A DNA stretch of 64,000 nucleotides from Halorussus vallis (GTDB taxonomy: Archaea > Halobacteriota > Halobacteria > Halobacteriales > Haladaptataceae). The stretch covers positions 62,001 through 126,000 of the forward strand of contig NZ_CP100001.1 of assembly GCF_024138165.1 (NCBI RefSeq), written 5' to 3'. Below, piece after piece: positions 1 through 64,000 of this stretch; positions within the stretch are counted from its first letter, which is position 1; every line of letters starts with the position of its first letter. The position numbers and the translations under genes are program-made. Below the pieces are notes generated by a model. The model worked only from the letters and a program-made list of their open reading frames with translations, had not been told where the DNA came from and did not search any database.

Positions 1-506
1 TCGGGTCGTTCCTGAACACCGCCGACCCGACCGAGGTCGACGTTCCGCTCGACGTGTTCGCCGACGCGACCGCCATCCACCCCAAGCCGCGCCAGCCACA
101 CTTCGCGGTCAAGCGCATCATCGAACTCATCGAACAGTCCGAGTCGGTCCGAATCTTCTCCAGCATCATCTCGCCGTTCTACGTCGACGTGGCCTACCGG
201 GAGATGATGGAGGGCACCGACATCGAGGTCATCTTCGACCACGAGGTTGTCGAGATCATCGCGACCGAGTACGCGGACAAGGCGGTCGAAGCCGCCGCGA
301 CCGGCCTGTTCGACGTTCGGGTGCGCGAGAGCCTGCCGTTCGAACTGTTCGTGTTCGACGACAGGATGGGGATGGCGGCCCACGACGACGACGGCATCGC
401 CCGCGTGTTCGTCGAAGCCGACGCTCCGGAGGCCGTCGAGTGGGCCGAGGAGACCTACGACCGCTACCGGGAGAGCGCCGAGCGAATCGACGTGAGTTCC
501 TTCTGA
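1..506 (+). CDS. HTH transcriptional regulator, C-terminal part (DUF1724-like), 5' truncated
   Basis: The open frame runs in from the window edge (first complete codon at 3) to a stop at 504-506, so the N-terminal winged-helix part lies outside. The visible 167 residues have alternating strands and helices, with a segment VRIFSSIISPFYVDVAYREM, then EVIFDHEVVEIIA, and a late FVFDDRMGMAAHDD segment. This pattern fits the C-terminal effector domain of haloarchaeal FilR1/DUF1724-type helix-turn-helix regulators. The family assignment is from remembered sequence pattern; ligand and targets are unknown. A GTG at 54 is an internal codon, not a start. Confidence 0.7.
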   Translation, partial: GSFLNTADPTEVDVPLDVFADATAIHPKPRQPHFAVKRIIELIEQSESVRIFSSIISPFYVDVAYREMMEGTDIEVIFDHEVVEIIATEYADKAVEAAATGLFDVRVRESLPFELFVFDDRMGMAAHDDDGIARVFVEADAPEAVEWAEETYDRYRESAERIDVSSF

Positions 507-841
507 GAATCGGCGCGAGTTCCTTCCGAAGTCGAGTCCCGCCGGGCGTTTTCTGCGCGAGCGACATCGTCAACGCCGCGAGCGACCGGCGAGCGCGTCG
601 ACCGGGAGCCGTCCGCCGAGCGTTCGTCGGCGGAATCTCTCCCAGCCGTGAACGGTCGTTCACCGACGACGGAGGTTCTCCGTCTGACCGGAATCCCAAT
701 CTTCGACGGGCGACGCCGGTGATTATAAGAGGTTGTGTACGCTACTGTTCGCCCGTCACGCTTCCCGTGAGCGCGACCGCACCGCCGAGCGCTTCGCGGC
801 GCGCCGGAGTACGGTCTCACAACACGGACAGTGGTTACACG
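507..841. other. Intergenic region, 335 bases
   Basis: No convincing gene. A TATA-like stretch, gattataag, lies at 721-729. If used for the HalOD1 gene at 842 it would give an untranslated leader of roughly 90 bases, unusual in this mostly leaderless setting. The HalOD1 frame stays open upstream into this region, but its translation there is Arg-rich and not acidic like real proteins of this genome. Confidence 0.5.
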
Positions 842-1150
842 ATGGACGTTACCGAACCCACCGACGGAACGCGACGTCACTCCGGAGCAGAGACGTACCG
901 CGTCCGCTACGACCCCGACGGCGAACTCGAACTCAGCGAACTCATCGTGATGGCCGTAGCCGACGCCAGCGACACCGACCCGCTCGACATGGACCCGCTC
1001 TACGACGCCGTTGACCCGGAGACGGTCAACGACTTCGTCGACCGCGGCGGCTCCGCGGGGTTCGACGGGTCGGTCACCTTCGCCTTCGAGGGGTACGAGG
1101 TGACGGTCGAAGCCAGCGGCCTGGTGGACCTCGTCCGGTCTGACGCGTAA
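842..1150 (+). CDS. Stand-alone HalOD1 domain protein
   Basis: A 102-residue protein. Residues about 28-100 fit the halobacterial output domain 1 (HalOD1): LSELIVMAVADASDTDPLDM, a helix ending in NDFVD, then a hairpin with VTFAFEGYEVTVEASG. HalOD1 is often joined to receiver or PAS domains and is thought to be a signalling output module of unknown target. Here it stands alone after a short polar N-terminus. The ATG at 842 is chosen because upstream codons translate into basic, non-haloarchaeal sequence. A second such protein is at 59392. Function is inferred only from domain type. Confidence 0.8.
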   Translation: MDVTEPTDGTRRHSGAETYRVRYDPDGELELSELIVMAVADASDTDPLDMDPLYDAVDPETVNDFVDRGGSAGFDGSVTFAFEGYEVTVEASGLVDLVRSDA

Positions 1151-1331
1151 TCGTCGAGTTCCCCCGGCGGCGAGTGCCTCCGTCGTTTGCGCTTTCGTAA
1201 ACGAAGCGGTCAGTCCACGAGCCCCGGTCGTTCGCCGGAGTCGTCTTCTGTCAGTAGTCGATTCGCTGTGAGTTCCTATCGTCGCTCGCAGTCCCGTCAG
1301 TCGCCACCGGTTCCGTCGCCGCGTCTCGCGA

Positions 1332-2474
1332 CTACGGCGAGCGAACGTCCCAGCGCGTACATCGGGTAGCCGACTGCGACGCGAGCACGACCGGCCCGGC
1401 GACGCTCCCTGCCAGCACGTCCAGTCCGTACGGAGAGCCCAGCCCCGCCACCGCCGCCGCCGCGGCGAACGCCGGCGCCGCGAGCACGGGAAGGAACGGC
1501 GACCACCGCGGAACTGGCCGGCCGCGCACCGTCGCCCACAGCGCGAGTCCGCCGGCCGACGCGGCGACGACGCCGACCCCGGACAGGACGTGTACTCGCC
1601 CGGCGACCAGCGGCGCGCTCCCAGTGTAGACGGGGTGGACGACCGCGAGCAGACCGACGGCGGTCACGCCGCCGGCGAACGTCCGCCCGGACGGGTGCCA
1701 CGCGAATCGCCGGAGCGGTCCGGTTCTGCCGAGCGCGGCCATCCCGCCGGCGAAGACGACCGCCGCGGGGAGGAGGAACGCCAGATTCGTGAGGACCGCC
1801 GGGGCCGCCCGCGCGGCCAGCGCGAGGTGGGTCGCCGCGCGAGCGGTCGCGCCGTCGTCGGACGCGAAGACGAGGTACGCGTCGGGGACGCTGTCGTCGA
1901 AGTGGTAGCCTTCTTCGCCGCGATTGACCACCGTCACGCGATTGCCCCGGACCTGCCCGATAGCAGGGTCGTTCGTCACCGCAGTTCCCGCGGGGCCGAC
2001 GACGGCGAAGCGGTCGGCGTCGATTCCGTAGCTTCCGCGGACCCGCCCGCTGTGGAGGTAGTCGGCGACGAGAACGCCTCCCTCGCGGTCGGCGAACGAC
2101 GAGTGGTCGAACGTCACTGCGACCGTCCGGTCGACGACTCGCGCCGAGACGTTCGAGACGTGGACGGGCTTCGGTCGAGTGAACTCGCCGAACGACTCGC
2201 CGACGATCGCGTCGAGGAGTCGAGTGTTCGAGCGGAGTTCCTCGGCGGTCGACCGGTTCGCGAGGCGGTTACGCACCGTCCAGCGCGCGGTGCCGTCGGA
2301 CGCGAGGACGACCTCGACCGTGCTGTTCGTCACCGTCGCCGGAACGCCTCGTTCGGACGCGGCCTCCTCGAATCCGGTGTCGCAGACCGAGCAGAGCGGC
2401 TCGGGCGGCGCACCGGCGCCCGCGGGACCGGATGCGAGCGACAGGAGGAGAACTAGCAGGGCGGCACGATTCAT
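1332..2474 (-). CDS. Exported/membrane protein with N-terminal extracellular domain and about six membrane helices
   Basis: 380 residues. Residues 1-20 are a signal peptide. A CSVCDTGF motif follows near residue 28, then an extracellular beta-rich domain of about 190 residues with N-glycosylation sequons (NSTV, NRST, NVSA). From about residue 210 to the end there are about six hydrophobic helices. I do not recognise the family; the order signal, CxxC, beta domain, polytopic domain resembles other uncharacterised haloarchaeal membrane proteins. The CxxC could bind metal or form a disulfide. The next gene upstream (2703) is divergent. Confidence 0.75.
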   Translation of the reverse strand: MNRAALLVLLLSLASGPAGAGAPPEPLCSVCDTGFEEAASERGVPATVTNSTVEVVLASDGTARWTVRNRLANRSTAEELRSNTRLLDAIVGESFGEFTRPKPVHVSNVSARVVDRTVAVTFDHSSFADREGGVLVADYLHSGRVRGSYGIDADRFAVVGPAGTAVTNDPAIGQVRGNRVTVVNRGEEGYHFDDSVPDAYLVFASDDGATARAATHLALAARAAPAVLTNLAFLLPAAVVFAGGMAALGRTGPLRRFAWHPSGRTFAGGVTAVGLLAVVHPVYTGSAPLVAGRVHVLSGVGVVAASAGGLALWATVRGRPVPRWSPFLPVLAAPAFAAAAAVAGLGSPYGLDVLAGSVAGPVVLASQSATRCTRWDVRSP

Positions 2475-2702
2475 ATCACTACGCTCACAGGGCGATGATA
2501 AGTGTCCTCGGTCGCTCCCGACCCGCCTCTCGACCGGTCGCCGGCCTCGTTTCGCGTCCGGTAAGCCGGACTTATCCGGACTCTCGCCGACTCGCCCCGG
2601 CTACTCGGGGTTCGTCGCCGTCGTATCGACGCGTTTCGACGGTGAACGCGCAAAAACGGTCGCGCTCGTTTATTCGTCGGTGGGTCGTCGGTCCGGCGGA
2701 GA

Positions 2703-3302
2703 ATGACACGAAACGCGACGTTCTGTGCCCTCGCTTTCGCACTGTTGACGGTTACGAGCGCGTTCGCCGGCGTCGGCGCGGCGACGCCGACGAGCGCCCC
2801 GGCGAGCGACGTCTCGCCCGCGCCGCTCGCCCAGCAGACGATGACCGGAAACCAGTCCGGAAACGGGACCTCGGTGACGTTCGGCGACCAGTCGTCGAAC
2901 GGGTCGGCGGTCGTGGTCGACCGAGCCTCGCTCTCGCAGGGCGGTTTCGTCGCGATATACGCCCAGGACGGAACCCTGCTCGGGAACTCCTCGTACCTCC
3001 AGTCCGGGACGAGCGAGAACGTCACGGTCCGGTTGAACGAGACGTTGAACCGCCCGCAGGTCCTGGTCGCAGTACCCCACCAGGACACGAACGACAACCG
3101 GCAGTTCGACTTCAACACGACGAAGGCCCGCCAGATCGCCCGGTCGACCACCACGCCGAACGCCTCGAACGTCTCCGTCGAGGACATCCCCTACACCCAG
3201 GGCGGCATGCCCATCAGTTCGGTGGCGTTCGTGACGGTTTCCGGCGGCGGTAACCAGACCGGAACCGGCAATTCGAGCGCTCGAGTCGCGCGACCGGCGT
3301 AA
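2703..3302 (+). CDS. Secreted DUF7282-type protein
   Basis: 199 residues. The N-terminus has a signal peptide, with cleavage likely near GVGA-ATPT at residue 26. The mature part carries many N-x-T/S sequons. The central stretch (VVVDRASLSQGGFVAIY, LLGNSSYLQSG, VAVPHQDTNDNRQFDF) matches what I know of the DUF7282 beta-sandwich repeat of haloarchaeal surface proteins. Relatives often continue into a Thr-rich stalk and a membrane anchor; this one stops after GNQTGTGNSSARVARPA with no anchor visible, so it is probably released or loosely bound. Function unknown. Confidence 0.75.
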   Translation: MTRNATFCALAFALLTVTSAFAGVGAATPTSAPASDVSPAPLAQQTMTGNQSGNGTSVTFGDQSSNGSAVVVDRASLSQGGFVAIYAQDGTLLGNSSYLQSGTSENVTVRLNETLNRPQVLVAVPHQDTNDNRQFDFNTTKARQIARSTTTPNASNVSVEDIPYTQGGMPISSVAFVTVSGGGNQTGTGNSSARVARPA

Positions 3303-3314
3303 CCGCCAACCGCC

Positions 3315-3340
3315 TTTTCTGCCGGCCGTTTTTCCGGCCA
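3315..3340 (+). terminator. Possible T-rich terminator after the DUF7282 gene
   Basis: Two short T runs (cttttc, gttttt) lie within 40 bases of the stop, the second inside a small GC stem (gccgg/ccggc at 3322-3326 and 3335-3339). Archaeal termination commonly uses T-rich stretches. Weak evidence only. Confidence 0.35.
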
Positions 3341-3483
3341 GTTGAACTGACCGCGAGCAGGGGGTTCCCGAAGCGATGACTCCCGCGCTCGCTCTCGCGT
3401 TCGATTTCGCTTCTCGGGTGAACGAGCGGTTTCGTCGGGAAGTTCCGGGAACACTTACCTTCCCGACGCCCGAGGGTGTCCCC

Positions 3484-4149
3484 ATGAGCGAACTCCTGTC
3501 CGCGGAAGTCGGGCGGTTCGTCGACGCGATGGTGCCCGAACGCGACGAGGTCCTGCGCGAGATGGAGGACCACGGCGACGAGATCGACTTTCCGACCGTG
3601 GGGCCGGAGGTCGGCGGCTTCCTCCGACTCGCCGCCCGGATGGTCGACGCCGAGCGCATCTTCGAGTTCGGGTCGGGGTTCGGCTACTCGGCCTACTGGT
3701 TCGCCGAGGCACTGCCGGAGGACGGCGAGATCGTGCTGACCGAACACGACCCCGAGGAACTCGAAGACGCCCGCGACTACCTCGAACGCGGCGGCTACGC
3801 CGACCGCGCGCGGTTCGAGGACGGCGACGCCATGGAGACGGTCGAGCGCTACGACGGTCCCTTCGACGTGGTGCTCGTCGACTGCCACAAGAGCGGCTAC
3901 CCCGACGCCCTCGACGCGGTCCGGGGGAAGGTCGCCGACGGCGGCGTGGTCGTCGCCGACAACGCGATGGTGAGCGGCGCGCAGGACTTCGAGGCACTCC
4001 TGGACATCGTGGAGGGCGGCGACCCGACGGAGGTCGACGAGAACACCCGCGGCATCGCCGAGTACCTGCTCGAAGTGCGAGATAGCGACGAGTTCGAGAC
4101 GAGCGTGATTCCGCTGGGCGAGGGTATCGCGGTGAGTTACAAGCGCTGA
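3484..4149 (+). CDS. Class I SAM-dependent O-methyltransferase
   Basis: 221 residues from ATG 3484; the open frame upstream is basic and unlikely to be coding. Residues 60-70 (FEFGSGFGYSA) are methyltransferase motif I, followed by an acidic residue ending strand 2 (VLTEHD), then FEDGDAMETV and the motif IV region FDVVLVDCHKSGYPDAL. VVADNAMVSG after it is typical of the caffeoyl-CoA/catechol O-methyltransferase family (Methyltransf_3), where Asp and Asn residues in these segments bind the divalent metal. Substrate unknown. It is convergent with the gene at 4157, with only seven bases between the stops. Confidence 0.85.
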   Translation: MSELLSAEVGRFVDAMVPERDEVLREMEDHGDEIDFPTVGPEVGGFLRLAARMVDAERIFEFGSGFGYSAYWFAEALPEDGEIVLTEHDPEELEDARDYLERGGYADRARFEDGDAMETVERYDGPFDVVLVDCHKSGYPDALDAVRGKVADGGVVVADNAMVSGAQDFEALLDIVEGGDPTEVDENTRGIAEYLLEVRDSDEFETSVIPLGEGIAVSYKR

Positions 4150-4156
4150 GTCCGTC

Positions 4157-4981
4157 TCAGATTAGGTGGCGGAACGCCCGGAGCGCGTTCTCGCCCGCCT
4201 CGGTCAGCGTGAGGTACTTGCGCCGGCCGACCTTCTCCGTCTCGACGTACCCCTTCGCGGTGAGCGGGTCGACCACGTGCGTGTCGAGCAGGCGGTAGTA
4301 GCCCTTCTCGGTCTCGGCCGACGACTCGACTACGAACGGGAACCCCTCCTCGCGGGCGAACTCGATGAGTTCCTTCTTGCTCGCGCCCCGATACCGGCCG
4401 TGCGGTTCGGCGGTCCCGCCGGTTCCGTCGTTCCCGCCAGTTCCGTCGGCCTCGTCGGCCCTGCAGGTCCGCTCGCCGACGAACCGGAGGAACGCGACGT
4501 GGGTCGCCGACGGCCGCTCGACGGGGTACGTCGGCAGGGCGAACGTCTCCTCGACGGCGTCGTGGAGCGGTTCCGGGGGGATTCGCTCGGCGTCCGGGCC
4601 GTAGTCGGGTTTGGCGTAGATGGGCGTCGCGCCCGTCGCCATGCAGGCGATCATCCCCGCGACGGCGGTTATCTTGCTCCCTCCCGAGAGGTTGACGTAC
4701 ACGTCGTCGTCGGCGTGGTCGTGGATGGCCCCCGCCACCGTGCCCAGGGTGTCGTAGAGGTCGAAGATGTCGCAGGCCCGGCGTTCGAGTTCGATGCGCT
4801 CGTTCGCTTCGAGTTCGGCGAGGAACGCCGCCAGATACGACGGGTCGGCGTCGCTCTCGGCGTACTCAACGGCGACGACCTTGTCGGCCTTCCACTCCAT
4901 GACGGGGTCGCGCAAGCGGGCGTACTCGAAGCCGAGCGGGACGACCTGCACGCGCTCTGCCACCGGCGGGGGCGACTGCAT
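4157..4981 (-). CDS. HFX_2341/DUF6293-family regulator: CARF-like domain plus winged helix
   Basis: 274 residues. The N-terminal 150 residues look like a Rossmann-type domain; strand 4 ends in VNLSGGSKITA (residues 96-106), the kind of loop CARF domains use to bind nucleotides, and GATPIYAKPDYGP follows. A low-complexity Gly/Thr/Asp linker (about 175-190) leads to a winged-helix domain (about 195-274: KKELIEFAREEGFPF, YYRLLDTHVVDPLTAKGYVE, KYLTLTEAGENALRAF). CARF-HTH proteins of this type occur with and without CRISPR-Cas; none is visible here. Likely a ligand-sensing transcription factor. The DUF6293/CARF assignment is from memory of the family. Confidence 0.8.
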   Translation of the reverse strand: MQSPPPVAERVQVVPLGFEYARLRDPVMEWKADKVVAVEYAESDADPSYLAAFLAELEANERIELERRACDIFDLYDTLGTVAGAIHDHADDDVYVNLSGGSKITAVAGMIACMATGATPIYAKPDYGPDAERIPPEPLHDAVEETFALPTYPVERPSATHVAFLRFVGERTCRADEADGTGGNDGTGGTAEPHGRYRGASKKELIEFAREEGFPFVVESSAETEKGYYRLLDTHVVDPLTAKGYVETEKVGRRKYLTLTEAGENALRAFRHLI

Positions 4982-5090
4982 ACCGGCGGGTCGAACGGAG
5001 ACGGTAAAAACGGTACGGGAACGTCGTTACCGTCGACAGTTTCCCGCGACCGCGTTCCTCGACGACTTCGACTCGCTCCGACGCCCGCGA

Positions 5091-6080
5091 TTACCGCTTC
5101 GCCCGGCCCAGTTGGACCAGCAGGACGCCGCCGCCGCCGACCGCGAGGACGCCGAGCAGTTCGTGGGGCCGTATCGCCTCACCGAGGAACAGCCACCCGA
5201 GCGCGGCCACCTGGACGAGCATCGTGTTGTTGACGACGCTCGACTCGACCGCCGTCAGCGTCTCCAGCGTCCGGTTCCACAGTGTGAACGCGCCCGCGGT
5301 GTTGACCACCGCGAGCCACGCCACGACGGCCCAGTTTTCGAGCGAGAGCGTCGGGAACCCCTGGGAGGCGACGCCGGCCGCGAGCAGGACCGCCGCCCCG
5401 ACTCCCATGCTGACGGTCGTCACCGCGAGCGGGCCGAGGTCCGAATCGCGGTTGACCCGCCGCCCGAGCACCGACCCGCCGGCGTTGCCCAGCAGACCGA
5501 CGGCCATCACCCCGAGGCCGAACGCCGACCCGAGCGGGCCGGCCCACGGCCGGAAGTACGCCAGCGCGCCGCCGACCAGCGCGACCAGGCCGACCCACTG
5601 GCGCGCCGTCGGCTGCTCCGCCACTCGCCGGGGTTGTCGCTCGCCTCGCTCGCCTTCTCGCGGTTCGCGCCGCGCCCGCGGCGCGAACCGCGCGGCGCCG
5701 AACAGCGCCACCGCGACCGGCGTGAACGTCAACACGAGGCTGACCGTCGCGGCCCGGAGGTGGCCGAGCGCGACGAACTGCGCGCCTTGGGTCACGGCGT
5801 ACAGGACGACCCCGAGCGCGAGTAGTCGCGCCCACGCGGCGGGACCCGCCCGACGGACTCGCCGGTGGTGGCCGTCGCCGACGAAGAACGGGAGCAACAC
5901 CAGCGACGCGAGTCCGTACCGAAGTCCGGCGAACGTGAGCGCGGGGATATCTTCGAGACCGACCGTGACGAGGACGTACGACGACGACCACAGTAGCGTG
6001 ACGAACAGCGCCTCGCGGACGGCCCGGGTGCGGGCCGAACCCGAGGGAATCGCCGGAAGGGAGGTCCGCATATCGACCAT
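5091..6080 (-). CDS. DMT-superfamily (EamA) transporter
   Basis: 329 residues with about ten hydrophobic helices in two EamA-like halves. The first half has FVTLLWSSSYVLV and PALTFAGLRYGLASLVLLPFF; the second has NRTLETLTAVESSVVNNTML and GWLFLGEAIRPHELLGVLAV, the usual late helices. A charged, Arg-rich loop (about residues 150-170) joins the halves. Probable role: export of a small metabolite or amino acid; substrate cannot be read from sequence. Start either ATG 6080 (MVDMRT) or ATG 6071 (MRTSLP). Transcribed alone; the nearest minus-strand gene starts 3' of it. Confidence 0.85.
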   Translation of the reverse strand: MVDMRTSLPAIPSGSARTRAVREALFVTLLWSSSYVLVTVGLEDIPALTFAGLRYGLASLVLLPFFVGDGHHRRVRRAGPAAWARLLALGVVLYAVTQGAQFVALGHLRAATVSLVLTFTPVAVALFGAARFAPRARREPREGERGERQPRRVAEQPTARQWVGLVALVGGALAYFRPWAGPLGSAFGLGVMAVGLLGNAGGSVLGRRVNRDSDLGPLAVTTVSMGVGAAVLLAAGVASQGFPTLSLENWAVVAWLAVVNTAGAFTLWNRTLETLTAVESSVVNNTMLVQVAALGWLFLGEAIRPHELLGVLAVGGGGVLLVQLGRAKR

Positions 6081-6277
6081 GCGCTCGGTGGAGGTCGGCC
6101 GACGGTGTAGGCACCGACGTTACCGTCGTTACTATCGCTACCGGTAGACCGCGACACTGGTTCTTCGTTCAGAACCGGGTCGGAAGCACACGTTAACTAC
6201 AGCGCGCGAACGGATTACGCCCGATTTCGACCGACCCCGAATCTGGTAGAACCGTCCCGCTGAACGGGACGCGTCCG

Positions 6278-6688
6278 TCACTCGAACGGCGGAGAAACCT
6301 CGTCGGGTTCGAAGCCGTCGACGTAGACCCGGACGACTCGTGTCGATGCCCCGGACGCGACGACCTCCGGAACTCGATGGCGGTGATTTTGATGCAGGTA
6401 GCGAACCGCTCCGGCAACGCCCCCGATTGCGAGTCCGGCACCGACGAGGAGCCAGAGACGGTAGGAGTACCAGACGCCGAAGACCGCCCCCGTAACCGCC
6501 GGCAGGACACCGACCGTGAGCGACCCCAGTAGTCTGCGCTGTCGGGCTTCGGACTCGTGCGCGACGACGACCCGGCGACCGTCACCCGCCGGGACGACCC
6601 GGTGAACGTCGTCGTACCGAAGTACATCGAAGCGTTCGACCGTTCCGGACCCGGTTCCGTCGCCCGACGCAGATTCCCCGTCTGTCAT
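6278..6688 (-). CDS. Small membrane protein, two helices
   Basis: 136 residues. A polar N-terminus with an RYDDVHRVVPAGDGRRVVVAH segment precedes two adjacent hydrophobic helices (about 53-72 and 76-92), then a soluble tail ending RVVRVYVDGFEPDEVSPPFE. Composition is acidic and codon use fits the neighbours. I do not recognise the family. A small 7-bp hairpin with a 5-base loop at 6253-6271 sits just past the stop and may mark the 3' end. Confidence 0.6.
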   Translation of the reverse strand: MTDGESASGDGTGSGTVERFDVLRYDDVHRVVPAGDGRRVVVAHESEARQRRLLGSLTVGVLPAVTGAVFGVWYSYRLWLLVGAGLAIGGVAGAVRYLHQNHRHRVPEVVASGASTRVVRVYVDGFEPDEVSPPFE

Positions 6689-7131
6689 GCTAACTACGAC
6701 TCTCTCTGTCGTTCAAAAGACTGTTCGGGTCGCGGTCTCGGCGGAACCCCGAACGGCGTTCGACTTCGGTGGGTTCTGGACTCCGCTCCGTCTTCACCGC
6801 GGCCATCCGCGAGCTGACCCGCGCGCGACAGGATGAGTGACACGAGTGGACGGACTATCTAGCCGAGTCCCAGCCCAGTTTCGGGTGCCGTCCTGAACGG
6901 GGAACCCGTGTTAGCAACTGCTGGCACCGTCGGGGCGACCGCCGGCGCGTTCGGAGTCGAACCGCCGCCGGGAGCGGTCGCTCGCGGCGCGTGGACCGTC
7001 GAGAGAAGACCCCACATCGTCCCCGAGACAAAAACCTACCATGTGATTTCGCTTATAACTCCTTCAGTTTTCCGGTTCTATTGGACGCTACGCACAGACC
7101 TTCTTCCCCCCGAATCGTCGGGAAGCGTGCG
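6689..7131. other. Intergenic region, 443 bases
   Basis: No gene supported. A TATA-like element, cttataac, lies at 7052-7059. It would start a transcript near 7080-7085 with a leader of about 45 bases for the dioxygenase gene at 7132. An overlapping plus-strand open frame at 6908-7285 gives Ser/Thr/Arg-rich sequence and is a shadow. Confidence 0.5.
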
Positions 7132-7911
7132 ATGTCACACGACCTCACTCGCGCCCAGCGAGACAGATTCGCCAGAAACGGATTCGTCGTCCTCCGAGGC
7201 GCGGTTGATGACGAAATCATCGCCGACGCTGGGGCCTCGGTCGCCGAGACGGTTCCCGAGGACTTCTCGGACTTCGAGGCGCTAGCGGCCAGTCCCGAAC
7301 GCCGCAACTACTGGGGCGACCTCGAGGAGATGGAACCGTTCGGGCGACTCAACCGCCGACTGTCCGAGTTCGCCGAATCGCTGGTCGGCGAGGGGACGTT
7401 AGAGCCGCCGGGGGAGTTCGTTCAGGCCGCGGTCCGGTATCCGGAAGGCGAGTTCGCGAGCGACCCGAACCGCCCGACGACGGCCGGCGAGGGGAACCCC
7501 CACGTCGACGGGTTCGAATCCGACGGCACGTTTCGGCCCTTCTCCCTCGGCGCGACGACGTACCTCGACGACGTCGCCCCCCAGGGCGGCGGCCTCACGG
7601 TCTGGCCGGGGTCCCACTGGCGAGTCGCCGAGTTCTTCGCCGAGAACGACGCGGAGGACTTCTCGAACGACGAGGCCAGTTCGCTGGTCGGCGACGCAGA
7701 GCCGTTCGAGGTGACCGGTCGGGCGGGAACCGTCGTCCTGTGGCACAGCCTGCTCGTCCACACGGGCGGCGTCCACCTCGGACGCCGCCCCCGCGTGGCG
7801 GCGTTCACCCGGTTCGTCCGACAGGACGTCGAGGAGACGAAGTACGACGCGCTCGCGGCGCCGTTCGAATTTCTGGACGGGGTCGACCCGCGGGAGGACG
7901 TTCGCGGCTAG
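7132..7911 (+). CDS. Phytanoyl-CoA dioxygenase (PhyH) family protein
   Basis: 259 residues from ATG 7132. The fold of Fe(II)/2-oxoglutarate oxygenases is indicated by the His-x-Asp pair H124-V-D126 in GNPHVDGF, the distal His region LWHSLLVHTGG (H205/H210) and a downstream GRRPR that can bind 2-oxoglutarate. TYLDDVAPQGGGLTVWPGSH is the conserved PhyH segment between them, and the N-terminal FARNGFVVLRGAV is typical of the family. Catalyses hydroxylation of an unknown small substrate. The adjacent SDR gene is convergent, so co-transcription is not expected. Confidence 0.85.
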   Translation: MSHDLTRAQRDRFARNGFVVLRGAVDDEIIADAGASVAETVPEDFSDFEALAASPERRNYWGDLEEMEPFGRLNRRLSEFAESLVGEGTLEPPGEFVQAAVRYPEGEFASDPNRPTTAGEGNPHVDGFESDGTFRPFSLGATTYLDDVAPQGGGLTVWPGSHWRVAEFFAENDAEDFSNDEASSLVGDAEPFEVTGRAGTVVLWHSLLVHTGGVHLGRRPRVAAFTRFVRQDVEETKYDALAAPFEFLDGVDPREDVRG

Positions 7912-7953
7912 GGCTTCGCACCTCTCTCGTTGTGTGCGACGACGGACCGGCGT

Positions 7954-8736
7954 TCAGCAGACGTGGCCGCCGCCGTCGACCCACACCGTCTCGCCCGTGA
8001 CGTAGGACGCGGCGTCGCTGGCCAGGAAGAGGTAGGCGCCCGCGAGTTCCTCGGGGTCGGCCGCGCGCAGGGGCAGGTCGGGCGTCTCTCCTTCGGGAGC
8101 CATCGACTCGGCCTCCTCGGCCCACCCTTCGCGTATCTCGGTGGCGACCGGGCCGGGTGCGACGGCGTTGACCCGTACGCCCTCGGGGGCGAGTTCGAGC
8201 GCCGCACTTCGGGTTATCATCCGAATCGCGCCCTTGGTCGCGGCGTAGTGGGAGTGGTCCCACGCCGCCCGTCCCTGGGTGTCCGAGGAGGTGTTGACGA
8301 CCACGCCGGGTTCGCCCCGGTCGATCATGTCCTCGGCGGCGATTTGCGTGCCGAAGAACGTCCCTCGGGCGTTGACGGCGTGGACCTCCTCGAACTCCTC
8401 GGGCGTCACGTCGAGGAACCGCCGCTTGGTGTAGACGCCGGCGTTGTTCACCATCGCGTCCACGCCGCCGAACTCGCGGGCGGCCTCAACCGCGGTCTGA
8501 ATCTGGTCGGGGTCCGAGACGTCGGTTTCGACGAACTCGGCCCGTCCGCCGGCGTCTTCGATTTCCTCGTGGGTCGGCGCGTCGGCGTCGGGGTCTTTCG
8601 GTTCCTCGCGCACGTCAGCGACAAGCACGGTCGCGCCCGCCTCGCCGAACGCAAGCGCGATAGCGCGACCGATGCCGGAGCTACCGCCGGTAACGACGAC
8701 GGTTTCCTCGGAGAAGTCGGGGTTCAGCGTTGCCAT
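7954..8736 (-). CDS. SDR-family NAD(P)-dependent oxidoreductase
   Basis: 260 residues, standard length for a classical short-chain dehydrogenase. TGGSSGIG (16-23) is the cofactor loop, NNAG (97-100) the structural motif, S150/S151-Y164-K168 (in NTSS and HYAATKGA) the catalytic residues, and APGPVATE with a terminal SYVTGETVWVDGGGHVC segment completes the FabG-like pattern. Asp41 at the end of strand 2 suggests NAD(H) preference, an inference. Substrate unknown. Confidence 0.9.
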   Translation of the reverse strand: MATLNPDFSEETVVVTGGSSGIGRAIALAFGEAGATVLVADVREEPKDPDADAPTHEEIEDAGGRAEFVETDVSDPDQIQTAVEAAREFGGVDAMVNNAGVYTKRRFLDVTPEEFEEVHAVNARGTFFGTQIAAEDMIDRGEPGVVVNTSSDTQGRAAWDHSHYAATKGAIRMITRSAALELAPEGVRVNAVAPGPVATEIREGWAEEAESMAPEGETPDLPLRAADPEELAGAYLFLASDAASYVTGETVWVDGGGHVC

Positions 8737-8843
8737 CGTCCGCCCGGACGGCCGCCTCGGACTTCAATCGCCGGGCGAAAAGAACGGTCCGGACGTCAAG
8801 CGGCCGCCCGCCGCTCGTTTGGCGTTGTGACGGCGACCGTCGA

Positions 8844-9263
8844 TTACAGCAGCCAGTCGACGATCCACAGCACGACGCCGAGGCCCATCAGGAAGATGCC
8901 GAGCGCCGACGTCGCGGGTTCGGGGATGATGAACAGCACGAACCCGGCGACGATTATCGTCCCGATGAGGCCCTCGTCCCACCAGCTACCCTCGTCGTCC
9001 TCGTCGGCCGCGTACTCGTTGGACGCGTACTCGTCGGACTCGACGGTGTCGTCGTACTCCGGGCGGTCGGTGTCGGCGGTGCTCCCGACCGGCCAGATGC
9101 CCCATCCCGACGGGGCGAATCTGCCCGCCCATCCCCCGCCGCCCGACGGGAAGAAGGTGTCGTCGGTCGCGTCCTCGGCGTACCGGTCGCGGACCGGTTC
9201 GTCCCCGTGGACCTCCCTGTACGTGTCGTCGTACTCGTCGTCGGTGTACGGGTCCTTCGCCAT
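8844..9263 (-). CDS. Small acidic protein with C-terminal helical hairpin and PEPAT motif (paralogue 1)
   Basis: 139 residues from ATG 9263 (a GTG at 9275 is in frame). The first 90 residues are polar and rich in Asp, Tyr and Gly; the C-terminal 42 residues form two hydrophobic helices separated by IIPEPATSALGI. The neighbouring gene at 9315 encodes the same hairpin with VFPEPATTAVGI, so the two are tandem paralogues with different N-termini. No known function. PEPAT resembles a PEP-CTERM motif, but there is no terminal basic cluster and another helix precedes it. Confidence 0.65.
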   Translation of the reverse strand: MAKDPYTDDEYDDTYREVHGDEPVRDRYAEDATDDTFFPSGGGGWAGRFAPSGWGIWPVGSTADTDRPEYDDTVESDEYASNEYAADEDDEGSWWDEGLIGTIIVAGFVLFIIPEPATSALGIFLMGLGVVLWIVDWLL

Positions 9264-9314
9264 GTTGGGAAACACGGCCGGGAGCCGGTTATGACCTGTG
9301 GCCGAGGACGGTGC

Positions 9315-9578
9315 TCACCCCAGCGCTTCGAGGATCGCGATTCCGAGTCCCGCGCCGACGAGGACGATTCCGACCGCCGTCGTGGCGGGTTCGGGGAAGA
9401 CGACCAGTCCGATACCGACGACGACGAGCGTCGCGCCGAACCCCAGGCCCCAGAGCCCTTCGTCGGGTTCGACCGGTGCGTCGTTGGTGTTCTCGATGGC
9501 GTCGTCCGCGGCGTCCCTCGTGGAGTCGAGGTCCGATTCGGCGTCGAGGGCGTCGGGGTCGTGGTCGGAGTCGCGCAC
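9315..9578 (-). CDS. Small acidic protein with C-terminal helical hairpin and PEPAT motif (paralogue 2)
   Basis: 87 residues from GTG 9578. The frame is open to 9665, but that extension is Arg-rich and unlike a haloarchaeal protein. An acidic N-terminus (RDSDHDPDALDAESDLDSTR) precedes two hydrophobic helices around VVFPEPATTAVGIVLVGAGL. The hairpin matches the protein encoded at 8844-9263. The space between the two genes is about 50 bases, same strand, so they may be co-transcribed. The start is uncertain. Function unknown. Confidence 0.6.
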   Translation of the reverse strand: MRDSDHDPDALDAESDLDSTRDAADDAIENTNDAPVEPDEGLWGLGFGATLVVVGIGLVVFPEPATTAVGIVLVGAGLGIAILEALG

Positions 9579-9621
9579 GCTCGGAAGGAGGGCCGCGACG
9601 CGGTTAGGGGTTCGGGCCAGG

Positions 9622-9654
9622 TCGGCGCTCCCCCGGGGCCCGGGAGAGCGCCGA
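9622..9654. repeat. Inverted repeat past the 3' end of the creatininase gene
   Basis: Arms of 9 bp (tcggcgctc / gagcgccga) flank a GC-rich loop containing ccccgggg. It lies 36 bases past the stop of the minus-strand gene at 9690 and could be part of its terminator. Confidence 0.5.
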
Positions 9655-9689
9655 CGTCGCGCCAACGCGACCCCGCGCGACCGCCGACG

Positions 9690-10484
9690 CTACCGGCGAC
9701 TGCCGGGCTGGGGGTCGACGTGGGGTTTCGCCATCAGGTCTTCGAACCGCCGGTCGTCGAGCCACTCGAGCAACCGCACCAGCTGGTCGCTGGCCTTCTC
9801 GAACAGCAGTTCGCCCTTCTCCGGCGTGGCGTCGGTCTGGTCGCCGAGCACGCCGTTGTCGGTGTTGTCGATGGAGTCGTAGAAGTTCCGCGCGCCGCGG
9901 ACGTAGGCGTCGTCGTCGGGCCACTCGACCCGTCCGCCGTCGCGGGCCGCCTCCAACTTCTCCTCGCGCACGAGGTCAGGGTCGATGTGCATCATCATCG
10001 CCGTCTCCTTCGGGCCGCCGTGGGGACCGTTGCGCTCGAAGATGTCGTTCACGACCTCCGGGATGGACTCGTCCCACATCCACTCGACGGCGTAGGCCAC
10101 CTCGTCCTCGCGGAGGCGTCGTCCCACCTCCCGGAGGTGGGTCTGGTTGCCGCCGTGGGCGTTGACGTAGACGATGCGGTCGACGCCGTGGTACGCGAGG
10201 TTCCGCGAGAAGCTCTCGACGTAGTCGCGGAACGCGGGGGCGTCGGCCCACATCGTCCCGTGGAACTGCTTGTGGTGGACGCTGACGCCGACGTCGACCG
10301 TGGGCGTACAGAGGTAGCCCGTGCGCTCGCTCGCGTCGCGAGCGAGCGCCTCCGCGATGCGGTGGTCGGTCGACAGCGGCAGGTGCGGGCCGTGCTGTTC
10401 GGTCGACCCGAGCGGGACGACCGCCAGCGACTCTTCGGCGACGTAGTCGCTCAACTCCGGCCAGGTCCTGTCGGCGAGGTACAT
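9690..10484 (-). CDS. Creatininase-family amidohydrolase (possibly ArfB-type deformylase)
   Basis: 264 residues from ATG 10484. The family's metal site is complete: STEQHGPHLPLSTDH gives E29, H31 and D40; VNAHGGN gives H110; GGPKE gives E160. Members hydrolyse linear or cyclic amides. In archaea one member, ArfB, deformylates a pyrimidine intermediate of flavin and F420 synthesis; I cannot tell whether this is ArfB or another creatininase-type enzyme. The upstream frame extension is Arg-rich and is not used. It is divergent from the small HTH gene at 10680 across a region holding a 32-base perfect palindrome. Confidence 0.85.
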   Translation of the reverse strand: MYLADRTWPELSDYVAEESLAVVPLGSTEQHGPHLPLSTDHRIAEALARDASERTGYLCTPTVDVGVSVHHKQFHGTMWADAPAFRDYVESFSRNLAYHGVDRIVYVNAHGGNQTHLREVGRRLREDEVAYAVEWMWDESIPEVVNDIFERNGPHGGPKETAMMMHIDPDLVREEKLEAARDGGRVEWPDDDAYVRGARNFYDSIDNTDNGVLGDQTDATPEKGELLFEKASDQLVRLLEWLDDRRFEDLMAKPHVDPQPGSRR

Positions 10485-10560
10485 GTCGGGAGGTCGGGAC
10501 GAGTCGGCATAGTTCTTCCCCGGAGCGGCGCGGGCGACCGGCGAGCGGGGTGAATTTCGG

Positions 10561-10592
10561 GCGACCGGCGGCCGTGCACGGCCGCCGGTCGC
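10561..10592. repeat. Perfect 32-base palindrome between divergent genes
   Basis: Arms of 16 bp with no spacer (gcgaccggcggccgtg and its reverse complement). It sits between the starts of the creatininase gene and the HTH gene, about 77 bases from one and 88 from the other. Could be a protein-binding site or an RNA hairpin shielding divergent transcription. Confidence 0.8.
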
Positions 10593-10647
10593 CGCCGCCC
10601 CACCGCGGTTACCTTGCGGTAACCTCGTTGCGTCGGGGTTAGCGAAC

Positions 10648-10656
10648 GTATATTCG
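10648..10656 (+). promoter_or_regulatory. TATA box of the small HTH gene
   Basis: gtatattcg is centred about 28 bases upstream of ATG 10680, which predicts a leaderless transcript beginning at the start codon. The GGAGG at 10673-10677 is too close to the ATG to act as a normal ribosome site. Confidence 0.6.
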
Positions 10657-10679
10657 CGTGGCTTCCCAACTCGGAGGTG

Positions 10680-10958
10680 ATGACCGAATGGCTCGTCGCC
10701 GACGCGCCCCCGAGCGCGAAACTGGTAGTCAAGGTCCTGGAGTACGCCGACGACCCGCTCACCCAGCGCGAGATCAGCGACCGGACCAGGCTGTCGCCCC
10801 GGACGGTCCGTAGCTCCATCAAGCGCCTCAAGGAGCGCGACGTCGTCGAGGAGCGCGTCTACATCCCCGACGCGCGCAAGCAACTGTACGTCCTCACCGA
10901 GGAGGCGGTCCAGTGTACGGTGGGCGACGAGGTCGACGTGGCCGAAGAGGCCGCGTAG
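10680..10958 (+). CDS. Small winged-helix transcriptional regulator (MarR/TrmB-like)
   Basis: 92 residues. Residues about 12-75 form a winged helix: AKLVVKVLEYADDPLTQREI, recognition helix region SPRTVRSSIKRLKERDVVEE, and wing VYIPDARKQLYVLT. An acidic C-terminal tail follows. No effector domain is present, so it may act constitutively or sense through the tail. ATG 10680 is preferred over GTG 10677 because of TATA spacing. Targets unknown; the divergent creatininase gene is a candidate because of the palindrome between them. Confidence 0.85.
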   Translation: MTEWLVADAPPSAKLVVKVLEYADDPLTQREISDRTRLSPRTVRSSIKRLKERDVVEERVYIPDARKQLYVLTEEAVQCTVGDEVDVAEEAA

Positions 10959-11042
10959 GGAAGAACTGCACGGGGTTTTCGGCCGGAGCACTCACAACGG
11001 CGCACCGTAACCGTTTCGAGCGGCGGGTCCGACCGCTCGGAT

Positions 11043-11357
11043 GTGCCAAAGTACGACAAACTCGTCAGGGACGAGATTCCGCGCGTCGTTAGGGATAACG
11101 GCGAGACGCCCGTCACTCGCGTCGTCGAGGGCGAGGCGTACCGGCGTCGACTCCGCGAGAAACTCTGCGAGGAGGCCGCGGAATTTCTGGAGTCCGACGG
11201 CGACCCCGAAGAGTTCGCCGACGTGCTGGAGGTGCTCGACGCGATTCGCGCCGCCGAGACGTTCGAGGAGGGCGAAGTCGAGCGACTGCGCGAGACGAAG
11301 GCCGACGAGCGCGGGCGCTTCGAGCGGGGTGTCGTGCTGGAACGCGTCGAGAAGTAG
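11043..11357 (+). CDS. MazG/PRA-PH-like nucleoside triphosphate pyrophosphohydrolase
   Basis: 104 residues from GTG 11043. The opening PKYDKLVRDEIPRVV, followed by YRRRLREKLCEEAAEFL and EEFADVLEVLDAI, has the spaced Glu/Asp residues (E-x2-E...E-x2-D) of the all-alpha NTP pyrophosphatases. Proteins starting KLVRDxIP are commonly annotated as phosphoribosyl-ATP pyrophosphohydrolase-like house-cleaning enzymes. Substrate unknown. The HD hydrolase gene follows 91 bases later on the same strand. Confidence 0.85.
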   Translation: MPKYDKLVRDEIPRVVRDNGETPVTRVVEGEAYRRRLREKLCEEAAEFLESDGDPEEFADVLEVLDAIRAAETFEEGEVERLRETKADERGRFERGVVLERVEK

Positions 11358-11448
11358 CGTGCCGACCGGCGCGGCGCGGTCGTTTCGCACCGCCGAATGA
11401 CAGTTCCGCAACCTCTATCCCGTCCGGAGGGACACGTTTCGCATCTCC

Positions 11449-12114
11449 ATGACGCAGCGATTGGGCCCCCTCGCTCGGACGCTATCGGTGCCGTATTACG
11501 AAGACGCCCTCCCGGCACACGACCGTTTCCACGCCGAGCGAGTCCGCGATCTGTCGATTCGCTTGGCGAACCAGTGGGACGAGAGGGTCGATAGAGACGT
11601 GCTCTCCGCGGCGGCCTGGTTACACGACATCGGCCGTCCGCTGGAGAGAACGGGGGAGATAGAACATCACGACAGGTGGGCCGCGGACAAAGCGAAGGAA
11701 CTTCTCCGGGCCGAGGAGGTGGCCCACGACCGAATCGAGGCGGTCGAGCGTTGCATCCGAACCCACAGCATTCGGTCCAGTTCCCCGGAACCGGAGACGC
11801 CCGAGGCGAAACTCCTCTTCGACGCCGACAAACTGGAAGCCGCCGGCGCACGCGGTATCGTTCGGATGGCCTGTATCGTCGGCGAACGGTCGGGGAGGGC
11901 GGGCGAAAAGTACGCGGTGATCGACGACTCGTCGGCTTCCGAAGTGGGTACGTCGGACCTGCCGGATATCACGTTGCTTCGAGACTGGGCGAGGGAGCGT
12001 CTCGACGGACTGTACACGGCTCCGGGACGACGGCTAGGGAAGTCCCGGTGGCGTTTCATGGACGACTTCTTCGCGCAATTTGAGGCCGAAATAGGCGTCG
12101 AGGCCGAGAGATAG
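11449..12114 (+). CDS. HD-domain phosphohydrolase
   Basis: 221 residues. The metal ligands of an HD domain are visible: H28 in HDRFHAERV, H59-D60 in LHDIG, and D127 in LFDADKLEAAG, with EIEHHDRWA (H73/H74) and IRTHSIRS (H106) in the extra positions seen in the YedJ/YpgQ-like group. Such proteins hydrolyse phosphate esters or nucleotides; substrate unknown. It may work with the pyrophosphohydrolase just upstream, but that is context only. The C-terminal 40 residues are basic-aromatic (GKSRWRFMDDFFAQF). Confidence 0.85.
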   Translation: MTQRLGPLARTLSVPYYEDALPAHDRFHAERVRDLSIRLANQWDERVDRDVLSAAAWLHDIGRPLERTGEIEHHDRWAADKAKELLRAEEVAHDRIEAVERCIRTHSIRSSSPEPETPEAKLLFDADKLEAAGARGIVRMACIVGERSGRAGEKYAVIDDSSASEVGTSDLPDITLLRDWARERLDGLYTAPGRRLGKSRWRFMDDFFAQFEAEIGVEAER

Positions 12115-12218
12115 CCCGTTTTCGTCGGGTCGCGGCCACCCCGAGCCACGAACCGTCTCCGGCGCCCTCGCTCGCGATTGTTCGGTCGCGCTCGGTCGTC
12201 TGTGATTAATCTCCGCGC

Positions 12219-13658
12219 CTAGTCGTCCGTGGTCGGATACTCGCGCGCGAGGTCCACATCTACGTCTTCGAGCGAGGGGCCGTCGCCCACCTCGTGGGTG
12301 CCGACCGGCGGCCGGTTGACCTCGGCGGCCGGCGACCCCTCGACGTCGGTTTCGCCGTCTATCTCGCCCATCTCTCCGTCCGTCGCTCGGGCGTCCTGGT
12401 CGATGCGCATCGAGCAGAACTCCGCGCCGCACATCGAGCAGAACCGCGCGTCTTTGTAGTTGTCCCCCGGGAGCGTCCGGTCGTGGTACGACTGGGCGCG
12501 CTCGGGGTCGAGGGCCAGTTCGAACTGGCGCTCCCAGTCGAAGGCGTAGCGGGCCTCCGAGAGGGCGTCGTCCCAGTCGCGCGCGCCCTCCCGACGGTTG
12601 GCGACGTCGGCGGCGTGGGCCGCGATGCGGTAGGCCGCCAGTCCTTCCCGGACGTCCTCGGCCTCCGGGAGTCCGAGGTGCTCCTTCGGGGTGACGTAAC
12701 AGAGCATGGCGGCCCCGGCGCGGGCGGCCTCGGTCGCGCCGATGGCGCTGGTGACGTGGTCGTAGCCCGGCGCTATGTCGGTGACCAGCGGACCGAGCAC
12801 GTAGAAGGGCGCGCCGTCGCAGACCTCCCGCTGGCGCTCGACGTTGTCGGCGATTGCGTCCATCGGGACGTGGCCCGGTCCCTCGACCATCACCTGCACG
12901 CCGCGGTTTCGGGCGACCTCGGTGAGTTCGCCGAGCGTCTCCAGTTCGGCGAACTGGGCGTCGTCGCTCGCGTCGGCCAGGCACCCAGGTCGGAGGCCGT
13001 CGCCCAGGCTGAACGTCACGTCGTACTCGGCGAACACGTCGCATATCTCCTCGAACTTCGCGTACAGCGGATTCTGCATCCCCGTCTCCTCCATCCACCG
13101 TGCGAGGATGGACCCGCCGCGCGAGACGATGCCGGTCTTGCGGCCCTCGGTCAGCGGGAGGTGTTCGGCCAGCACGCCGGCGTGTATCGTCTGGTAGTCG
13201 ACGCCCTGCCGGGCCTGCTTCTCGATGACCTCTAACAGGAGTTCGTGGGTGATGTCGGCCACGTCGTCGACGCGCTTTCTGGCCTCGTAGATGGGGACCG
13301 TGCCGACCGGCACCGGCGACCGCTCGACGTTGGCCTCCCGGATGCGGTCCAGGTCCCCGCCGGTGCTCAGGTCCATCACCGTGTCCGCGCCGTAGTGGAC
13401 CGCGGTGTGCAACTTCTCCGCCTCCTCCTCGACGCCGCTGTCGGTTTCGCTGTTGCCGATGTTGGCGTTGACCTTCGTGGCGAACGCTTCGCCGATGATC
13501 ATCGGGTCCAGCGCGTCGTGTTCGACGTTGGCAGGAATCACCGCCCGACCCGCCGCGACCTGTTCGCGGACGAACTCGGGGTCCACTCGCTCGCGCTCTG
13601 CCACCCGCTCCATCGCGTCCGTGACGGTTCCGCGCTCGGCCTCCTGTAACTGCGCCAT
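12219..13658 (-). CDS. thiC: Phosphomethylpyrimidine synthase ThiC
   Basis: 479 residues. ThiC converts aminoimidazole ribotide to hydroxymethylpyrimidine phosphate by radical SAM chemistry with a C-terminal 4Fe-4S cluster. The cluster motif C407-x2-C410-x4-C415 is present (CSMCGAEFC), as are the conserved segments [27 protein letters not shown] and [11 protein letters not shown]. The C-terminal 62 residues beyond the cysteines are acidic and probably disordered. ATG 13658 fits a leaderless transcript from the TATA element at 13681-13690. This commits the cell to making the thiamine pyrimidine itself. Confidence 0.97.
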
Positions 13659-13680
13659 GCGACCACTAGGTTATACCACG

Positions 13681-13690
13681 GGATAATAAA
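13681..13690 (-). promoter_or_regulatory. TATA box of thiC
   Basis: Read on the minus strand, tttattatcc is centred about 29 bases upstream of ATG 13658. This leaves essentially no leader, so a leader riboswitch is not possible with this promoter. Confidence 0.6.
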
Positions 13691-13730
13691 TCCTGTCGCT
13701 CTCGGAAATCGCTTCGTCGAAAGTGACACC

Positions 13731-13765
13731 CTCGCCAGTCCGGCGGTCACCGCCGGACTGGCGAG
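13731..13765. repeat. Perfect inverted repeat, 16-bp arms
   Basis: Arms ctcgccagtccggcgg and its exact reverse complement flank a 3-base loop (tca). It lies 72 bases upstream of the thiC start. Confidence 0.85.
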
Positions 13766-13867
13766 AACTGCGAGCGCTCGGTGACACCTTCAGCCGAAAA
13801 CGGCAGACGTCACCTTCGACCAGAAGCGCTCGATGAATCGACCGACGAGGCGGAACTGAAAGGGGCC

Positions 13868-13970
13868 GGTCGCTGGCGGGCCGCAGGCCCCTGGTCGTTT
13901 CCGACGCGCCACTATTCGGCGCTCGCCAACAGCGAGCGCCGAATATCCCGCGGAACGACCGCCAGCGACC
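13868..13970. repeat. Nested imperfect inverted repeat, 103 bases
   Basis: The outer arms ggtcgctggcgg (13868-13879) and ccgccagcgacc (13959-13970) are perfect. Inside them ggtcgtttccg faces cggaacgacc with one bulge. The inner arms attcggcgctcg (13914-13925) and cgagcgccgaat (13933-13944) are perfect with a 7-base loop. Confidence 0.75.
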
Positions 13971-14127
13971 GGGGGCTTTTGCAGTGGACACCATCCCGCC
14001 AATCGTCGCGGTTTCGCGATAGCGATCGGAACCCTGAGGAAATGTCGGAACCACGTCACCCGTCGCTGCTGTCTCGTCCCCCGAGAGTCCCGAACAGATA
14101 TACGGCTCTCCCCGAAATCACCACGCG

Positions 14128-15759
14128 ATGGACACGTGGCAGCGCCGGACCGTCGCGTATCTCGGTACTCTGCTGGCGGTTATCTTCGGCTACGCGCTGG
14201 CGTACGACTACGGAATGACGACCTTCGAGGGCCAGACTCAGCCGTTCTACCACTCGATGCAAGTCGTCGTCGAAACGTTCACCACCACCGGGTACGGGTC
14301 GGACGCGCCGTGGCAGAGCCTCCAGATGAACGTGCTGGTGATGGTGATGGACGTGACCGGCGTCGTCCTCATCTTCATGGCGCTGCCGGTCTTCGTCGTC
14401 CCACTGTTCGAGGAGGCGCTCTCGACGGCGGTCCCGACCGCGGTCGAGGAGATGACTGACCACGTCGTCATCTGCACCTACTCGCCGCGGGCGGAGTCGC
14501 TCATCGCCGAACTCGACTCGTGGGACAAGGAGTACGTCGTCGTCGAACCCGACCGCGAGCGCGCCACCGAACTGTACGAGGCGGGCTACTCGGTCGTCCA
14601 CGGCGACCCCGAGTCGGTCGAAACCCTGAAGGACGCCAACCTCCCGGCGGCGACCGCGCTGGTCGCCGACGCCTCCGACGAGGTCGACGTGAGCATCGTG
14701 CTCACCGCCCGCGAGGCCGCCAGCGACGTGCCGGTCGTCAGCGTGGTCGAGGAACCCGAACTCGCCACCTACCACGAACTCGCGGGCGTCGACCGGGTGC
14801 TGTCGCCCCGGAAACTCGTCGGCGAGAGCCTCGCGGAGAAGGTGACGACCGCCGTCACCACCGAACTCGGCGAGGCGGTCGAGATCGGCGAGGACTTCGA
14901 GGTGGCCGAACTCCCCGTCCAGCGCGGAAGCGAACTCGTGGGCCGGACGCTCGCCCAGAGCGGCATCCGCGAGCGGTCGGGCGCGAACGTCATCGGGGCG
15001 TGGTTCCGCGGGGAGTTCGAGACGCCGCTGTCGCCCGACGCCGAACTCGACCCCGGGGCCGTCCTGCTGGTCGCGGGCCGTCAGGCGCAACTCGAACGCC
15101 TGAAGGAACTGACCCGCTCGCCGGTGCGGAGTCCCCGCGGCGGCGAGGTCGTCGTGGTCGGGTACGGCGAGGTCGGCGCGACCGTCACCGACGAACTCGC
15201 GTCGGCGGGCGTGCCCTACACGGTCGTCGACCTCCGGGAGAAGTCCGGCGTGGACGTGGTCGGCGACACCACCGACCCCGAAACCCTGCGAGAGGCCGGC
15301 ATCGAGACGGCCCGGACGGTCGTGTTCACCGTCGCCGACGACACGCTCACGGGGTTCGGCACGCTCGTCGCCCGGGACCTGAACCCCGAGGTCGAGGTCA
15401 TCGCCCGGGCGGAGGAGACCGAGAACGTCCAGAAGATCTACCGGGCGGGCGCCGACTACGTGCTCGCGCTCGCGACCGTCTCCGGCCGGATGCTCGCCTC
15501 GACCATCCTCGAAGAGGAGGAGGTCATCTCGATGGACAAGCAGGTCGAACTCGTCCGGACGACCGCCCCCGAACTCGCCGGCCAGACCCTCGCGGAGGCC
15601 GACATCCGCTCCCGGACGGGGTGCACCGTCATCGCGGTCGAGCGCGACGGCGAGGTAATCACCGACCTCGGCCCGGATTTCCGCCTCTGGCGCGAAGACG
15701 CGGTCGTAGTCGCGGGAACCGACGACGGTGTCAACGAGTTCACGATCATGGCGAACTGA
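14128..15759 (+). CDS. Potassium channel with two RCK (TrkA-N/TrkA-C) modules
   Basis: 543 residues. A short N-terminus leads into TM1 (about 9-26), a pore helix and the selectivity filter T-T-G-Y-G in FTTTGYGS (51-58), then TM2 (about 68-94). From about 110 there are two tandem RCK units: TrkA-N (HVVICTYSPRAESL; the Gly-rich loop is atypical) with TrkA-C, then a second TrkA-N with a normal VVVVGYGEVGATV loop and a final TrkA-C. RCK rings gate the pore in response to nucleotide or ions. Likely role is K+ flux control, important in salt-in haloarchaea. Direction of flux and ligand are not determinable. Confidence 0.92.
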   Translation: MDTWQRRTVAYLGTLLAVIFGYALAYDYGMTTFEGQTQPFYHSMQVVVETFTTTGYGSDAPWQSLQMNVLVMVMDVTGVVLIFMALPVFVVPLFEEALSTAVPTAVEEMTDHVVICTYSPRAESLIAELDSWDKEYVVVEPDRERATELYEAGYSVVHGDPESVETLKDANLPAATALVADASDEVDVSIVLTAREAASDVPVVSVVEEPELATYHELAGVDRVLSPRKLVGESLAEKVTTAVTTELGEAVEIGEDFEVAELPVQRGSELVGRTLAQSGIRERSGANVIGAWFRGEFETPLSPDAELDPGAVLLVAGRQAQLERLKELTRSPVRSPRGGEVVVVGYGEVGATVTDELASAGVPYTVVDLREKSGVDVVGDTTDPETLREAGIETARTVVFTVADDTLTGFGTLVARDLNPEVEVIARAEETENVQKIYRAGADYVLALATVSGRMLASTILEEEEVISMDKQVELVRTTAPELAGQTLAEADIRSRTGCTVIAVERDGEVITDLGPDFRLWREDAVVVAGTDDGVNEFTIMAN

Positions 15760-15939
15760 GGCCGGTCGGGGTGCGGCCGTGGGGCGTCACCCCCGGTAGG
15801 CCCGAACTATCCGAACGTAAGCAACACCTACCGTCAAAAGATACTTACCGAGATTCGCCGATTGTACCCACGAGAGTCCGTTCGGACCTCCGAGGGTTCG
15901 ACGGATGGAGAAACCGACCCATTGGGGGATGGGGAATCC

Positions 15940-17976
15940 ATGGCACGAATACGTACGAGTCTACTGCTGACGACGCTCCTCGTCGTCGCGACGGTTACCG
16001 CCGGGTTCACCGGCGCGGTACAGAGTCAACGAACGAACGCGCAAGACCAAGCGCAGGGCGAGGTCCAAACCGCCCCGCTCTCGTCCGGCGAAGTCTACTG
16101 GCAGGGCCAGTACCTGCAGTTCTCGGCCGGGCAGGACAACGCCGGCCAGGTGTGGGCGATTCGCCGGGTGCAGGACGGAAACGTCGGTCAGTTGGCGACC
16201 GAGGTGCTCCTCGACGGGTCGGGGTCGGCGGTCGTCGGCACCACCAACCTCGACGGCCAGTACGTCGTCGTGAACCAGAACAACGAGCCGGTGGTCTTCC
16301 AGAACGGGACCGCCCAGACGGCCGGTTCGGTTTCGGAGGCGAGTTTCGAGGTGGCGACCCAGACGCTCAACGCCTCGTTCGCCGACTCGACGGTGACCAA
16401 CGACGATAGCCAGGACGCCCGGACCGACCTCCGACTCCAGTCGAACCGCGCGGGCTACCAGGTCGTCCTCTCGTCGGACCAGCTGAGCCCGTCGCAGTTG
16501 CAGAGCGTCTTCTCCGACGTCGAGGTGCGGGACGGTCGGGCGGTCGTCACGCGCAACGCCAGTTCCGACGCGGTGTTCGACGCAAACTTCACCGGCATCT
16601 CGCCGGGCGACTACGAGGTGACGGTGGCGACGGCCGACGGAACCGCCCAGGACACCGCCGCGATATCGGTCAGGGAACCGGCGGAAGGTTCGGCGTCGCT
16701 CCAGAACCAGACCGTCGTCGAACAGCGCGGCGACGTCGCGCGGTTCAACGTCACGTTCAACGGCACCGACCGCGCGACCGTCAAGCTCGGCTCCCGGCAG
16801 GTGAACTACCTCTCGCAGTTCACCGTCACCGACCAGGACGGCGACGGCACCGCCACGGTCCTGGTGAACACCTACACCGCGGGCCAGGACGCGAACGCCT
16901 CGGGCATCTCGGTGGCCGGCGAGGACGGCCTGTCGAACTTCCGAATGCTGACCGACCCGATTCCGGGTCGGCTCGACGCCGTCAACTACCCGATTCAGCT
17001 GTCGGTCGGCGCCCAGACCACCGGGGTCGGCGTGCTCCAACTCCAGAACCGCTCGTCCGACAGCATCCAGGTCTGGACCGCGCCCGATCAGGAGAGCGTC
17101 GGTAACGTCGGTCAGATCACCGAGGTCGCGAGCCAGTCCGACACCGTGGCCTACCAGGACTGGGCCATCGTGCAGGTGCAGGCGTCGGGCCTCTACGGCT
17201 ACGTACAGAACGTCTCGGACCTGAACAACGAGACGACGGGCCTGTCGATGAACCTCACCCGGGTCGGGGAGATCAACGTCCCCGACCAGGAGGTGCCCCT
17301 CGACCAGGCGAACCTGATCGTCGACGAGTCGGGCAACCAGTTCTTCCTGGTCGTCGACTCGAACACCCTGGAGCCAAACGCCACCTACCGTGCTAACTTC
17401 ACGGTGTCCGAGGAGAACCCCTACGTCGCACGGGGTAACTCGACCACGCTCTCGACGAACTTCACCGTCGTGCCGCGGAACGTCACCATCGACGACGCGA
17501 CGCCGCCCGCGACGGCGAACGCGACGGTTTCGGGGTCGAGCACGCTCGCGCCCGGCACCGAACTGACGCTCGTCGCAGAGAGCACCGGCGGCACGCCGTT
17601 CTTCCAGCGGACGACCACCGAGGTCGGCCAGAACGGCTCGTGGCAGGCGACCTTCGACCTCTCGGACGTGCCCCAGGGCACGAACTTCACCGTCCGCGTA
17701 GAGGAGGCCAACGCGTCGGAGATCGGTGCAGTCGGCGGTGGCCAGGGCGGCGCCCAGCAGACGACGACCGCGGCCGGCACGACGCAGGCGACGACCACGG
17801 CGGCAGGCACGACCGCCGCCGAGACGACTACCGCCGCAACGACCACGGCGGCCGGCACGACTGAGACGACCGTCGCGGCGCTTTCGAGCCTTGCCGGGAC
17901 GGGCCTCAGCGTCTCGCACCTGCTGGCGATAGCGACCCTGCTCGCCGGCGCGGCGTTCGCCACGCGGCGGCGCTGA
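15940..17976 (+). CDS. Cell-surface glycoprotein with Thr-rich stalk and C-terminal membrane anchor
   Basis: 678 residues from ATG 15940, which gives a clean signal peptide (ARIRTSLLLTTLLVVATV, cleavage near residue 27). The ectodomain of about 570 residues has beta-sandwich character and numerous N-glycosylation sequons. It resembles the BGTF-type surface domain of S-layer-like haloarchaeal proteins; that match is from memory. A Thr/Ala repeat stalk (about 600-645) precedes one hydrophobic helix and a terminal RRR. The PGF motif of archaeosortase substrates is not present, so it is probably retained as a membrane protein. A longer frame from TTG 15862 would hide the signal peptide. Confidence 0.85.
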   Translation: MARIRTSLLLTTLLVVATVTAGFTGAVQSQRTNAQDQAQGEVQTAPLSSGEVYWQGQYLQFSAGQDNAGQVWAIRRVQDGNVGQLATEVLLDGSGSAVVGTTNLDGQYVVVNQNNEPVVFQNGTAQTAGSVSEASFEVATQTLNASFADSTVTNDDSQDARTDLRLQSNRAGYQVVLSSDQLSPSQLQSVFSDVEVRDGRAVVTRNASSDAVFDANFTGISPGDYEVTVATADGTAQDTAAISVREPAEGSASLQNQTVVEQRGDVARFNVTFNGTDRATVKLGSRQVNYLSQFTVTDQDGDGTATVLVNTYTAGQDANASGISVAGEDGLSNFRMLTDPIPGRLDAVNYPIQLSVGAQTTGVGVLQLQNRSSDSIQVWTAPDQESVGNVGQITEVASQSDTVAYQDWAIVQVQASGLYGYVQNVSDLNNETTGLSMNLTRVGEINVPDQEVPLDQANLIVDESGNQFFLVVDSNTLEPNATYRANFTVSEENPYVARGNSTTLSTNFTVVPRNVTIDDATPPATANATVSGSSTLAPGTELTLVAESTGGTPFFQRTTTEVGQNGSWQATFDLSDVPQGTNFTVRVEEANASEIGAVGGGQGGAQQTTTAAGTTQATTTAAGTTAAETTTAATTTAAGTTETTVAALSSLAGTGLSVSHLLAIATLLAGAAFATRRR

Positions 17977-18015
17977 CCGGGCGAACGTTCCGTTTACGTC
18001 TTACCCACGCTCGGT

Positions 18016-18076
18016 TCACGTCTCGTTCGCGCTCCGGGCGCGTCGACGACGCGCCCGGAGCGCGAACGAGACGTGA
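18016..18076. repeat. Perfect inverted repeat, 29-bp arms
   Basis: Positions 18016-18044 and 18048-18076 are exact reverse complements with a 3-base loop (gac), and pairing continues imperfectly a few bases outward. It starts 40 bases after the surface glycoprotein stop and ends 87 bases before the next same-strand start, so an RNA hairpin terminator is a reasonable reading. Longest perfect stem found here. Confidence 0.9.
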
Positions 18077-18162
18077 GTAACCGGAGGTTTCCGCGGTCGC
18101 ACTCCTCGTTTCCGGGTGAACGCACGACCCGTTTTTTGCGCGGCCCCGACGCACTCTGAGCC

Positions 18163-19506
18163 ATGACGACGACCGGCGAGATAGCCGACTTCGCGCTCGG
18201 ACTCGACTTTGAGGACCTCTCGGACGACACCGTCGACGAACTCAAAAAGCGGGTGCTCGACTCGCTGGGCATCGCGGTGGCCGCGATGGAGGGGGAACCG
18301 GTGGGCGTGGTCCGGGACACCGTCGAGGAGTTCGGAAGTTCGGGCTGTTCGCTGTGGGGCGGCGGGACCGCCTCGCCGCCGGACGCGACGATGTACAACA
18401 CCACCCTCGTCAGGTACCTCGATTACATGGACTCGTTTCTCGCGCCGGGTGAGACGCCCCACCCGAGCGACAACATCGCGGCCCTCGTCGCCTGCGGGGA
18501 GTACGCGGACGCCTCGGGCGAGGACCTGCTGACCGCGGTGGGCGTCGCCTACGAGGTCCAGGCCGCGCTGGCGTGGAACGCGCCGGTGCGAGAGCGCGGG
18601 TGGGACCACGTGACCCACACGGTCATCTCGGCGGCCGCCGGTGCGAGCACGATTCTGGGCCTCGACCGCGAACCGTTCCGGTCGGCGGTCGGCATCGCGG
18701 GCACCGCCCACAACGCCCTGCGGGTCACCCGGACCGGCGGCATCTCCGAGTGGAAGGGTATCGCGTCGGCGAACGCCGCCCGGAACGCGGTCTACTCGGC
18801 GTTCCTCGCGAAGAACGGGATGGTCGGCCCCGTGAACCTCTTCGAGGGCCAGAAGGGCTGGCGGCAGGTCGTCTCGGGCGACTTCGAGGCCGAGTACACG
18901 CCGGCCGAGCGGGTCCACGACGTGATGACCAAGAAGTACGTCGCCGAAACCTACGCCCAGTCGGCGGTCGAGGGAATCATCGAACTCGCAGAGCGCGAGG
19001 ACGTCGACCCCGAAGAGGTCGCCGAAATCCGCCTCGACACCTTCGCGGGCGCGAAACTCATCATCGGCGGCGGCGAGGGGAGTCGCTACGAGGTCGAGAC
19101 CAAGGCCCAGGCCGACCACTCGCTCCCCTACATGCTCGCGGCCGCGCTGGTCGACCGCGAGATGGGCAACGCCCAGTACGAACCCGAGCGCATCCGCCGA
19201 GACGACGTCCAGCGACTCCTCCGGACGGTCACCGTCGAGGAGGACCCCGAGTTCACCGAGCGGTTCGAGGCCGGCGAGATGCCCGCCCGAATCGAGGTGG
19301 AACTCGACGACGGCACCGTCTACACCGTCGAGAAGGACGACTTCGAAGGTCACCCCAACAACTCGATGTCGTGGGAGCAGGTTGAGGCGAAGTTCCACGA
19401 AACCGCCGGAACGCGCTACGACGAGGAGCGTCGCGAAGAGATACTCGAAACCGTGCTCCAGTTGGAACGGCGCGACGTCTCGGAACTGGTCGCGCTCCTC
19501 GACTGA
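18163..19506 (+). CDS. MmgE/PrpD family protein
   Basis: 447 residues, full length for the family (2-methylcitrate dehydratase PrpD, cis-aconitate decarboxylase and related enzymes). Recognisable parts: DSLGIAVAAMEGEP near the N-terminus, the segment YLDYMDSFLAPGETPHPSDN, the helical core with GIAGTAHNALRVTRTGGISEWKG (written here in parts), and the second domain KYVAETYAQSAVEGIIEL followed by ETKAQADHSLPYMLAAALVD. Substrate cannot be chosen: no prpB/prpC is nearby. A T-rich element about 29 bases upstream of ATG 18163 fits a leaderless start. Confidence 0.88.
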   Translation: MTTTGEIADFALGLDFEDLSDDTVDELKKRVLDSLGIAVAAMEGEPVGVVRDTVEEFGSSGCSLWGGGTASPPDATMYNTTLVRYLDYMDSFLAPGETPHPSDNIAALVACGEYADASGEDLLTAVGVAYEVQAALAWNAPVRERGWDHVTHTVISAAAGASTILGLDREPFRSAVGIAGTAHNALRVTRTGGISEWKGIASANAARNAVYSAFLAKNGMVGPVNLFEGQKGWRQVVSGDFEAEYTPAERVHDVMTKKYVAETYAQSAVEGIIELAEREDVDPEEVAEIRLDTFAGAKLIIGGGEGSRYEVETKAQADHSLPYMLAAALVDREMGNAQYEPERIRRDDVQRLLRTVTVEEDPEFTERFEAGEMPARIEVELDDGTVYTVEKDDFEGHPNNSMSWEQVEAKFHETAGTRYDEERREEILETVLQLERRDVSELVALLD

Positions 19507-19512
19507 GACGGT

Positions 19513-19545
19513 CGGCCCGGCGAATCCGTCGGATTCGCCGGGCCG
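19513..19545. repeat. Inverted repeat directly after the MmgE/PrpD gene
   Basis: Arms of 16 bp (cggcccggcgaatccg and its reverse complement) with a single central base, starting 6 bases past the stop. Position suggests a terminator or 3' end hairpin. Confidence 0.75.
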
Positions 19546-19647
19546 CCTCGTTTCGGGCCGCCGCGGCGTCGACTCTCTTCTCGCGGAACCCGACCGCCGG
19601 CCGCCCGCTCTCGACACGCTTACGTCCCGCCGCCGAAACCGGCCGGC

Positions 19648-19830
19648 ATGAACCTCCGCGAGGCAGTCGTCCCGCTGGCCGCCGCCGTCGTCTCGTTCGC
19701 GGTCGTGACCGCGCTCGTCGCGGAACTCCTCCGCGAGGCCGTCTGGCCGTCGCTGTTCGTCGGGATACCGGCCGGACTCGTCGGCGCCGCCGTGGCGTTC
19801 GTCACGACGTACCGCCTCCGACAGCGGTGA
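19648..19830 (+). CDS. Small membrane protein, two helices (60 aa)
   Basis: Almost the whole protein is two hydrophobic helices (about 7-26 and 32-52) joined by LLREAVWPS, with a basic end YRLRQR predicting the C-terminus inside. Similar tiny two-helix proteins are common and uncharacterised in haloarchaea. Its acidic/hydrophobic codon pattern fits coding DNA. Function unknown. Confidence 0.6.
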   Translation: MNLREAVVPLAAAVVSFAVVTALVAELLREAVWPSLFVGIPAGLVGAAVAFVTTYRLRQR

Positions 19831-19854
19831 CCGTCCGCTATCGGGCGACGAGGT

Positions 19855-19882
19855 CGGGGCGACGCCGGAGCGCGTCGCCCCG
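19855..19882. repeat. Inverted repeat, 11-bp arms
   Basis: cggggcgacgc and its reverse complement flank a 6-base loop, 24 bases after the stop of the 60-residue membrane protein gene. Probable 3' end hairpin. Confidence 0.65.
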
Positions 19883-20076
19883 GATTTACCGTCGAATTTC
19901 GATTTCGACCCCGAGCGGACTCGTCGTGGGCGCCCAGGAACGACGATGAATCACTTTGTAGTTCGCGTCTTTCGACGGATTCAGCAGCTGTTTCTGGCTC
20001 TATCGACGGATTACTCGGCTTCCAGTATCCGTTTCCGGGACTACGACTAAGTGCGTCGTTCCGGTAGCACCCCTAG

Positions 20077-21405
20077 ATGAAAGACCGTGACCGAATCCTC
20101 GTCCTCGACGCCCAGGGGCAGCCGGGCCTGGCGACCGTGCGGTCGCTCGGTCGGAAGGGCCTCACCGTCGTCGCGGGGGGACACGCGTCCGGGCTTCCGG
20201 GGATGCGCTCGAAGTACGCCGCGGACTCGTTCGTGCATCCGAACCCGAACGAGCGCCCCGAGCGGTTCGTCGACGCGCTCGCCGCACACCTCGACGCGAA
20301 CGACTACTTCGCGGTCCTGCCGCTGACCGACCGGAACCACAGCCTCATGTCGCGCAACAAGGAGCGACTGGAGCGAACCGACACCCTGGTCGGCGTCGAG
20401 GACTGGGAGCGGTTCCGGCGCGCGAACGACGACGGACTGCTGTTCGACACCGTCGGCGACGCCGACGTGCCGACGCCCGAAACCCGCGTCCCCGAGTCGC
20501 TGTCGGAGGTCGACGCCGTCGCCGACGACATGCCGTACCCGGTGGTCATCAAGCCCCGGATGACCAGCGCGTGGGACGAGTCGGGCCAGTACCACAACAA
20601 CCGCATCACGAGCACCAACTACGCCGATTCGCCCGCGGAGCTCCGGGAAGCCTACCGCGACCTGCTCGCGGACAGTCCGGTGTTCGAGCGCCAACCGCCG
20701 GTCGTCCAGGAGGTGATTCCCGGCGAGTCGAAGGCGACGGTCGCGCTCGCCGACGACGGCGAGGTGAAGGCCCACTTCCAGCACGAGTTTGAGCGTACCT
20801 ATCCGATAGACGGCGGCCGAGGCGCGGTGCGCCACGGAATCCGCGAGCCCCGAATGCTGGCCTACGCCGAGCGCATCGTCGACCGACTCGGCTGGACCGG
20901 CCCGCTCCACGTCGAATTCATCGAGCGCCCCGACGGCGAGTTCTACCTCATCGAGGTGAACGGTCGCTACTGGGGGTCGCTCGCGCTGACCGTCAACAGC
21001 GGCGTCGACATCCCCTGGCTCCACTACCTCCAGTTGAAGGGCCTCGACGTCCGGCCGCCGGACACCTACCGGACCGACCTCTACCAGCGCCGCCTCTTCT
21101 ACAACGACCTCGCCTGGCTCCAGCAGAAACTCGGCCGCGGCGAGTACGACGCCGTCCCGGAGTTCGTCCGGTCGTTCGCGACGACCCGCGAGGAGTTCAT
21201 GTCCCTCGAAGACCCGCTTCCGTTCGTGGGCGCTCTCTCGGACGCTCGGAGCGTTGCCGCCGGCTACCTGTCCCGGCAGGTGAGGGGTCGCCTGTCGACC
21301 GACAGTTCCGAGGAGGCGAACCCGGCCGTCCGGTCCCGAGAGAGCGACGGCATCTCGGCCGCGCGTTCTCGGGACGGCGTCGCTTCCGCGCAGTCCCGAA
21401 AGTGA
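20077..21405 (+). CDS. ATP-grasp carboxylate-amine ligase-like protein
   Basis: 442 residues. The N-terminal 110 residues form a Rossmann-like pre-ATP domain (RILVLDAQGQPGLATVRSLG), followed by an ATP-grasp fold. The Lys of PVVIKPRM and the loop SAWDESGQYHNN bind nucleotide, and EFIERPDGEFYLIEVNGRYW has the metal-binding Glu and Asn residues. Family members join a carboxylate to an amine through an acyl phosphate. The final 50 residues (Arg/Ser-rich) look disordered. It precedes the TPP enzyme at 21458 by 52 bases on the same strand, so the two may be co-transcribed. Substrates unknown. Confidence 0.85.
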   Translation: MKDRDRILVLDAQGQPGLATVRSLGRKGLTVVAGGHASGLPGMRSKYAADSFVHPNPNERPERFVDALAAHLDANDYFAVLPLTDRNHSLMSRNKERLERTDTLVGVEDWERFRRANDDGLLFDTVGDADVPTPETRVPESLSEVDAVADDMPYPVVIKPRMTSAWDESGQYHNNRITSTNYADSPAELREAYRDLLADSPVFERQPPVVQEVIPGESKATVALADDGEVKAHFQHEFERTYPIDGGRGAVRHGIREPRMLAYAERIVDRLGWTGPLHVEFIERPDGEFYLIEVNGRYWGSLALTVNSGVDIPWLHYLQLKGLDVRPPDTYRTDLYQRRLFYNDLAWLQQKLGRGEYDAVPEFVRSFATTREEFMSLEDPLPFVGALSDARSVAAGYLSRQVRGRLSTDSSEEANPAVRSRESDGISAARSRDGVASAQSRK

Positions 21406-21457
21406 GTCGGCCGGTTCGGCAACCGCACCTTTGTACGACGAGGTGGAAGGTCGGCCC

Positions 21458-23050
21458 ATGAACACCGCGGAGGTACTGGTCGAGAGCATGGAACGGGAGG
21501 GGGTCGAGTACGTCTTCGGGATTCCGGGCGAGGAGACCGAGGCGCTGTTGTTCGCGCTCCGGGACTCCGACGTGACGTTCGTCCCGGTGCGCCACGAGCA
21601 GGGCGCGGCCTTCATGGCCGACGTCCAGGGGCGACTGACCGGCCACGCGGGGGTGTGTCTCTCCACGCTCGGGCCGGGGGCGACGAACTTGTTGACCGGC
21701 GTGGCCGACGCCAACCTCGACAAGGCGCCGCTGGTGGCGGTGACCGGCCAGGGCGGCCTCGAACGACTCCACAAGGAGAGCCACCAGACGCTCGACGTCG
21801 TGGACATGTTCGAACCGGTGACCAAGTGGAACGCCCAGATCTCTGACCCCGGCATCGTCCACGAGTCGGTCCGGAAGGCGTTCAAGGTCGCCGAGTTCGA
21901 GAAGCCCGGCGCGACCCACCTCGAACTGCCCGAGGACGTCGCCTACGAGGAGAGCGACGTTCGACCGATGGAGCGGCGCGACCGGGTCCGGCGACCCGAA
22001 CCCGACCGCGAGTCCTTAGACCGGGTGCGCGAACTCCTCGCGGCGGCCGACCGACCGCTCGTCATCGCGGGCAACGGCGCGGTCCGGACCGACGCCGCCG
22101 CCGACCTCCGGTCGTTCGTCGACGCCTACGACCTCCCGGTGGCCGCGACCTACATGGGTAAGGGTGCGGTGTCGGACGACGACCCCCACTCGCTGATGAC
22201 GCTGGACTCGGGCGACCACCAGGAGGCCTCCGACGCCATCGAGACGGCCGACCTCGTGGTGACGGTCGGCTACGACATCGCCGAGCACGACCCCGCAGGC
22301 TGGAACCCGAACGCCGAGACGACCGTCGTCCACATCGACAGTCAGCCCGCGGAGGTGTACGAACACTACAACCCCGACGTGGAGGTCGTCAGCGACATCG
22401 CCGCCGCGGTCAGGGAACTCGACGCCACCTGCGAGGAGATAGACGCCGACTTCGAGACCGACTGGTACGACGACCTCCGCGAGCACATCGTCGCCGACGT
22501 GAGTCCGAGCCACGACGAGGGCGACCCGTTCACGCTCGAAACCGTGATTCCGGTCCTCCGGGACGCGATGGCCCGCGACGACGTGCTGCTCTCGGACGTC
22601 GGGAGCCACAAGATGGCCATCGCCCAGAACTTCCCGACCTACGAACCCAACACCTGCATCGTCTCGAACGGCCTGGCCTCGATGGGCATCTCGGTGCCCG
22701 GCGGACTGGCCGCCGACCTCTCGACCGACGCGAACGTGGTCGCCGCCACCGGCGACGGCGGCTTCATGATGAACGCCGCGGAGATAGAAACCGCGACCAG
22801 AATTGGCTGTGGCTACACCGTCCTGCTGTTCCGCGACGACGAGTACCAGTTGATCACCGAAGAGCAGGAGCAACACCGCGACGAGCACTTCGGGACCGGC
22901 TTCTCGAACCCCGACTTCCAGACCTTCGCCGAGAGCTTCGGTATCGAGTCCTACCGACCCGAGGGGTGGGACGAACTGGAGTCGGCGCTCGAAGACGCAG
23001 TTCCGAGCGACCAGATGTCGCTGGTCGAGGTCGTCTTGGAGGAGGAGTAG
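21458..23050 (+). CDS. TPP-dependent acetolactate synthase-like enzyme
   Basis: 530 residues from ATG 21458. Three TPP-enzyme domains are present: the N-terminal domain with YVFGIPGEETEALL and the cofactor-activating Glu in VRHEQGAAFMAD, the central domain (LVIAGNGAVR), and the C-terminal domain with the TPP/Mg motif GDGGFMMNAAEIETA. GMGA-like ASMGISVPGGLAA precedes it. It resembles the catalytic subunit of acetolactate synthase (AlsS/IlvB group), which joins two pyruvates. No regulatory IlvN subunit or ilvC is nearby, so a catabolic or other 2-oxoacid role is possible. Confidence 0.88.
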   Translation: MNTAEVLVESMEREGVEYVFGIPGEETEALLFALRDSDVTFVPVRHEQGAAFMADVQGRLTGHAGVCLSTLGPGATNLLTGVADANLDKAPLVAVTGQGGLERLHKESHQTLDVVDMFEPVTKWNAQISDPGIVHESVRKAFKVAEFEKPGATHLELPEDVAYEESDVRPMERRDRVRRPEPDRESLDRVRELLAAADRPLVIAGNGAVRTDAAADLRSFVDAYDLPVAATYMGKGAVSDDDPHSLMTLDSGDHQEASDAIETADLVVTVGYDIAEHDPAGWNPNAETTVVHIDSQPAEVYEHYNPDVEVVSDIAAAVRELDATCEEIDADFETDWYDDLREHIVADVSPSHDEGDPFTLETVIPVLRDAMARDDVLLSDVGSHKMAIAQNFPTYEPNTCIVSNGLASMGISVPGGLAADLSTDANVVAATGDGGFMMNAAEIETATRIGCGYTVLLFRDDEYQLITEEQEQHRDEHFGTGFSNPDFQTFAESFGIESYRPEGWDELESALEDAVPSDQMSLVEVVLEEE

Positions 23051-23098
23051 AGGCGGATTAACCGCTCGTCCCGTTCTCGCTGTCACTTCCACGTTCCA

Positions 23099-26000
23099 AT
23101 GCGTTTTTCACGTATCGCCGCATCCACGTTCGACACCGTGCAATCAGAGGGGGCGGGAGGAACGGGCGCTTCGGCGCCGGCGCGCGTCCTCTACGTCGGA
23201 GACCGCGAGCGGTTCGCCTCGTGGGGCCTCCCCGGATTCGGCGACGCGGAACGTGACGCGGGCGAAGCCCACGCCGAGGCCGACGGAGACTCGAGCGACG
23301 GGACTGGCGGCGCCGGCGAAACGGGACGGAGCGATACCCTCGACGCCGCGTCCGTCGAAACCGCGACCGAGGCCCTCGACTTCCTCTCCCGAACCGACGT
23401 CTCGTGCGTCGTCAGCGCCGGGCGACTCCCGGACGTCGACGCCCCGACGCTCGTCGAGGGCGTCCGAGAGCTGTTTCCGACCCTCCCCGTCGTCGTAGTG
23501 GACGAAACCGCCGACCCCGACCTCGCGTCGGCGGTCCTCGACCACGAGGCGACCGACTTCGTCGACTGGCGAGGCGAGAGCCACCAGCCCAGACAGGCGG
23601 CCCGGCGCATCGAGGCCGCCGTCGCGCGCTACCGGGCCGAGCGCGCCGCGGAGCGGACCGAGGCGTACTTCGACGCGCTGGTTTCCCGGGCGCCGGACGC
23701 GGTCCTCACCATCGACACCGACGGCCGAATCGCCTTCGCCAACCAGGCGGTCGAGTCGGTGTTCGGCTACGACCCTGCGGAACTCGTCGGCGAACCGCTG
23801 ACGACGCTCGTCCCCGAGCGCCTCCGCGAGTCCCACCTCGCGGCGTTCGACCGGTACGTCGAAACCGGCGCCCGGACGATGGACTGGGACCGCGTCGAAC
23901 TCCCCGGTCGTCACGCCGACGGCCACGAGGTGCCGCTGTCGCTGTCGATCCGGGAGGTCTCCTGCGACGGGCGAAGGCGTTTCTCGGCCGTAGTGCGGGA
24001 CGCGACCGACCGCAGGGCGGTCGCGGACGAACGCCGACGACTCGAGCGCGAGAAGGAGTTCGTGGATGGGGCGCTCGACGCCCTGCCGGACGTCTTCTTC
24101 AGCCTCGACGCGTCGGGTCGGCTGGTCAGGTGGAACGACAGGGCGAACGCGGTGACGGGCTACGACGACGCCGACCTGCGGTCGCGCCCGGCGACCGACC
24201 TGTTCGCCGACGAGTACGCCGACCGCATCAACGACGCCATCGCCCGGGTGTTCGACCAGGGGGTGGCGCGGGTGCAGGCGCCGCTCCGGACCGCCGACGG
24301 TCGCGAGATTCCCTACGAGTTCACCGGCGCGCTGCTCGAAGACGACGACGGAAACCCGCGGGGAATCACGGGAATCGGCCGGGACGTGACCGACCGCAAG
24401 CGCCGCGAGGCCGAACTGCAGGCCTCCCGGGAGAGGTACCAGCGACTGGTCGAGACGGCTCCGAACGCCATCTTCATCGTCGACGCCGAAACCGGGACGA
24501 TAATCGACACGAACGAGGCGGCGGCCGACCTGCTCGACAGACCCCGCGAGGAGGTCGTCGGGATGCACCAGTCGGAACTCCACCCGAGCGAGGAGGCCGA
24601 CCGCTATCGCGGCGTCTTCGAGTCCCACGTCGAGGACGGCGGCGCCCGCCGCGACGACGACGATTACTACGTCGTCCGGAACGACGGCACCGAGGTTCCC
24701 GTCGAGATCAACGCCGGCGTCACCGAGGTCGGCGACCGGACGCTGAACCAGGCGGTGTTCCGGGACATCTCCGAACGCAAACAGCGCGAGGAGACGCTGG
24801 CGAAGTTGCGGGAGGCCACGCGGGAGTTGATGTCGGCCGAGTCCAAGCGCGACATCTGCGAGGTCGCCGTCTCGACCGCCCGCGACATCCTCGACCTCCC
24901 CATCTCGGGCATCCACCTGTACGACGACGCCGAGGCCGTGCTCTGGCCCGCCGCGACCACCTCGGAGGCAGAAGCGCTGTTCGACGGCGTCCCGACGTTC
25001 GAGGCCGGCGAGTCGCTCGCCTGGGAGGTGTACTCGTCGGGGACCGCGAGGCTCTACGACTCGGTTCGCGACGAGAAGGGGGCCTACAACCGCGAGACGG
25101 CGATCCAGACCGAGATGATCCTCCCGCTGGGCGACCACGGGGTGCTCACCTCGGGGTCGACCCGGAGCGAGACGTTTACCGAGTCCAAGCGCAACCTCGC
25201 GAAGATTCTGGCGGCCAACGCCGAGTCGGCGCTCGACCGCGCCGACCGCGAACAGACCATCGAGCGCCAGCGCGACCAGTTGCAGGCGGAACTCGAAGAG
25301 GTGTTCGAGCGCATCGACGACGGCTTCCTCGCGCTCGACGACGAGTGGCGGTTCACCTACGTCAACGAACGCGCCGAGCGCCTCCTGGGCGCGGCCGAAA
25401 CCGAACTGTACGGCGAGGTCCTCTGGGACACCCTGCCCGAGGTGGCCGAGTCCGGCGCGAGCGAGGCGTTCCGCCGGGCCGTCGACCGCCAGAAGCCGGT
25501 TTCGCGCGAGGCGTACCTCGACGCGTTCGGCGCGTGGTTCGAGTTCCACGCCTACCCCTCCGAGTCGGGGCTGTCGGTGTACTTCCGGGACGTGACCGAG
25601 CGCAAGCACAGGGAACAACAGCTCAGACAGCAGAACGAGCGCCTCGAATCGTTCGCCAGCATGCTCGCTCACGAGGTTCGCAATCCGCTCGCCATCGCCC
25701 AGATATACCTCCAGACAGCCAGAACCGGCGACGACGACGCGTTCGACGAGATCGAAACCGCGCTCGGCCGCATCGAAGAGATGGTCGACGTCCTGCTGGT
25801 GATGACCCGCGGCGACGACGCGACGATAGACCCAGAACCGGTGTCGCTGGCAGAGCGGGCGGCCGAGGCGTGGTCGAAGGTTTCAGCGACCGGCGACCTC
25901 GAAGTCGAGACGGACCGCGTGCTGGAAGCCGAACCCCACCACGTCCGGCACCTGCTTGAGAACCTGTTCCGGAACGCCGTCGAGCACGTCGACGGCGACG

Positions 26001-26260
26001 TGACGGTCCGCGTCGGCGACCTTCCCGGCGGTTTCTACGTCGAGGACGACGGACCGGGCGTTCCGGCGGAGGACAGAGAGCGCGTGTTCGAGGCGGGCTA
26101 CACCACCGGCGCGGAGGGCATCGGTCTGGGGCTGACGTTCATCTCGCAACTCGCCGAACTCTACGGTTGGGACCGCCGCCTCACCGAGGGGACCGACGGC
26201 GGCGCGCGCTTCGAGTTCCGGAACGTGAGCCCGGCCGCCGAAGAGGCGCCGTCGGAGTAG
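23099..26260 (+). CDS. Multi-PAS/GAF sensor histidine kinase
   Basis: 1053 residues, no membrane segment. Order: receiver-like domain (about 20-180) broken by an acidic low-complexity insert; PAS (about 185-300); PAS (about 310-430); PAS (about 440-560); GAF (about 570-715); PAS (about 735-845); HisKA with phospho-acceptor His in MLAHEVRNPLA; HATPase with N-box LENLFRNAVEH, VEDDGPGVP and GIGLGLTF. In the receiver-like part the usual phospho-accepting Asp position reads CVVSAGRLPD, so it probably cannot be phosphorylated. Cytoplasmic sensor; redox, light or ligand input possible. No cognate response regulator lies beside it. Confidence 0.93.
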   Translation: MRFSRIAASTFDTVQSEGAGGTGASAPARVLYVGDRERFASWGLPGFGDAERDAGEAHAEADGDSSDGTGGAGETGRSDTLDAASVETATEALDFLSRTDVSCVVSAGRLPDVDAPTLVEGVRELFPTLPVVVVDETADPDLASAVLDHEATDFVDWRGESHQPRQAARRIEAAVARYRAERAAERTEAYFDALVSRAPDAVLTIDTDGRIAFANQAVESVFGYDPAELVGEPLTTLVPERLRESHLAAFDRYVETGARTMDWDRVELPGRHADGHEVPLSLSIREVSCDGRRRFSAVVRDATDRRAVADERRRLEREKEFVDGALDALPDVFFSLDASGRLVRWNDRANAVTGYDDADLRSRPATDLFADEYADRINDAIARVFDQGVARVQAPLRTADGREIPYEFTGALLEDDDGNPRGITGIGRDVTDRKRREAELQASRERYQRLVETAPNAIFIVDAETGTIIDTNEAAADLLDRPREEVVGMHQSELHPSEEADRYRGVFESHVEDGGARRDDDDYYVVRNDGTEVPVEINAGVTEVGDRTLNQAVFRDISERKQREETLAKLREATRELMSAESKRDICEVAVSTARDILDLPISGIHLYDDAEAVLWPAATTSEAEALFDGVPTFEAGESLAWEVYSSGTARLYDSVRDEKGAYNRETAIQTEMILPLGDHGVLTSGSTRSETFTESKRNLAKILAANAESALDRADREQTIERQRDQLQAELEEVFERIDDGFLALDDEWRFTYVNERAERLLGAAETELYGEVLWDTLPEVAESGASEAFRRAVDRQKPVSREAYLDAFGAWFEFHAYPSESGLSVYFRDVTERKHREQQLRQQNERLESFASMLAHEVRNPLAIAQIYLQTARTGDDDAFDEIETALGRIEEMVDVLLVMTRGDDATIDPEPVSLAERAAEAWSKVSATGDLEVETDRVLEAEPHHVRHLLENLFRNAVEHVDGDVTVRVGDLPGGFYVEDDGPGVPAEDRERVFEAGYTTGAEGIGLGLTFISQLAELYGWDRRLTEGTDGGARFEFRNVSPAAEEAPSE

Positions 26261-26304
26261 CGGTCACCCGTCGACGCCCCGTCTCGTGGTGCCGAGTTCG
26301 GCCC

Positions 26305-27477
26305 TCAGAGGGACCGCACCCAGTGACCGGGCGTCGCTGGTCGAGATACCGCGAATGTCGTTCCGTTGGATTCACTCGCTACTTGCTGTCCGAACGGGCC
26401 GCCGACCCGCGTCTGCGCCACCGACAGCCGATACCGTCCGGTTCCGGGTTCGTCCGGGGAAGCGATCACCGGAAGCAGGTAGGTGCCGGACTGGTTCGCT
26501 TCGACGGTGACGGTCGTCGTCTCGCCCGGGTTGACACCCCCAGCGGCGATTACGGCACCGTTGGGGTGGAAGGCCCCGTAGACGAACCGCCCGGTGCCGC
26601 CCGACCGCGCGAGGTCCACGGTAATCGACTCGCCCGCGTCCAACTGCACCGCGTACACGTCCCGGTCGGTGGTGCTCGAAATCGCTCCGCGGACCGACTC
26701 GCCGACCGCGAGCGAGTCGGGTCGGGTGAACTCGTCGTTGGGCTCCGACTCGACGTTCGTTCCGCCGGCGGTCGTGGTTTCCGCAGGTACGGTCGTCCGA
26801 GTTGGAGAGGGAGTCTCAGCCTGCGTCGTCGGCTCCTCCGTCGTCTGGGTCTGCGTCGTCGTGGTCTGTGTCGCAGTCTGCGGGGCTGTCGTTCGTCCGG
26901 TCGTGGTCCCCGGAGGCGTCGGTTGCGGCGTCGACTTCCTCGTCGCCTGCAACACGTACAGTCCGGTGCCGCTCGCGTTGGGCGCTTCGACGCCGAACCG
27001 GGAGGCCGGCGCGACGATGACGAAGTACTGCCCGGACTGGTTCGCCTGCTCGGCGTAGCGAGTCGTCTGGCCGGGTTCGGCGACGGTGCTGGAGACGAAT
27101 CCGCTGGGTCCGTAGACGCCGACGGCGAGCAGTCCGGACCCCGTCAGGCGCGAGAGGTTCGCTCGGACCGTCTCGCCTTCCTCGAGGTTCAGCGCGTACA
27201 CATCGATGTCGCTCGCCGAACTCACCGTCCCCGCGACCGGCGAGTCCGGTCGAAGCGCGTTCGCGTTCTGGAGGTCGTCGTTCGGTTCGCTCTCGTTGCG
27301 CACCCCCGCTCCTTGCGTGGCGGTCCCGTCGACCGCCGTGTGTCTCCCATCTGCTTCGACGCGTTCGCTCGACGACGCGACGCCGGACTGCGCGTCGACG
27401 CCGACGCCGGCCGTCACGCAACTCGCACAGACGCAGGCGACCAGGAGCAGGACGGTCATCGGAATCGTCGTTCTCAT
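26305..27477 (-). CDS. Exported protein with two PPC (pre-peptidase C-terminal) domains
   Basis: 390 residues from ATG 27477, giving a signal peptide (RTTIPMTVLLLVACVCASC). Two beta-sandwich domains start with the PPC hallmark SEPND: SEPNDDLQNANALRPDSPV with DIDVYALNLEEGE, and ESEPNDEFTRPDSLAVGE with DRDVYAVQLDAGE. Thr/Gln-rich linkers separate them. PPC domains usually sit at the end of secreted proteases, but no peptidase is attached. A Cys-x3-Cys at the signal end could be a lipobox alternative. Role on the cell surface is unknown. The upstream ATG at 27513 would put charged residues before the signal. Confidence 0.82.
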   Translation of the reverse strand: MRTTIPMTVLLLVACVCASCVTAGVGVDAQSGVASSSERVEADGRHTAVDGTATQGAGVRNESEPNDDLQNANALRPDSPVAGTVSSASDIDVYALNLEEGETVRANLSRLTGSGLLAVGVYGPSGFVSSTVAEPGQTTRYAEQANQSGQYFVIVAPASRFGVEAPNASGTGLYVLQATRKSTPQPTPPGTTTGRTTAPQTATQTTTTQTQTTEEPTTQAETPSPTRTTVPAETTTAGGTNVESEPNDEFTRPDSLAVGESVRGAISSTTDRDVYAVQLDAGESITVDLARSGGTGRFVYGAFHPNGAVIAAGGVNPGETTTVTVEANQSGTYLLPVIASPDEPGTGRYRLSVAQTRVGGPFGQQVASESNGTTFAVSRPATPGHWVRSL

Positions 27478-27707
27478 TTCGACGGTCTGGTTGCGGTCCA
27501 CCGACTTCAACACCGGATACCGTTATCACGAAACGGCGCGAGCAAGGCTATCATACTCCGAATCGAGACTGATAGCGGTGGAAATATTCCCCGATACGGG
27601 GCCGGAAACGGCGGTTCGACCGACCGTTCACCGTCGTCCGTCCCGCCATGACCGAATACGCCACCGAGAAGCGGAACCGCAGCGGTCGTTCGCCGCTTCG
27701 GCCGCGA

Positions 27708-29111
27708 CTACTCGTTGGCGATGTCGACGTCCGTCTCGCTGGCTTCGGCCTCCTGGACCCACACCGTCTTCTTGTTAACGAACTCCTGGATGCCGATTTC
27801 GGCGAGTTCCCGGCCGTATCCCGAGTCCTTCACGCCGCCGAACGGCAGGCGCGGGTCGGACTTCACCAGTTGGTTGACCATCGTCATTCCGGCGTCGACG
27901 CGGTGGGCCAGGCGGTCGCCGCGTTCGAGGTCGTCGGTCCAGATCGACGCCCCCAGACCGAGGTGGGTGTCGTTGGCGACCTCGACGGCCTCGTCCTCGT
28001 CATCGACCTCGAAGACTGCCGCGGCCGGACCGAACACCTCCTCGCAGGCGGCGGTCGCGTCGCGGGGGACGTCGGTGAGCACCGTCGGCGGGTAGTAGAA
28101 CCCCTCGCGGTCGAGCGGTTCGCCGCCGAGTTCGAGGGTCGCGCCCTCCTCGACGGTCTGCTGGACCTGCTCGTGGAGGTCCTCCAGCAGGTCCTCGCGG
28201 GCCTGCGGGCCGAGGTCGGTGTCCTCGTCCATCGGGTCGCCGACCGTCAGCGACTCCATCTCGGCGGTGAACTTCTCGACGAACTCGTCGTAGACGTCGG
28301 TGTGGACCACGAACCGCTTGGCGGCGATACACGACTGGCCGGCGTTGATGGTCCGGGCGGTCGCGCCCGTCTTCGCCGCGGAGTCGACGTCGGCGTCGTC
28401 AAGCACCACGAAGGGGTCCGACCCGCCGAGTTCGAGGACGGTCTTCTTGAGTTCCTCGCCCGCCGACGACGCGACCGACCGGCCCGCGCGGGCGCTCCCG
28501 GTGAGCGTCACCGCCTGCACGCGGTCGTCGCGGATGACGTCCTCGGCCTGGTCGGAGTGGATGATGAGCGACTGGAAGACGCCCTCAGGGTAGCCGGCTT
28601 CTTCGAACACGTCCTGGATGGCCTCGGCGCACCCGGGGACGTTCGAGGCGTGCTTGAGCAGGCCGACGTTGCCCGCGGTGAGGTGGGGCGCGGCGAACCG
28701 GAACACCTGCCAGAACGGGAAGTTCCACGGCATCACCGCCAGGATGGGTCCGAGCGGTTCGTAGGAGACGTAGGTTTCGGCGTGGTCCTCGGAGCCGATG
28801 TGCTCGTCCTGGAGGTGTTCCGCGGCCCGCTCGGCGTAGTAGTCGCAGACCCACGCGCACTTCTCGACCTCCGACTCGCCGGCCTCGACGGGTTTACCCA
28901 TCTCGCGGGTCATCAGTTCGGCGTACTCGCGCTGGTTCTCGCGCAACACCTCGCCGGCGTTCGAGAGCAACTGCTGGCGCTTCTGGATGGGGACGTCCTT
29001 CCACTCCTCGAAGGTTTCCTGGGCGCGCGAGAGCGCGTCGTCGACCGCTTCGGCGGAGTCGTCTTCGATCGGTTCGAGCGACTCGCCGGTCGCCGGATTC
29101 GTTCGGTCCAT
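27708..29111 (-). CDS. NAD(P)-dependent aldehyde dehydrogenase (succinate-semialdehyde type)
   Basis: 467 residues from ATG 29111. Catalytic residues are in place: N130 in MPWNFPFWQ, K153 in LLKHASN, E227 in LELGGSDP and C261 in NAGQSCIAAKR. LPFGGVKDSGYGREL is the C-terminal signature. Length without an N-terminal extension and the NAGQSC form fit the GabD/Sad subgroup, but the aldehyde substrate is not established. A longer frame to 29333 crosses an inverted repeat and is not used. Confidence 0.92.
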   Translation of the reverse strand: MDRTNPATGESLEPIEDDSAEAVDDALSRAQETFEEWKDVPIQKRQQLLSNAGEVLRENQREYAELMTREMGKPVEAGESEVEKCAWVCDYYAERAAEHLQDEHIGSEDHAETYVSYEPLGPILAVMPWNFPFWQVFRFAAPHLTAGNVGLLKHASNVPGCAEAIQDVFEEAGYPEGVFQSLIIHSDQAEDVIRDDRVQAVTLTGSARAGRSVASSAGEELKKTVLELGGSDPFVVLDDADVDSAAKTGATARTINAGQSCIAAKRFVVHTDVYDEFVEKFTAEMESLTVGDPMDEDTDLGPQAREDLLEDLHEQVQQTVEEGATLELGGEPLDREGFYYPPTVLTDVPRDATAACEEVFGPAAAVFEVDDEDEAVEVANDTHLGLGASIWTDDLERGDRLAHRVDAGMTMVNQLVKSDPRLPFGGVKDSGYGRELAEIGIQEFVNKKTVWVQEAEASETDVDIANE

Positions 29112-29159
29112 GACGAAGGGCCTACGCGGTCGAGCGGGGTGTAGTTTCGGGCCGACCGG

Positions 29160-29203
29160 ACGACGGCCGATTTCCGCCGGCATCGGCGGAAATCGGCCGT
29201 CGT
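29160..29203. repeat. Perfect inverted repeat, 20-bp arms
   Basis: 29160-29179 and 29184-29203 are exact reverse complements around a 4-base loop (gcat), 49 bases upstream of the aldehyde dehydrogenase start. Confidence 0.85.
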
Positions 29204-29272
29204 TCATCGCGTCTGACCGTCCGTCGCTCCGACCGTCGCCGGCAGTGCCGACCGTTTCACCGCTTAACCGGC

Positions 29273-29300
29273 GGCAAATCGTTTCGCGAAACGATTTGCC
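29273..29300. repeat. Perfect 28-base palindrome
   Basis: ggcaaatcgtttcg is joined directly to its reverse complement without spacer. The AT content is higher than in the other repeats here, which makes a protein-binding operator more plausible than a hairpin. Confidence 0.85.
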
Positions 29301-29447
29301 ACTCCGTAACCGGCCGCGCCCGGGGGTCGTCACGGCCGTAACGCCGGATTTCGGCTCGGGGGTTTTTGCCGCTGGCCTCCGTAACGGGCTGTACGGAAAC
29401 GCCCCGGGACGGGGGTTTCGGACCTGGGGACGGAACGGGGGTGCTCG

Positions 29448-30707
29448 ATGAACTTCGTAGAGAGTCTACGCATCAGTTGGCGCAACATCCGCGAACACAA
29501 ACTCCGCTCGACGCTGACCACGCTGGGGGTCATCATCGGCGTCGCGGCGGTCATCACGTTCGTCACGCTCGGCGCGAGCCTCCAGGCCGACATCATCAGC
29601 ACGGTGGCTGGAGGCAACGCCGCGACGATGTACGTGACCGCTCAGTCGCCCAGCGACAGCAGGATACCGTCGCTCGCGAGCGGCGGGTCGGTGGTGTTCA
29701 CCCAGTACGACGTCGAACAACTGCGACAGTTAGAGGGCGTCGACGTGGTCGCGCCCGAGAGCGGCATCGCGGCGTCGTCGGTGAGTCACAACAACTCGAC
29801 CGTCGGCAGACAGTGGGTGACGGTCTCCTCGCCGAGTTACTTCAAGGTGCGGAACATCAAGTTCCTCTCCGGGCAACCGTATCAGATGGGACAGCGCGAG
29901 GTGGTGTTGAACCGGCCGGCGGCCCGGATGTTCGGCGACAACGTCTCGGTCGGCGAGAACATCACGATAACGCGGGCGGCCAACGGCGAGCGGTTGAACG
30001 CGACGGTCGTCGGCATCGTCGAGACGACCGGCGGCGGGAGCGTCCTCGGGGTGAGCCAGGGACCACAGCCGCGAATCTACGCGCCGACCGAACCCTACTA
30101 CGAGCGGACGGTCCAGAGCCCGAACCTCCACGCCCGCCAGAAGGTCTACGGCCGCGTCCTCGTCAAGGCCCAATCGCCCGGGCAGGTCGACGCGGTCCAG
30201 GGCCGGGTGTACAACTACCTCGGCGAGCAGTCGGACGCCCGCCTGCTCAAGTCCCAGTCCTACAAGTTCCGCGTGACCACCCAGGAACAGATAATCGGCC
30301 AGATAAAGCAGTTGACCAGCACCTTCACCGCCTACATCACCGGCATCGCGGTCATCTCGCTCATCGTCGGCTCCATCGGCATCGCCAACATCATGCTGGT
30401 GTCGGTGACCGAGCGCACCCGCGAGATAGGCATCATGAAAGCCGTCGGCGCCCAGAGCCGCGACGTACTCCAGTTGTTCCTCTTCGAGGCGGTGCTGCTC
30501 GGGGTCTTCGGGTCGGTGCTGGGTGCGATTGTCGGTCTGGCCGGCGGCTACGCCGGCGCGGAGGCCATCGGCCTGCCGCTGGCCTTCGAACCTATCTGGT
30601 TCGCCGCGTCGGTAGTCATCGGCGTCCTCGTCGGCGTCCTCGCCGGTATCTACCCCGCGTGGGACGCCGCGCACACCGACCCCATCGACGCGCTCCGGTA
30701 CGAGTAG
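29448..30707 (+). CDS. MacB/FtsX-type ABC transporter permease
   Basis: 419 residues. A first helix (about 22-45, TTLGVIIGVAAVITFVTLG) is followed by a large extracytoplasmic MacB_PCD domain (about 50-285) and three C-terminal helices with the FtsX core: GIAVISLIVGSIGIANIML, the cytoplasmic ERTREIGIMKAVGA and the last two helices, ending PIDALRYE. Such permeases work with a MacB/LolD-like ATPase in lipid, lipoprotein, peptide or drug handling. The partner ATPase gene is not next to it in this window, which is unusual for the family. Confidence 0.92.
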   Translation: MNFVESLRISWRNIREHKLRSTLTTLGVIIGVAAVITFVTLGASLQADIISTVAGGNAATMYVTAQSPSDSRIPSLASGGSVVFTQYDVEQLRQLEGVDVVAPESGIAASSVSHNNSTVGRQWVTVSSPSYFKVRNIKFLSGQPYQMGQREVVLNRPAARMFGDNVSVGENITITRAANGERLNATVVGIVETTGGGSVLGVSQGPQPRIYAPTEPYYERTVQSPNLHARQKVYGRVLVKAQSPGQVDAVQGRVYNYLGEQSDARLLKSQSYKFRVTTQEQIIGQIKQLTSTFTAYITGIAVISLIVGSIGIANIMLVSVTERTREIGIMKAVGAQSRDVLQLFLFEAVLLGVFGSVLGAIVGLAGGYAGAEAIGLPLAFEPIWFAASVVIGVLVGVLAGIYPAWDAAHTDPIDALRYE

Positions 30708-30903
30708 CCGAGCCACCGTTTCGAATCGTTTTAGTCAGTTCGCGTCCGAAACAACGCATTGAACGGTAACCCTCCCACGTAACGGAAATAGGACTGTCAC
30801 AGCCTCTCAGACGCGATTCGAATAGCCGGTGGATAACAAAGGGCCTGCTCGATAAAGGACACGCCGAGTGAACGCGCTCCGGGTTCGGAGCGAGGAGTGA
30901 ACG

Positions 30904-32580
30904 ATGTCGGAACAGAATATCACACAGAAGACGACCGTACGTGAGCTGGGACTCAAACGAGAAGCGCTCTGGCTCGCACCCGCACTGCTGTCTGCCGTCT
31001 GCGTGCTCTTTTTCTACCTCCGCTCGCACCCCTACCCCTCGTTCGGGGCGGGGTTGTACCTGCTCATCGCCGAGCGAATCAGCGACCTGGGCTACGCCCT
31101 GCCGAAGACGATTCCCCACTACACCAAGAGCGGCGTGCCGTTCTCCTACCCGCCGCTGATGTTCTACACGGTGGCGGTCATCCGCGACGTGACGGGACTC
31201 GACCCCATCACCATCTCGCGGTGGCTCCCGGGACTGGTGACGATACTGTATCTCGTGCCGCTGTACCTGCTGTCGCGGGACCTGCTGGAGTCCCGGCCGA
31301 AGGCGGCGCTCGCCAGCCTCATCGTCGCGGTGAGTCCGCCGGTACTCCAGTGGCACATCTCGGCGGGCGGCATCGTCAGGGCGCCCGCGTTCCTGTTCGC
31401 GCTCACCGGCATCTACGCCGGCCTGCGACTGTACAAGTACGGCGACTCGCGGTGGATCGTCCCGTCGCTCGTGCTGTTCACGATGACGGTGCTGACCCAC
31501 CCGGTGTACACGGTGTTCTTCGCGCTGTCGTACTTCCTGCTGTACCTCCGGTTCGACCGGACGCTCCGGGGACTCGTCCGCGGGATGGTCGTCGGCTTCG
31601 GCGGCATCCTGCTGGCCGCGCCGTGGTGGCTCAAGGTGCTGTCGATGCACGGCCCCGACGTGTTTACGGCCGCCGCGGGCACCCACGGCGGCATCGGCGG
31701 GGGCATCCCGAGCGTCTCCGCGATCCTCCACATCAGCCCCGACAGCGCCTTCATCGGGACGATGTGGGCGCTCATTCCGGTAATCGGCGCCGTCTACTTC
31801 ATCCGGCGGCGGCGGTACTTCCTGCCGGCGTGGTTCGCCGCCGTCGTCGTCGTCATCGGGAAGGCGCGGTTCAACCTGCTCGTCGGCGCGCTCATCTCGG
31901 CGGTGTTCGTGATGGAGGGCGCGACGTGGGTGAAACGCCGGTTCGACGTGACGGTGAGCCGCCAGGGTATCGTGACGGTCGCGGTCGTGCTGATCGCGAT
32001 GGTGGGCCTGTCGGGCGCGGCGATGTACGCGAGCGGGCAGGTCGACGCCCACGCCGGCAGCGAGTCGCTACCCCAGTTCATCGACCACGACGACGTGGAG
32101 GCGATGGAGTGGGCTCAGACCAACACCAAGCCGAGCGCGACCTTCGTCGTCCAGGGCGACGCCGCCGAGTGGTTCCCCCAGCAGACCCACCGCACGATTC
32201 TGATCGGTCCGTGGGGCGTCGAGTGGGAGGGCCACCAGCCCTACCGGAAGCAGTTGAACACGTTCCAGGCGATGTCCTCGTGCAACAGCGCCCACTGCAT
32301 GAGTCGGACGCTCTCGCAGGCGGGCGTCCAACCGGACTACATCTACCTGCCGAAGGGTCGGTTTACGGTCCGCGGGATGGGCTACCAGCGGACGAGCAAA
32401 CTGGCGATGTCGATGCACCTATCGCCGCGCTACCAGACCGTCTACGAGAACGACGGCGTCATTATCTTCGAAGTCGTGGGCGACGAGGGCCAGAAGACGG
32501 GGTCGTCCGGAGGCGCCGAGGGTTCGTCGGGCGGGAACGGCGGCGGTTCGTCGGGTAGCGGGTCGTCCGCCGGCAGTTAG
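30904..32580 (+). CDS. Polytopic membrane protein, GT-C-like glycosyltransferase
   Basis: 558 residues with about ten hydrophobic helices up to residue 395 and a soluble C-terminal domain of about 150 residues. The first outside loop holds the stretch SDLGYALPKTIPHYTKSGVP followed by FSYPPLMFY, with the FxYPP pattern of membrane GT-C enzymes that use polyprenyl-phosphate sugars (ArnT/RgtA/PMT-like). HPVYTVFFALSYFLLYL and APWWLKVL follow. The end is a Gly/Ser low-complexity tail. Probably transfers a lipid-linked sugar at the outer face; donor and acceptor unknown. It is 12 kb from the glycan genes at 45-50 kb. Confidence 0.7.
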   Translation: MSEQNITQKTTVRELGLKREALWLAPALLSAVCVLFFYLRSHPYPSFGAGLYLLIAERISDLGYALPKTIPHYTKSGVPFSYPPLMFYTVAVIRDVTGLDPITISRWLPGLVTILYLVPLYLLSRDLLESRPKAALASLIVAVSPPVLQWHISAGGIVRAPAFLFALTGIYAGLRLYKYGDSRWIVPSLVLFTMTVLTHPVYTVFFALSYFLLYLRFDRTLRGLVRGMVVGFGGILLAAPWWLKVLSMHGPDVFTAAAGTHGGIGGGIPSVSAILHISPDSAFIGTMWALIPVIGAVYFIRRRRYFLPAWFAAVVVVIGKARFNLLVGALISAVFVMEGATWVKRRFDVTVSRQGIVTVAVVLIAMVGLSGAAMYASGQVDAHAGSESLPQFIDHDDVEAMEWAQTNTKPSATFVVQGDAAEWFPQQTHRTILIGPWGVEWEGHQPYRKQLNTFQAMSSCNSAHCMSRTLSQAGVQPDYIYLPKGRFTVRGMGYQRTSKLAMSMHLSPRYQTVYENDGVIIFEVVGDEGQKTGSSGGAEGSSGGNGGGSSGSGSSAGS

Positions 32581-32956
32581 GACCTCACCACCGTAACCGA
32601 CTTCGCGGCGTGTGCAGCCCGGCGACCGGGTCGGCGAGGCGTCGTATAACCGTTCTCGACCGAGGGCGACGCTCGACGAGCGTCGCCCTCGGTCATTCGC
32701 GGGTTGCGGGTGTCCGATTCGTCGCGTCGTCCATTCGGCCTTAGCCGCCGAGCGCCGCAAGAGTCGCGTCGAATGGTCGTGGAGCATCACTACCCCTGCG
32801 ACCCCTGCCATCGCCGAGACAGCGTGGCTCGACGGCGACGACGTGGCATGAGCCGCGAAGGAGGACGCCGAGAGCGACGAGGAAGTGACTAGACGAACGC
32901 CGAGAACGGAGAAGCGAAAAACGGAGAGGCGGAGAAGGAAACGGAGCGTCGGCGAC
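32581..32956. other. Convergent intergenic region, 376 bases
   Basis: It lies between the GT-C-like gene and the 3' end of cetZ. It contains an 18-bp-arm hairpin (32658-32694). From about 32880 to 32950 the plus strand is very purine-rich, so the cetZ transcript would end in a pyrimidine-rich stretch with several T runs, a likely termination zone. No gene supported. Confidence 0.55.
32658..32694. repeat. Inverted repeat, 18-bp arms
   Basis: gaccgagggcgacgctcg and its reverse complement with one central base. It lies between two convergent genes and may serve as a bidirectional terminator. Confidence 0.8.
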
Positions 32957-34123
32957 TCAGAACAGCGGGTCGAGTTCGCCGTCATCGTCCTGAATCAGTT
33001 CCGTGGTCTGCTGTTGGCTCTCCTCGCGGATGCCGGTGATGTTGTCCTGGGTTTCGACCGCAACCTCCTGGAGTTCCTGGACGCGGGGGACGCTGGAGAC
33101 GCCCGACAACAGGACGACGCCCGAAACCTGCTGAGCGTCGCCGATGGGGTAGTCGCCGCCCCGGACCTCCATGCTCCCCGTCTCCCGTTCGAGCCACTTC
33201 CGCCCGCGCTCGACGCCCTTGCGGTCGAGGTACTTCGGCGGTCCGCTGGCGACGAACAGCGAGCGGTCGGCGCTCTCGATGTCGCAAGGGAGGGTGAGAC
33301 GGCCGAGCGCCGCCTTCCGGACCAGGCTGGTGATGCGGTTTGTCGCGTGAGTCGCGTCGACCTCGTCGTCGCTCTTAAACCGCGAGAGCAGGCCCGCGCC
33401 GCTGTTCTCGACCTCTTCGGCGGCGTAGCCGATGGTCGAGACGCCGCCGGTACCCAGCGTGTTGATGATCTCGCTGGAGTCGACGACGCTCTCGCCCACG
33501 GCGTCGCCGGGGCTCACCTCGCCGGCGCCGAACAGCAGACCGAACCGCCGGACGATCTCCTCGTTGATGCGGTCGTAGCCGTGTTCGACCGACTCGTTGG
33601 ACTTCCGCCAGGCGTCGTTGTCGAACACCAGCAGGTTGTCAACCTCGCGAACGAACGTCTGGAACGACCGCGCGGCGTTCAGCGTGTAGATGCCGCCCTC
33701 GTCGCGACCCGGCAGGACGCCCAGTCCGTACACCGGTTCGGTGTAGATGCGCTTCAAGTACTTCGCTATCACCGGCGCGCCGCCCGACCCGGTTCCGCCG
33801 CCCATGCCGGCCACGATGAGGAACGCGTCGATGTCGTGGACCGGGACGTTGTCGACGGCGCCCTGGATCTCGTCGATGTCCTCCTCGGCGATTTCCGCGC
33901 CGAGTTCGTTGTCGGCTCCGACGCCGTGACCTTTGACCCGCGACTGACCGATGAGCACCTGATTCTCCTCGGGGACGTGCTCCAGGCCCATCAGGTCGGC
34001 CTTCGCGGTGTTGACCGCAACCGCCGACCGCACCGTCTGACTGCCGGTCCGCCGGTCGTACTCCAGGAACTTGTCGACGATCTTGCCGCCGGCCTGCCCG
34101 AAGCCGACCATCGCCAGTTTCAT
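32957..34123 (-). CDS. cetZ: Tubulin/FtsZ-superfamily protein CetZ
   Basis: 388 residues from ATG 34123 (MKLAMVGFGQAGG); an in-frame earlier codon at 34156 adds eleven non-conserved residues. Nucleotide-binding pieces are GFGQAGGK (7-14), VNTAKADL (38-45) and the tubulin signature GGGTGSGG (108-115). FDNDAWRKS and YDRINEEIVRRFG belong to the T5-T7 region. CetZ proteins are cytoskeletal GTPases of haloarchaea that control cell shape and motility rather than division. The C-terminus ends in a variable acidic tail with ELDPLF. Which CetZ paralogue this is cannot be decided here. Confidence 0.92.
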   Translation of the reverse strand: MKLAMVGFGQAGGKIVDKFLEYDRRTGSQTVRSAVAVNTAKADLMGLEHVPEENQVLIGQSRVKGHGVGADNELGAEIAEEDIDEIQGAVDNVPVHDIDAFLIVAGMGGGTGSGGAPVIAKYLKRIYTEPVYGLGVLPGRDEGGIYTLNAARSFQTFVREVDNLLVFDNDAWRKSNESVEHGYDRINEEIVRRFGLLFGAGEVSPGDAVGESVVDSSEIINTLGTGGVSTIGYAAEEVENSGAGLLSRFKSDDEVDATHATNRITSLVRKAALGRLTLPCDIESADRSLFVASGPPKYLDRKGVERGRKWLERETGSMEVRGGDYPIGDAQQVSGVVLLSGVSSVPRVQELQEVAVETQDNITGIREESQQQTTELIQDDDGELDPLF

Positions 34124-34541
34124 CGCCGACCCTCCGGTCGCCGTAGTCGATGCCAAACGTCCGCTTCGATACTGCCTGTAACCGCCACAGGCACCCCGTG
34201 CTGTCTGGTATGCATTCCGTAGCCCCCGAAGTTCGACACCACGGCCGACGGTATAAACCCAACAGACGGTTTTGTCGAGTCAGGGACCTGTCGGTCGCGT
34301 CAAGGGGTGCGTAACCGACGCACGAGCGCGACCTTCGGGCCGTGGCGCGTCGACGCGGGCAGTCCGGTCGCTGTACCGAGTCGGTGTGTCGGCGAGGAAA
34401 CTCTACGTCCTGGAGTACGCGCTCGTCGGCACAGTGCGCCTGTTCGTTCGTCCGACGTGCGGCGACGGTCGCCGCACGTCCGATTCGACGCCCGGAAGAA
34501 TCACGCTAGCTTCGGCGTGGCCGGTTTCGACCGACTTCGCG
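34124..34541. other. Intergenic region upstream of cetZ, 418 bases
   Basis: It holds a 13-bp-arm inverted repeat at 34454-34480, near the 3' end of the frameshifted membrane protein gene, and the cetZ promoter zone just above 34123. No gene is supported; the plus-strand open frame at 34272-34736 is a shadow. Confidence 0.5.
34454..34480. repeat. Inverted repeat, 13-bp arms
   Basis: gacgtgcggcgac and its reverse complement flank one base. It sits about 60 bases past the stop of the minus-strand membrane gene and may be its terminator hairpin. Confidence 0.75.
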
Positions 34542-34996
34542 CTACGCGAGAAAGCCTCGTCTGAATCGCCGGAACTCGTCGCGATAGGCGAGATAGGTTG
34601 CGGCGAGATACGAGAGCGTGCAGACGACCAGGAGGAGGACGGGTCCGAAAATCCGGAGCGTTGGACCGGGGAACGCGGCGAAGGCGGACTCGGGAAAGAC
34701 GCCGAGGACCAGCGGAAGCGAGAACAACTGCAGTAGAAACGAGACGAACGCGACCGACGCGAACACGCAGAGATGGGGGAGAGAGGCATCCTCTGTCAGG
34801 AGCACGACTGCGAGCAAGACGGACACCAGGGAGACGACCCTTGCCGCCGGGGACAAGTCCCCGGATACTGGTAGACGCCCTGAGCGAAGCGCGTGACCCC
34901 GACGAGCGTCACTACCGCTGGCACTAAGCCGAACGTCACCGCAAAGTAGGAGAGTACGAACGCTCCGAGTGTGCGAAGCGCGCTCCCGATTCCCAT
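34542..34996 (-). pseudogene. Four-helix membrane protein gene split by a one-base frameshift
   Basis: Reading from ATG 34996, the first frame gives GIGSALRTLGAFVLSYFAVT and a good membrane helix through GVYQYPG. It then runs into CPRRQGSSPWCPSC and stops at 34796. The second frame, reached by one extra base in the C run at 34859-34862, continues as DLSPAARVVSLVSVLLAVVLL with three more helices and ends RDEFRRFRRGFLA at 34542. Joined, the product is about 152 residues with four helices, a sensible protein. A TATA-like element (atagctatc, minus strand) lies about 26 bases upstream of the ATG. Either a recent mutation, a sequencing error or a programmed slip. Confidence 0.65.
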
Positions 34997-35202
34997 GACT
35001 GCGAGTCGACTTGATAGCTATTCAACGCTACGGAGGGCCGACCGAACGACACCGCGCACCGAACCCCGACGCGGCGTCCAGTTGCTCGCCGTACTCGCTG
35101 AGCAGCGCGTGCTGGAGGTCCCGTGCCCTGTTCAGCATCCTGCAGGGGCCGTAGTATTGTATCGCGCCACGGGCCAACCTACCCCGAAACCGGTTTCCTC
35201 CG

Positions 35203-35583
35203 TCAATCCTCGTAACTGACGATGGAGCGGAAGCCGCCGTAGGCCATGCGTTCCGTGTCGAACGGCATGTCGTCGGCGAACTGTTCGGGGTCCATCGCGG
35301 GGTCGTCCATCACCTTCGCGTTCACCTCGTCGCGGTGTTCCCGGGACTCGAACACGATGAACGAGAACACGACCGATTCGTCGTCCCCTGCTTCTGCGAG
35401 CTCTGGGAAGGTCCGCACCGGCATGCCACCCATGTCGGGCTCCATGTCGTCTCCGACCCCTTCGAAGTACTCGAGCGCGCCGTGTTCGATCCAGAGCTTT
35501 CCGGCCTCGTCGGCCATTTCGCGGTACGCATCGAGATTCTCGTTCGGGACCGGGAAGACGAAGCCATCGACGTATTGTTCCAT
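35203..35583 (-). CDS. DUF1428 domain protein
   Basis: 126 residues covering the whole DUF1428 family: YVDGFVFPVPNENLDAYREM, the acidic middle, and the FSFIVFESREHRDEVNAKVM, MDPEQFADDMPFDTERMAYG and GFRSIVSYED segments, all characteristic. The fold is a ferredoxin-like dimeric alpha/beta barrel, as in stress-related small proteins. The biochemical role is unknown. Stands alone between the membrane pseudogene and the Ntn-hydrolase gene. Confidence 0.9.
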   Translation of the reverse strand: MEQYVDGFVFPVPNENLDAYREMADEAGKLWIEHGALEYFEGVGDDMEPDMGGMPVRTFPELAEAGDDESVVFSFIVFESREHRDEVNAKVMDDPAMDPEQFADDMPFDTERMAYGGFRSIVSYED

Positions 35584-35754
35584 GACTCACGTGTATAGGA
35601 CCCAACAGGAGATGAACTTTTTTCTCACCGACCGAGATATCTCTCACCTGTAGATACCGCTTCGCTACACGCGTCTCCTTCTCTCGCGCTCGTGCTACTT
35701 TTTCGGCAGGTCATCACAGGACGTGCGAGAGACAGGGTGCGTACACGACCGCGA

Positions 35755-36297
35755 TTAGACCATGTCCTTGTCGTCGTCGAGTCGGAAGGTGTCGTACTCC
35801 TCGCCGGTTGCGGTGTCGCGGTCGGCCGCCGAGTCGAGTGCGTCGCGCGCAAGGTCCGCGGCCGCGTCGACGCTCTGACCGTCCGGAGCGCCCTCCAGCA
35901 CCCCCACGGCTAGCTGGGCACCCGACCCGAAGGCGGCGGTGGCGTCGGTGAGTACGCTCCCGTCGCTGGCGACGCCGCGGATTCCGGCCCGGCCGTCCTC
36001 GTGGGCCGCCACGATGGCGTCGACGCCCGCGTCGGCGGCGATGTCCGACGCGACGTTTGCCAGGCGGGTGAGGCTCATCGGCTCACCCTGCTCGGTGTCG
36101 TGCGAGCGCGCCTCGGCTTCGAGTCGCTGGCGGAAGTCGTCCACCCCGCTAGCCGGGCCGGTCGCGGCCGCGCCGACCTCGCCGAAGTCGAAGACGTGTC
36201 GCTTGTTGTCGCTTCGAACCGTCTCGCCCTCGGTTACGCGCCGGTCTCCCGCGAGCACGGCGCCGCCGTCGGCCTCGATTCCCACGATGGTAGCCAT
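35755..36297 (-). CDS. Proteasome/HslV-like Ntn-hydrolase-fold protein, Thr1 replaced by Ala
   Basis: 180 residues from ATG 36297. The N-terminus MATIVGIEADGGAVLAGDRR matches HslV and proteasome beta subunits without gaps when Ala2 is placed at the Thr1 position. Asp at position 17 is conserved and a Lys/Arg pair lies near position 33 (DNKRHVF). GSGAQLAVGVLEG corresponds to the Gly-rich segment before the last helices. With Ala at position 1 the usual nucleophile is missing, and only Thr3 could substitute. Possible roles: inactive structural paralogue, or an Ntn protein with another chemistry. An earlier ATG (36324) would add a 9-residue leader. Confidence 0.8.
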   Translation of the reverse strand: MATIVGIEADGGAVLAGDRRVTEGETVRSDNKRHVFDFGEVGAAATGPASGVDDFRQRLEAEARSHDTEQGEPMSLTRLANVASDIAADAGVDAIVAAHEDGRAGIRGVASDGSVLTDATAAFGSGAQLAVGVLEGAPDGQSVDAAADLARDALDSAADRDTATGEEYDTFRLDDDKDMV

Positions 36298-36502
36298 GTC
36301 GCCATACTCGTGAGCGCGCGGCAAGTGCGTTATTGCCGGCGCGGTCGGCGGGCGAATTCACCCTCGGGATAATCGTGCTCGCGTACGTTCTGAGAACGGT
36401 CGTGGTCGGCTGGTCGGGACCGTTCGTCGGTTCCGTCGTCCTCGCCGTCGGTCGGTGCGCTCGGACCTGCCCGTCGTCTCGCTCGTCCACGTCCCGGCCG
36501 CG

Positions 36503-36754
36503 CTACGGCACGCCCGAGTCCGACGGTTCGGGAGTCGCTTCGCCTGTCGGTCGTCCGTAGCCGTAGATTCGATACGTCCCCCAGGCCAGCAGGGCGCCTC
36601 CGGTCGCCGCCAGAACGATTCCTGCAACCAGCGCGAGCGTCCTCCCGCCGAGCGGTCCTCTGGCGGGGTCCAAGAGCATCGACCAGACGGCGTACGTCAG
36701 TAGCGTGATACCTACGAGCGACGCCAAGTGATTCACCGCGTGTTTCGTTGTCAT
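36503..36754 (-). CDS. Small membrane protein, two helices (83 aa)
   Basis: From ATG 36754 the protein has two hydrophobic helices (about 8-28 and 37-60) and a short tail with GEATPEPSDSGVP. The open frame upstream is basic and is rejected as coding. Divergent from the membrane hydrolase gene at 36874. Function unknown. Confidence 0.6.
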   Translation of the reverse strand: MTTKHAVNHLASLVGITLLTYAVWSMLLDPARGPLGGRTLALVAGIVLAATGGALLAWGTYRIYGYGRPTGEATPEPSDSGVP

Positions 36755-36873
36755 CCCCAACCCGCCTACACTCCGGCGTCGCGCCGGGTAGGTCTTGCGG
36801 CGAGATTTCGCCGGCCGACACGCTTTTTCGTGGCGTTCCCGAAGCGCTCGCGCGGTATTCCAATCGACACACC

Positions 36874-37413
36874 ATGTATCCAATCGGCCACTTCGGAATC
36901 GCGATGTTGTTCGCGGCACCGATCGCGGCGTTCCTCCACCCGCGGACGCAGACGGGGTTCACGCTGTACGTCATAATCGCGGCGTGGCTGCCGGACCTCG
37001 ACCTCTACGTGCCCGGCGTCGCCCACCACGGCGTAACGCACACGGTCACGTTCGCCGTAATCGCGGGCCTCGTCGGCGGAGCGCTCGCGGCCGGGACGGT
37101 GGTCGTCCTGAAGGGACCGACCCGCGGCGGATTCTTCGACCAGTTCGACCCGGTCCGGGTGTTCGAATTCGTCGCGCTCGGACTGTTCGTGGGCGTCCTC
37201 AGCCACGTCGTCGGGGACTTCCTGGTCCTCCTGCCCGGGACCCAGCCGGTGAGTCCGTTCTGGCCGATCAGCGAACGGACCTACCAGTTCGGCGTCGTCC
37301 GCCTGGGCGCGCCGGTCCAGAACGCCATCCTGATCGCGGTCGGACTCGCGCTCCACGCGGTCATCAGTTGGCGGACGTCCTTCAACGGCGGCACGACGCT
37401 CGCCGACGCCTGA
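36874..37413 (+). CDS. Membrane-bound metal-dependent hydrolase-like protein (YdjM/DUF457 type)
   Basis: 179 residues from ATG 36874. MYPIGHFGIAMLFAAPIAAF opens with the His of the family, followed by AAWLPDLDLYVPGVAHHGVTH, where Asp and His residues could bind metal, and a later LSHVVGDFLVLLPGT. About four to five membrane helices. The family (LexA-regulated YdjM-like proteins) is named as hydrolases on the basis of these residues; the activity is not well established. Neighbours give no clear pathway. Confidence 0.75.
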   Translation: MYPIGHFGIAMLFAAPIAAFLHPRTQTGFTLYVIIAAWLPDLDLYVPGVAHHGVTHTVTFAVIAGLVGGALAAGTVVVLKGPTRGGFFDQFDPVRVFEFVALGLFVGVLSHVVGDFLVLLPGTQPVSPFWPISERTYQFGVVRLGAPVQNAILIAVGLALHAVISWRTSFNGGTTLADA

Positions 37414-37644
37414 AGCGACGCCGCCCGAAGAAATCGCCGAACTTCTCTTCTCGCCAACGTCTCGGTCGGAAGTCGCGGTGGGCGGGGGCGACCTCCGGCA
37501 TCAATGATGCGATACTCCCTCGGCGTAATGAGCCAGTAAGACGCGTTTCGCCGGCCTAAGACCGGCTTATGTCGATGAAAGGCCGACGCCGTTAACGGCG
37601 TGGGCGGGCTTGATACGAACGTCCCGAGACGGGACTTCTCCACT

Positions 37645-38049
37645 ATGATGGGAACCGAGAACGACGAGATCACGGCGAACCAAGACGCGGTGCAGGATGA
37701 TGGCGAGCAGATGGAGGCGTACATGTTCCAGAACCAGTTCTTCCCCAACGGGGAGTTCCACGTCGTCTCCGGTGAACTCGAGGCGGTCCCGAACCCCGCG
37801 GGCGTCGGGGAGGGCGGCCTGCTGAGTAGCTTCAACACGCGCATCATCCAGTACACGAACGCTCAGAACACCTTCGCGTACTTCTTCCCGTACAAGGGTG
37901 CGGAGGTCGAGCAGGGCGTCCTCTACCGCCTCGGCGGCGACTGGTCGGACATCGGGAACGAAAACGGCGGCGGCGAGGGCGGCGAGACGCCGCGGTCGAA
38001 CATCGTCAACGTGACGTTCCAGCAGGTCGGCGCATCCGAGGACTTCTGA
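37645..38049 (+). CDS. Paralogue A of an exported protein pair, lacking a signal peptide
   Basis: 134 residues from ATG 37645 (or 37648). It shares with the next gene EQMEAYMFQNQFFPNGEF, then NTFAYFFPYKGAEVEQGVLY, and NIVNVTFQQV near the end. No Tat or Sec signal is present, and the frame is closed by a stop at 37576-37578. The upstream GTG at 37600 adds only a polar stretch. A short gtcccgagacgggac inverted repeat lies at 37621-37635, just ahead of the start. Acidic, Gly/Glu-rich near the C-terminus. Function unknown; likely co-expressed with the gene 58 bases downstream. Confidence 0.7.
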   Translation: MMGTENDEITANQDAVQDDGEQMEAYMFQNQFFPNGEFHVVSGELEAVPNPAGVGEGGLLSSFNTRIIQYTNAQNTFAYFFPYKGAEVEQGVLYRLGGDWSDIGNENGGGEGGETPRSNIVNVTFQQVGASEDF

Positions 38050-38107
38050 GGAGCGAACAGCGAGCCAATCGACTTCGACACCATCGAGAGACACAATTCG
38101 AGACACA

Positions 38108-38800
38108 ATGACCGAAGACGACTCCATCATCGACCAACTCACGGGCGAATCGTCGCGCAGAACGTTCATGAAGTCCAGCGCACTCGCATCGGGCGGCCTC
38201 GCGCTGGGGGCCTCCGGCGCGGGCACCGTCGCCGCACAGCAGGACGGCGGCCAGGGCGGCGAGCAGATGCGCGGGCTGATGTTCCAGACGAACTACTACC
38301 CGCGGGCGCAGTTCACCGTCCGGTCCAAGCCGCTCCCGTGGGCGCCGGTGTACAACAACAACGAGGACGACTTCCTGAACGAGGAGAACCAGAACCTGCT
38401 GTTCAGTAACCCGGCGGTCTTCCAGAACATGAACGCCCACGTCATCGAGTGGCAGTTCGCCGGCCAGAACTGGGGCTTCCTGTTCGTGCCCAACGCCGTG
38501 AACGTCGAGCAGGGCCAGACCTACCGGACCAGCCCGGTGTTCGGCACGTTCGGCACCGAGGACTTCGAGGAGTACGGTATCGACCCGGGCGTCACCGACG
38601 ACCGATTCGTCGGCGCGGACGAGGGCGCGGGACTCGACGCGGGGACGAACGAACTCGGCCTCATCACCGTCCAGTTCCAGCCCGTCAGCGGCGGCGGAGG
38701 CGGTGGCGGCGGTGGCGGCGGCACCCAGACCACCGGCGGTGGCGGCGACGGCAACCAGACTGGCGACGGTAACCAGTCCGGCGGCAACCAGAGCGCATAG
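38108..38800 (+). CDS. Paralogue B: Tat-exported protein with poly-Gly/Asn-Gln tail
   Basis: 230 residues. The N-terminus has a twin-arginine signal SSRRTFMKSSALASGG with cleavage near VAAQQ. No lipobox Cys, so it is expected to be free in the pseudo-periplasm or medium. The mature domain shares EQMRGLMFQTNYYPRAQF and NWGFLFVPNAVNVEQGQTY with the protein at 37645. The tail after about residue 195 is a run of eleven Gly followed by Thr/Gly and repeated NQT/NQS sequons, likely glycosylated. I do not recognise the family. Confidence 0.78.
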   Translation: MTEDDSIIDQLTGESSRRTFMKSSALASGGLALGASGAGTVAAQQDGGQGGEQMRGLMFQTNYYPRAQFTVRSKPLPWAPVYNNNEDDFLNEENQNLLFSNPAVFQNMNAHVIEWQFAGQNWGFLFVPNAVNVEQGQTYRTSPVFGTFGTEDFEEYGIDPGVTDDRFVGADEGAGLDAGTNELGLITVQFQPVSGGGGGGGGGGGTQTTGGGGDGNQTGDGNQSGGNQSA

Positions 38801-39368
38801 CCGCCTCGCGACTTCGTCGCACCTGTCGCTCTTTTCTTCGCAGTATCGTGTACCATCGACCGCTTGCCACAGCGACAGGACTGTGTGGGTCGACCCCTCC
38901 GGGTCCGGAGGGAGTCGACCCACACCTGTCGCGGTCGCGCCGACCGTGGCCACCGTGTCGTCCGTCTGCACCGCTTCCGTGACGACGGACGTCTCCGAGC
39001 GACCGCTGTCCGAATCGAGAGCCGGTCGACCGTGATTCACGGCGGCGTCAGCCGGCCGAGTTCCGGTCCAGTTCGCGTCGACTGACCACCCGACGGGTCA
39101 CGGTGACCGGACGTCCAGACGCTCTCACCGACTCTCGCCGCACCTCGCGTCCGACTCTCGACCGTGACCCGTGACCCACGTGAAACAGTCGGCTCCGCAT
39201 CCACGGTCGAAGCGAGTCGCAGAAGCAGTTCGCGGACCTCCTATCGAAACCACGGGAACCGCCTCGAGAAGTCTCGCAGTCGCGGCATTCGCAGGGACGG
39301 GTCGTCGATACCGGACAAAAAGAGCGCGCGTTAGCGGAACGTGACGGCGTCGAAGCGAGGGCCGGCGG
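38801..39368. other. Convergent intergenic region, 568 bases
   Basis: Between the Tat-exported protein and the 3' end of the acidic-tail protein. It holds a long hairpin at 38883-38925. The remaining sequence has no acidic-protein-like frame; all open frames are Arg/Thr-rich shadows. No RNA gene recognised. Confidence 0.55.
38883..38925. repeat. Inverted repeat, 18-bp arms with one bulge
   Basis: gtgtgggtcgac plus ccctcc pair with ggaggg plus gtcgacccacac around a 6-base loop; one unpaired a at 38913. Placed between convergent genes, a plausible bidirectional terminator. Confidence 0.75.
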
Positions 39369-40400
39369 TTAGAACCAGCCGTCCTCGTCCTCTTCGCCGA
39401 GGAAGCCGCCTTCGGCTTCCTCCTCTTCTTCACCGCCGCCGAAGAGGCCGTCGTCCTCCTCGTTCTCGTTGCCGGCGAAGGCGCCGTAGTTGTCGGCCGT
39501 GTCGAACTCGTCGTCCGACGCGAAGAAGCCGTCGTCCTGGTCAGCGAACGCGTCGCCGTAGTCGTCGGCCGTCGTGGCGACGTAGTTGCTGGCCTCGCCG
39601 AACTCGCGGGTGAGTTCGTCGTCGCCGACGCAGCAGCCCTGGTTGCCGTCGTCCTGGGCCGCGTTCGCGGCGGACGCGTCGACCATCGCCATCTCGGTGG
39701 TGGTCTGGGTTTCACCCGCGGCGGTGGTCTCGCCGATCGCGGTTTCGGTGGTCGCGTTCGCACCGTCCGCACCCCGCGTGGGGACTTCCTCGCTCACCGC
39801 GACGACCGTGTTGTTGCTCAGGTCGACCACGACGCTCTTGGTGGCGTTCGGCGAGACGAACGTGATCTGCTGGCCGAGGAAGCCGGGTTGGGCCTCGATG
39901 GAGACCTCTATCGGCACGAACTGGTCGCCGACTTCCTGCTGGGCCGTCTGAATCGTCTCGACGGCGCCGGTGAGGTTGCTCACGTCGACGCCCTGCTGCT
40001 GGAAGATGGTCTGGTTAAGCCGGGCGATGTTCTGCTGAGTCTCGATGACCTCGGCCTGCTCGGCGTTGACGACCACGCCGGTGACGTTCCCGGTTTCGTT
40101 GGCCACGAGCACTTCGTAGCCAGGCGTGCCGTTGACCGTCTTGAGCCTGACGCCGAGCACCGTGCCGTTCGTCTCGTTCTGGGCGAGCACGGCGGCCTCG
40201 TACGCCGTCACGTTGAGCTGTGAGAGGTTCAGACTGCCCTGGGTCTGAGCCGTAGTGGTGGTGGTAGTTTCCTGGTCCTGTGCGCCTTCGACCGCGTTAC
40301 GAGCGGTCGAGTCTGCTGCCACCGCCGAGCCAGCGCCCGCGACTATCGCGCTGGCGATCAGCAGTAGCCCCATTCCGACCGCGTAAGTTGTTCTGCTCAT
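39369..40400 (-). CDS. Exported protein with acidic/aromatic C-terminal tail
   Basis: 343 residues. The signal peptide is at 1-29. A Thr-rich spacer follows, then a PepSY-like alpha/beta region (about 55-120: LSQLNVTAYEAAVLAQNETN, VLGVRLKTVNGTPGYEV) with N-glycosylation sequons and a second domain to about 210. A Thr-rich linker, a GCCVGDDEL vicinal cysteine pair (about residue 252) and a very acidic tail of about 85 residues follow. The tail repeats an Asp/Glu-Asp-Gly-aromatic motif (DDGFF, DDGLF, EDGWF). No membrane anchor seen. Function unknown; metal or cation binding by the tail is only an inference. Confidence 0.75.
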   Translation of the reverse strand: MSRTTYAVGMGLLLIASAIVAGAGSAVAADSTARNAVEGAQDQETTTTTTAQTQGSLNLSQLNVTAYEAAVLAQNETNGTVLGVRLKTVNGTPGYEVLVANETGNVTGVVVNAEQAEVIETQQNIARLNQTIFQQQGVDVSNLTGAVETIQTAQQEVGDQFVPIEVSIEAQPGFLGQQITFVSPNATKSVVVDLSNNTVVAVSEEVPTRGADGANATTETAIGETTAAGETQTTTEMAMVDASAANAAQDDGNQGCCVGDDELTREFGEASNYVATTADDYGDAFADQDDGFFASDDEFDTADNYGAFAGNENEEDDGLFGGGEEEEEAEGGFLGEEDEDGWF

Positions 40401-40857
40401 ATCTACGAAACCCCCAAAACCGCACTAGGTGTCCAACACGGTGATTCGGATAACAATTTTCGCCTTTTCCGTACCTGTACGAAATTCCATCGGTCGGCCG
40501 AACCGTCGTCCGCGCGAAACGTCGTCCCCGACGATTCGTCCGGGGACGGGGACTTACCCCTCGCCAGATCGACATCTTCCCCTCACGCTCGTCGGGAGTT
40601 CCGTTCCGCAGAACAGGAGAACGGTCAGCGCGGACGGACGCCGGACCCCGCCGACTGCAGGCGCTTCGGCCGGGTTCCGTGACGTAATTTACCGTTCGAG
40701 TGAACGCGCTCCGAGGGGTGAGACGCGGCGAGTCGGCCGCGTCGGTTCGGCCGGGACAGGGCCGGCCCGGACGATGCGACCGGCCGAGCGTGTTCGCGGC
40801 CCGAATCCCGGCCGCCGATAAACGCGCTTTTACTCGGTGGGTTCCAACCTCCCGAGA
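40401..40857. other. Divergent intergenic region, 457 bases
   Basis: It separates the acidic-tail protein from the beta-propeller gene. It has a small hairpin (cgtccccg/cggggacg at 40523-40530 and 40541-40548) and a TATA-like element for the downstream gene. No gene supported. Confidence 0.5.
40827..40834 (+). promoter_or_regulatory. TATA box of the beta-propeller gene
   Basis: gcttttact is centred about 28 bases upstream of ATG 40858, consistent with a leaderless transcript and with that choice of start over the frame-extending codon at 40837. Confidence 0.5.
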
Positions 40858-42111
40858 ATGCGAACTCGGACGTTGCTCGCGGTCGTGGCGGTCGTCCTCG
40901 CGCTGGGCGCGGTCGCCGCCTACGGATTCGTCCAGACGGGGTCGGGCGGCCACCTCCGCGAGGCGTGGGTCAGCGACACGGCCCGCGACATGAACGGGAA
41001 CCACCACGCGCCCGCGGTGGCCGAAATCGACGGGGAGTCGTGGGTGTTCGCGCCCATCAGCGGGAACCGCGACACCCACGAGTGCGGACTGGTCGCGCTC
41101 TCCGGCGCGAACGGGACGACGCGGTGGACCTACCCGATTCCGCCGCGCAACTGCACCATCCACGCGGTGGCAGACCCGGCCGTCGCCGACCTCGACGGCG
41201 ACGGCGAGGTCGAGGTGCTGGCCGCCACGACCGAGAAGGTCGTCGTGGCCGCCGACCCGCAGACGGGCGAACCGGTCTTCCGGCACAATCTCACCTCCTA
41301 CGGCTACACCCAACCGCTGGTCGAGGACTTCGCGCCGGGCGGCGGGCGCGAAGTCATCGTCGCCGACGTGAAGGGCCGACTGTTCGCGATTCACGCGAAC
41401 GGCACCGAGGCGTGGAACCGCTCGCTCGGGACCACCTGGGCCAACCCGGCGCTGGCCGACTTCGACGCCGACGGCGAGGACGAACTCGCGGTCGGGTCGG
41501 CGCCGCCCGGCGGCGGCGCGGTCACGCTCCTCGAAGGCGACGGGACGACCGCCTGGCGGCGGACCCTCGACGGGTCGGTCGGTTGGCTGGCGACCGGACG
41601 GGTCGACGTAGGAAGCGGAGCGTCGAACTCCGAAACCCGTATCGTCGCCGCGACCACCGACGGCGACGTCGTGGCGTACGCGGGCGACGGGACTCGCGTC
41701 TGGAACCACACCTTCGGTCGGTTGGCCGCGGTCCACGCCTTCGGCGACGGGGACGGCGACGGGACCGCCGAGGTGTACGCCGTCGACGCCGACGGGAAAC
41801 TCCGGGCGCTCGACGCCGCGACCGGCGACGTCGAGTGGACGACGACGCTGACGACCGAGGACGTCCAGATGACGCCGCCGCCCGCGCTCGGCGACGTCGA
41901 CGGCGACGGGTCGCCCGAACTCGTCGCCGCCACCAACGACGGCAAGGTTTCGGTGGTCGACCCCACCTCCGGCGAGGTGACGGCGACCTACCGGCGCGAC
42001 GTGCCGATATTCAAGTACCCGGTGACGGCCGACCTCGACGACGACGGCGACGACGAGGCGGTCGTGACGTACGGCGACGGCCGCGTGGTGGCGCTCGACT
42101 ACGCCGAGTAG
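40858..42111 (+). CDS. Membrane-anchored FG-GAP/PQQ-like beta-propeller protein
   Basis: 417 residues from ATG 40858. One N-terminal hydrophobic helix (about 5-22) anchors or exports the protein. The rest is a propeller of about seven blades, with repeated calcium-binding loops of the DLDGDGEVEVLAATT, DFDADGEDELAVGS, GDVDGDGSPELVAATNDG and DLDDDGDDEAVVTYGDG kind and interleaved VALD/GTTRW segments as in PQQ-type repeats. Two Cys (about 75 and 100) could form a disulfide. No enzyme domain is attached; a binding or scaffold role outside the cell is likely. Confidence 0.85.
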   Translation: MRTRTLLAVVAVVLALGAVAAYGFVQTGSGGHLREAWVSDTARDMNGNHHAPAVAEIDGESWVFAPISGNRDTHECGLVALSGANGTTRWTYPIPPRNCTIHAVADPAVADLDGDGEVEVLAATTEKVVVAADPQTGEPVFRHNLTSYGYTQPLVEDFAPGGGREVIVADVKGRLFAIHANGTEAWNRSLGTTWANPALADFDADGEDELAVGSAPPGGGAVTLLEGDGTTAWRRTLDGSVGWLATGRVDVGSGASNSETRIVAATTDGDVVAYAGDGTRVWNHTFGRLAAVHAFGDGDGDGTAEVYAVDADGKLRALDAATGDVEWTTTLTTEDVQMTPPPALGDVDGDGSPELVAATNDGKVSVVDPTSGEVTATYRRDVPIFKYPVTADLDDDGDDEAVVTYGDGRVVALDYAE

Positions 42112-42217
42112 AAAAGGCGTTCGCGGGGGCGACGAGGAAAGCGCTCGCGGAGACGACGTGGGGCGGTCGCGAGCGAGCGGTCGCGGACGAACGGTCACGG
42201 GAGAGCGCGGCGGGCGA

Positions 42218-42547
42218 CTACCGGCGCTTCGTCTCGACCGCGGTGCCCGAGATGTTGACCCAGAGCATGCCCTCGGCCAGTTCCTCGTAGTCGAACGAGG
42301 CGCCGACGACGGCGTCGGCGCCGAGGTCCTCGGCCTCCGCCCGGAGGTCCTCGAGAGCCTCGGTGCGCCCCGTCTCGATCTTTTTCTCGTAGGATCCGCT
42401 TCGACCGCCGACCACGTCCCTGATGCCGGCGGCGATGTCGCTGACGACGTTCGCGCCGACGACCGCCTCTCCCGAGACGACGCCGAGGTACTCCGTTACC
42501 TCCCGGCCGTCGAGACCGTCCGTGGTCGTGATGGTGACTTCCGTCAT
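42218..42547 (-). CDS. YbjQ/UPF0145 family protein
   Basis: 109 residues from ATG 42547. EVTITTTDGLDGREVTEYLG, then VVSGEAVVGANVVSDIAAGI, YEKKIETGRTEALEDLRAEA and LGADAVVGASFDYEEL are the standard segments of this small pentameric family (heavy-metal-binding domain 5-like). Function is not established. Length is normal. Confidence 0.93.
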   Translation of the reverse strand: MTEVTITTTDGLDGREVTEYLGVVSGEAVVGANVVSDIAAGIRDVVGGRSGSYEKKIETGRTEALEDLRAEAEDLGADAVVGASFDYEELAEGMLWVNISGTAVETKRR

Positions 42548-42636
42548 GCAGTTTATCGTGTGACAGGAACGAACAAAAAGTTCGTGGTCGAAGCCGCGGA
42601 ATCGACGCGCCGCGTCGGGAATCGGAAGTGCGACGG

Positions 42637-42942
42637 CTACAGCACCGCGACGACCGCGCCGAGGACGAACGAGACGACCGCTATGCTGACGAGCGCTACG
42701 GTCGCGGTCGAACCGTCGGCTCTCTCCGCTCTCTCGGCGGGTTCGAACGAGCGCCACCCGAGGAGGATGCCCACGCCGACGGCTATCGCGGCCAGCGACC
42801 CGACGACGCCCGCGAGCGCCGCGACGTCGGACACCGACCCGATACCGCCGCGGAGAGCCCGAGCGGTCGAATCGAGCGAGGTGCCGAGATACGCGAGACC
42901 GGCGACCAGCGGGGCGACGCCGGCCGCGTTTTCGTTAGACAT
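42637..42942 (-). CDS. Small membrane protein, three helices (101 aa)
   Basis: Hydrophobic stretches at about 8-22, 40-62 and 80-101, with a charged loop EPAERAERADGS between the last two. Acidic-hydrophobic composition supports coding. No family recognised. It lies 89 bases upstream of ybjQ on the same strand, so the two may share a transcript. Confidence 0.6.
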   Translation of the reverse strand: MSNENAAGVAPLVAGLAYLGTSLDSTARALRGGIGSVSDVAALAGVVGSLAAIAVGVGILLGWRSFEPAERAERADGSTATVALVSIAVVSFVLGAVVAVL

Positions 42943-43057
42943 GCTGTCACTTTCTGATTCCGGACCTATAACGGTTCGGTCGAGTTCGGGCGTCGAGGGC
43001 GAGTCCGTTCGCGGCCGAATCGCCCAGACGAATTAAGGGCGCGTCCGTGGAAATCGG

Positions 43058-43065
43058 GTTTACTA
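43058..43065 (+). promoter_or_regulatory. TATA box of the Gfo/Idh/MocA gene
   Basis: ggtttacta is centred about 29 bases upstream of ATG 43090, predicting a leaderless transcript and favouring that start over the in-frame codon at 43075. Confidence 0.55.
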
Positions 43066-43089
43066 CCACTGTAGTTGGGAGTAGCATTC

Positions 43090-44100
43090 ATGTCAGGAAG
43101 ACCCAAACTCAAGGTCGGCGTCATCGGTGGCGGCTACATCGGCACCACGGTCGGACAGCTATTCAATCAGGACCCGCGAGCGACGGTGACCGCGCTGGCC
43201 GACGTCAGCGAGGAGGTCCAGCACACGGCGGGCGAGCAGTTGTACGTCGGCGAGGGCTCCCGGTACGACGACTACCAGGAGATGCTCGACACGGAGGAAC
43301 TCGACGCGGTGCTGGTCGGCACGCCCCACACGTTCCACCACGAGCACGTGACCGCGGCGCTCGACCGGGGCCTGCACGTCCTCTGCGACAAACCGCTGAC
43401 GACCGACCTCGAAGAGGCCCGGGACCTCGCGGAACGCGCCGAGTCGGGCGACGAGGTGCTGATGGTCGGCTACCAGCGCCACCTCAATCCCGCGTTCGAG
43501 ACGGCCCGCGAGCGGTTCCGCGACGGCGGCAACCCGCAGTTCATCAGCGCCGAGATAACCCAGGATTGGATTCGCCGGTTCGAGGACACATGGCGGACCG
43601 ACCCCGACCTCTCCGGCGGCGGGAACCTCTACGACACCGGGAGCCACCTCATCGACGCCGTGCTGTGGACGACCGGGCTGACCCCCGCCTCGGTGTCGGC
43701 CGAGATGGTGTTCGCCGACGAGGAGTCGCGGGTCGACGAGCGCGCCATCCTCACCGTGGAGTTCGAGAACGGCGCCGACGCGACCATCTCGGTCCACAGC
43801 GACGCGCCCTGCGTGCGTGAGCACATCCACATCTGGGACGAGGAGGGTGCGGTGTACCTCGAAGGCCGCCAGTGGGAGGAGCGCGAGATGAGCGAGATAC
43901 AGGCCGACAGCACCACGGTCATCCCCTTCATCGACCGCGACGACCAGCGCAACAAGGCCGAGACGTTCGTCGACTGCATCGAGCGCGGCGAGGAACCGCC
44001 GGCGACCGCCCGTGACGCCCTCGCCGTGACCGCGCTGACCGAGGCGGCCTACGAGTCGGCCCGGAGGGAAGAGCGGGTGCCGGTGGGACTCGACGAGTAG
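43090..44100 (+). CDS. Gfo/Idh/MocA-family NAD(P)-dependent oxidoreductase
   Basis: 336 residues. The Rossmann loop is GVIGGGYIGTTVG (residues 9-21). CDKPLTTDLEEA is the family EKP-type motif with the catalytic-region Lys, and GGGNLYDTGSHLIDAV holds the Asp-x3-His segment of the active site. The C-terminal domain has the large beta sheet typical of the family. Likely substrates are sugars, inositols or related polyols; none can be named. The only sugar-related genes near it are at 45-50 kb on the other strand. Confidence 0.92.
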   Translation: MSGRPKLKVGVIGGGYIGTTVGQLFNQDPRATVTALADVSEEVQHTAGEQLYVGEGSRYDDYQEMLDTEELDAVLVGTPHTFHHEHVTAALDRGLHVLCDKPLTTDLEEARDLAERAESGDEVLMVGYQRHLNPAFETARERFRDGGNPQFISAEITQDWIRRFEDTWRTDPDLSGGGNLYDTGSHLIDAVLWTTGLTPASVSAEMVFADEESRVDERAILTVEFENGADATISVHSDAPCVREHIHIWDEEGAVYLEGRQWEEREMSEIQADSTTVIPFIDRDDQRNKAETFVDCIERGEEPPATARDALAVTALTEAAYESARREERVPVGLDE

Positions 44101-44195
44101 GACGCGGAGTCGCCTGGGGACGGTCCGTTCGGTTTCGAGCGACGGTCCTCACCGTCGACGATTCGTGCGGGCGGTCGTCTCGTCTCCGCGAAACG

Positions 44196-44203
44196 CTTAG
44201 GTA
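44196..44203 (+). promoter_or_regulatory. TATA-like box of the CBS protein gene
   Basis: cttaggta is centred about 26 bases upstream of ATG 44225. Spacing fits a leaderless or nearly leaderless transcript. Confidence 0.4.
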
Positions 44204-44224
44204 CTATCAGAGTCATTACCTCAC

Positions 44225-44626
44225 ATGGACATTTTCGCCGCCCGTCTGATGTCGTCGGACGTCCGAACCGTCACCCCCGAGACGCTCGTGGAGGAAGCCG
44301 CCGGTACGATGCTCGACGAGGGTATCGGCTCGGTCGTCGTCGTGGGCGACGACGGCCACCTCGAAGGCATCCTGACCACCACCGACTTCGTCCGCATCGT
44401 CGCCGAGCGAAAGCCCAAGGACCAGACACCGGTTTCGGAGTACATGTCGACCGACCTCGTCACCGCGAGCGCCCAAGACGACATCCGGGACGTGGCCGAC
44501 CGGATGATAGAGCACAGTATCCACCACATGCCGGTCGTGGACGACGAGGAGGGCGTCATCGGAATCATCACTACTACTGATTTGGCGGCGTACCTCTCGC
44601 GGGTCCAGACGCCGAGTCCGTCGTAA
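44225..44626 (+). CDS. Two-CBS-domain protein
   Basis: 133 residues making one CBS pair (Bateman module). First CBS: MSSDVRTVTPETLVEEAAGT to GILTTTDFVR. Second CBS: MSTDLVTASAQDDIRDVADR to GIITTTDLAAYL. Each ends with the G-I-[IL]-T-T-T-D motif that binds the ribose/phosphate of adenine nucleotides. No catalytic domain is fused. Probably an energy or nucleotide sensor acting on another protein. Confidence 0.93.
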   Translation: MDIFAARLMSSDVRTVTPETLVEEAAGTMLDEGIGSVVVVGDDGHLEGILTTTDFVRIVAERKPKDQTPVSEYMSTDLVTASAQDDIRDVADRMIEHSIHHMPVVDDEEGVIGIITTTDLAAYLSRVQTPSPS

Positions 44627-44747
44627 AACAGGTCGTATCGCCGTTTCAGTGCCCGATTTCTCGTTCTGAAGAAGATAGCCAGCAGTGATGCGGTAGTGAC
44701 TATCTCGAAGGACCACTACAGAACTGACGACAACAGCAGACGCGAAC

Positions 44748-44875
44748 CGCTCGAAAGCCCCGGGCGCTGAACTCCCGCGACTCGCTGCGCGCTTCGGTCA
44801 CTCGCTTCGCTCGTTCCCTGCAGTGCTTACGTCGCCGGGGTTCGTTCAGCGACCGGCCCCTTTCAGTCCCGCCTT
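44748..44875. repeat. Candidate dispersed haloarchaeal intergenic element
   Basis: Read on the minus strand, the stretch runs from gcgggactgaaaggggccgg through agggaacgagcgaagcgagt to ccggggctttcgagcgg. From memory, strings of this type (gactgaaagggg ... gggctttcga with an AGCGAAGCGAG core) recur between genes in many haloarchaeal genomes. Only one copy lies in this window, so copy number here is unproven. The rest of the gap 44627-44958 shows nothing. Confidence 0.45.
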
Positions 44876-44958
44876 GTCGGTTGTTAGGCCGAGCGCTCTC
44901 GGTGGATTGGGTCACCGAGCGCTTCCGGAGAAACGGGTCGTCGTTTACGGGGCTGTCG

Positions 44959-46620
44959 TCAGTCCGCGCCGATTCCGCTCACGACTTCGCGGACCGCGCG
45001 CTTCGTCTCGACCTTCCCGTCGTAGTGGTCGTACGTCGCGTCCTTCGAGATTACGTCGGTCCGGACGTCGCCGTCCATCTCCTCGGGGACCGGCACGTCG
45101 AGCAGCGAGAGCGCTGTCGGCGCGAAGTCGGTGAGGTCGACCGTCATCCCGGAGTCGTTCTTGACGGGACCGCCCCAGCCGTAGAAGATGCCGTGCATCT
45201 CGTTCATCGAGGTGTGCGACCCGGTCTTGGGCGGGTCGGCGAACACCCGCTCGGTCTTCATCGTCTGGGGGTACTGAATCTGGTAGCCCGGCGCGGGCAT
45301 GCAGACGAGGTCGGGGCGAGTGCCCTCGTAGCCGTCGTCGTAGACGTCCTCGCCGTACAGCACCGAGTCGATGACCCGGTCGCCGCGCTCGGGGTGCTCG
45401 ATGGCGAGTAGTTGCTCGCGCAGGGCCTCCCGGACGGCCTCGTACTGGTCGGGCGACACCGCGCCCTCCTCGTGGTCGTCGGTGTTGATGTAGATTTGAC
45501 CGCCGGAGGCCACCGTGAACGCCGCGGTTCGGCTCCACTCGATGTCCTTGCGGGAGATGGTCAGCAGTTCCGCGAGGTCCGGCCCGGAGCCGTCGCCGCT
45601 GGTGCGGGCGACGCCCATCTTGAGCTTCGAGAAGAGGTTGAGTTCGCTCATCGCCTTCTCGACCGCGTCGTAGACGTAGTTGTAGCCGAACTGCTTGAGC
45701 CTCGTCCACGCCCGGTCTTCGAGGTCGAGGTAGTTCGCGTTGTAGAGCCAGGAGTTGAGGTTGATGGTCTGGTAGACGGGGCCGTGGCCGTGGTCCGACA
45801 GCACCAGCAGGGTGTCCTCTTCCTCGTCGAGGCGCTCCATCGTCCACCCCAGCAGTTCGTCGTACAGCTCCAGCAACTGCATCGGCCTGTCCTCGTGGCG
45901 CGACGCGACCTCGGGGTCGTGCTTGGGGTGTTGCTCGTCGAGCACGTGGCCCAGCACGTGGAGGACGTTGTCCGGGCCGGAGAACACCAGCGAGTAGAAC
46001 TCGCAGGGGTACTCCTCGACGAGGAGCTTCGCGACCTCGATTCGCTTGCGCTCGATCTCGAAGAAGTTGTCGAGCAGTTCGCCGAGGTTCTCCTCGTCGG
46101 TGCCGTCGTCGTAGCTCTCGTAGGGGTCGACGTCGTACTCGCCCACCCGCTCCTCGATGTCGGCCTGGAGTTCGTCGGGGAAGGCGTACGACCCGGTCGA
46201 GGGCGTGGTGATGTTGTCCGAGATGTGGAACCCGCTGGTCTGCGAGGGCGGGTAGCCCGGCATGACGTTCATCACGCCCGAGCGCTTGCCCTCGGCGTCG
46301 AGGTATTCCCAGACGGTCTTGGACTTCTCGCGGAGGGTGTCGGCGTTGACGAAGTTGGTGCCGTACTCGCCCTCCTCCTTGAGCATGAAGTTGTAGACGC
46401 CGTGATTGCCGGGGTTGCGACCCGTGGCGAACGAACTCCAGGCGATCATCGACAGCGGCGGCACCGTCGAGCGGGTCCGGCCGTCCGCGCCCTCGGCACG
46501 CATTCGCTCGAAGTTCGGGAGTCGGCCGGTCGCGATGCCGCGGTCGACCAGTTGGGGCGGCACGCCGTCGAGACCGAAGATGACGACCCGACCGTCGTCC
46601 GGCTGCGTTCCCTCGCTCAT
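44959..46620 (-). CDS. Alkaline phosphatase-superfamily phosphodiesterase/nucleotide pyrophosphatase
   Basis: 553 residues, no signal peptide. VVIFGLDGVPPQLVDRG has the first metal Asp; PPLSMIAWSSFATGRNPGNH has the nucleophile region; LLVLSDHGHGPVYQ (Asp-His-x-His) and a late GSHTSMNEMHGIF give further metal ligands, the arrangement of type I phosphodiesterases. Likely hydrolyses phosphodiester or pyrophosphate bonds of sugar nucleotides or lipid-linked intermediates, a guess supported by the adjoining glycosyltransferase gene. Its ATG overlaps the stop of the 76-residue gene by four bases (ATGA), so translation is probably coupled. Confidence 0.88.
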   Translation of the reverse strand: MSEGTQPDDGRVVIFGLDGVPPQLVDRGIATGRLPNFERMRAEGADGRTRSTVPPLSMIAWSSFATGRNPGNHGVYNFMLKEEGEYGTNFVNADTLREKSKTVWEYLDAEGKRSGVMNVMPGYPPSQTSGFHISDNITTPSTGSYAFPDELQADIEERVGEYDVDPYESYDDGTDEENLGELLDNFFEIERKRIEVAKLLVEEYPCEFYSLVFSGPDNVLHVLGHVLDEQHPKHDPEVASRHEDRPMQLLELYDELLGWTMERLDEEEDTLLVLSDHGHGPVYQTINLNSWLYNANYLDLEDRAWTRLKQFGYNYVYDAVEKAMSELNLFSKLKMGVARTSGDGSGPDLAELLTISRKDIEWSRTAAFTVASGGQIYINTDDHEEGAVSPDQYEAVREALREQLLAIEHPERGDRVIDSVLYGEDVYDDGYEGTRPDLVCMPAPGYQIQYPQTMKTERVFADPPKTGSHTSMNEMHGIFYGWGGPVKNDSGMTVDLTDFAPTALSLLDVPVPEEMDGDVRTDVISKDATYDHYDGKVETKRAVREVVSGIGAD

Positions 46621-46847
46621 TTTTCGAGGTACCCCAGCTGTTCGAGGCGGTCCTCGACGACTTCGTCGTCGGCGCTCTCGTCGGTGCTGCCGGTCGCGCC
46701 GGCGCTCCCCTCGCCGCGTTCGAGTTCGGCGGCGGTCTCGGCGAGCACGTACCGCGCCAGTTCGTCGGCGTCGGCGAAGCCGTCCAGTTCGGTCGCGAGT
46801 CGTCCGTAGCGGTCCCGCAGGTCGGCGGGGAGTTCTATCGATGTCAT
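46617..46847 (-). CDS. 76-residue acidic protein coupled to the phosphodiesterase
   Basis: The N-terminus TSIELPADLRDRYGRLATEL and helix to about 40 resemble a small DNA- or protein-binding helical module. A disordered Gly/Ser/Asp linker (about 47-62) leads to EVVEDRLEQLGYLEK. The ending RLxxLGYLE is one I know from the C-termini of sulfatase/phosphatase-like haloarchaeal proteins, so this may be a detached accessory piece of its neighbour. It has a 4-base overlap with the enzyme gene and a 1-base gap from the GT2 stop. No family name. Confidence 0.75.
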   Translation of the reverse strand: MTSIELPADLRDRYGRLATELDGFADADELARYVLAETAAELERGEGSAGATGSTDESADDEVVEDRLEQLGYLEK

Positions 46848-46848
46848 G

Positions 46849-47619
46849 TTATCGTCCCTTGGTCTGAGAGGTCAGCGGTTGGCGTCGTCTGGCGAGCCGT
46901 ACCAGAAACAGCATCACGGTCAGCCCGTGCTTTATCGGGTTGTACGTCTGTCCTTCGAGGTCTTCGTAGCGCGCCTCGATGGCGCGCTCGGTGATCTCGA
47001 GCCCCTCTGTGGTGGCCGAATCTATCATCTCGGACTCGACGCCCATCCCGTCGGTCGTGAGCGAGATGCGTTCGAGCGCGTCGGGGGAGAACGCCCGGTA
47101 GCCGCTCTGGGTGTCGGTGAGTTCGGCGCCGGTCACCTGCGAGGTGGCGTAGTCGAGAAGCTGCTGGCCGAGTCGTCGGTAGATGGGCGTCTCGTCGCCG
47201 TCGTCGGTGTCGAGGTACCGACTCCCGATGACCATGTCGGCGTCGCCGTCGACGACCGGCCGCGCGAGCGTCGGGATGTCGGCGGGAGCGTGTTGGCCGT
47301 CGGCGTCGATGAGCACCAGCGCGTCGCACTCGACGCCCTGGACGTGCTCGAAGAGGGTCCGAACCGCGGCGCCCTTTCCGCGGTTGCGTTCGTGGCTGAG
47401 GACGGTCACGTCGGCCTCCTCGAGGATGGCGGCCGTCCGGTCGGTACTACCGTCGTCGACCACCACGACCTCGTCGGCGTACTTCTTGACGCCGAGCACG
47501 GTGCTTCCGATACCGTTCTCCTCGTTGTAGGCCGGAATGCCGACGACCACCCGCCCGTCGAGGTGGTCGTCGGCGACTGCGTCGGCCGACGTCCCACCCT
47601 CGGCAACCTGTAAGCTCAT
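46849..47619 (-). CDS. Family 2 glycosyltransferase (dolichyl-phosphate sugar synthase-like)
   Basis: 256 residues. VVVGIPAYNEENGIGSTV opens a GT-A fold, VVVVDDGSTDRTA binds the nucleotide, LVLIDADGQHAP has the D-x-D metal site, and GSRYLD with DTQSGYRAFSPDAL forms the acceptor side. This is the polyprenyl-phosphate mannose/glucose synthase pattern (AglJ/AglD-like). No membrane helices beyond a C-terminal hydrophobic patch (GLTVMLFLVRLARRR). It heads a minus-strand unit with the 76-residue protein and the phosphodiesterase. Confidence 0.9.
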   Translation of the reverse strand: MSLQVAEGGTSADAVADDHLDGRVVVGIPAYNEENGIGSTVLGVKKYADEVVVVDDGSTDRTAAILEEADVTVLSHERNRGKGAAVRTLFEHVQGVECDALVLIDADGQHAPADIPTLARPVVDGDADMVIGSRYLDTDDGDETPIYRRLGQQLLDYATSQVTGAELTDTQSGYRAFSPDALERISLTTDGMGVESEMIDSATTEGLEITERAIEARYEDLEGQTYNPIKHGLTVMLFLVRLARRRQPLTSQTKGR

Positions 47620-48395
47620 GATTCCGTCACCTTAGTCGAACGTTTCCGCTCCCTTTGTTCTCCAGACCCTATAGGAGCCGTAGCGTCTCTTTGGCGGGAG
47701 ATAGGCCGGGAGTACGGCGGTCGTGTGGGTCAGCGTATCCGGATTCAGGGCCGGCGTCCCGTTGTCGTTTCGCAACGTTTCGTCCCGACTAACTCGGCTC
47801 GCCGGTAAAACGTAGTCCAGCTAACGGTTTTTTCAGCCGGAAGCGGGTGACTACCCAGTGGTGTGAGGGCGTCTACCGTGCGTCTCAGTCCCGCACGAGT
47901 GCGGGAGCACCGTGACCGCGTCCGAGGCGTATCGGACGCCAGCGGAGGGCCGGGACCTGTCGGGCGAGCGTCACGGAGGACGCGCAGGCGTCCGCCGTGA
48001 ATCGCCTGCGCGTCCGGCGGGCATCGCCCGCCGGACGCGCGACCGGGTATTCGGCAGGGGGAATCCCGGCCGGACCGGCCGATGAAAGTCGGCCGGCCTA
48101 TCCGGTACCGGGGGTGAACGAGAGACAGCAGACGAACGAGTCGCTGGCGCGCGGCGTCGACCCGGCGAACCGAGTGGCGGAATGGACGTCGAACGGGAAG
48201 AGCGGAGGGAACGCGGACGTACAGAGAGCGGTAAGAACGAGGAAGCGCGGAGAGAGCAACGGAAACGTCGGAGCTGAGAGGACGAGAGAATGAAGGAGGA
48301 GGTGAACGCAGAAGCGATGAAAGAACCGGTAAGACGGAAGCGAAACCAGAAGTAGAACGTCGGCAGCGACCCGTCGAGACGTTCGCGCCGCGGTG
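47620..48395. other. Gene-free region with alternative hairpins and a purine-rich tract, 776 bases
   Basis: No supported gene. The hairpins are at 47978-48040. From about 48116 to 48360 the plus strand is very purine-rich with many gaa/gag repeats. The minus-strand transcript of the GT4 gene would therefore pass into a long pyrimidine-rich tail. An open frame at 47997-48293 is Arg-rich, unlike the acidic proteins of this genome. Confidence 0.55.
47978..48040. repeat. Two mutually exclusive hairpins sharing one arm
   Basis: Segment 48003-48015 can pair with 47978-47990 (13 bp, 12-base loop), or the overlapping segment 48008-48022 can pair with 48026-48040 (15 bp, 3-base loop). Both pairings are perfect and cannot form together. 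Confidence 0.8.
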
Positions 48396-49325
48396 CTACA
48401 GCACCGTCTCGTAGACCCCGCGGATGCGCTCGCCCATCCGGGCGAGGCTGATGTCTTGAATCGCCTCCCGGCCGTCCGAGGGTCGCGGCTCCTCGAGGAT
48501 GTCGACCAGTCCCTCGACGAGTTCGTCGTCGGTCCGGCCCACGTAGGAGGGCGAGGCGTCGGTCAGCCGGTCGCTGACGTCGCCCACGTCGGTCGAAACC
48601 ACCGGGAGGTTACAGCTCATCGCCTCCTTGACGGAGTTGGGCGACCCCTCGCGCTTGGAGGTCAATAGCAGCGCGTCGGCGGCGTTCATGTAGGTCGCCA
48701 CCTTCGCGTGGGGGACGCCGTAGATCGTCTGGAGTTCGACGTCGGCGTCGACGCGCTCGCTCGCGCGGTCGACCACCCGCCGTGCGCGCGGATGGTCCTT
48801 GACCTCCTGTTCGGGGGGATAGGGGAAGAGGACGTGGCGTTTGTCGGGGTCCCACTCCACCTCGGCGCGGGCCTCGTCCTTGGGCCGGGGCGCGAACCGA
48901 TCCATGTCGATGCCGTGGGGGATGACGTGGCAGGGTTCGCCGAGTTCCCGGGCCATCTCGTCGGACATCACGATGACCGCGTCGCACTGCTTGGCGCAGA
49001 GCTTGCTGAGCCAGCCGTACTCGCCCATCAGGTCGGTCCCCCACAGCGAGAGCACGACCGGCAGGCGGGCCTGCGCCAGCGCCATCGGCGCGGTCAGTCC
49101 GTAGTTGGCGTGGACCAGGTCGTAGCCGTTCGTCGACTCCCGCATGACCTGCGGGAAGAACTTGGCGTAGTCGCTCGGCGACCGACTCGAATCCTCGTAG
49201 CCGACGTGATTGCCCGGTGGCGCGATGGTCGAACAGTCCACGTCGAGCGTTTCGAGGGTCTTCGTCTGCTGTTCGAAGAACCTCGCGTCGGCGTTCGACG
49301 CGAGGTTGAGCACGTTCACCGTCAT
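48396..49325 (-). CDS. Family 4 glycosyltransferase
   Basis: 309 residues, somewhat shorter than usual GT-B enzymes. N-terminal half: VLNLASNADARFFEQQTKTL, then DLVHANYGLTAPMALAQARL and VVLSLWGTDLMGEYGW. The second half has VIPHGIDMDRFAP, a nucleotide-sugar segment and LLLTSKREGSPNSVKEAMSC plus NLPVVSTDVGDV, which is the E-x7-E signature region. Retaining sugar transfer with UDP- or GDP-sugars is expected. Its start overlaps the stop of the DUF354 gene by four bases, indicating coupled translation. Confidence 0.9.
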   Translation of the reverse strand: MTVNVLNLASNADARFFEQQTKTLETLDVDCSTIAPPGNHVGYEDSSRSPSDYAKFFPQVMRESTNGYDLVHANYGLTAPMALAQARLPVVLSLWGTDLMGEYGWLSKLCAKQCDAVIVMSDEMARELGEPCHVIPHGIDMDRFAPRPKDEARAEVEWDPDKRHVLFPYPPEQEVKDHPRARRVVDRASERVDADVELQTIYGVPHAKVATYMNAADALLLTSKREGSPNSVKEAMSCNLPVVSTDVGDVSDRLTDASPSYVGRTDDELVEGLVDILEEPRPSDGREAIQDISLARMGERIRGVYETVL

Positions 49326-50458
49326 CGTTTCCCGCCGTCGCTTCTGAGCGTTCCGGTGCCGAACGGGAGCGTCCGGCCGCCGCCTTTCGACCCGCGCCGG
49401 GTGATCGACTCGACGCGCTCGGGGTGCTCTACGTTCTCGGCCACGTCGAGGATGACCTCGGTGAGGTTCACCTTGTCGGCGAGGTACTCTTCGCGGCGCT
49501 CCGCCCAGCGGTCGGCCGCCTCGGGGTCGGCCAGCACCTCGTCGGCGGTTTCGAGCACCTCGTCGAACTCGGCGAGGTTGTGTACCAGTCCGGCCTGCTC
49601 CAGGTCGACGAAGTTGCCCATGTCGTCGTCGCCGACGAACGAGTTCGAGCGAATCGCGGGCGTCCCCAGCAGCGCGGCCTCCGTCACCATCGTCTGGGTG
49701 TCGGCGACCAGCAGGTCGGCCTCCGCCAGCGCGTCGTGCAACAGCGCGGGGTGGAGGTCGAACTCCCTGGCCGACGTCTCCTCGACCACCATGTCACCGC
49801 CCTCGTCGGAGACGAAGACCGTGGCGTGCTCCGAGAGGGTTTCGACCAGTTCGCGGCGCTTCGCGGGCGAGAATCCGCCCTGGCCCACGTCGTGGTGGGA
49901 GCCGAAGGCGTTGAACCGGAGGATGGCGTACTGCTCGTCGTCGGCCACGCCGAGTTTCTCGCGGATGTCGGTCGCGGATTCGTAGGCGTCGGGGTGGAGG
50001 TAGGCGCACTCCTTGAACCCCCGGAACTCCCAGTGTTTCTCGCCCAGGTCGCGGCCGAACGTGTGCGGGGTGACGATGAGGTTGATGAACGGCAGCGAGA
50101 CGGTGTGGTCGAGGCGGGTGAGCGCCGTGTCGTCGACGAGGACGACCGGGGTCCGGGACACCGCGCCTGCCAGCGCCGCGAACGACCCGATGCCGAAGAT
50201 GTAGTCGGGCGAGAACCGGAGCGTCTTGGCGAAGATGGTGAGGTAGTGCTTGGGGAGTTCGCGGGCGAGCGAGGATTTCTTGGTTTCGACCCGGCCGTAC
50301 AGTTCGTAGGGGAGTTCGTGGTAGTCCAGAAGCGCCTTCGTGCAGCCGTAATCGCGGGCGAGAACGAGGACCTCGTGGCCCCGCTCTTCGAGTGCCGCGA
50401 CGGCGTGTCGATACTGGTGGACCTGCGCGGGAGTGTTGGTGAAGAACAGGTACTTCAT
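49322..50458 (-). CDS. DUF354 family protein (GT-B-like)
   Basis: 378 residues from ATG 50458; the extra 27 residues from 50539 are basic and not conserved-looking. KYLFFTNTPAQVHQYRHAVA and ALEERGHEVLVLARDYGCTK begin a Rossmann domain. FGIGSFAALAGAVSRTPVVL, then VFVSDEGGDM and ADLLVADTQTMVTEAALLGT in the C-terminal half match DUF354, which belongs to the UDP-GlcNAc 2-epimerase/GT-B superfamily. Enzymatic role in archaea is not established; surface polysaccharide synthesis is the usual context. First gene of the GT4 unit. Confidence 0.88.
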   Translation of the reverse strand: MKYLFFTNTPAQVHQYRHAVAALEERGHEVLVLARDYGCTKALLDYHELPYELYGRVETKKSSLARELPKHYLTIFAKTLRFSPDYIFGIGSFAALAGAVSRTPVVLVDDTALTRLDHTVSLPFINLIVTPHTFGRDLGEKHWEFRGFKECAYLHPDAYESATDIREKLGVADDEQYAILRFNAFGSHHDVGQGGFSPAKRRELVETLSEHATVFVSDEGGDMVVEETSAREFDLHPALLHDALAEADLLVADTQTMVTEAALLGTPAIRSNSFVGDDDMGNFVDLEQAGLVHNLAEFDEVLETADEVLADPEAADRWAERREEYLADKVNLTEVILDVAENVEHPERVESITRRGSKGGGRTLPFGTGTLRSDGGKR

Positions 50459-50701
50459 GCTCTTTCCCTCGTGGTCGACCGTCCGCTCTTCGACGTTGCT
50501 CGGGCGGCCATTACGGGTGACGACCCGCCGAGCGGCCATTGTTATACGCCGCCTGAATCCCGTATCGGTGTCCGAAACTGTCCGGGAACCGAACCGTCCG
50601 ACCCGCTCTGCCTACAAAAAGTACATCCAATTGGAATATTTCTCCCGAATACGTAGCTAACGATAGTGTCGAATCGGGGAACCGTTCTTAACGGCCAACA
50701 A

Positions 50702-50710
50702 GTTTATAAC
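50702..50710 (+). promoter_or_regulatory. TATA box of the PadR gene
   Basis: gtttataac is centred about 34 bases upstream of ATG 50740, predicting a transcript start 5-7 bases before the start codon. Confidence 0.6.
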
Positions 50711-50739
50711 TAGACGGTAACTATCATCTCACGTATTCC

Positions 50740-51033
50740 ATGCACGACCTGACTGGTTTCCAGCGGGATCTCCTGTACGTCATCGCCGGCAGGGACGAGC
50801 CTCACGGACTCGCGATCAAGGAGGAACTCGAAAACTACTACGAGAAGGAAATTCATCACGGCCGTCTGTATCCGAACCTCGACACGTTGGTCGAGAAGGG
50901 CCTGGTCGAGAAGGGCCAGCGCGACCGCCGGACCAACTTCTACGTGCTGACCGACCGCGGCACCCGCGAGATTCAGGCCCGCCGCGACTGGGAGAGCGGT
51001 CACCTCCACGAGGAATCCTCGGTTTCGGTCTGA
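50740..51033 (+). CDS. PadR-family transcriptional regulator
   Basis: 97 residues: a winged helix with LTGFQRDLLYVIAGRDEPHG, then LAIKEELENYYEKEIHHGRL and YPNLDTLVEKGLVEKGQRDR, and the wing NFYVLTDRGTREI. The YPNLDTLVEKGLVEK helix-turn is the haloarchaeal form of PadR. The large C-terminal dimer arm of classical PadR is short here. It is divergent from the DUF354/GT4 unit (50458), so it could regulate it, itself or both. Partly inverted cgatagt and actatca words lie in the space between. Confidence 0.9.
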   Translation: MHDLTGFQRDLLYVIAGRDEPHGLAIKEELENYYEKEIHHGRLYPNLDTLVEKGLVEKGQRDRRTNFYVLTDRGTREIQARRDWESGHLHEESSVSV

Positions 51034-51133
51034 GTTCTCCGAATCGGGTGTCGGGGGACACCGCCCTTCTCGACGGCTTCGCTCTCGTGACACCGTTTGC
51101 CAGCGAGCGACGCCGTCGAACCGCAATCGCCGA

Positions 51134-51162
51134 GCGAGCGGTCGCCGCGGGCGACCGCTCGC
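51134..51162. repeat. Inverted repeat, 13-bp arms
   Basis: gcgagcggtcgcc and its reverse complement flank a 3-base loop (gcg), between the convergent PadR and MBL-fold genes. Probable terminator hairpin. Confidence 0.75.
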
Positions 51163-51241
51163 CGACCGTAGATTGTAATCGCGAACCGTAATCGCAGACC
51201 ATGACCACCGGCCGGAATCGTCGACCGTCGGCGGGTGACGG

Positions 51242-52990
51242 TCACTCGTCCAGCACGACGACGGCGACCTCCTCGTCGTGGGCGAGGTCCGACTCATCCA
51301 GGAGTCGGAGCATCGTCACGTCCGGGCCCGCGTCGACGACGCGGGCCCGGACCCGCTCGCCCGCCAATCGCGTCTCGACGGCGTCGAGGCGGTCGAGCAC
51401 TTCCTCGCGGAACTCCTCGTCGTCCGGGGTTCGCGCTCCCGGTGCGCCCGACCCGCCGCGCGCGCCGCCGTCCGCTTTGGCCGTCGTCCCGTCGGGTCCG
51501 GACTCCGCGTCGGCGGCGTTCCCCGCGTTCGCCGTCTCCGCATTCGCAGTCCCAGGGTCGTCGGCCGCACCCGAAGCGTCGACCGGCGACGCGTCGCCGG
51601 CCGACGCCGACCCGCGACCGGACTCCCGGGAACGCAGAAACCGCTCTTCGAGTCGGTCGAGCGCGACGCCCTCGGCCGCGAGGTCGGGGGCATCGCGGCG
51701 TTCGACCGACGGGACCGACCCCCAGTCGCCGCCGGCGCTTCCGCGCGCGCCGTTGTGCCGCCAGTCCTGGGCGCGGATGGCCTTCACCGCCGACTGGTTG
51801 AGCCACGGCGGGGCGGTCCACCGTCCGTCGTCGTAGAGGACGTGTTCGTCCGTGCCCTCGCTCAACCAGACGAAGCCGTCGTCGTACCGGCCCCGGTACC
51901 GTTCGAGCGACCGCCGAGTGCCGTGGCCGACCACGACGTGAATCGGGTCCAGGTCGGCCACGAGGTCGTCGACGACCGAGACGCCGGGGTGGTTGACCAG
52001 TTCGTAGTCGTAGACCGTACACCCCGCCGACTCGACCGGGTCGGTCGCGCCGCCGACCAACTGGACCAGCGTGGCGGCGGCGTCGCCCTCGATTTCGTCG
52101 AAGAGGTGTCTGGCGCTTCCCTCGACCGGGATTTCGGGTCCCGCGACCGTGACGCCCCCGCGTTCGAGGAGGGCCGCGGGGTCGTCGAACACCGGGACCG
52201 CCTCGACGGTCGGCGCGGCGTAGTCGAGGTCGTCGTAGAGTTTGGCGACCTGGCCGGCCAGCGTGACGGGGACGCGGGCGTCGAGGTGGTCGCAGAGGTG
52301 GGCGAACTGGTAGCCGAAGGCGGCGCCGGTGAGGCCGCTCGCGGTGACCAGCACCGACGACCCCGATTCGGCGCGCTGGAGGGTGGTCGCGAGCGCGTCG
52401 GTCAGCGTCTCGCCGTACCCGTCGGTCGTCGAACCGTTGACGACCAGCACGTCGACGTCCTCGGGGTAGGTCGTCGGCAGTCCGGGGTACCCGGCGATGC
52501 CCCGCTTCGTGAAGTCGCCGGTCACCAGCACGTGGTTGCGCTGGCCGCCGTCGACGAAGCAGACGACGAACCCGGCGGCGCCGGGCGCGTGGCCCGCCGG
52601 AACGGGTCGGGCTTCGAGGTTCGGCGCGAACGACTCCCAGTCGTCGAGCGGCGTCAGGGCGTCGAGGACGTCGTCGTGGTCGCCGACGTCGTAGTGCTTC
52701 TCGCCCTCCGAGAAGACGTTTCCGAGCATCTCCGCGGTCGGGCGCGAGGCGTACACCGGCGCGCCGTCCCGGAGCGTCTCGGTCAGCGTCGCGTAGTGGT
52801 CGAGGTGAGCGTGGGTGAGAAAGACCGCGGTGAGATACTCGTCGTCGCCGAGCAGCGCCTCCACGTCGACGCCGGTTCCCGAGTCGAACAGGACGCACGC
52901 GGTCTGTCCGCCGACGCCGTCGTCCTCGAACCGGAGGAGGTAGGACTCGCTTCCGTGTTTCGGGTTCGCCACCTGATAGCTGACCCTCAT
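51242..52990 (-). CDS. MBL-fold metallohydrolase with beta-CASP-like domain and long acidic linker
   Basis: 582 residues. The metallo-beta-lactamase core has FLTHAHLDHYATL (H-x-H-x-D-H) near residue 60 and AGHAPGAAGFVVCF as a further ligand region. A middle part (about 185-300: VLVVNGSTTDGYGETL and SVLVTASGLTGAAFGY) resembles the beta-CASP cap of RNA-processing nucleases. VVVGHGTRRSLERY gives the last His. From about 440 a disordered Ala/Asp/Gly linker leads to a C-terminal coil (EEFREEVLDRLDAVETRL) and a small beta domain. Probably an RNase J/CPSF-like nuclease, but the substrate is unproven. The tail may recruit partners. Confidence 0.82.
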   Translation of the reverse strand: MRVSYQVANPKHGSESYLLRFEDDGVGGQTACVLFDSGTGVDVEALLGDDEYLTAVFLTHAHLDHYATLTETLRDGAPVYASRPTAEMLGNVFSEGEKHYDVGDHDDVLDALTPLDDWESFAPNLEARPVPAGHAPGAAGFVVCFVDGGQRNHVLVTGDFTKRGIAGYPGLPTTYPEDVDVLVVNGSTTDGYGETLTDALATTLQRAESGSSVLVTASGLTGAAFGYQFAHLCDHLDARVPVTLAGQVAKLYDDLDYAAPTVEAVPVFDDPAALLERGGVTVAGPEIPVEGSARHLFDEIEGDAAATLVQLVGGATDPVESAGCTVYDYELVNHPGVSVVDDLVADLDPIHVVVGHGTRRSLERYRGRYDDGFVWLSEGTDEHVLYDDGRWTAPPWLNQSAVKAIRAQDWRHNGARGSAGGDWGSVPSVERRDAPDLAAEGVALDRLEERFLRSRESGRGSASAGDASPVDASGAADDPGTANAETANAGNAADAESGPDGTTAKADGGARGGSGAPGARTPDDEEFREEVLDRLDAVETRLAGERVRARVVDAGPDVTMLRLLDESDLAHDEEVAVVVLDE

Positions 52991-53216
52991 CGGGGGGGAC
53001 TTCCCTCCGCCCTCCCGGTTCGGCGACGATGATACATGACGTACGATTCGCGTCTCCGGAATAAAGGATTACTGGCAGTATTTGTCAAAAGATATTCCAG
53101 AGCGGCCGACTAGTCGGGGTCAGACGGCGAAATTTGGACCGACGAACGCTTCGCCGGAGAGGTCGACCAGTCGGTGGTTCGGCGTCTTCGCCGGCGTCCT
53201 CTGGCGTCCTCCGGCG

Positions 53217-54041
53217 TCACTCCCGACTGTACGTGACGGTCCGGCCCCAACTGCTGATCTTGCCCCAGAGGCCCGAGCGCATGCACTCGAGTTCGACGAT
53301 CTGGGAGTTGTCGACGAACAGGTTGACGTTCGGCCCGAAGTTCTTGATGTACCACTCGAACATCTCCGGGCCGGGCGCCTCGAACACCAGGTTCTCGATG
53401 CCCAGTTCGTTTGCAATCTGGTAGGCGACGTCGGTGCGCCACTCCTTGACCTCCTCGGTGATACCCTCGGCTTCGACCATCAGCAGGTCGGCGCCCGCCT
53501 CCAGGTGGCGCCTGCCCTCTTCGATGGCCTGCTCGGGGCTCTGCTGGCCGCCGCGCTCCAGTTCCTCGGGGTCGGAGGCGCCGCCCGCGCCGAACTGGAC
53601 GTTGATTTCGGGTTTGGGTTTGACGTCGTACTCCTGGACCATCTCGGTCAGCGCCACCATGTCGTCGGTGCCGGTCGCGAGGAACCCGCTGGAGATCTCG
53701 ACGATATCGAAACCGAGGTTCTCCGCCTCCTCGACGTACCGCTCGACCTTGTCGTGGTCGCGGACGAGGACGTTCTCGATGAACCCGCCGGTCGACACGC
53801 GCACGTCGTGTTCGTGGCAGACGTCGATGAGTTCGCGGACGGCGTCCTCGGGCATCAGCGCGAACGATCCGCCGCTGAACTTGTAGATGTCGACGTACCG
53901 GCCCATCGTTTCGAGGATGTCGCGCAGTTCCCTCGGCCCCATCGGGTCGTAGTACGGCCCGCGAATCTCGGTGATTCCCTTCTCTCTCGGTTTCTCGGGT
54001 CGGTCGTTGTGGTGCAGGAAGTCGAATGCTCTGTCTGCCAT
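53217..54041 (-). CDS. comA: Phosphosulfolactate synthase (ComA family)
   Basis: 274 residues from ATG 54041. ComA adds sulfite to phosphoenolpyruvate to give phosphosulfolactate, the first coenzyme M step in methanogens. Segments seen: KPREKGITEIRGPYYDPMGP, VDIYKFSGGSFALMPED, VSTGGFIENVLVRDHDKVER, GFDIVEISSGFLATG, then KPKPEINVQFGAGG and LLMVEAEGIT near the active site. The TIM-barrel is full length. Haloarchaea do not make methane and comB/comC are not nearby, so the physiological product may be something else. The frame continues far upstream (to 54620) but only as basic sequence. Confidence 0.88.
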   Translation of the reverse strand: MADRAFDFLHHNDRPEKPREKGITEIRGPYYDPMGPRELRDILETMGRYVDIYKFSGGSFALMPEDAVRELIDVCHEHDVRVSTGGFIENVLVRDHDKVERYVEEAENLGFDIVEISSGFLATGTDDMVALTEMVQEYDVKPKPEINVQFGAGGASDPEELERGGQQSPEQAIEEGRRHLEAGADLLMVEAEGITEEVKEWRTDVAYQIANELGIENLVFEAPGPEMFEWYIKNFGPNVNLFVDNSQIVELECMRSGLWGKISSWGRTVTYSRE

Positions 54042-54086
54042 GGAAACCCTCGACCGGGCTACGACGAACTGGTACAAAGGCGTTTG

Positions 54087-54148
54087 GCGGTCCCGGGAAC
54101 CCTCGACGGCCGGAAGTCGAGCCGGCCGTCGAGGGTTCCCGGGACCGC
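54087..54148. repeat. Perfect inverted repeat, 27-bp arms
   Basis: 54087-54113 and 54122-54148 are exact reverse complements around an 8-base loop, 46 bases upstream of the comA start. Confidence 0.9.
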
Positions 54149-54360
54149 ACGCCGACCGACGAGCGCGGTTCCGAACGACCCCAACGTTTATGATGAATAC
54201 CGAACAATTCAGGGTCAGGTCGTATGGAGACCGTTTTCTGCTTCCGTTGACCGGGTTCGCGTCCGCGGCGACGAGTCGGCCGTGAGTCGGTCGGTACCGT
54301 GCCGCCGATAGAGCGTATTTCGCGCAGCGCCGGCGTTCTACACTCGGCGAAGCGCCGCGT

Positions 54361-54389
54361 TCGCTCGCGGGCACCCCGCCCGCGAGCGA
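54361..54389. repeat. Perfect inverted repeat, 12-bp arms
   Basis: tcgctcgcgggc and its reverse complement flank acccc. Confidence 0.75.
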
Positions 54390-54453
54390 CGACTCGCTCA
54401 CCTCGGACGACTCGCCCGCGGGCGCAATCCGGTCCGGTCGTCGTTTCGGTCGC

Positions 54454-54508
54454 GCGAACGCGCCGTCCGCCGCGAGGTCGTCGACCTCGCGGCGGACGGC
54501 GCGTTCGC
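54454..54508. repeat. Perfect inverted repeat, 26-bp arms
   Basis: 54454-54479 and 54483-54508 are exact reverse complements around a 3-base loop (gtc), 56 bases upstream of the hflX start. Confidence 0.9.
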
Positions 54509-54564
54509 TTCGTTTGGATTCGGTCGGGGCAGCGACGAGCAGACGCCACCACTCACACATCACG

Positions 54565-55851
54565 ATGCAATCAACAGACGCAGTACTCGCAAAGCGGGCC
54601 GACGACGGCCCGGCGGACACCGACGAAATCCGGGCGCTCGCCGAGGCGGCGGGCTACTCGGTCGTCGGCGAAGTGACCCAGACCCGCGCCGAACACCCCG
54701 GTCTCCAGTTCGGACCCGGAAAGGCCGACGAACTGGCGGCGACCGTCGCCGCGACCGGTGCCACGACGGTCGTGTTCGACAACGAACTCACGCCGACCCA
54801 GACGTGCGAACTCGCCGCGCGGTGTCCCGACGGCACTGCGGTCGTCGACCGCTACCGCCTCGTCCTCGACATCTTCGAGGAGCAAGCCGGGAGCAAACGG
54901 GCGACGCTCCAGGCAGAGCGCGCCAAACTGGCGTGGGACCTCCCGCGCATCCGGGAGTCCGACGACGAGCAGGCGATGAACCGCTTCACCGAGTCGGGGA
55001 CGCGCTACTACGACGTTCGGGACCGCATCGACGAACTCACCCGCAAACTGGACGACCTCGCCGACGACGCCGCGGCCCGTCGCGAGCGCAGGCGGGAGGA
55101 AGGCTTCGAGTTCGTCGCGCTGGTCGGCTACACCAACGCCGGAAAGTCGACGCTGTTGCACCGCCTCGCCGACGACCTCGACTTCGCCGAACGCGAGGCC
55201 GACCACGCCGACTTCTCGGCCACCGCCGAAATCGAGGACCGACTGTTCAAGACGCTCGAAACCACGACCCGGCGGGCGACCGTCGGCGGCCACCGGACGC
55301 TGGCGACCGACACCGTGGGGTTCGTCGACGACGTGCCCACCGAACTGGTCGAGTCGTTCCACGGGACGCTCTCGGCGACCCACGACGCCGACTGCGTCGC
55401 GCTGGTCGTCGACGCCGCCGACCCGCCGGCCGAACTCCGCCGAAAGCTCGAAACCTGCCTCGACCTCCTCGGCGACGAGGGAGCGGCTCCGGAGAACGCC
55501 CTCACGGTCTTCAACAAGGTCGACCTGCTCGACGCCGACGAACTCCGGGCCAGGGCCGACGCCGTCGCCGACCTCGCGCCCGACCCCGTGGCGGTCAGCG
55601 CGACCGAGGGCGACGGACTCGACGCCCTCCGGGACCGAATCGCGACAGTGCTCCCCGACCTCCGGGAGGCGACCCTCGAACTGCCGAACGACGGCGAGGC
55701 GATGAGTCTCGTGTCGTGGCTCTACGACCGCGCCGACGTCGAGGACGTGACCTACGCCGACGACGTCGTGCGAATCGAGTTCGCGGGCGAGGCGTCGGTG
55801 GTCGAGCGAGCGGAGGCGAAAGCCGCGGGACTCCGTTCCTCGGCCCGCTGA
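54565..55851 (+). CDS. hflX: GTPase HflX
   Basis: 428 residues from ATG 54565. The N-terminal HflX domain has GLQFGPGKADELAATV and TVVFDNELTPTQ. A coiled linker follows with VVDRYRLVLDIFEEQAGSKR and LAWDLPRIRESDDEQAMNRF. The G domain has G1 GYTNAGKST (about 190-198), G3 DTVGFVDDVP and G4 FNKVDLL. The C-terminal domain is short. HflX binds and splits or rescues ribosomes under stress. Divergent from comA across a repeat-rich spacer. Confidence 0.93.
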   Translation: MQSTDAVLAKRADDGPADTDEIRALAEAAGYSVVGEVTQTRAEHPGLQFGPGKADELAATVAATGATTVVFDNELTPTQTCELAARCPDGTAVVDRYRLVLDIFEEQAGSKRATLQAERAKLAWDLPRIRESDDEQAMNRFTESGTRYYDVRDRIDELTRKLDDLADDAAARRERRREEGFEFVALVGYTNAGKSTLLHRLADDLDFAEREADHADFSATAEIEDRLFKTLETTTRRATVGGHRTLATDTVGFVDDVPTELVESFHGTLSATHDADCVALVVDAADPPAELRRKLETCLDLLGDEGAAPENALTVFNKVDLLDADELRARADAVADLAPDPVAVSATEGDGLDALRDRIATVLPDLREATLELPNDGEAMSLVSWLYDRADVEDVTYADDVVRIEFAGEASVVERAEAKAAGLRSSAR

Positions 55852-55891
55852 CGCTCGCGCCCGGCCGACCTTTCGGGGGACGTGCCGCTCG

Positions 55892-57274
55892 TCACCCGTC
55901 GTGCTCGGCCTCGACCACCAGCACCCGCAGGTCGTCGACGTTCGTCCCGGTCGGGCCGGTCCGAATCGGACACCCCGCGTCGGCCAGCGCCGAGAGCGCG
56001 TCGTTGTCGGCGAGCGCCGCGCGCGCGGCGCCCGCCGACAACGACATGCCGTCCGAGTCGATTCGCCCGCCGACCGTTCCGGCGTCGACTATCGCGCCCG
56101 CGACGTCGGTTCCGCCGTCCCGTCCGTCGGTGTCGACGCTGGCGAGGACGACCTCGCCGACGCCGAGTTCGAGCGCGGCAGAGAGTGCGAACTCCAGGTT
56201 GGGGCCGCCCTCCCCGTCGCCACGGACCGTCACCGTGGTTTCGCCGCCCGAGAGGACGACCGCGGGCGGTTCGACCGGGTCGCCGGTGGCCAGCGACTCC
56301 TCGGCCACGGCGACGTGGGTCTTCGCGGCCTCGCGGGCCTCCCCGCGAATCCGCGAGGAGAGTATTAGGGACGCGTAACTGCGCTCGCTGGCGACGTCGG
56401 CCGCGGCGTCGAGCGCCGTCTTCCCGTCGGCGAGAACGTGGACCGCGACGCGCTCGAACGCTCGGTCGTCCGGCTTCGGCGTTTCCGCGACTTCGCCGCG
56501 GTGCCCGCGGCGAAGTCGGTCGCGCGCGGCGGCGGGTGCGTCGACGTCGTAGCGGTCGAGCACGTCCAGCGCGTCGGCGAAGGTCGTCTCGTCGGGCGAG
56601 AGCGGCCCGCTGGCGATGGTCCCGAGGTCGTTCCCCACCACGTCGCTCAGCGCGACACCGACGACCGTCGCCGGCGCGGCGCGCGCGGCGAGTCGGCCGC
56701 CCTTCAGTGCCGAGAGGTGCTTTCGGACCGCGTTGACCTCGTCGATGGTCGCACCGCTCTCCAGCAGGTCGGCGGTGGTCGCCCGCAGGTCGGCCAGCGA
56801 GACGCCCTCGGCGGGCGCGGGCAACAGCGCGCTCCCGCCGCCCGTGATGGCGGCCAGCACCAGCGTCTCCTCGTCGGCGTCGTCGGCGAGTTCGAGGACG
56901 CGGCGCGCGCTCGCGACGCCGCGCTCGCTCGGAATCGGGTGGTCGCCTTCCAGCACCTCGATTCGGTTGCAGTCGCGAGCGTCGGCCGAGTCGGCGTCGT
57001 CGACCGCGACCGCGCCGCGGTCGACGCGGTCGCCGAGGAGCGCTTCGAGTTCGGCCGCCACGCCGGCGGCGGCCTTGCCGCCGCCGAGAACGACGACCGA
57101 CTCGTAGTCGCCGAGGTCGTACGCCTCGCCCGCGACGGTCAGCGTCTCATCCGCGAGCGAGACGCTCGCGGCGACGACCGTTCGGGGCCGGGCCGCGGCG
57201 ACGCCCGCCTCGACGCACGCCAGCGCGAGGTCGCGGGCCGGCGTCGTCGCGAGGTCCTCGCGGTTTCGTATCAC
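55892..57274 (-). CDS. Glycerate 2-kinase (DUF4147/MOFRL type)
   Basis: 460 residues from GTG 57274. The N-terminal DUF4147 domain has VVVLGGGKAAAGVAAELEA, LEGDHPIPSERGV, AITGGGSALLPAPAEGVSL, VNAVRKHLSALKGGRLA and LSDVVGNDLGTIASGP. The C-terminal MOFRL domain has VVLSGGETTVTVRGDGEGGP, NLEFALSAAL, DTDGRDGGTDVAGAIVDAGT and GPTGTNVDDLRVL. Archaeal members phosphorylate glycerate at C2 in sugar degradation, feeding 2-phosphoglycerate into lower glycolysis. Length and motifs are complete. Confidence 0.93.
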   Translation of the reverse strand: MIRNREDLATTPARDLALACVEAGVAAARPRTVVAASVSLADETLTVAGEAYDLGDYESVVVLGGGKAAAGVAAELEALLGDRVDRGAVAVDDADSADARDCNRIEVLEGDHPIPSERGVASARRVLELADDADEETLVLAAITGGGSALLPAPAEGVSLADLRATTADLLESGATIDEVNAVRKHLSALKGGRLAARAAPATVVGVALSDVVGNDLGTIASGPLSPDETTFADALDVLDRYDVDAPAAARDRLRRGHRGEVAETPKPDDRAFERVAVHVLADGKTALDAAADVASERSYASLILSSRIRGEAREAAKTHVAVAEESLATGDPVEPPAVVLSGGETTVTVRGDGEGGPNLEFALSAALELGVGEVVLASVDTDGRDGGTDVAGAIVDAGTVGGRIDSDGMSLSAGAARAALADNDALSALADAGCPIRTGPTGTNVDDLRVLVVEAEHDG

Positions 57275-57311
57275 GGTCGACGGTTCGGACGGAGCGACGA
57301 AAAAGTCTCGT

Positions 57312-57352
57312 GCCGGACCGGCGCCGCGAACCCGCCACGGCGGCGGTCCGGC
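57312..57352. repeat. Inverted repeat, 9-bp arms
   Basis: gccggaccg and its reverse complement flank a GC-rich loop that has its own small ccgcc/ggcgg stem. It lies between the zinc-ribbon gene stop and the glycerate kinase start, same strand. Confidence 0.5.
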
Positions 57353-57362
57353 GTCGGCGCGG

Positions 57363-57605
57363 CTACAGGAAGCGACTGTAACCGCAGTCGCTGCACTCGA
57401 GTCTATCGTTCTGCCGGGCGAGCACGCCCACCGCGCACCTCGGACACGGCCCCATCACGAGGTGGTCGTTCCGCTCGCCGTCGATCTGGACGGCCCGCCG
57501 GAGCCACGCCACCTCCGACTCCAGGCGGTCGACTCGCGACTCCAGTTCCCGGAGGTAGCTCTCGCGGCGCTCCTCGCGGTTTCGGATTACCCTCCGTCTG
57601 CTCAT
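57363..57605 (-). CDS. Small coiled-coil zinc-ribbon protein
   Basis: 80 residues from ATG 57605. A basic start (SRRRVIRNREERRES) is followed by a heptad-like helix YLRELESRVDRLESEVAWLR and a C-terminal zinc ribbon: CPRC (about 54-57) and CSDC (about 71-74), two CxxC knuckles around VGVLARQNDRLE. Such proteins bind nucleic acids or proteins. The role is unknown, possibly transcription- or RNA-related. Confidence 0.8.
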   Translation of the reverse strand: MSRRRVIRNREERRESYLRELESRVDRLESEVAWLRRAVQIDGERNDHLVMGPCPRCAVGVLARQNDRLECSDCGYSRFL

Positions 57606-57781
57606 CGTGGTTTCCCCGGACGGGGTACGCGTCCGGTCGTAGTAACCGTTGCTCCGGAGTCCAGGCTGAGAGGGTCGCGCGACCTTCGCGGCCGGGGGAC
57701 GGCCTGTCAGTCCGACTCTCTGTCGCGCCCCCGAAAAAAGCCCTTTACCGACCGTCGGCGTACGGCTTCCGGAGAGGGACC

Positions 57782-58213
57782 ATGACCGCCATCGCACGAC
57801 TCGAAGTGATTCCGACCCGCGAGCGGGGGATGTCCGACGCCGTCGCCCGAGCGGTCGAGGCGCTCGACCGCTTCGACGTGACCTACGAGACCACGGCGAC
57901 CGACACCGTCATCGAGGCCGACGACGCGAGCGAAGTGTTCGCCGCCGCCGAGGCCGCCCACCGGGCGGTCGACGACCGGCGCGTCGTCACCTCGCTGGAG
58001 ATCGACGACGACCGGAGCCGACGACGGCGGAGCGACGACCGGGTCGAAGCGGTCGAACGCCGCCTCGGTCGACCCGCGCGCCGCGAGCGCGAAGCGCACG
58101 TCACGGCGCGCCAACGGGAGGCGACCGGCGGCGAGCGGTGGGTCGCGGACGACGCTCCGAACGCGACCAGCGGGTCCCGGTACCTTCAAGCGGTCGGCCG
58201 GTCGAACCGCTGA
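57782..58213 (+). CDS. MTH1187-family thiamine-binding protein with basic C-terminal extension
   Basis: 143 residues. Residues 1-85 are the MTH1187/DUF77 ferredoxin-like fold: MTAIARLEVIPTRERGMSDA, VTYETTATDTVIEADD and a helix AAEAAHRAVDDRRVVTSLEI. The family binds thiamine or its pyrimidine. A C-terminal basic extension of about 50 residues (DDRSRRRRSDDRVEAVERR onward) is longer than usual and looks disordered. The stop is two bases before the rtcA start, so the two genes are very likely translated from one mRNA. A purine-rich ggagaggg just upstream of ATG 57782 may be a ribosome site. Confidence 0.82.
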   Translation: MTAIARLEVIPTRERGMSDAVARAVEALDRFDVTYETTATDTVIEADDASEVFAAAEAAHRAVDDRRVVTSLEIDDDRSRRRRSDDRVEAVERRLGRPARREREAHVTARQREATGGERWVADDAPNATSGSRYLQAVGRSNR

Positions 58214-58215
58214 GG

Positions 58216-59262
58216 ATGGACGACGGCGAGACCGAATCCCTGCTCGAACTCGACGGGTCGGCCGGCGGCGGCCAGCTCGTGCGGACGGCACTCACGCTCT
58301 CGGCGGCGACCAACACGCCGTTCCGGATGATCGGGATTCGGGGTGCGCGGCCGAACCCCGGCCTCCGACACCAGCACCTCGCGGCGGTTCGCGCGGTCGC
58401 GAGCGTCTGCGGGGCGACCGTCGACGGCGCCGAACTCGGCTCCGAGACGCTGACGTTCCGGCCGGATCGCCTCGCCGGCGGGCGCCACGAGATCGAGGTC
58501 GGCACCGCCGGAAGCGTGTCGCTGGTGTTCGACGCGGTGGTGCCGCTGGCGCTCGCCCTCGACGCGCCGGTCGGACTGACCGCGCGCGGGGGCACCGACG
58601 TGAAGTGGTCGCCGCCGATGCCGTACTACCGCCGGGTGAAACTCCCGCTACTCCGGCAGTGGGGCCTCCACGCCGCGGTCGACCTGGCGGAGACGGGCTA
58701 CTATCCCGCGGGCGGAGGCGAGGCGACGCTCTGGCTCGCACCGTCGTCGCCGCCTCCGCTCGAACTGACCGAGCGCGGGTCGCTCGACGGGGCGCGAGTC
58801 CACGCGAAGGCCTCGGCCGATCTCGCCGACCGGGGCGTCGCGGACCGACTGGCCGACGCCGCCGTCGAGCGACTCGAAGCCGAGTCGTCGTCGGAGCTAT
58901 CAGTCGGCGAGCGAACGACCGCAGCCGTCGAGACGGCGTCGCCCGGCGCGGGCGTGACGGTCGCGCTCGACTTCGCGGAGACGACCGCGGGGTTCGACGC
59001 GCTCGGCGAGCGGGGAAGGCCCGCCGCGGCGGTCGGCCGGGAGGCCGCCGACGCCGCGCTGGCGTTTCTGGACGAAACCGAGGCGGCGGTCGACGCCCAC
59101 TTGGCCGACCAACTCGTGGTCCTGCTTGCGCTGGCCGGCGGGCTCGCGACGATTCCGCGGGTCACCGACCACGTCGAGACGAGCCTCGACCTCGTGGCGG
59201 CGTTCGACCGACCGGTGACGCTGGACGACGGCGACCCATCCCGACTCCGACGGGAGCGATAG
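58216..59262 (+). CDS. rtcA: RNA 3'-terminal phosphate cyclase
   Basis: 348 residues from ATG 58216. ELDGSAGGGQLVRTALTLSA opens the family; RGARPNPGLRHQHLAAVRAV, then FRPDRLAGGRHEIEVGTAGS and a TDVKWSPPMPYYRRV follow. The catalytic His is in DAHLADQLVVLLALAGG, near residue 295. RtcA uses ATP to convert RNA 3'-phosphates into 2',3'-cyclic phosphates. No RtcB ligase is adjacent. It follows the thiamine-binding protein gene by two bases. Confidence 0.95.
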   Translation: MDDGETESLLELDGSAGGGQLVRTALTLSAATNTPFRMIGIRGARPNPGLRHQHLAAVRAVASVCGATVDGAELGSETLTFRPDRLAGGRHEIEVGTAGSVSLVFDAVVPLALALDAPVGLTARGGTDVKWSPPMPYYRRVKLPLLRQWGLHAAVDLAETGYYPAGGGEATLWLAPSSPPPLELTERGSLDGARVHAKASADLADRGVADRLADAAVERLEAESSSELSVGERTTAAVETASPGAGVTVALDFAETTAGFDALGERGRPAAAVGREAADAALAFLDETEAAVDAHLADQLVVLLALAGGLATIPRVTDHVETSLDLVAAFDRPVTLDDGDPSRLRRER

Positions 59263-59339
59263 CGTCTCCGACTGCTTCGACTGCTTCGAGCGCATCGGGC
59301 CGTGCCTCCCGAGTCCTACGTGAACGTGTCTCGTGGAAC

Positions 59340-59346
59340 GTTTATT
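59340..59346 (+). promoter_or_regulatory. TATA box of the second HalOD1 gene
   Basis: gtttatt is centred about 28 bases upstream of GTG 59371 and 49 bases upstream of ATG 59392. A leaderless transcript would start at the GTG; a short-leader transcript would use the ATG. Confidence 0.5.
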
Positions 59347-59391
59347 GTCGACGGGTGCAGAGTAGCCGACGTGAGCGGTGTCGTGTCACGT

Positions 59392-59631
59392 ATGGAAACC
59401 TACTTGGAAGGCGCGAGTTGGACCGTCGTCGAGCGCGTCGCGGCGGCCGAAGGCGTCGAGCCGACAGAGCTGACCCCGCCGCTCGGAACCGTCCTCGACC
59501 CGGAGGCGCTGGACGAACTCGTCGCGTCGCTTCCCGACTCGACCGACCCGGCGGTCACCTTCGACTACGCCGGATACGAGGTGGCCGTGGCGGCCGACGG
59601 GAGCGTTAGCGTCACGCCTCGCGACTCGTAA
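59392..59631 (+). CDS. Stand-alone HalOD1 domain protein (second copy)
   Basis: 79 residues from ATG 59392; GTG 59371 would add seven residues and has better TATA spacing, so the start is open. WTVVERVAAAEGVEPTELTP, LDPEALDELVASL, then VTFDYAGYEVAVAADGSVSV match HalOD1 and the protein at 842-1150 in both layout and length. No sensor or receiver domain is attached. Probable small signalling output or adaptor protein; target unknown. Confidence 0.8.
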   Translation: METYLEGASWTVVERVAAAEGVEPTELTPPLGTVLDPEALDELVASLPDSTDPAVTFDYAGYEVAVAADGSVSVTPRDS

Positions 59632-59692
59632 GCCGACCGTAACTCCCGACGCGGGCAAAGCCGTTATTCCGCCGCCGCCGCTAGCGGACGGT

Positions 59693-60316
59693 ATGAAGCG
59701 ACGCACGTTTCTCGAAGCGACCGGCGTAGCGACGGTGGGGGCGCTCGCGGGTTGTACCGCTCCGGGACAGTCGCCCGGCGAAACCGGAACGACCGGTGAA
59801 ACCGGAACGACCGCGACCGCTGACGGGAACGAAACCGTGGGGGGAACGGAGACGGGAACCGCGACGGGGACGCAGACGACTCAGGGTGGTGGCGGCGGAG
59901 GCGGCACGACGAACACCGTCAGGATGGTTTCGCAGGGGAGCAACTACTACTTCGACCCTATCGGCCTGTTCGTGGAACCGGGGACCACCGTCTCGTTCGT
60001 CATCGAGAGCGGAGCCCACTCCTCGACGGCGTACCACCAGAGCATCGACTCGGCGTCGGTGACCCGGATTCCCGACGGCGCCGAACCGTGGGACAGCGGC
60101 ACTCTCACCGGGAAGGGGTCGTCGTTCGACCACACCTTCCAGACGACCGGCACCTACGACTACTTCTGCATCCCGCACAAGACGCTGGGGATGGTCGGCC
60201 GCATCGTCTGCGGCGAACCCGGCGGCGTCGAGGGGAACCCGCCCGACGGGAACGTCCCGTCGGAGCAGACCATCGTCCAGCAGGGAGCCGTCTCCTACTC
60301 GGAGTTCAGCGGGTAG
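59693..60316 (+). CDS. Halocyanin-like type 1 copper lipoprotein
   Basis: 207 residues. The signal KRRTFLEATGVATVGALAGC has a twin-arginine motif and a lipobox Cys at 20, so the protein is exported folded and lipid-anchored. A Thr/Gly linker (about 22-72) precedes a cupredoxin domain. Copper ligands: His in ESGAHSST (about 108) and Cys-x2-His-x4-Met in YFCIPHKTLGM (about 161-169). It probably carries electrons at the membrane outer face, as halocyanins do. The extra acidic tail of about 35 residues after the copper site is unusual. Confidence 0.9.
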   Translation: MKRRTFLEATGVATVGALAGCTAPGQSPGETGTTGETGTTATADGNETVGGTETGTATGTQTTQGGGGGGGTTNTVRMVSQGSNYYFDPIGLFVEPGTTVSFVIESGAHSSTAYHQSIDSASVTRIPDGAEPWDSGTLTGKGSSFDHTFQTTGTYDYFCIPHKTLGMVGRIVCGEPGGVEGNPPDGNVPSEQTIVQQGAVSYSEFSG

Positions 60317-60328
60317 GCCGACGCCGCG

Positions 60329-60829
60329 TCAGTCGTCGCCCGGCGGGTCTTCAGGGCAGTACGCCAGCGTCGAACCCGTTCCGGAGTCGATGCCCCACTC
60401 GGAAACCGCGACCTCGGTGCCCGAGTGGTTACAGTCGAACGTCGACCGCGACAGTTCGACCATCTCCAGTCGGTTGGCGTGCGCGACCGTCACCGTGTAG
60501 TTCGCCTCGTAGGTGAGCCGTCCCGCGACCACCGCGCCCGGGGCGAGTTCGTACGCGCGCTCGATGACGACCGCGCCCTCGCGCTCGACGCGCACCGTCA
60601 CGACGACCGACTCGGATTCGTCGTTGCGAATCCGGAGTCCGTGCGGGCGCTCGTTCGGTTCGAGATTGTCGAGCGACGTGTACTGCGCGACCGTCTCGTT
60701 CGCGACGTACGTCGTCTCGGACGCCGGCGGTCGCGACGCGGTGGGCGCGGCGCAACCGGCGACGAGGAGACACGCGACGACGGCGATACCGGCGAAACCT
60801 CGGCGCGAGAGGGGAGGGCGGCGAAGCAT
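60329..60829 (-). CDS. Lipoprotein of unknown function
   Basis: 166 residues with signal RRGFAGIAVVACLLVAGC: twin arginines, hydrophobic core, lipobox Cys at 26. The mature part is beta-rich (HGLRIRNDESESVVVTVRVE, then LAPGAVVAGRLTYEANYTVT) and reads like a small Ig-like fold with two further Cys (about 132 and 158) that may pair. Several haloarchaeal lipoproteins look like this; no name. Convergent with the halocyanin gene, 12 bases apart. Confidence 0.75.
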   Translation of the reverse strand: MLRRPPLSRRGFAGIAVVACLLVAGCAAPTASRPPASETTYVANETVAQYTSLDNLEPNERPHGLRIRNDESESVVVTVRVEREGAVVIERAYELAPGAVVAGRLTYEANYTVTVAHANRLEMVELSRSTFDCNHSGTEVAVSEWGIDSGTGSTLAYCPEDPPGDD

Positions 60830-60956
60830 ACTCCCGGCGTGATGGCCGGTCCCGATAGCGTTTCCGAATCGCTCGTCCCTCCGACCGGCGTCGCGGCGGA
60901 GTTCGGGTAGTCACCGTGACCTAACCTGACCGTGACGGTCCCCGGAACGCCCACCG

Positions 60957-61301
60957 TCACCGAACTCGACGGTAGTCGTACTTCCCGCGGAGGTTTTCGT
61001 GGAAGTACCCGCCGTGGGAGCGCGCGCCGACGAACTCCTCGTACGTCTCCTGGGCGACGTCGAAGTAGCGGTAGACGCCGCCGCTCTGGAACTCGATTTC
61101 GAGCGTCTCGTCGTCGCGGTCGTACCCGATGCTCCGGACGCTACTGGAGGTGACCGGCACGCGCGTCTCGGCTACGTACCGGAGTTCGTCGTAGGGAACG
61201 TAGCCCACGATTCGGTCGTCGTAGAAGCAGACCAGACCCTCGCCGCCCTCTTCGACTTCGTCGCACTCGATTCGCTCGCCGTCGGCCGTGACAGCTTCCA
61301 T
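60957..61301 (-). CDS. KTSC-domain protein
   Basis: 114 residues from ATG 61301. The C-terminal half (about 50-110) is the KTSC domain: VTSSSVRSIGYDRDDETLEI, then FQSGGVYRYFDVAQETYEEF and GARSHGGYFHENLRGKYDYR. The N-terminal part (ECDEVEEGGEGLVCFYDDRI) is a small beta module with two Cys. The KTSC domain is often next to or fused with nucleic acid enzymes; its role is unknown. Divergent from the protease gene. Confidence 0.87.
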   Translation of the reverse strand: MEAVTADGERIECDEVEEGGEGLVCFYDDRIVGYVPYDELRYVAETRVPVTSSSVRSIGYDRDDETLEIEFQSGGVYRYFDVAQETYEEFVGARSHGGYFHENLRGKYDYRRVR

Positions 61302-61367
61302 GCCGACCGGAGACGACGTACCGGCCACTCAATCCATCGGCCGAATCGCGTCGCCGAAACCGACCGG

Positions 61368-61413
61368 GAAACGGCTTCGGGTCGGTCGCGAACGACCGAC
61401 CCGAAGCCGTTTC
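61368..61413. repeat. Perfect inverted repeat, 21-bp arms
   Basis: 61368-61388 and 61393-61413 are exact reverse complements around a 4-base loop (cgaa). It lies between the divergent starts of the KTSC (61301) and protease (61439) genes, ending 25 bases before the latter. Confidence 0.9.
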
Positions 61414-61438
61414 TTGGTTCGGGACCGAACGTGAGCGC

Positions 61439-62383
61439 ATGTGCAGTGTCGGAGCGCGCGCCCTGATGGTCGTGGTCGGAGCGGCGTCGCTGGTGCTGTA
61501 CGGCGTCGCCGCGCTCCTCGCCGCCGAGTTTCTCGCGTCGCTCTGGCGCGCCCGCCGGGACCTGGTCACCGTCGCCGTCCTGACCGTCGCGTTGACGATG
61601 GCGTTCAGTTACGTGAGCTACCGGTTCGGGACCGGCCAACTGCTGGCGCGACTCGGCGCGACCGAACTGCCGCGGGGTCGCGCACCGGAGGTCTACCGGC
61701 GGCTCGACCGGCTCAGCGAGTCGATGGGCGTCTCGCCGCCGACGCTCGCCGTCGCCCGGATGCCGGTCCCGAACGCGATGGCGCTCGGGAGCACGAACCG
61801 GGGGTTCGTGGTGCTCGACCGGGCGCTGTTCCGACTGCTGACCGCCGACGAACTCGAAACCATCCTCGCCCACGAACTCTCGCACCTCGAGAGCAACGAC
61901 AGTCTGGTTCAGACGCTGGCGTACAGCCTGGGTCAGTCGCTGGTCTGGCCGCTGGTACTGATTTCGCTCCCGGCGGTCCTGCTCGGAGTCGGAGTCGCCC
62001 GCGCGCGAGCGTGGCTCGGCGGTCGCCCGGCCGACCGGGCGACCGCGCCGCTGGCGGAGTTCCACCGGCGCGTCGGGCAGGTCGTCGTGCTCGGCCTGTC
62101 GGCGTTCACCCTGCTGTTGCTCGCCCACTCGCGGCGCCGGGAGTTCGCGGCCGACGACCGCGCGGCGGCGGTGACGGGCAAGCCGCGTGCGCTGGTTTCG
62201 GCGCTCAGGAAGATAGAACGCGCGTCCCAGCCCCGACTCGGCCCGCTCTCGCCGCTGTACGTCCGGGGCGACGAGGAGGGCTGGCTCACCGAACTGCTCT
62301 CCTCGCACCCCGCGACCGACGAGCGCGTGCGACGACTGGAGGCCCGCGCGGAGCGGAACGCGACGAAGATAGACATTCGGTGA
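61439..62383 (+). CDS. M48-family membrane zinc metalloprotease (HtpX-like)
   Basis: 314 residues. Two N-terminal membrane helices (about 9-35 and 43-60), then the zinc motif HELSH (145-149), two further hydrophobic stretches (about 158-185 and 210-226) and the third ligand Glu in REFAADDRAA (about 229-233). Order and spacing fit the HtpX/Ste24-like M48B proteases that degrade damaged membrane proteins. The final SSHPATDERVRRLEA is conserved in the family. The start codon is 25 bases after a perfect hairpin, which may affect its translation or promoter. Confidence 0.9.
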   Translation: MCSVGARALMVVVGAASLVLYGVAALLAAEFLASLWRARRDLVTVAVLTVALTMAFSYVSYRFGTGQLLARLGATELPRGRAPEVYRRLDRLSESMGVSPPTLAVARMPVPNAMALGSTNRGFVVLDRALFRLLTADELETILAHELSHLESNDSLVQTLAYSLGQSLVWPLVLISLPAVLLGVGVARARAWLGGRPADRATAPLAEFHRRVGQVVVLGLSAFTLLLLAHSRRREFAADDRAAAVTGKPRALVSALRKIERASQPRLGPLSPLYVRGDEEGWLTELLSSHPATDERVRRLEARAERNATKIDIR

Positions 62384-62413
62384 AACGCGAAACGCGCCCA
62401 CTTCCGCCGAGCC

Positions 62414-62420
62414 TTTATAA
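62414..62420 (+). promoter_or_regulatory. TATA box of the ABC ATPase gene
   Basis: tttataa, preceded by gcc. Transcription would be expected near 62443-62447, just ahead of the operator-like palindrome at 62453. Confidence 0.6.
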
Positions 62421-62452
62421 ACGCGACCGACCGAAGACACCAAGGCTTAAGA

Positions 62453-62466
62453 TTAGGTCTGCCTAA
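62453..62466. promoter_or_regulatory. Iron-box-like operator
   Basis: TTAGG-TCTG-CCTAA is an interrupted palindrome of the kind bound by DtxR-family metal-dependent repressors, which haloarchaea use for iron control. It lies 33 bases downstream of the TATA box and upstream of a siderophore-type ATPase gene, so a bound repressor would block initiation or early elongation. The regulator gene is not in this window. Confidence 0.65.
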
Positions 62467-62476
62467 ACCGTGGAGT

Positions 62477-62548
62477 ATGAGCGAGTGGCCGGGAGAACGA
62501 CCGACCGACTGCGACCGGGACCGGAGGTTCCCGTCCCGTGTCGACTGA
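62477..62548 (+). CDS. Possible 23-codon upstream ORF overlapping the ABC ATPase start
   Basis: ATG 62477 opens MSEWPGERPTDCDRDRRFPS and ends at TGA 62546-62548, eleven bases past the first base of the ATPase GTG start (62538). It could couple translation of the GTG start to termination of the short ORF, or be chance. Composition is more basic than usual for this genome. Confidence 0.3.
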   Translation: MSEWPGERPTDCDRDRRFPSRVD

Positions 62549-63413
62549 CGCCGACCACGAGACCGAGGCCGAGGCCAAGACCGAGAGGGCGGTGCTCGGA
62601 CACGGCGCGACCGACATCGGGGCCGACGGCGGCGAAACCGCGCTCCACGGCGAGTCGCTGGCGCTCTCGTACGGCGAAGCGGCCGAACCGGTGGTCGAGT
62701 GCGGGCGAATCGACCTCCCCGAGGGAGAGATCACGGCGCTGGTCGGGCCGAACGGCTCGGGCAAGTCGACCCTGCTGAAGGCGCTGTCGAACCACCTCGA
62801 ACCCGACGACGGGTCTGTCGTGCTCGACGGACGCGAGATTCGGGAGTTCGGCGAGAAGGAACTCGCCCGACGGCTCGGCCTGCTGTCCCAGGAGAACGAC
62901 GCGCCGGAGAGCATCACCGTCGAGGACCTGATCTACCACGGCCGCTACCCCCACCGCGGTTTCTTCGAGTCGGTGACCGACGCCGACCGCGAGGCGGTCG
63001 AGCGCGCCATCGAACTCGCCGGCGTCGACGACATCCGGGACGCCGAACTCGGCGAACTGAGCGGCGGGCAAAAACAGCTCGCTTGGATCGCGATGGTGTT
63101 CGCCCAGGAGACGGACGTACTCCTGCTCGACGAACCGACGACGTTCCTCGACCTCCACCACCAACTCCGCGTGATGGAGGTCGTCCGGTCGCTCAACGAG
63201 CGCGAGGGCGTCACGGTCGGGGTCGTCCTCCACGACATCGCCCAGGCCGCGCGGTTCGCCGACTACCTCGTCGCGCTCGACGACGGCGAGGTGTACGACT
63301 GGGGGCCGCCCCGGGAGGTCGTCACCGAGGAACTGCTCGCCGACGTGTTCGCGGTCGACGCGGCGGTCGAGTACACGCCCGACCCGGAAATCGTCCCGCG
63401 GCGCTCGCTGTAG
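62538..63413 (+). CDS. ABC transporter ATP-binding protein, iron-siderophore/cobalamin type
   Basis: 291 residues from GTG 62538; an in-frame stop at 62478 rules out an earlier ATG start. After an acidic extension of about 35 residues: Walker A GPNGSGKST (70-78), signature ELSGGQKQLAWIAMVFAQ, Walker B VLLLDEPTT, D-loop FLDLHHQ and switch His in VVLHDIAQAARFAD, the FecE/FhuC/BtuD pattern. It powers uptake of Fe(III)-siderophore or B12 through a FecCD-type permease and binding protein, which are not adjacent. The upstream iron box suggests iron repression. Confidence 0.93.
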   Translation: MSTDADHETEAEAKTERAVLGHGATDIGADGGETALHGESLALSYGEAAEPVVECGRIDLPEGEITALVGPNGSGKSTLLKALSNHLEPDDGSVVLDGREIREFGEKELARRLGLLSQENDAPESITVEDLIYHGRYPHRGFFESVTDADREAVERAIELAGVDDIRDAELGELSGGQKQLAWIAMVFAQETDVLLLDEPTTFLDLHHQLRVMEVVRSLNEREGVTVGVVLHDIAQAARFADYLVALDDGEVYDWGPPREVVTEELLADVFAVDAAVEYTPDPEIVPRRSL

Positions 63414-63551
63414 GCCGGCGGTCGCCGCGACCGTCGTTTTTCGGTATCCGTTCCCGGCGCACGAACGAGAATCGCTTCGGACACGTTCTTCGATAATCGT
63501 ACCAGAATCGCCTTTCCGTCAGGGCGAGACCGTTCGAACGAGGAAATTTAG

Positions 63552-63761
63552 ATGAAAACGGTACGCGTACTCGTCGCCGCGACGGTCGTCCTGGCGCTCC
63601 TGGGAAGTGCGACTGGGGGAGTCGCAGTCGCCGACGGGGGCACCCCCGACGTCGATTGCGGCGGCCTCCACGAAGCCGACCAGCGAACCGACGGAACAGC
63701 GGCCGAGAGCACGGTGAACGAACACCACCACGAGTGCCACGAGGGCGAGTTCCCGAAGTAG
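63552..63761 (+). CDS. Small exported His-rich protein
   Basis: 69 residues. Signal peptide KTVRVLVAATVVLALLGSAT with cleavage near VAVADGG (about 27). The mature 40 residues contain VDCGGLHEADQ and EHHHECHEGEFPK: two Cys and five His, a plausible metal-binding pattern. No family known. It lies 139 bases downstream of the siderophore-type ATPase on the same strand. Codon use and acidic composition fit a real gene, but it is short. Confidence 0.55.
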   Translation: MKTVRVLVAATVVLALLGSATGGVAVADGGTPDVDCGGLHEADQRTDGTAAESTVNEHHHECHEGEFPK

Positions 63762-63946
63762 CGACCGAGTCGACCCGCCGCACATTTTCCAGAAATCGAC
63801 GCCCGCGCTACTCCTCGAACAGCGTCTCGCGAAGCGACCGCTCTCGTCCTCCAGGCTCCGCTCGCGTTCAATTCTCGATTCGGGCCTCGAAAAGATTCGC
63901 GTTGACGGGGCCGTCCCGTCGACGTCTTCGACGCGCTCGTTCGCCC

Positions 63947-64000
63947 TCAGAGGTTGCCGACCGCGCCCTTCTTGCGCATCAGGTAGAGGAAGTACGGCCC
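63947..64000 (-). CDS. C-terminal end of a membrane protein gene, 5' part outside the window
   Basis: From the window edge the minus strand reads GPYFLYLMRKKGAVGNL and a stop at 63947. A GP-aromatic-LYLxR ending after a hydrophobic helix is common at the end of small haloarchaeal membrane proteins (for example those with a PLDc_N-like helix pair). Only 17 codons are visible, so the family is a guess. Confidence 0.5.
   Translation of the reverse strand, partial: GPYFLYLMRKKGAVGNL

Follow-up and report, generated by a model that had tools for sequence, protein, structure and literature searches.

A small protein beside a tail-less alkaline phosphatase-superfamily enzyme may supply its C-terminal tail in a glycan gene block of Halorussus

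In a surface-glycan gene block of Halorussus vallis, we found that the last 16 residues of a 76-aa protein match the C-terminal tail of archaeal and bacterial relatives of the phosphodiesterase-like enzyme encoded beside it, which itself ends without this tail. Judging from the sequences, the conserved end of the 76-aa protein is the tail that most relatives carry on their own chain. The reading we favor, at a probability of roughly 0.5, is a split enzyme, in which an alkaline phosphatase (AP)-superfamily glycan enzyme receives its tail in trans from the 76-aa protein. Here, the window means the whole analyzed stretch of 64,000 nt (contig NZ_CP100001.1, positions 62,001 to 126,000).

The preliminary description proposed a compact block of five genes on one strand, and the ORF coordinates place all five on the minus strand (Table 1). 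As had been described, the DUF354-like and GT4 genes overlap by 4 nt (49322-49325), GT2 and the 76-aa gene are 1 nt apart (position 46848), and the 76-aa and phosphodiesterase genes overlap by 4 nt (46617-46620). Both sets of tight junctions are real, but they are divided by 776 nt. Since no gene was placed between GT4 and GT2, where ORF choice by GC3 and acidity gave no coding-like ORF, we regard the block as two tight groups.

Table 1. Features of the gene block and of its conserved neighbors in the window.
Feature	Position	Strand	Remark
DUF354-like (GT-B type) glycosyltransferase or epimerase-like protein	49322-50539	-	Position 50458 is an internal ATG; PF04007 28.3 bits, cut-off 22 (weak)
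GT4 glycosyltransferase	48396-49325	-	PF13439, PF13692 and PF00534 above cut-off
776-nt gap between GT4 and GT2	47620-48395	.	Splits the block in two
GT2, dolichyl-phosphate-sugar-synthase-like	46849-47619	-	PF00535 108 bits
76-aa protein, made up of a helical and possibly ribbon-helix-helix-like N-part, a neutral linker and a conserved tail	46617-46847	-	
Tail of the 76-aa protein, codons 61-76	46620-46667	-	Matches the ends of archaeal CysD and of AP-superfamily enzymes
Type I phosphodiesterase-like enzyme of the AP superfamily, lacking the C-terminal tail usual in the family	44959-46620	-	PF01663
PadR-like regulator, divergent from the block, conserved neighbor	50740-51033	+	PF03551
Gfo/Idh/MocA oxidoreductase, convergent, conserved neighbor	43075-44100	+	PF01408

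The enzyme is present in 12 of 17 Halorussus congeners, at 13 loci in all, and the order DUF354-GT4-GT2-76aa-phosphodiesterase, whose conservation had been put forward as a check on the block, recurs at every one of them (13/13). All 13 genus loci have a PadR gene above the block; it is divergent in 12 and shares the strand of the block in L037. A Gfo/Idh/MocA gene follows below at all 13, split into two pieces in L032 and at most about 2.4 kb away from the enzyme. GT4 and GT2 are as little as about 240 nt and as much as about 4.1 kb apart, three of the 13 loci (L028, L037 and L039) having inserts there of at least about 2.5 kb. Conservation in relatives, however, holds inside the genus and not outside it, where the block is reduced: at the two extra-generic loci examined, in a sister-genus genome and in Haloprofundus, GT2-76aa-enzyme or 76aa-enzyme alone is left. 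A five-gene island general to haloarchaea was rejected, as DUF354 and GT4 occur with the rest inside the genus only. The 63 same-strand neighbors that we chose around enzyme homologues in named loci include Polysacc_synt (7), MurJ (5), LPG_synthase_TM (5), Glycos_transf_1 (6) and Glycos_transf_2 (6). Together with the order kept in the genus, these glycan-type neighbors support the earlier proposal of a conserved surface-glycan unit containing an AP-superfamily enzyme.

To place the tail, we relied on two samples. In the PDE-first loci it was found in 90/108 AP-superfamily frames versus 7/8636 other frames, and in the sulfatase-first loci in 39/49 versus 7/3450. The seven other tailed frames of the PDE-first loci comprise three that look AP-type by their letters, two CysD-like, one small tail protein and one that is noise. 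PDE-first regions were picked by hand: those of the listed matches whose open frames were long, and a further 20 regions, of which most later ones were short-form or low-scoring. The sulfatase-first sample took every third row of the sulfatase matches listed together with additional regions, some of them loci already in the first sample. For later counts the tail pattern was widened, as the strict form missed DMGYLE and DIGYLE ends (L097, L122 and L157). Across 72 PDEs from bacteria and archaea, L537 of the tail is invariant, and L540, G541 and Y542 are kept at 90% or more, like catalytic positions.

The tail is carried in cis by 78 of 82 sampled long-form haloarchaeal PDEs (96 minus 12 short-form and 4 low-scoring, with the PDE of the window and the orthologue in G009 added), and within 1 kb none of these 78 cis-tailed enzymes has a small tail gene. 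Such a gene adjoins 3/4 tail-less long-form PDEs (Fisher p 4.5e-5, two of the four, those of the window and G009, being orthologues of each other). The tail-less PDE L168|3798, convergent with a tailed enzyme, has no seen partner. Among the cis-tailed enzymes, L112|9523 has one of the AP-type tailed frames 757 nt away, a frame that is not small. On a tree of 109 catalytic domains, built with the tail region left out and after dropping 15/124 sequences (a duplicate copy, fragments, and sulfatase-like and low-scoring NPP-like matches), the trans label needs three changes, and starred branches force two. The orientation of the small tail gene also varies, being on the same strand upstream in the window clade and L184, and convergent with a 4-nt overlap in L133 and L187.

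Starting from the small proteins, in a sample hand-picked among the matches listed, an AP enzyme was present in 19/19 9-kb loci, and the nearest one was tail-less in 16. From the 11 PDE and 7 sulfatase matches found across the 5.05 Mb of the window genome, we would expect about 4% co-occurrence. Counting against a tail in trans, 8/14 tail-less PDEs (200 bits or more) of the named set of 99 have no seen partner; one match under 200 bits (L288|2640) had been dropped from that set. The sulfatase-first sample holds 38 cis-tailed and 8 tail-less enzymes of 46; six of the 8 have no seen partner, L216 and L206|3842 being the only two with one inside about 1 kb. Also against it, a cis-tailed enzyme stands beside a small tail gene in L271 and L171, and the small gene lies between tailed and untailed sulfatase-like genes in L070, L071 and L077. 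An own-chain tail is found in 0/12 members of the short-form PDE clade, and a tailed CysD-like gene is near two of the 12 (L148, 1 nt; L116, 694 nt). Loci L341-L346 were chosen since their coordinates already showed PDE/CysD-like pairs, and L348 has a CysD-like gene with no phosphodiesterase in its 9 kb.

The occurrence of the tail in sulfate activation raises a different reading, which we consider unlikely: the tail may be a docking motif for a third protein common to the sulfate-activation and glycan-modification machinery, and the 76-aa protein, as an adaptor or a competitor for the site, need not touch the phosphodiesterase. In its favor, the tail also forms the end of archaeal CysD, a subunit for sulfate activation, as KLRALGYM (L325, L327 and L321), and the end of the L325 CysD aligns with the end of the solved CysD 1zun_A. 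Small proteins lie near this CysD with its own tail at the same three loci, which also speaks against the split enzyme, and related ones occur in Archaeoglobi-like sulfate-activation operons, adjoining ATP sulfurylase or near CysD. However, the small gene sits directly beside a tail-less PDE at three tree positions, and the catalytic-like conservation of the tail, even in bacteria, also fits a part of the enzyme. Furthermore, the window genome has no recognizable ATP sulfurylase, CysD or APS kinase match, which we also counted against PAPS as a donor.

The enzyme itself belongs to PF01663 Phosphodiest (140 bits, cut-off 23) and scores 29.3 bits against phosphonoacetate hydrolase PhnA TIGR02335, below the cut-off of 407.55. 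Residues D18, S57, D217, H221, D276 and H277 occupy conserved alignment columns, which in this family hold the two-metal ligands and the Ser/Thr nucleophile; S57 is Thr in the aligned cis-tailed relatives. The third His is shifted and is probably H469. In the AlphaFold model of one fused relative, the tail region has a pLDDT of only 71-77. An AP-superfamily core within a glycan gene group, as looked for in an AP-type glycan sulfotransferase, is found here, and we regard the enzyme as probably a cytosolic AP-superfamily glycan sulfo- or phosphotransferase.

Coupled making and trimming of a phosphate-linked glycan, as proposed in the preliminary description, would instead require that the enzyme hydrolyze a sugar, linked through phosphate or sulfate, that its own operon produces. 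A relative has the NPP fold (best Z 28.4) and the catalytic positions are kept, both compatible with a hydrolase. Nevertheless, we found nothing specific for hydrolysis, the hydropathy scan gave no membrane-like segment in the enzyme, and the tested AP-superfamily proteins that we found for a haloarchaeal glycan cluster, Agl30 and Agl31, are transferases that add sulfate (PMC11980604). The trimming role is not supported, and we think it rather improbable.

As for the small protein, to which the preliminary description assigned no function, its frame behaves as a gene because dN/dS is 0.41 overall (13 orthologues, the window's included) and 0.04 in the last 16 codons, compared with 0.43 in the N-part and 1.19 in the linker; meaningless filler was rejected on these values. 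It matches no Pfam family at E 0.01; the best sequence match among solved structures has an E of 0.049 (hibernation factors), and nothing reached E 0.001 against known folds among the matches listed. Its model has helices at 8-20 and 27-46, no strand called and a mean pLDDT of 75. The protein fits what we define here as a detached-tail small-protein family, namely an N-part plus RLxxLGY at the extreme C-terminus, beside an AP enzyme. We found no open-access paper on the tail motif with sulfatase, and make no claim that it is unpublished; by term counts, the ANME sulfate paper does not mention phosphodiesterase or hypothetical protein.

A ribbon-helix-helix-type regulator of glycan or sulfur genes, whose tail likeness would be a sensor or a coincidence, is quite improbable: the N-part looks by eye like strand-helix-helix (the model has both helices), non-significant weak fold matches include NikR (43 columns, rmsd 1.8, E 8.8) and the DinJ-YafQ complex, and among 11 members one weakly matches HTH_63 and one DUF7557, yet 0/11 have a ribbon-helix-helix family among their Pfam matches (E up to 5, HMMER filters dropping most above about 0.1), the strand segment is mostly without basic residues (Arg in L043 and L047), the constraint sits in the tail and not the N-part, and the gene lies inside the enzyme's gene group. 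On the Pfam searches of the 11 members, a DNA-binding regulator was rejected as first choice.

Returning to a tail supplied in trans, we propose that GT2, by its family, would charge dolichyl phosphate with a sugar, and that the enzyme may modify the growing lipid-linked sugar in the cytosol, sulfo or phospho addition being likelier than trimming. The 76-aa protein would be the enzyme's partner, its N-part binding the enzyme and bringing the tail into the position it takes in fused relatives. That position could be beside the active site, as for the choline sulfatase tail in the neighboring subunit, or on a shared partner. Translational coupling might keep GT2, the tail protein and the enzyme in proportion. 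A broader proposal, which we offer only tentatively, is that sulfate-handling proteins in archaea and bacteria (CysD, AP enzymes and trans small proteins) commonly bear RLxxLGY as a tag, which would couple donor making to group transfer, and that the Halorussus block is a trans form sulfating the dolichyl-phosphate-linked sugar made by GT2.

Haloarchaeal genomes have many sulfatase- and phosphodiesterase-family AP genes, and recent work has shown that two proteins of this kind sulfate glycans. If the enzymes cannot work without the tail, whether it is fused or separate, tail-less enzymes expressed alone may be inactive, their small uncharacterized neighbors become testable subunits, and the tail offers a sequence handle for glycan sulfotransferases. 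Because the split is natural, the role of the tail can be probed cleanly, by deleting or exchanging it while the enzyme stays as it is.

Several known systems resemble parts of this block. AglJ-type GT2 is the closest NCBIfam relative of the window GT2, which falls under the family cut-off (TIGR04182, 135.1 bits versus 325) as well as that of the dolichyl-phosphate hexose transferase (NF041391, 74.5 bits versus 375) and has no membrane-like segment in the hydropathy scan. Haloarcula hispanica has a DolP-linked sulfated hexuronic acid, and a GT2 makes the DolP-linked sugar there (PMC9943897). The NPP and phosphonoacetate hydrolase family (PF01663) is like the window enzyme family in fold and catalytic positions, but the solved relatives among those listed span model residues 1-511, leaving the tail outside. 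CysD (sulfate adenylyltransferase subunit 2) shares the tail at its archaeal C-terminus, whereas its catalytic domain differs from AP enzymes and it makes APS. Choline sulfatase of Sinorhizobium meliloti is, like the window enzyme, of the AP superfamily, and needs its C-terminal tail for full activity: the tail helps to form the active site of the partner subunit, and the delta-12 form has a 2.5e3-fold lower kcat/KM (PMC5870055). That tail, however, is longer, consists of three helices and is on the same chain, and the enzyme is a hydrolase (PMC5870055). Agl30 and Agl31 (VNG1056C and VNG1057C) of Halobacterium salinarum, sulfotransferases of the N-linked tetrasaccharide, are AP-superfamily proteins of a haloarchaeal glycan pathway like the window enzyme, and Agl31 is soluble (PMC11980604). 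They are sulfatase-like and the window enzyme is PF01663, the likeness being drawn from their published description. In other Halobacterium genomes, the AP frames within about 20 kb of aglB, counted together as a group, have the tail in cis in 7/7 cases (L330, L331, L333 and L340).

The gene calls and junctions of the preliminary description were correct on an ORF check of the window, and its labels agree with domain searches: the block comprises minus-strand genes for a DUF354-like protein, a GT4, a GT2, a 76-aa protein and a phosphodiesterase of the alkaline phosphatase (AP) superfamily. The DUF354 label comes from a weak match (28.3 bits versus a cut-off of 22), and the nearest relatives of the GT2 are AglJ-type and other lipid-phosphate sugar transferases, yet it falls under all NCBIfam cut-offs listed. 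Since 776 nt with no coding-like ORF separate GT4 from GT2, the block consists of two translationally tight groups on the same strand. A hydropathy scan showed no membrane-like segment in any of the five proteins.

Of 17 Halorussus congeners, 12 have the phosphodiesterase, with 81-84% identity. The compact five-gene arrangement described previously is conserved within the genus, at 13/13 loci of these 12 congeners, all with PadR above the block (divergent in 12) and Gfo/Idh/MocA below, but in the two sets of loci examined it is reduced outside the genus to GT2-76aa-enzyme or 76aa-enzyme. In one sister-genus genome (L040, L223), GT2 (38% identity), 76-aa gene and enzyme are the only block genes found; in Haloprofundus marisrubri (L233), only the latter two are present, with a weak GT2 match more than 7 kb away. 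The block is real and conserved, and the persistence of the 76-aa gene with the enzyme outside the genus makes these two its core pair. We also noticed that one congener carries two block copies with the same match scores (L030 and L031, G002:C2), separated by about 383 kb on a 427-kb contig, which may reflect assembly overlap in a circular replicon. Another congener has, between its GT4 and GT2 genes, an extra GT2-like gene and a second DUF354 gene on the opposite strand (L028). A CetZ tubulin-like gene, present in the window, also lies within the stretch covered around the block in 8 of the 13 congeneric loci.

Coordinates of the block enzyme and of other features mentioned in the text
Feature	Position	Remark
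Window	62001-126000	of 557-kb contig
Phosphodiesterase	window 44959-46620	minus strand; PF01663
PPLSM motif	window 46447-46461	nucleophile position
CetZ tubulin-like gene	window 32957-34156	PF21011, 272 bits
GT2-like gene and second DUF354 gene	L028:7174-9317	
Apparently AP-type frames ending in EEKLGALGYL	L112:10685-12070; L110:12409-13920	
Small tail protein, (ATP sulfurylase), DHH, tail-less phosphodiesterase, APS kinase run	L318:4165-7253; L309:2481-4676; L314:178-4427; similar	Archaeoglobi-like genomes
Tailed CysD-like protein, phosphodiesterase	L341:3446-5950	
ATP sulfurylase, APS kinase	G007:C1:692847-693976	L349, L356

Among 13 orthologues, including the window's, dN/dS of the 76-aa protein was 0.43 in the N-part (residues 1-44), 1.19 in the linker and 0.04 in the last 16 residues (61-76). 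In loose searches, its ending, RLxxLGYL, was also C-terminal in other haloarchaeal phosphodiesterases, sulfatases and other small proteins. A profile built from 11 small proteins matched 178 of 194 class genomes at E 0.01 or better, some matches perhaps reflecting just the tails of larger proteins.

We compared enzymes bearing this tail on their own chain (in cis) with those lacking it, in loci chosen by hand among the PF01663 matches listed for 44 genomes, disregarding the small gene. The tail ends 78 of 80 long-form enzymes, or 78 of 82 after adding the window enzyme and its G009 orthologue. A small tail protein adjoins three of the four tail-less enzymes and is encoded within 1 kb of 0/78 cis-tailed ones (Fisher p 4.5e-5, to be read with caution because two of the four are orthologues, window and G009); the fourth, L168|3798, has none alongside. 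In the best 80 named loci of a scan, 85 of 99 relatives of at least 200 bits carry the cis tail, many from Chloroflexota, Zixibacteria, Armatimonadetes and others. Six of the 14 tail-less ones are of the window type with a small gene, and the remaining eight have none within 1 kb; as an exception, a small gene lies 123 nt from the cis-tailed enzyme of L271. Starting from the small protein, all 19 loci hand-picked among profile hits have an AP-superfamily enzyme within 9 kb, ten within about 1 kb and the rest at about 2-3.3 kb. The nearest is tail-less in 16, tailed in L171 and L177, and cut and weak in L185. The same tail is present in 38 of 46 sulfatases; of the eight lacking it, just two are accompanied by a small gene within about 1 kb. 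Two further frames, apparently AP-type by their letters, end in the tail without matching either profile used (L112, L110).

Mapped on a tree of 109 catalytic domains inferred by maximum likelihood, the split state requires three changes (window clade with L040 and L181; L133 with L187; L184), of which starred branches force two, and we do not claim an exact number because long branches, L184 among them, are flagged. The reading of the small protein as a separate gene for the C-terminal tail of its neighbour's family is well supported by these sequence comparisons.

Small genes also occur near sulfate-activation genes. In family f21, of the same phylum and apparently Archaeoglobi-like by gene content, 8 of 12 loci pair a tail-less phosphodiesterase with a small gene at most a few kb away (in L312 the contig end truncates the locus). 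The enzyme is followed by APS kinase in each of the seven inspected, all of the eight but L316. Six loci have a DHH phosphoesterase in the interval between the small gene and the enzyme, joined there by ATP sulfurylase in two; labels come from Pfam/NCBIfam for L309, L314 and L318 and from first-residue likeness for the others. In this run, the phosphodiesterase takes the position anticipated for a PAPS-using sulfotransferase. Other families contribute five loci with two copies of the small gene (L321, L324-L327). Three of these also contain a CysD with the C-terminus KLRALGYM; for L325, NCBIfam confirmed the assignment, and the ending aligns with that of a solved CysD. In haloarchaeal loci picked for that trait (L148, L116, L341-L346), a tailed CysD-like protein lies beside a tail-less phosphodiesterase: upstream of the core enzyme in L341-L343 and L148 (PAPS_reduct; L341 under the CysD cut-offs), head to head in L344-L346. 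Within about 20 kb either side of aglB in six Halobacterium-genus genomes, all 7 AP frames found are tailed; they come from four genomes (L330, L331, L333, L340), and none was found in the other two, one of them cut by a contig end.

Given these tail-sulfate gene links, the Agl30/Agl31 precedent and the reported DolP-linked sulfated hexuronic acid of Haloarcula hispanica (PMC9943897), sulfotransfer is our first, reasoned guess at what the window enzyme catalyses. The window genome and 11 of 12 congeners searched gave no match for ATP sulfurylase or APS kinase, and none of the 13 genomes gave one for CysD; G007 has the first two, adjacent, the sole such case. Haloferax volcanii is likewise missing from the control lists for ATP sulfurylase and APS kinase, and its glycan reportedly becomes sulfated once supplied with Agl30 or Agl31 (PMC11980604), so missing donor genes are not decisive against sulfotransfer.

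Small protein and tail-less enzyme would likely work as a split enzyme. Across 72 aligned relatives, the tail's first L never varies, and the L, G and Y after it are at least 90% kept, like catalytic positions. For L236, a fused relative, the model shows an NPP fold spanning residues 1-510 (best Z 28.4), with a helix in the tail at 527-539 (blocks of 71-77 pLDDT). One caveat is that the presumed nucleophile is Ser in the window clade and Thr in aligned cis-tailed or fused relatives.

Known systems offer parallels. Two AP proteins of the H. salinarum aglB cluster, Agl30 and soluble Agl31, are described as sulfotransferases (PMC11980604), and, in a methanogen, the DHH protein encoded next to ATP sulfurylase and APS kinase genes is reported to be the PAP phosphatase (PMC10322725). 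The C-terminal tail of choline sulfatase, another AP-superfamily enzyme, is reported to contribute to the neighbouring subunit's active site, and full activity to need the last 12 residues (PMC5870055).
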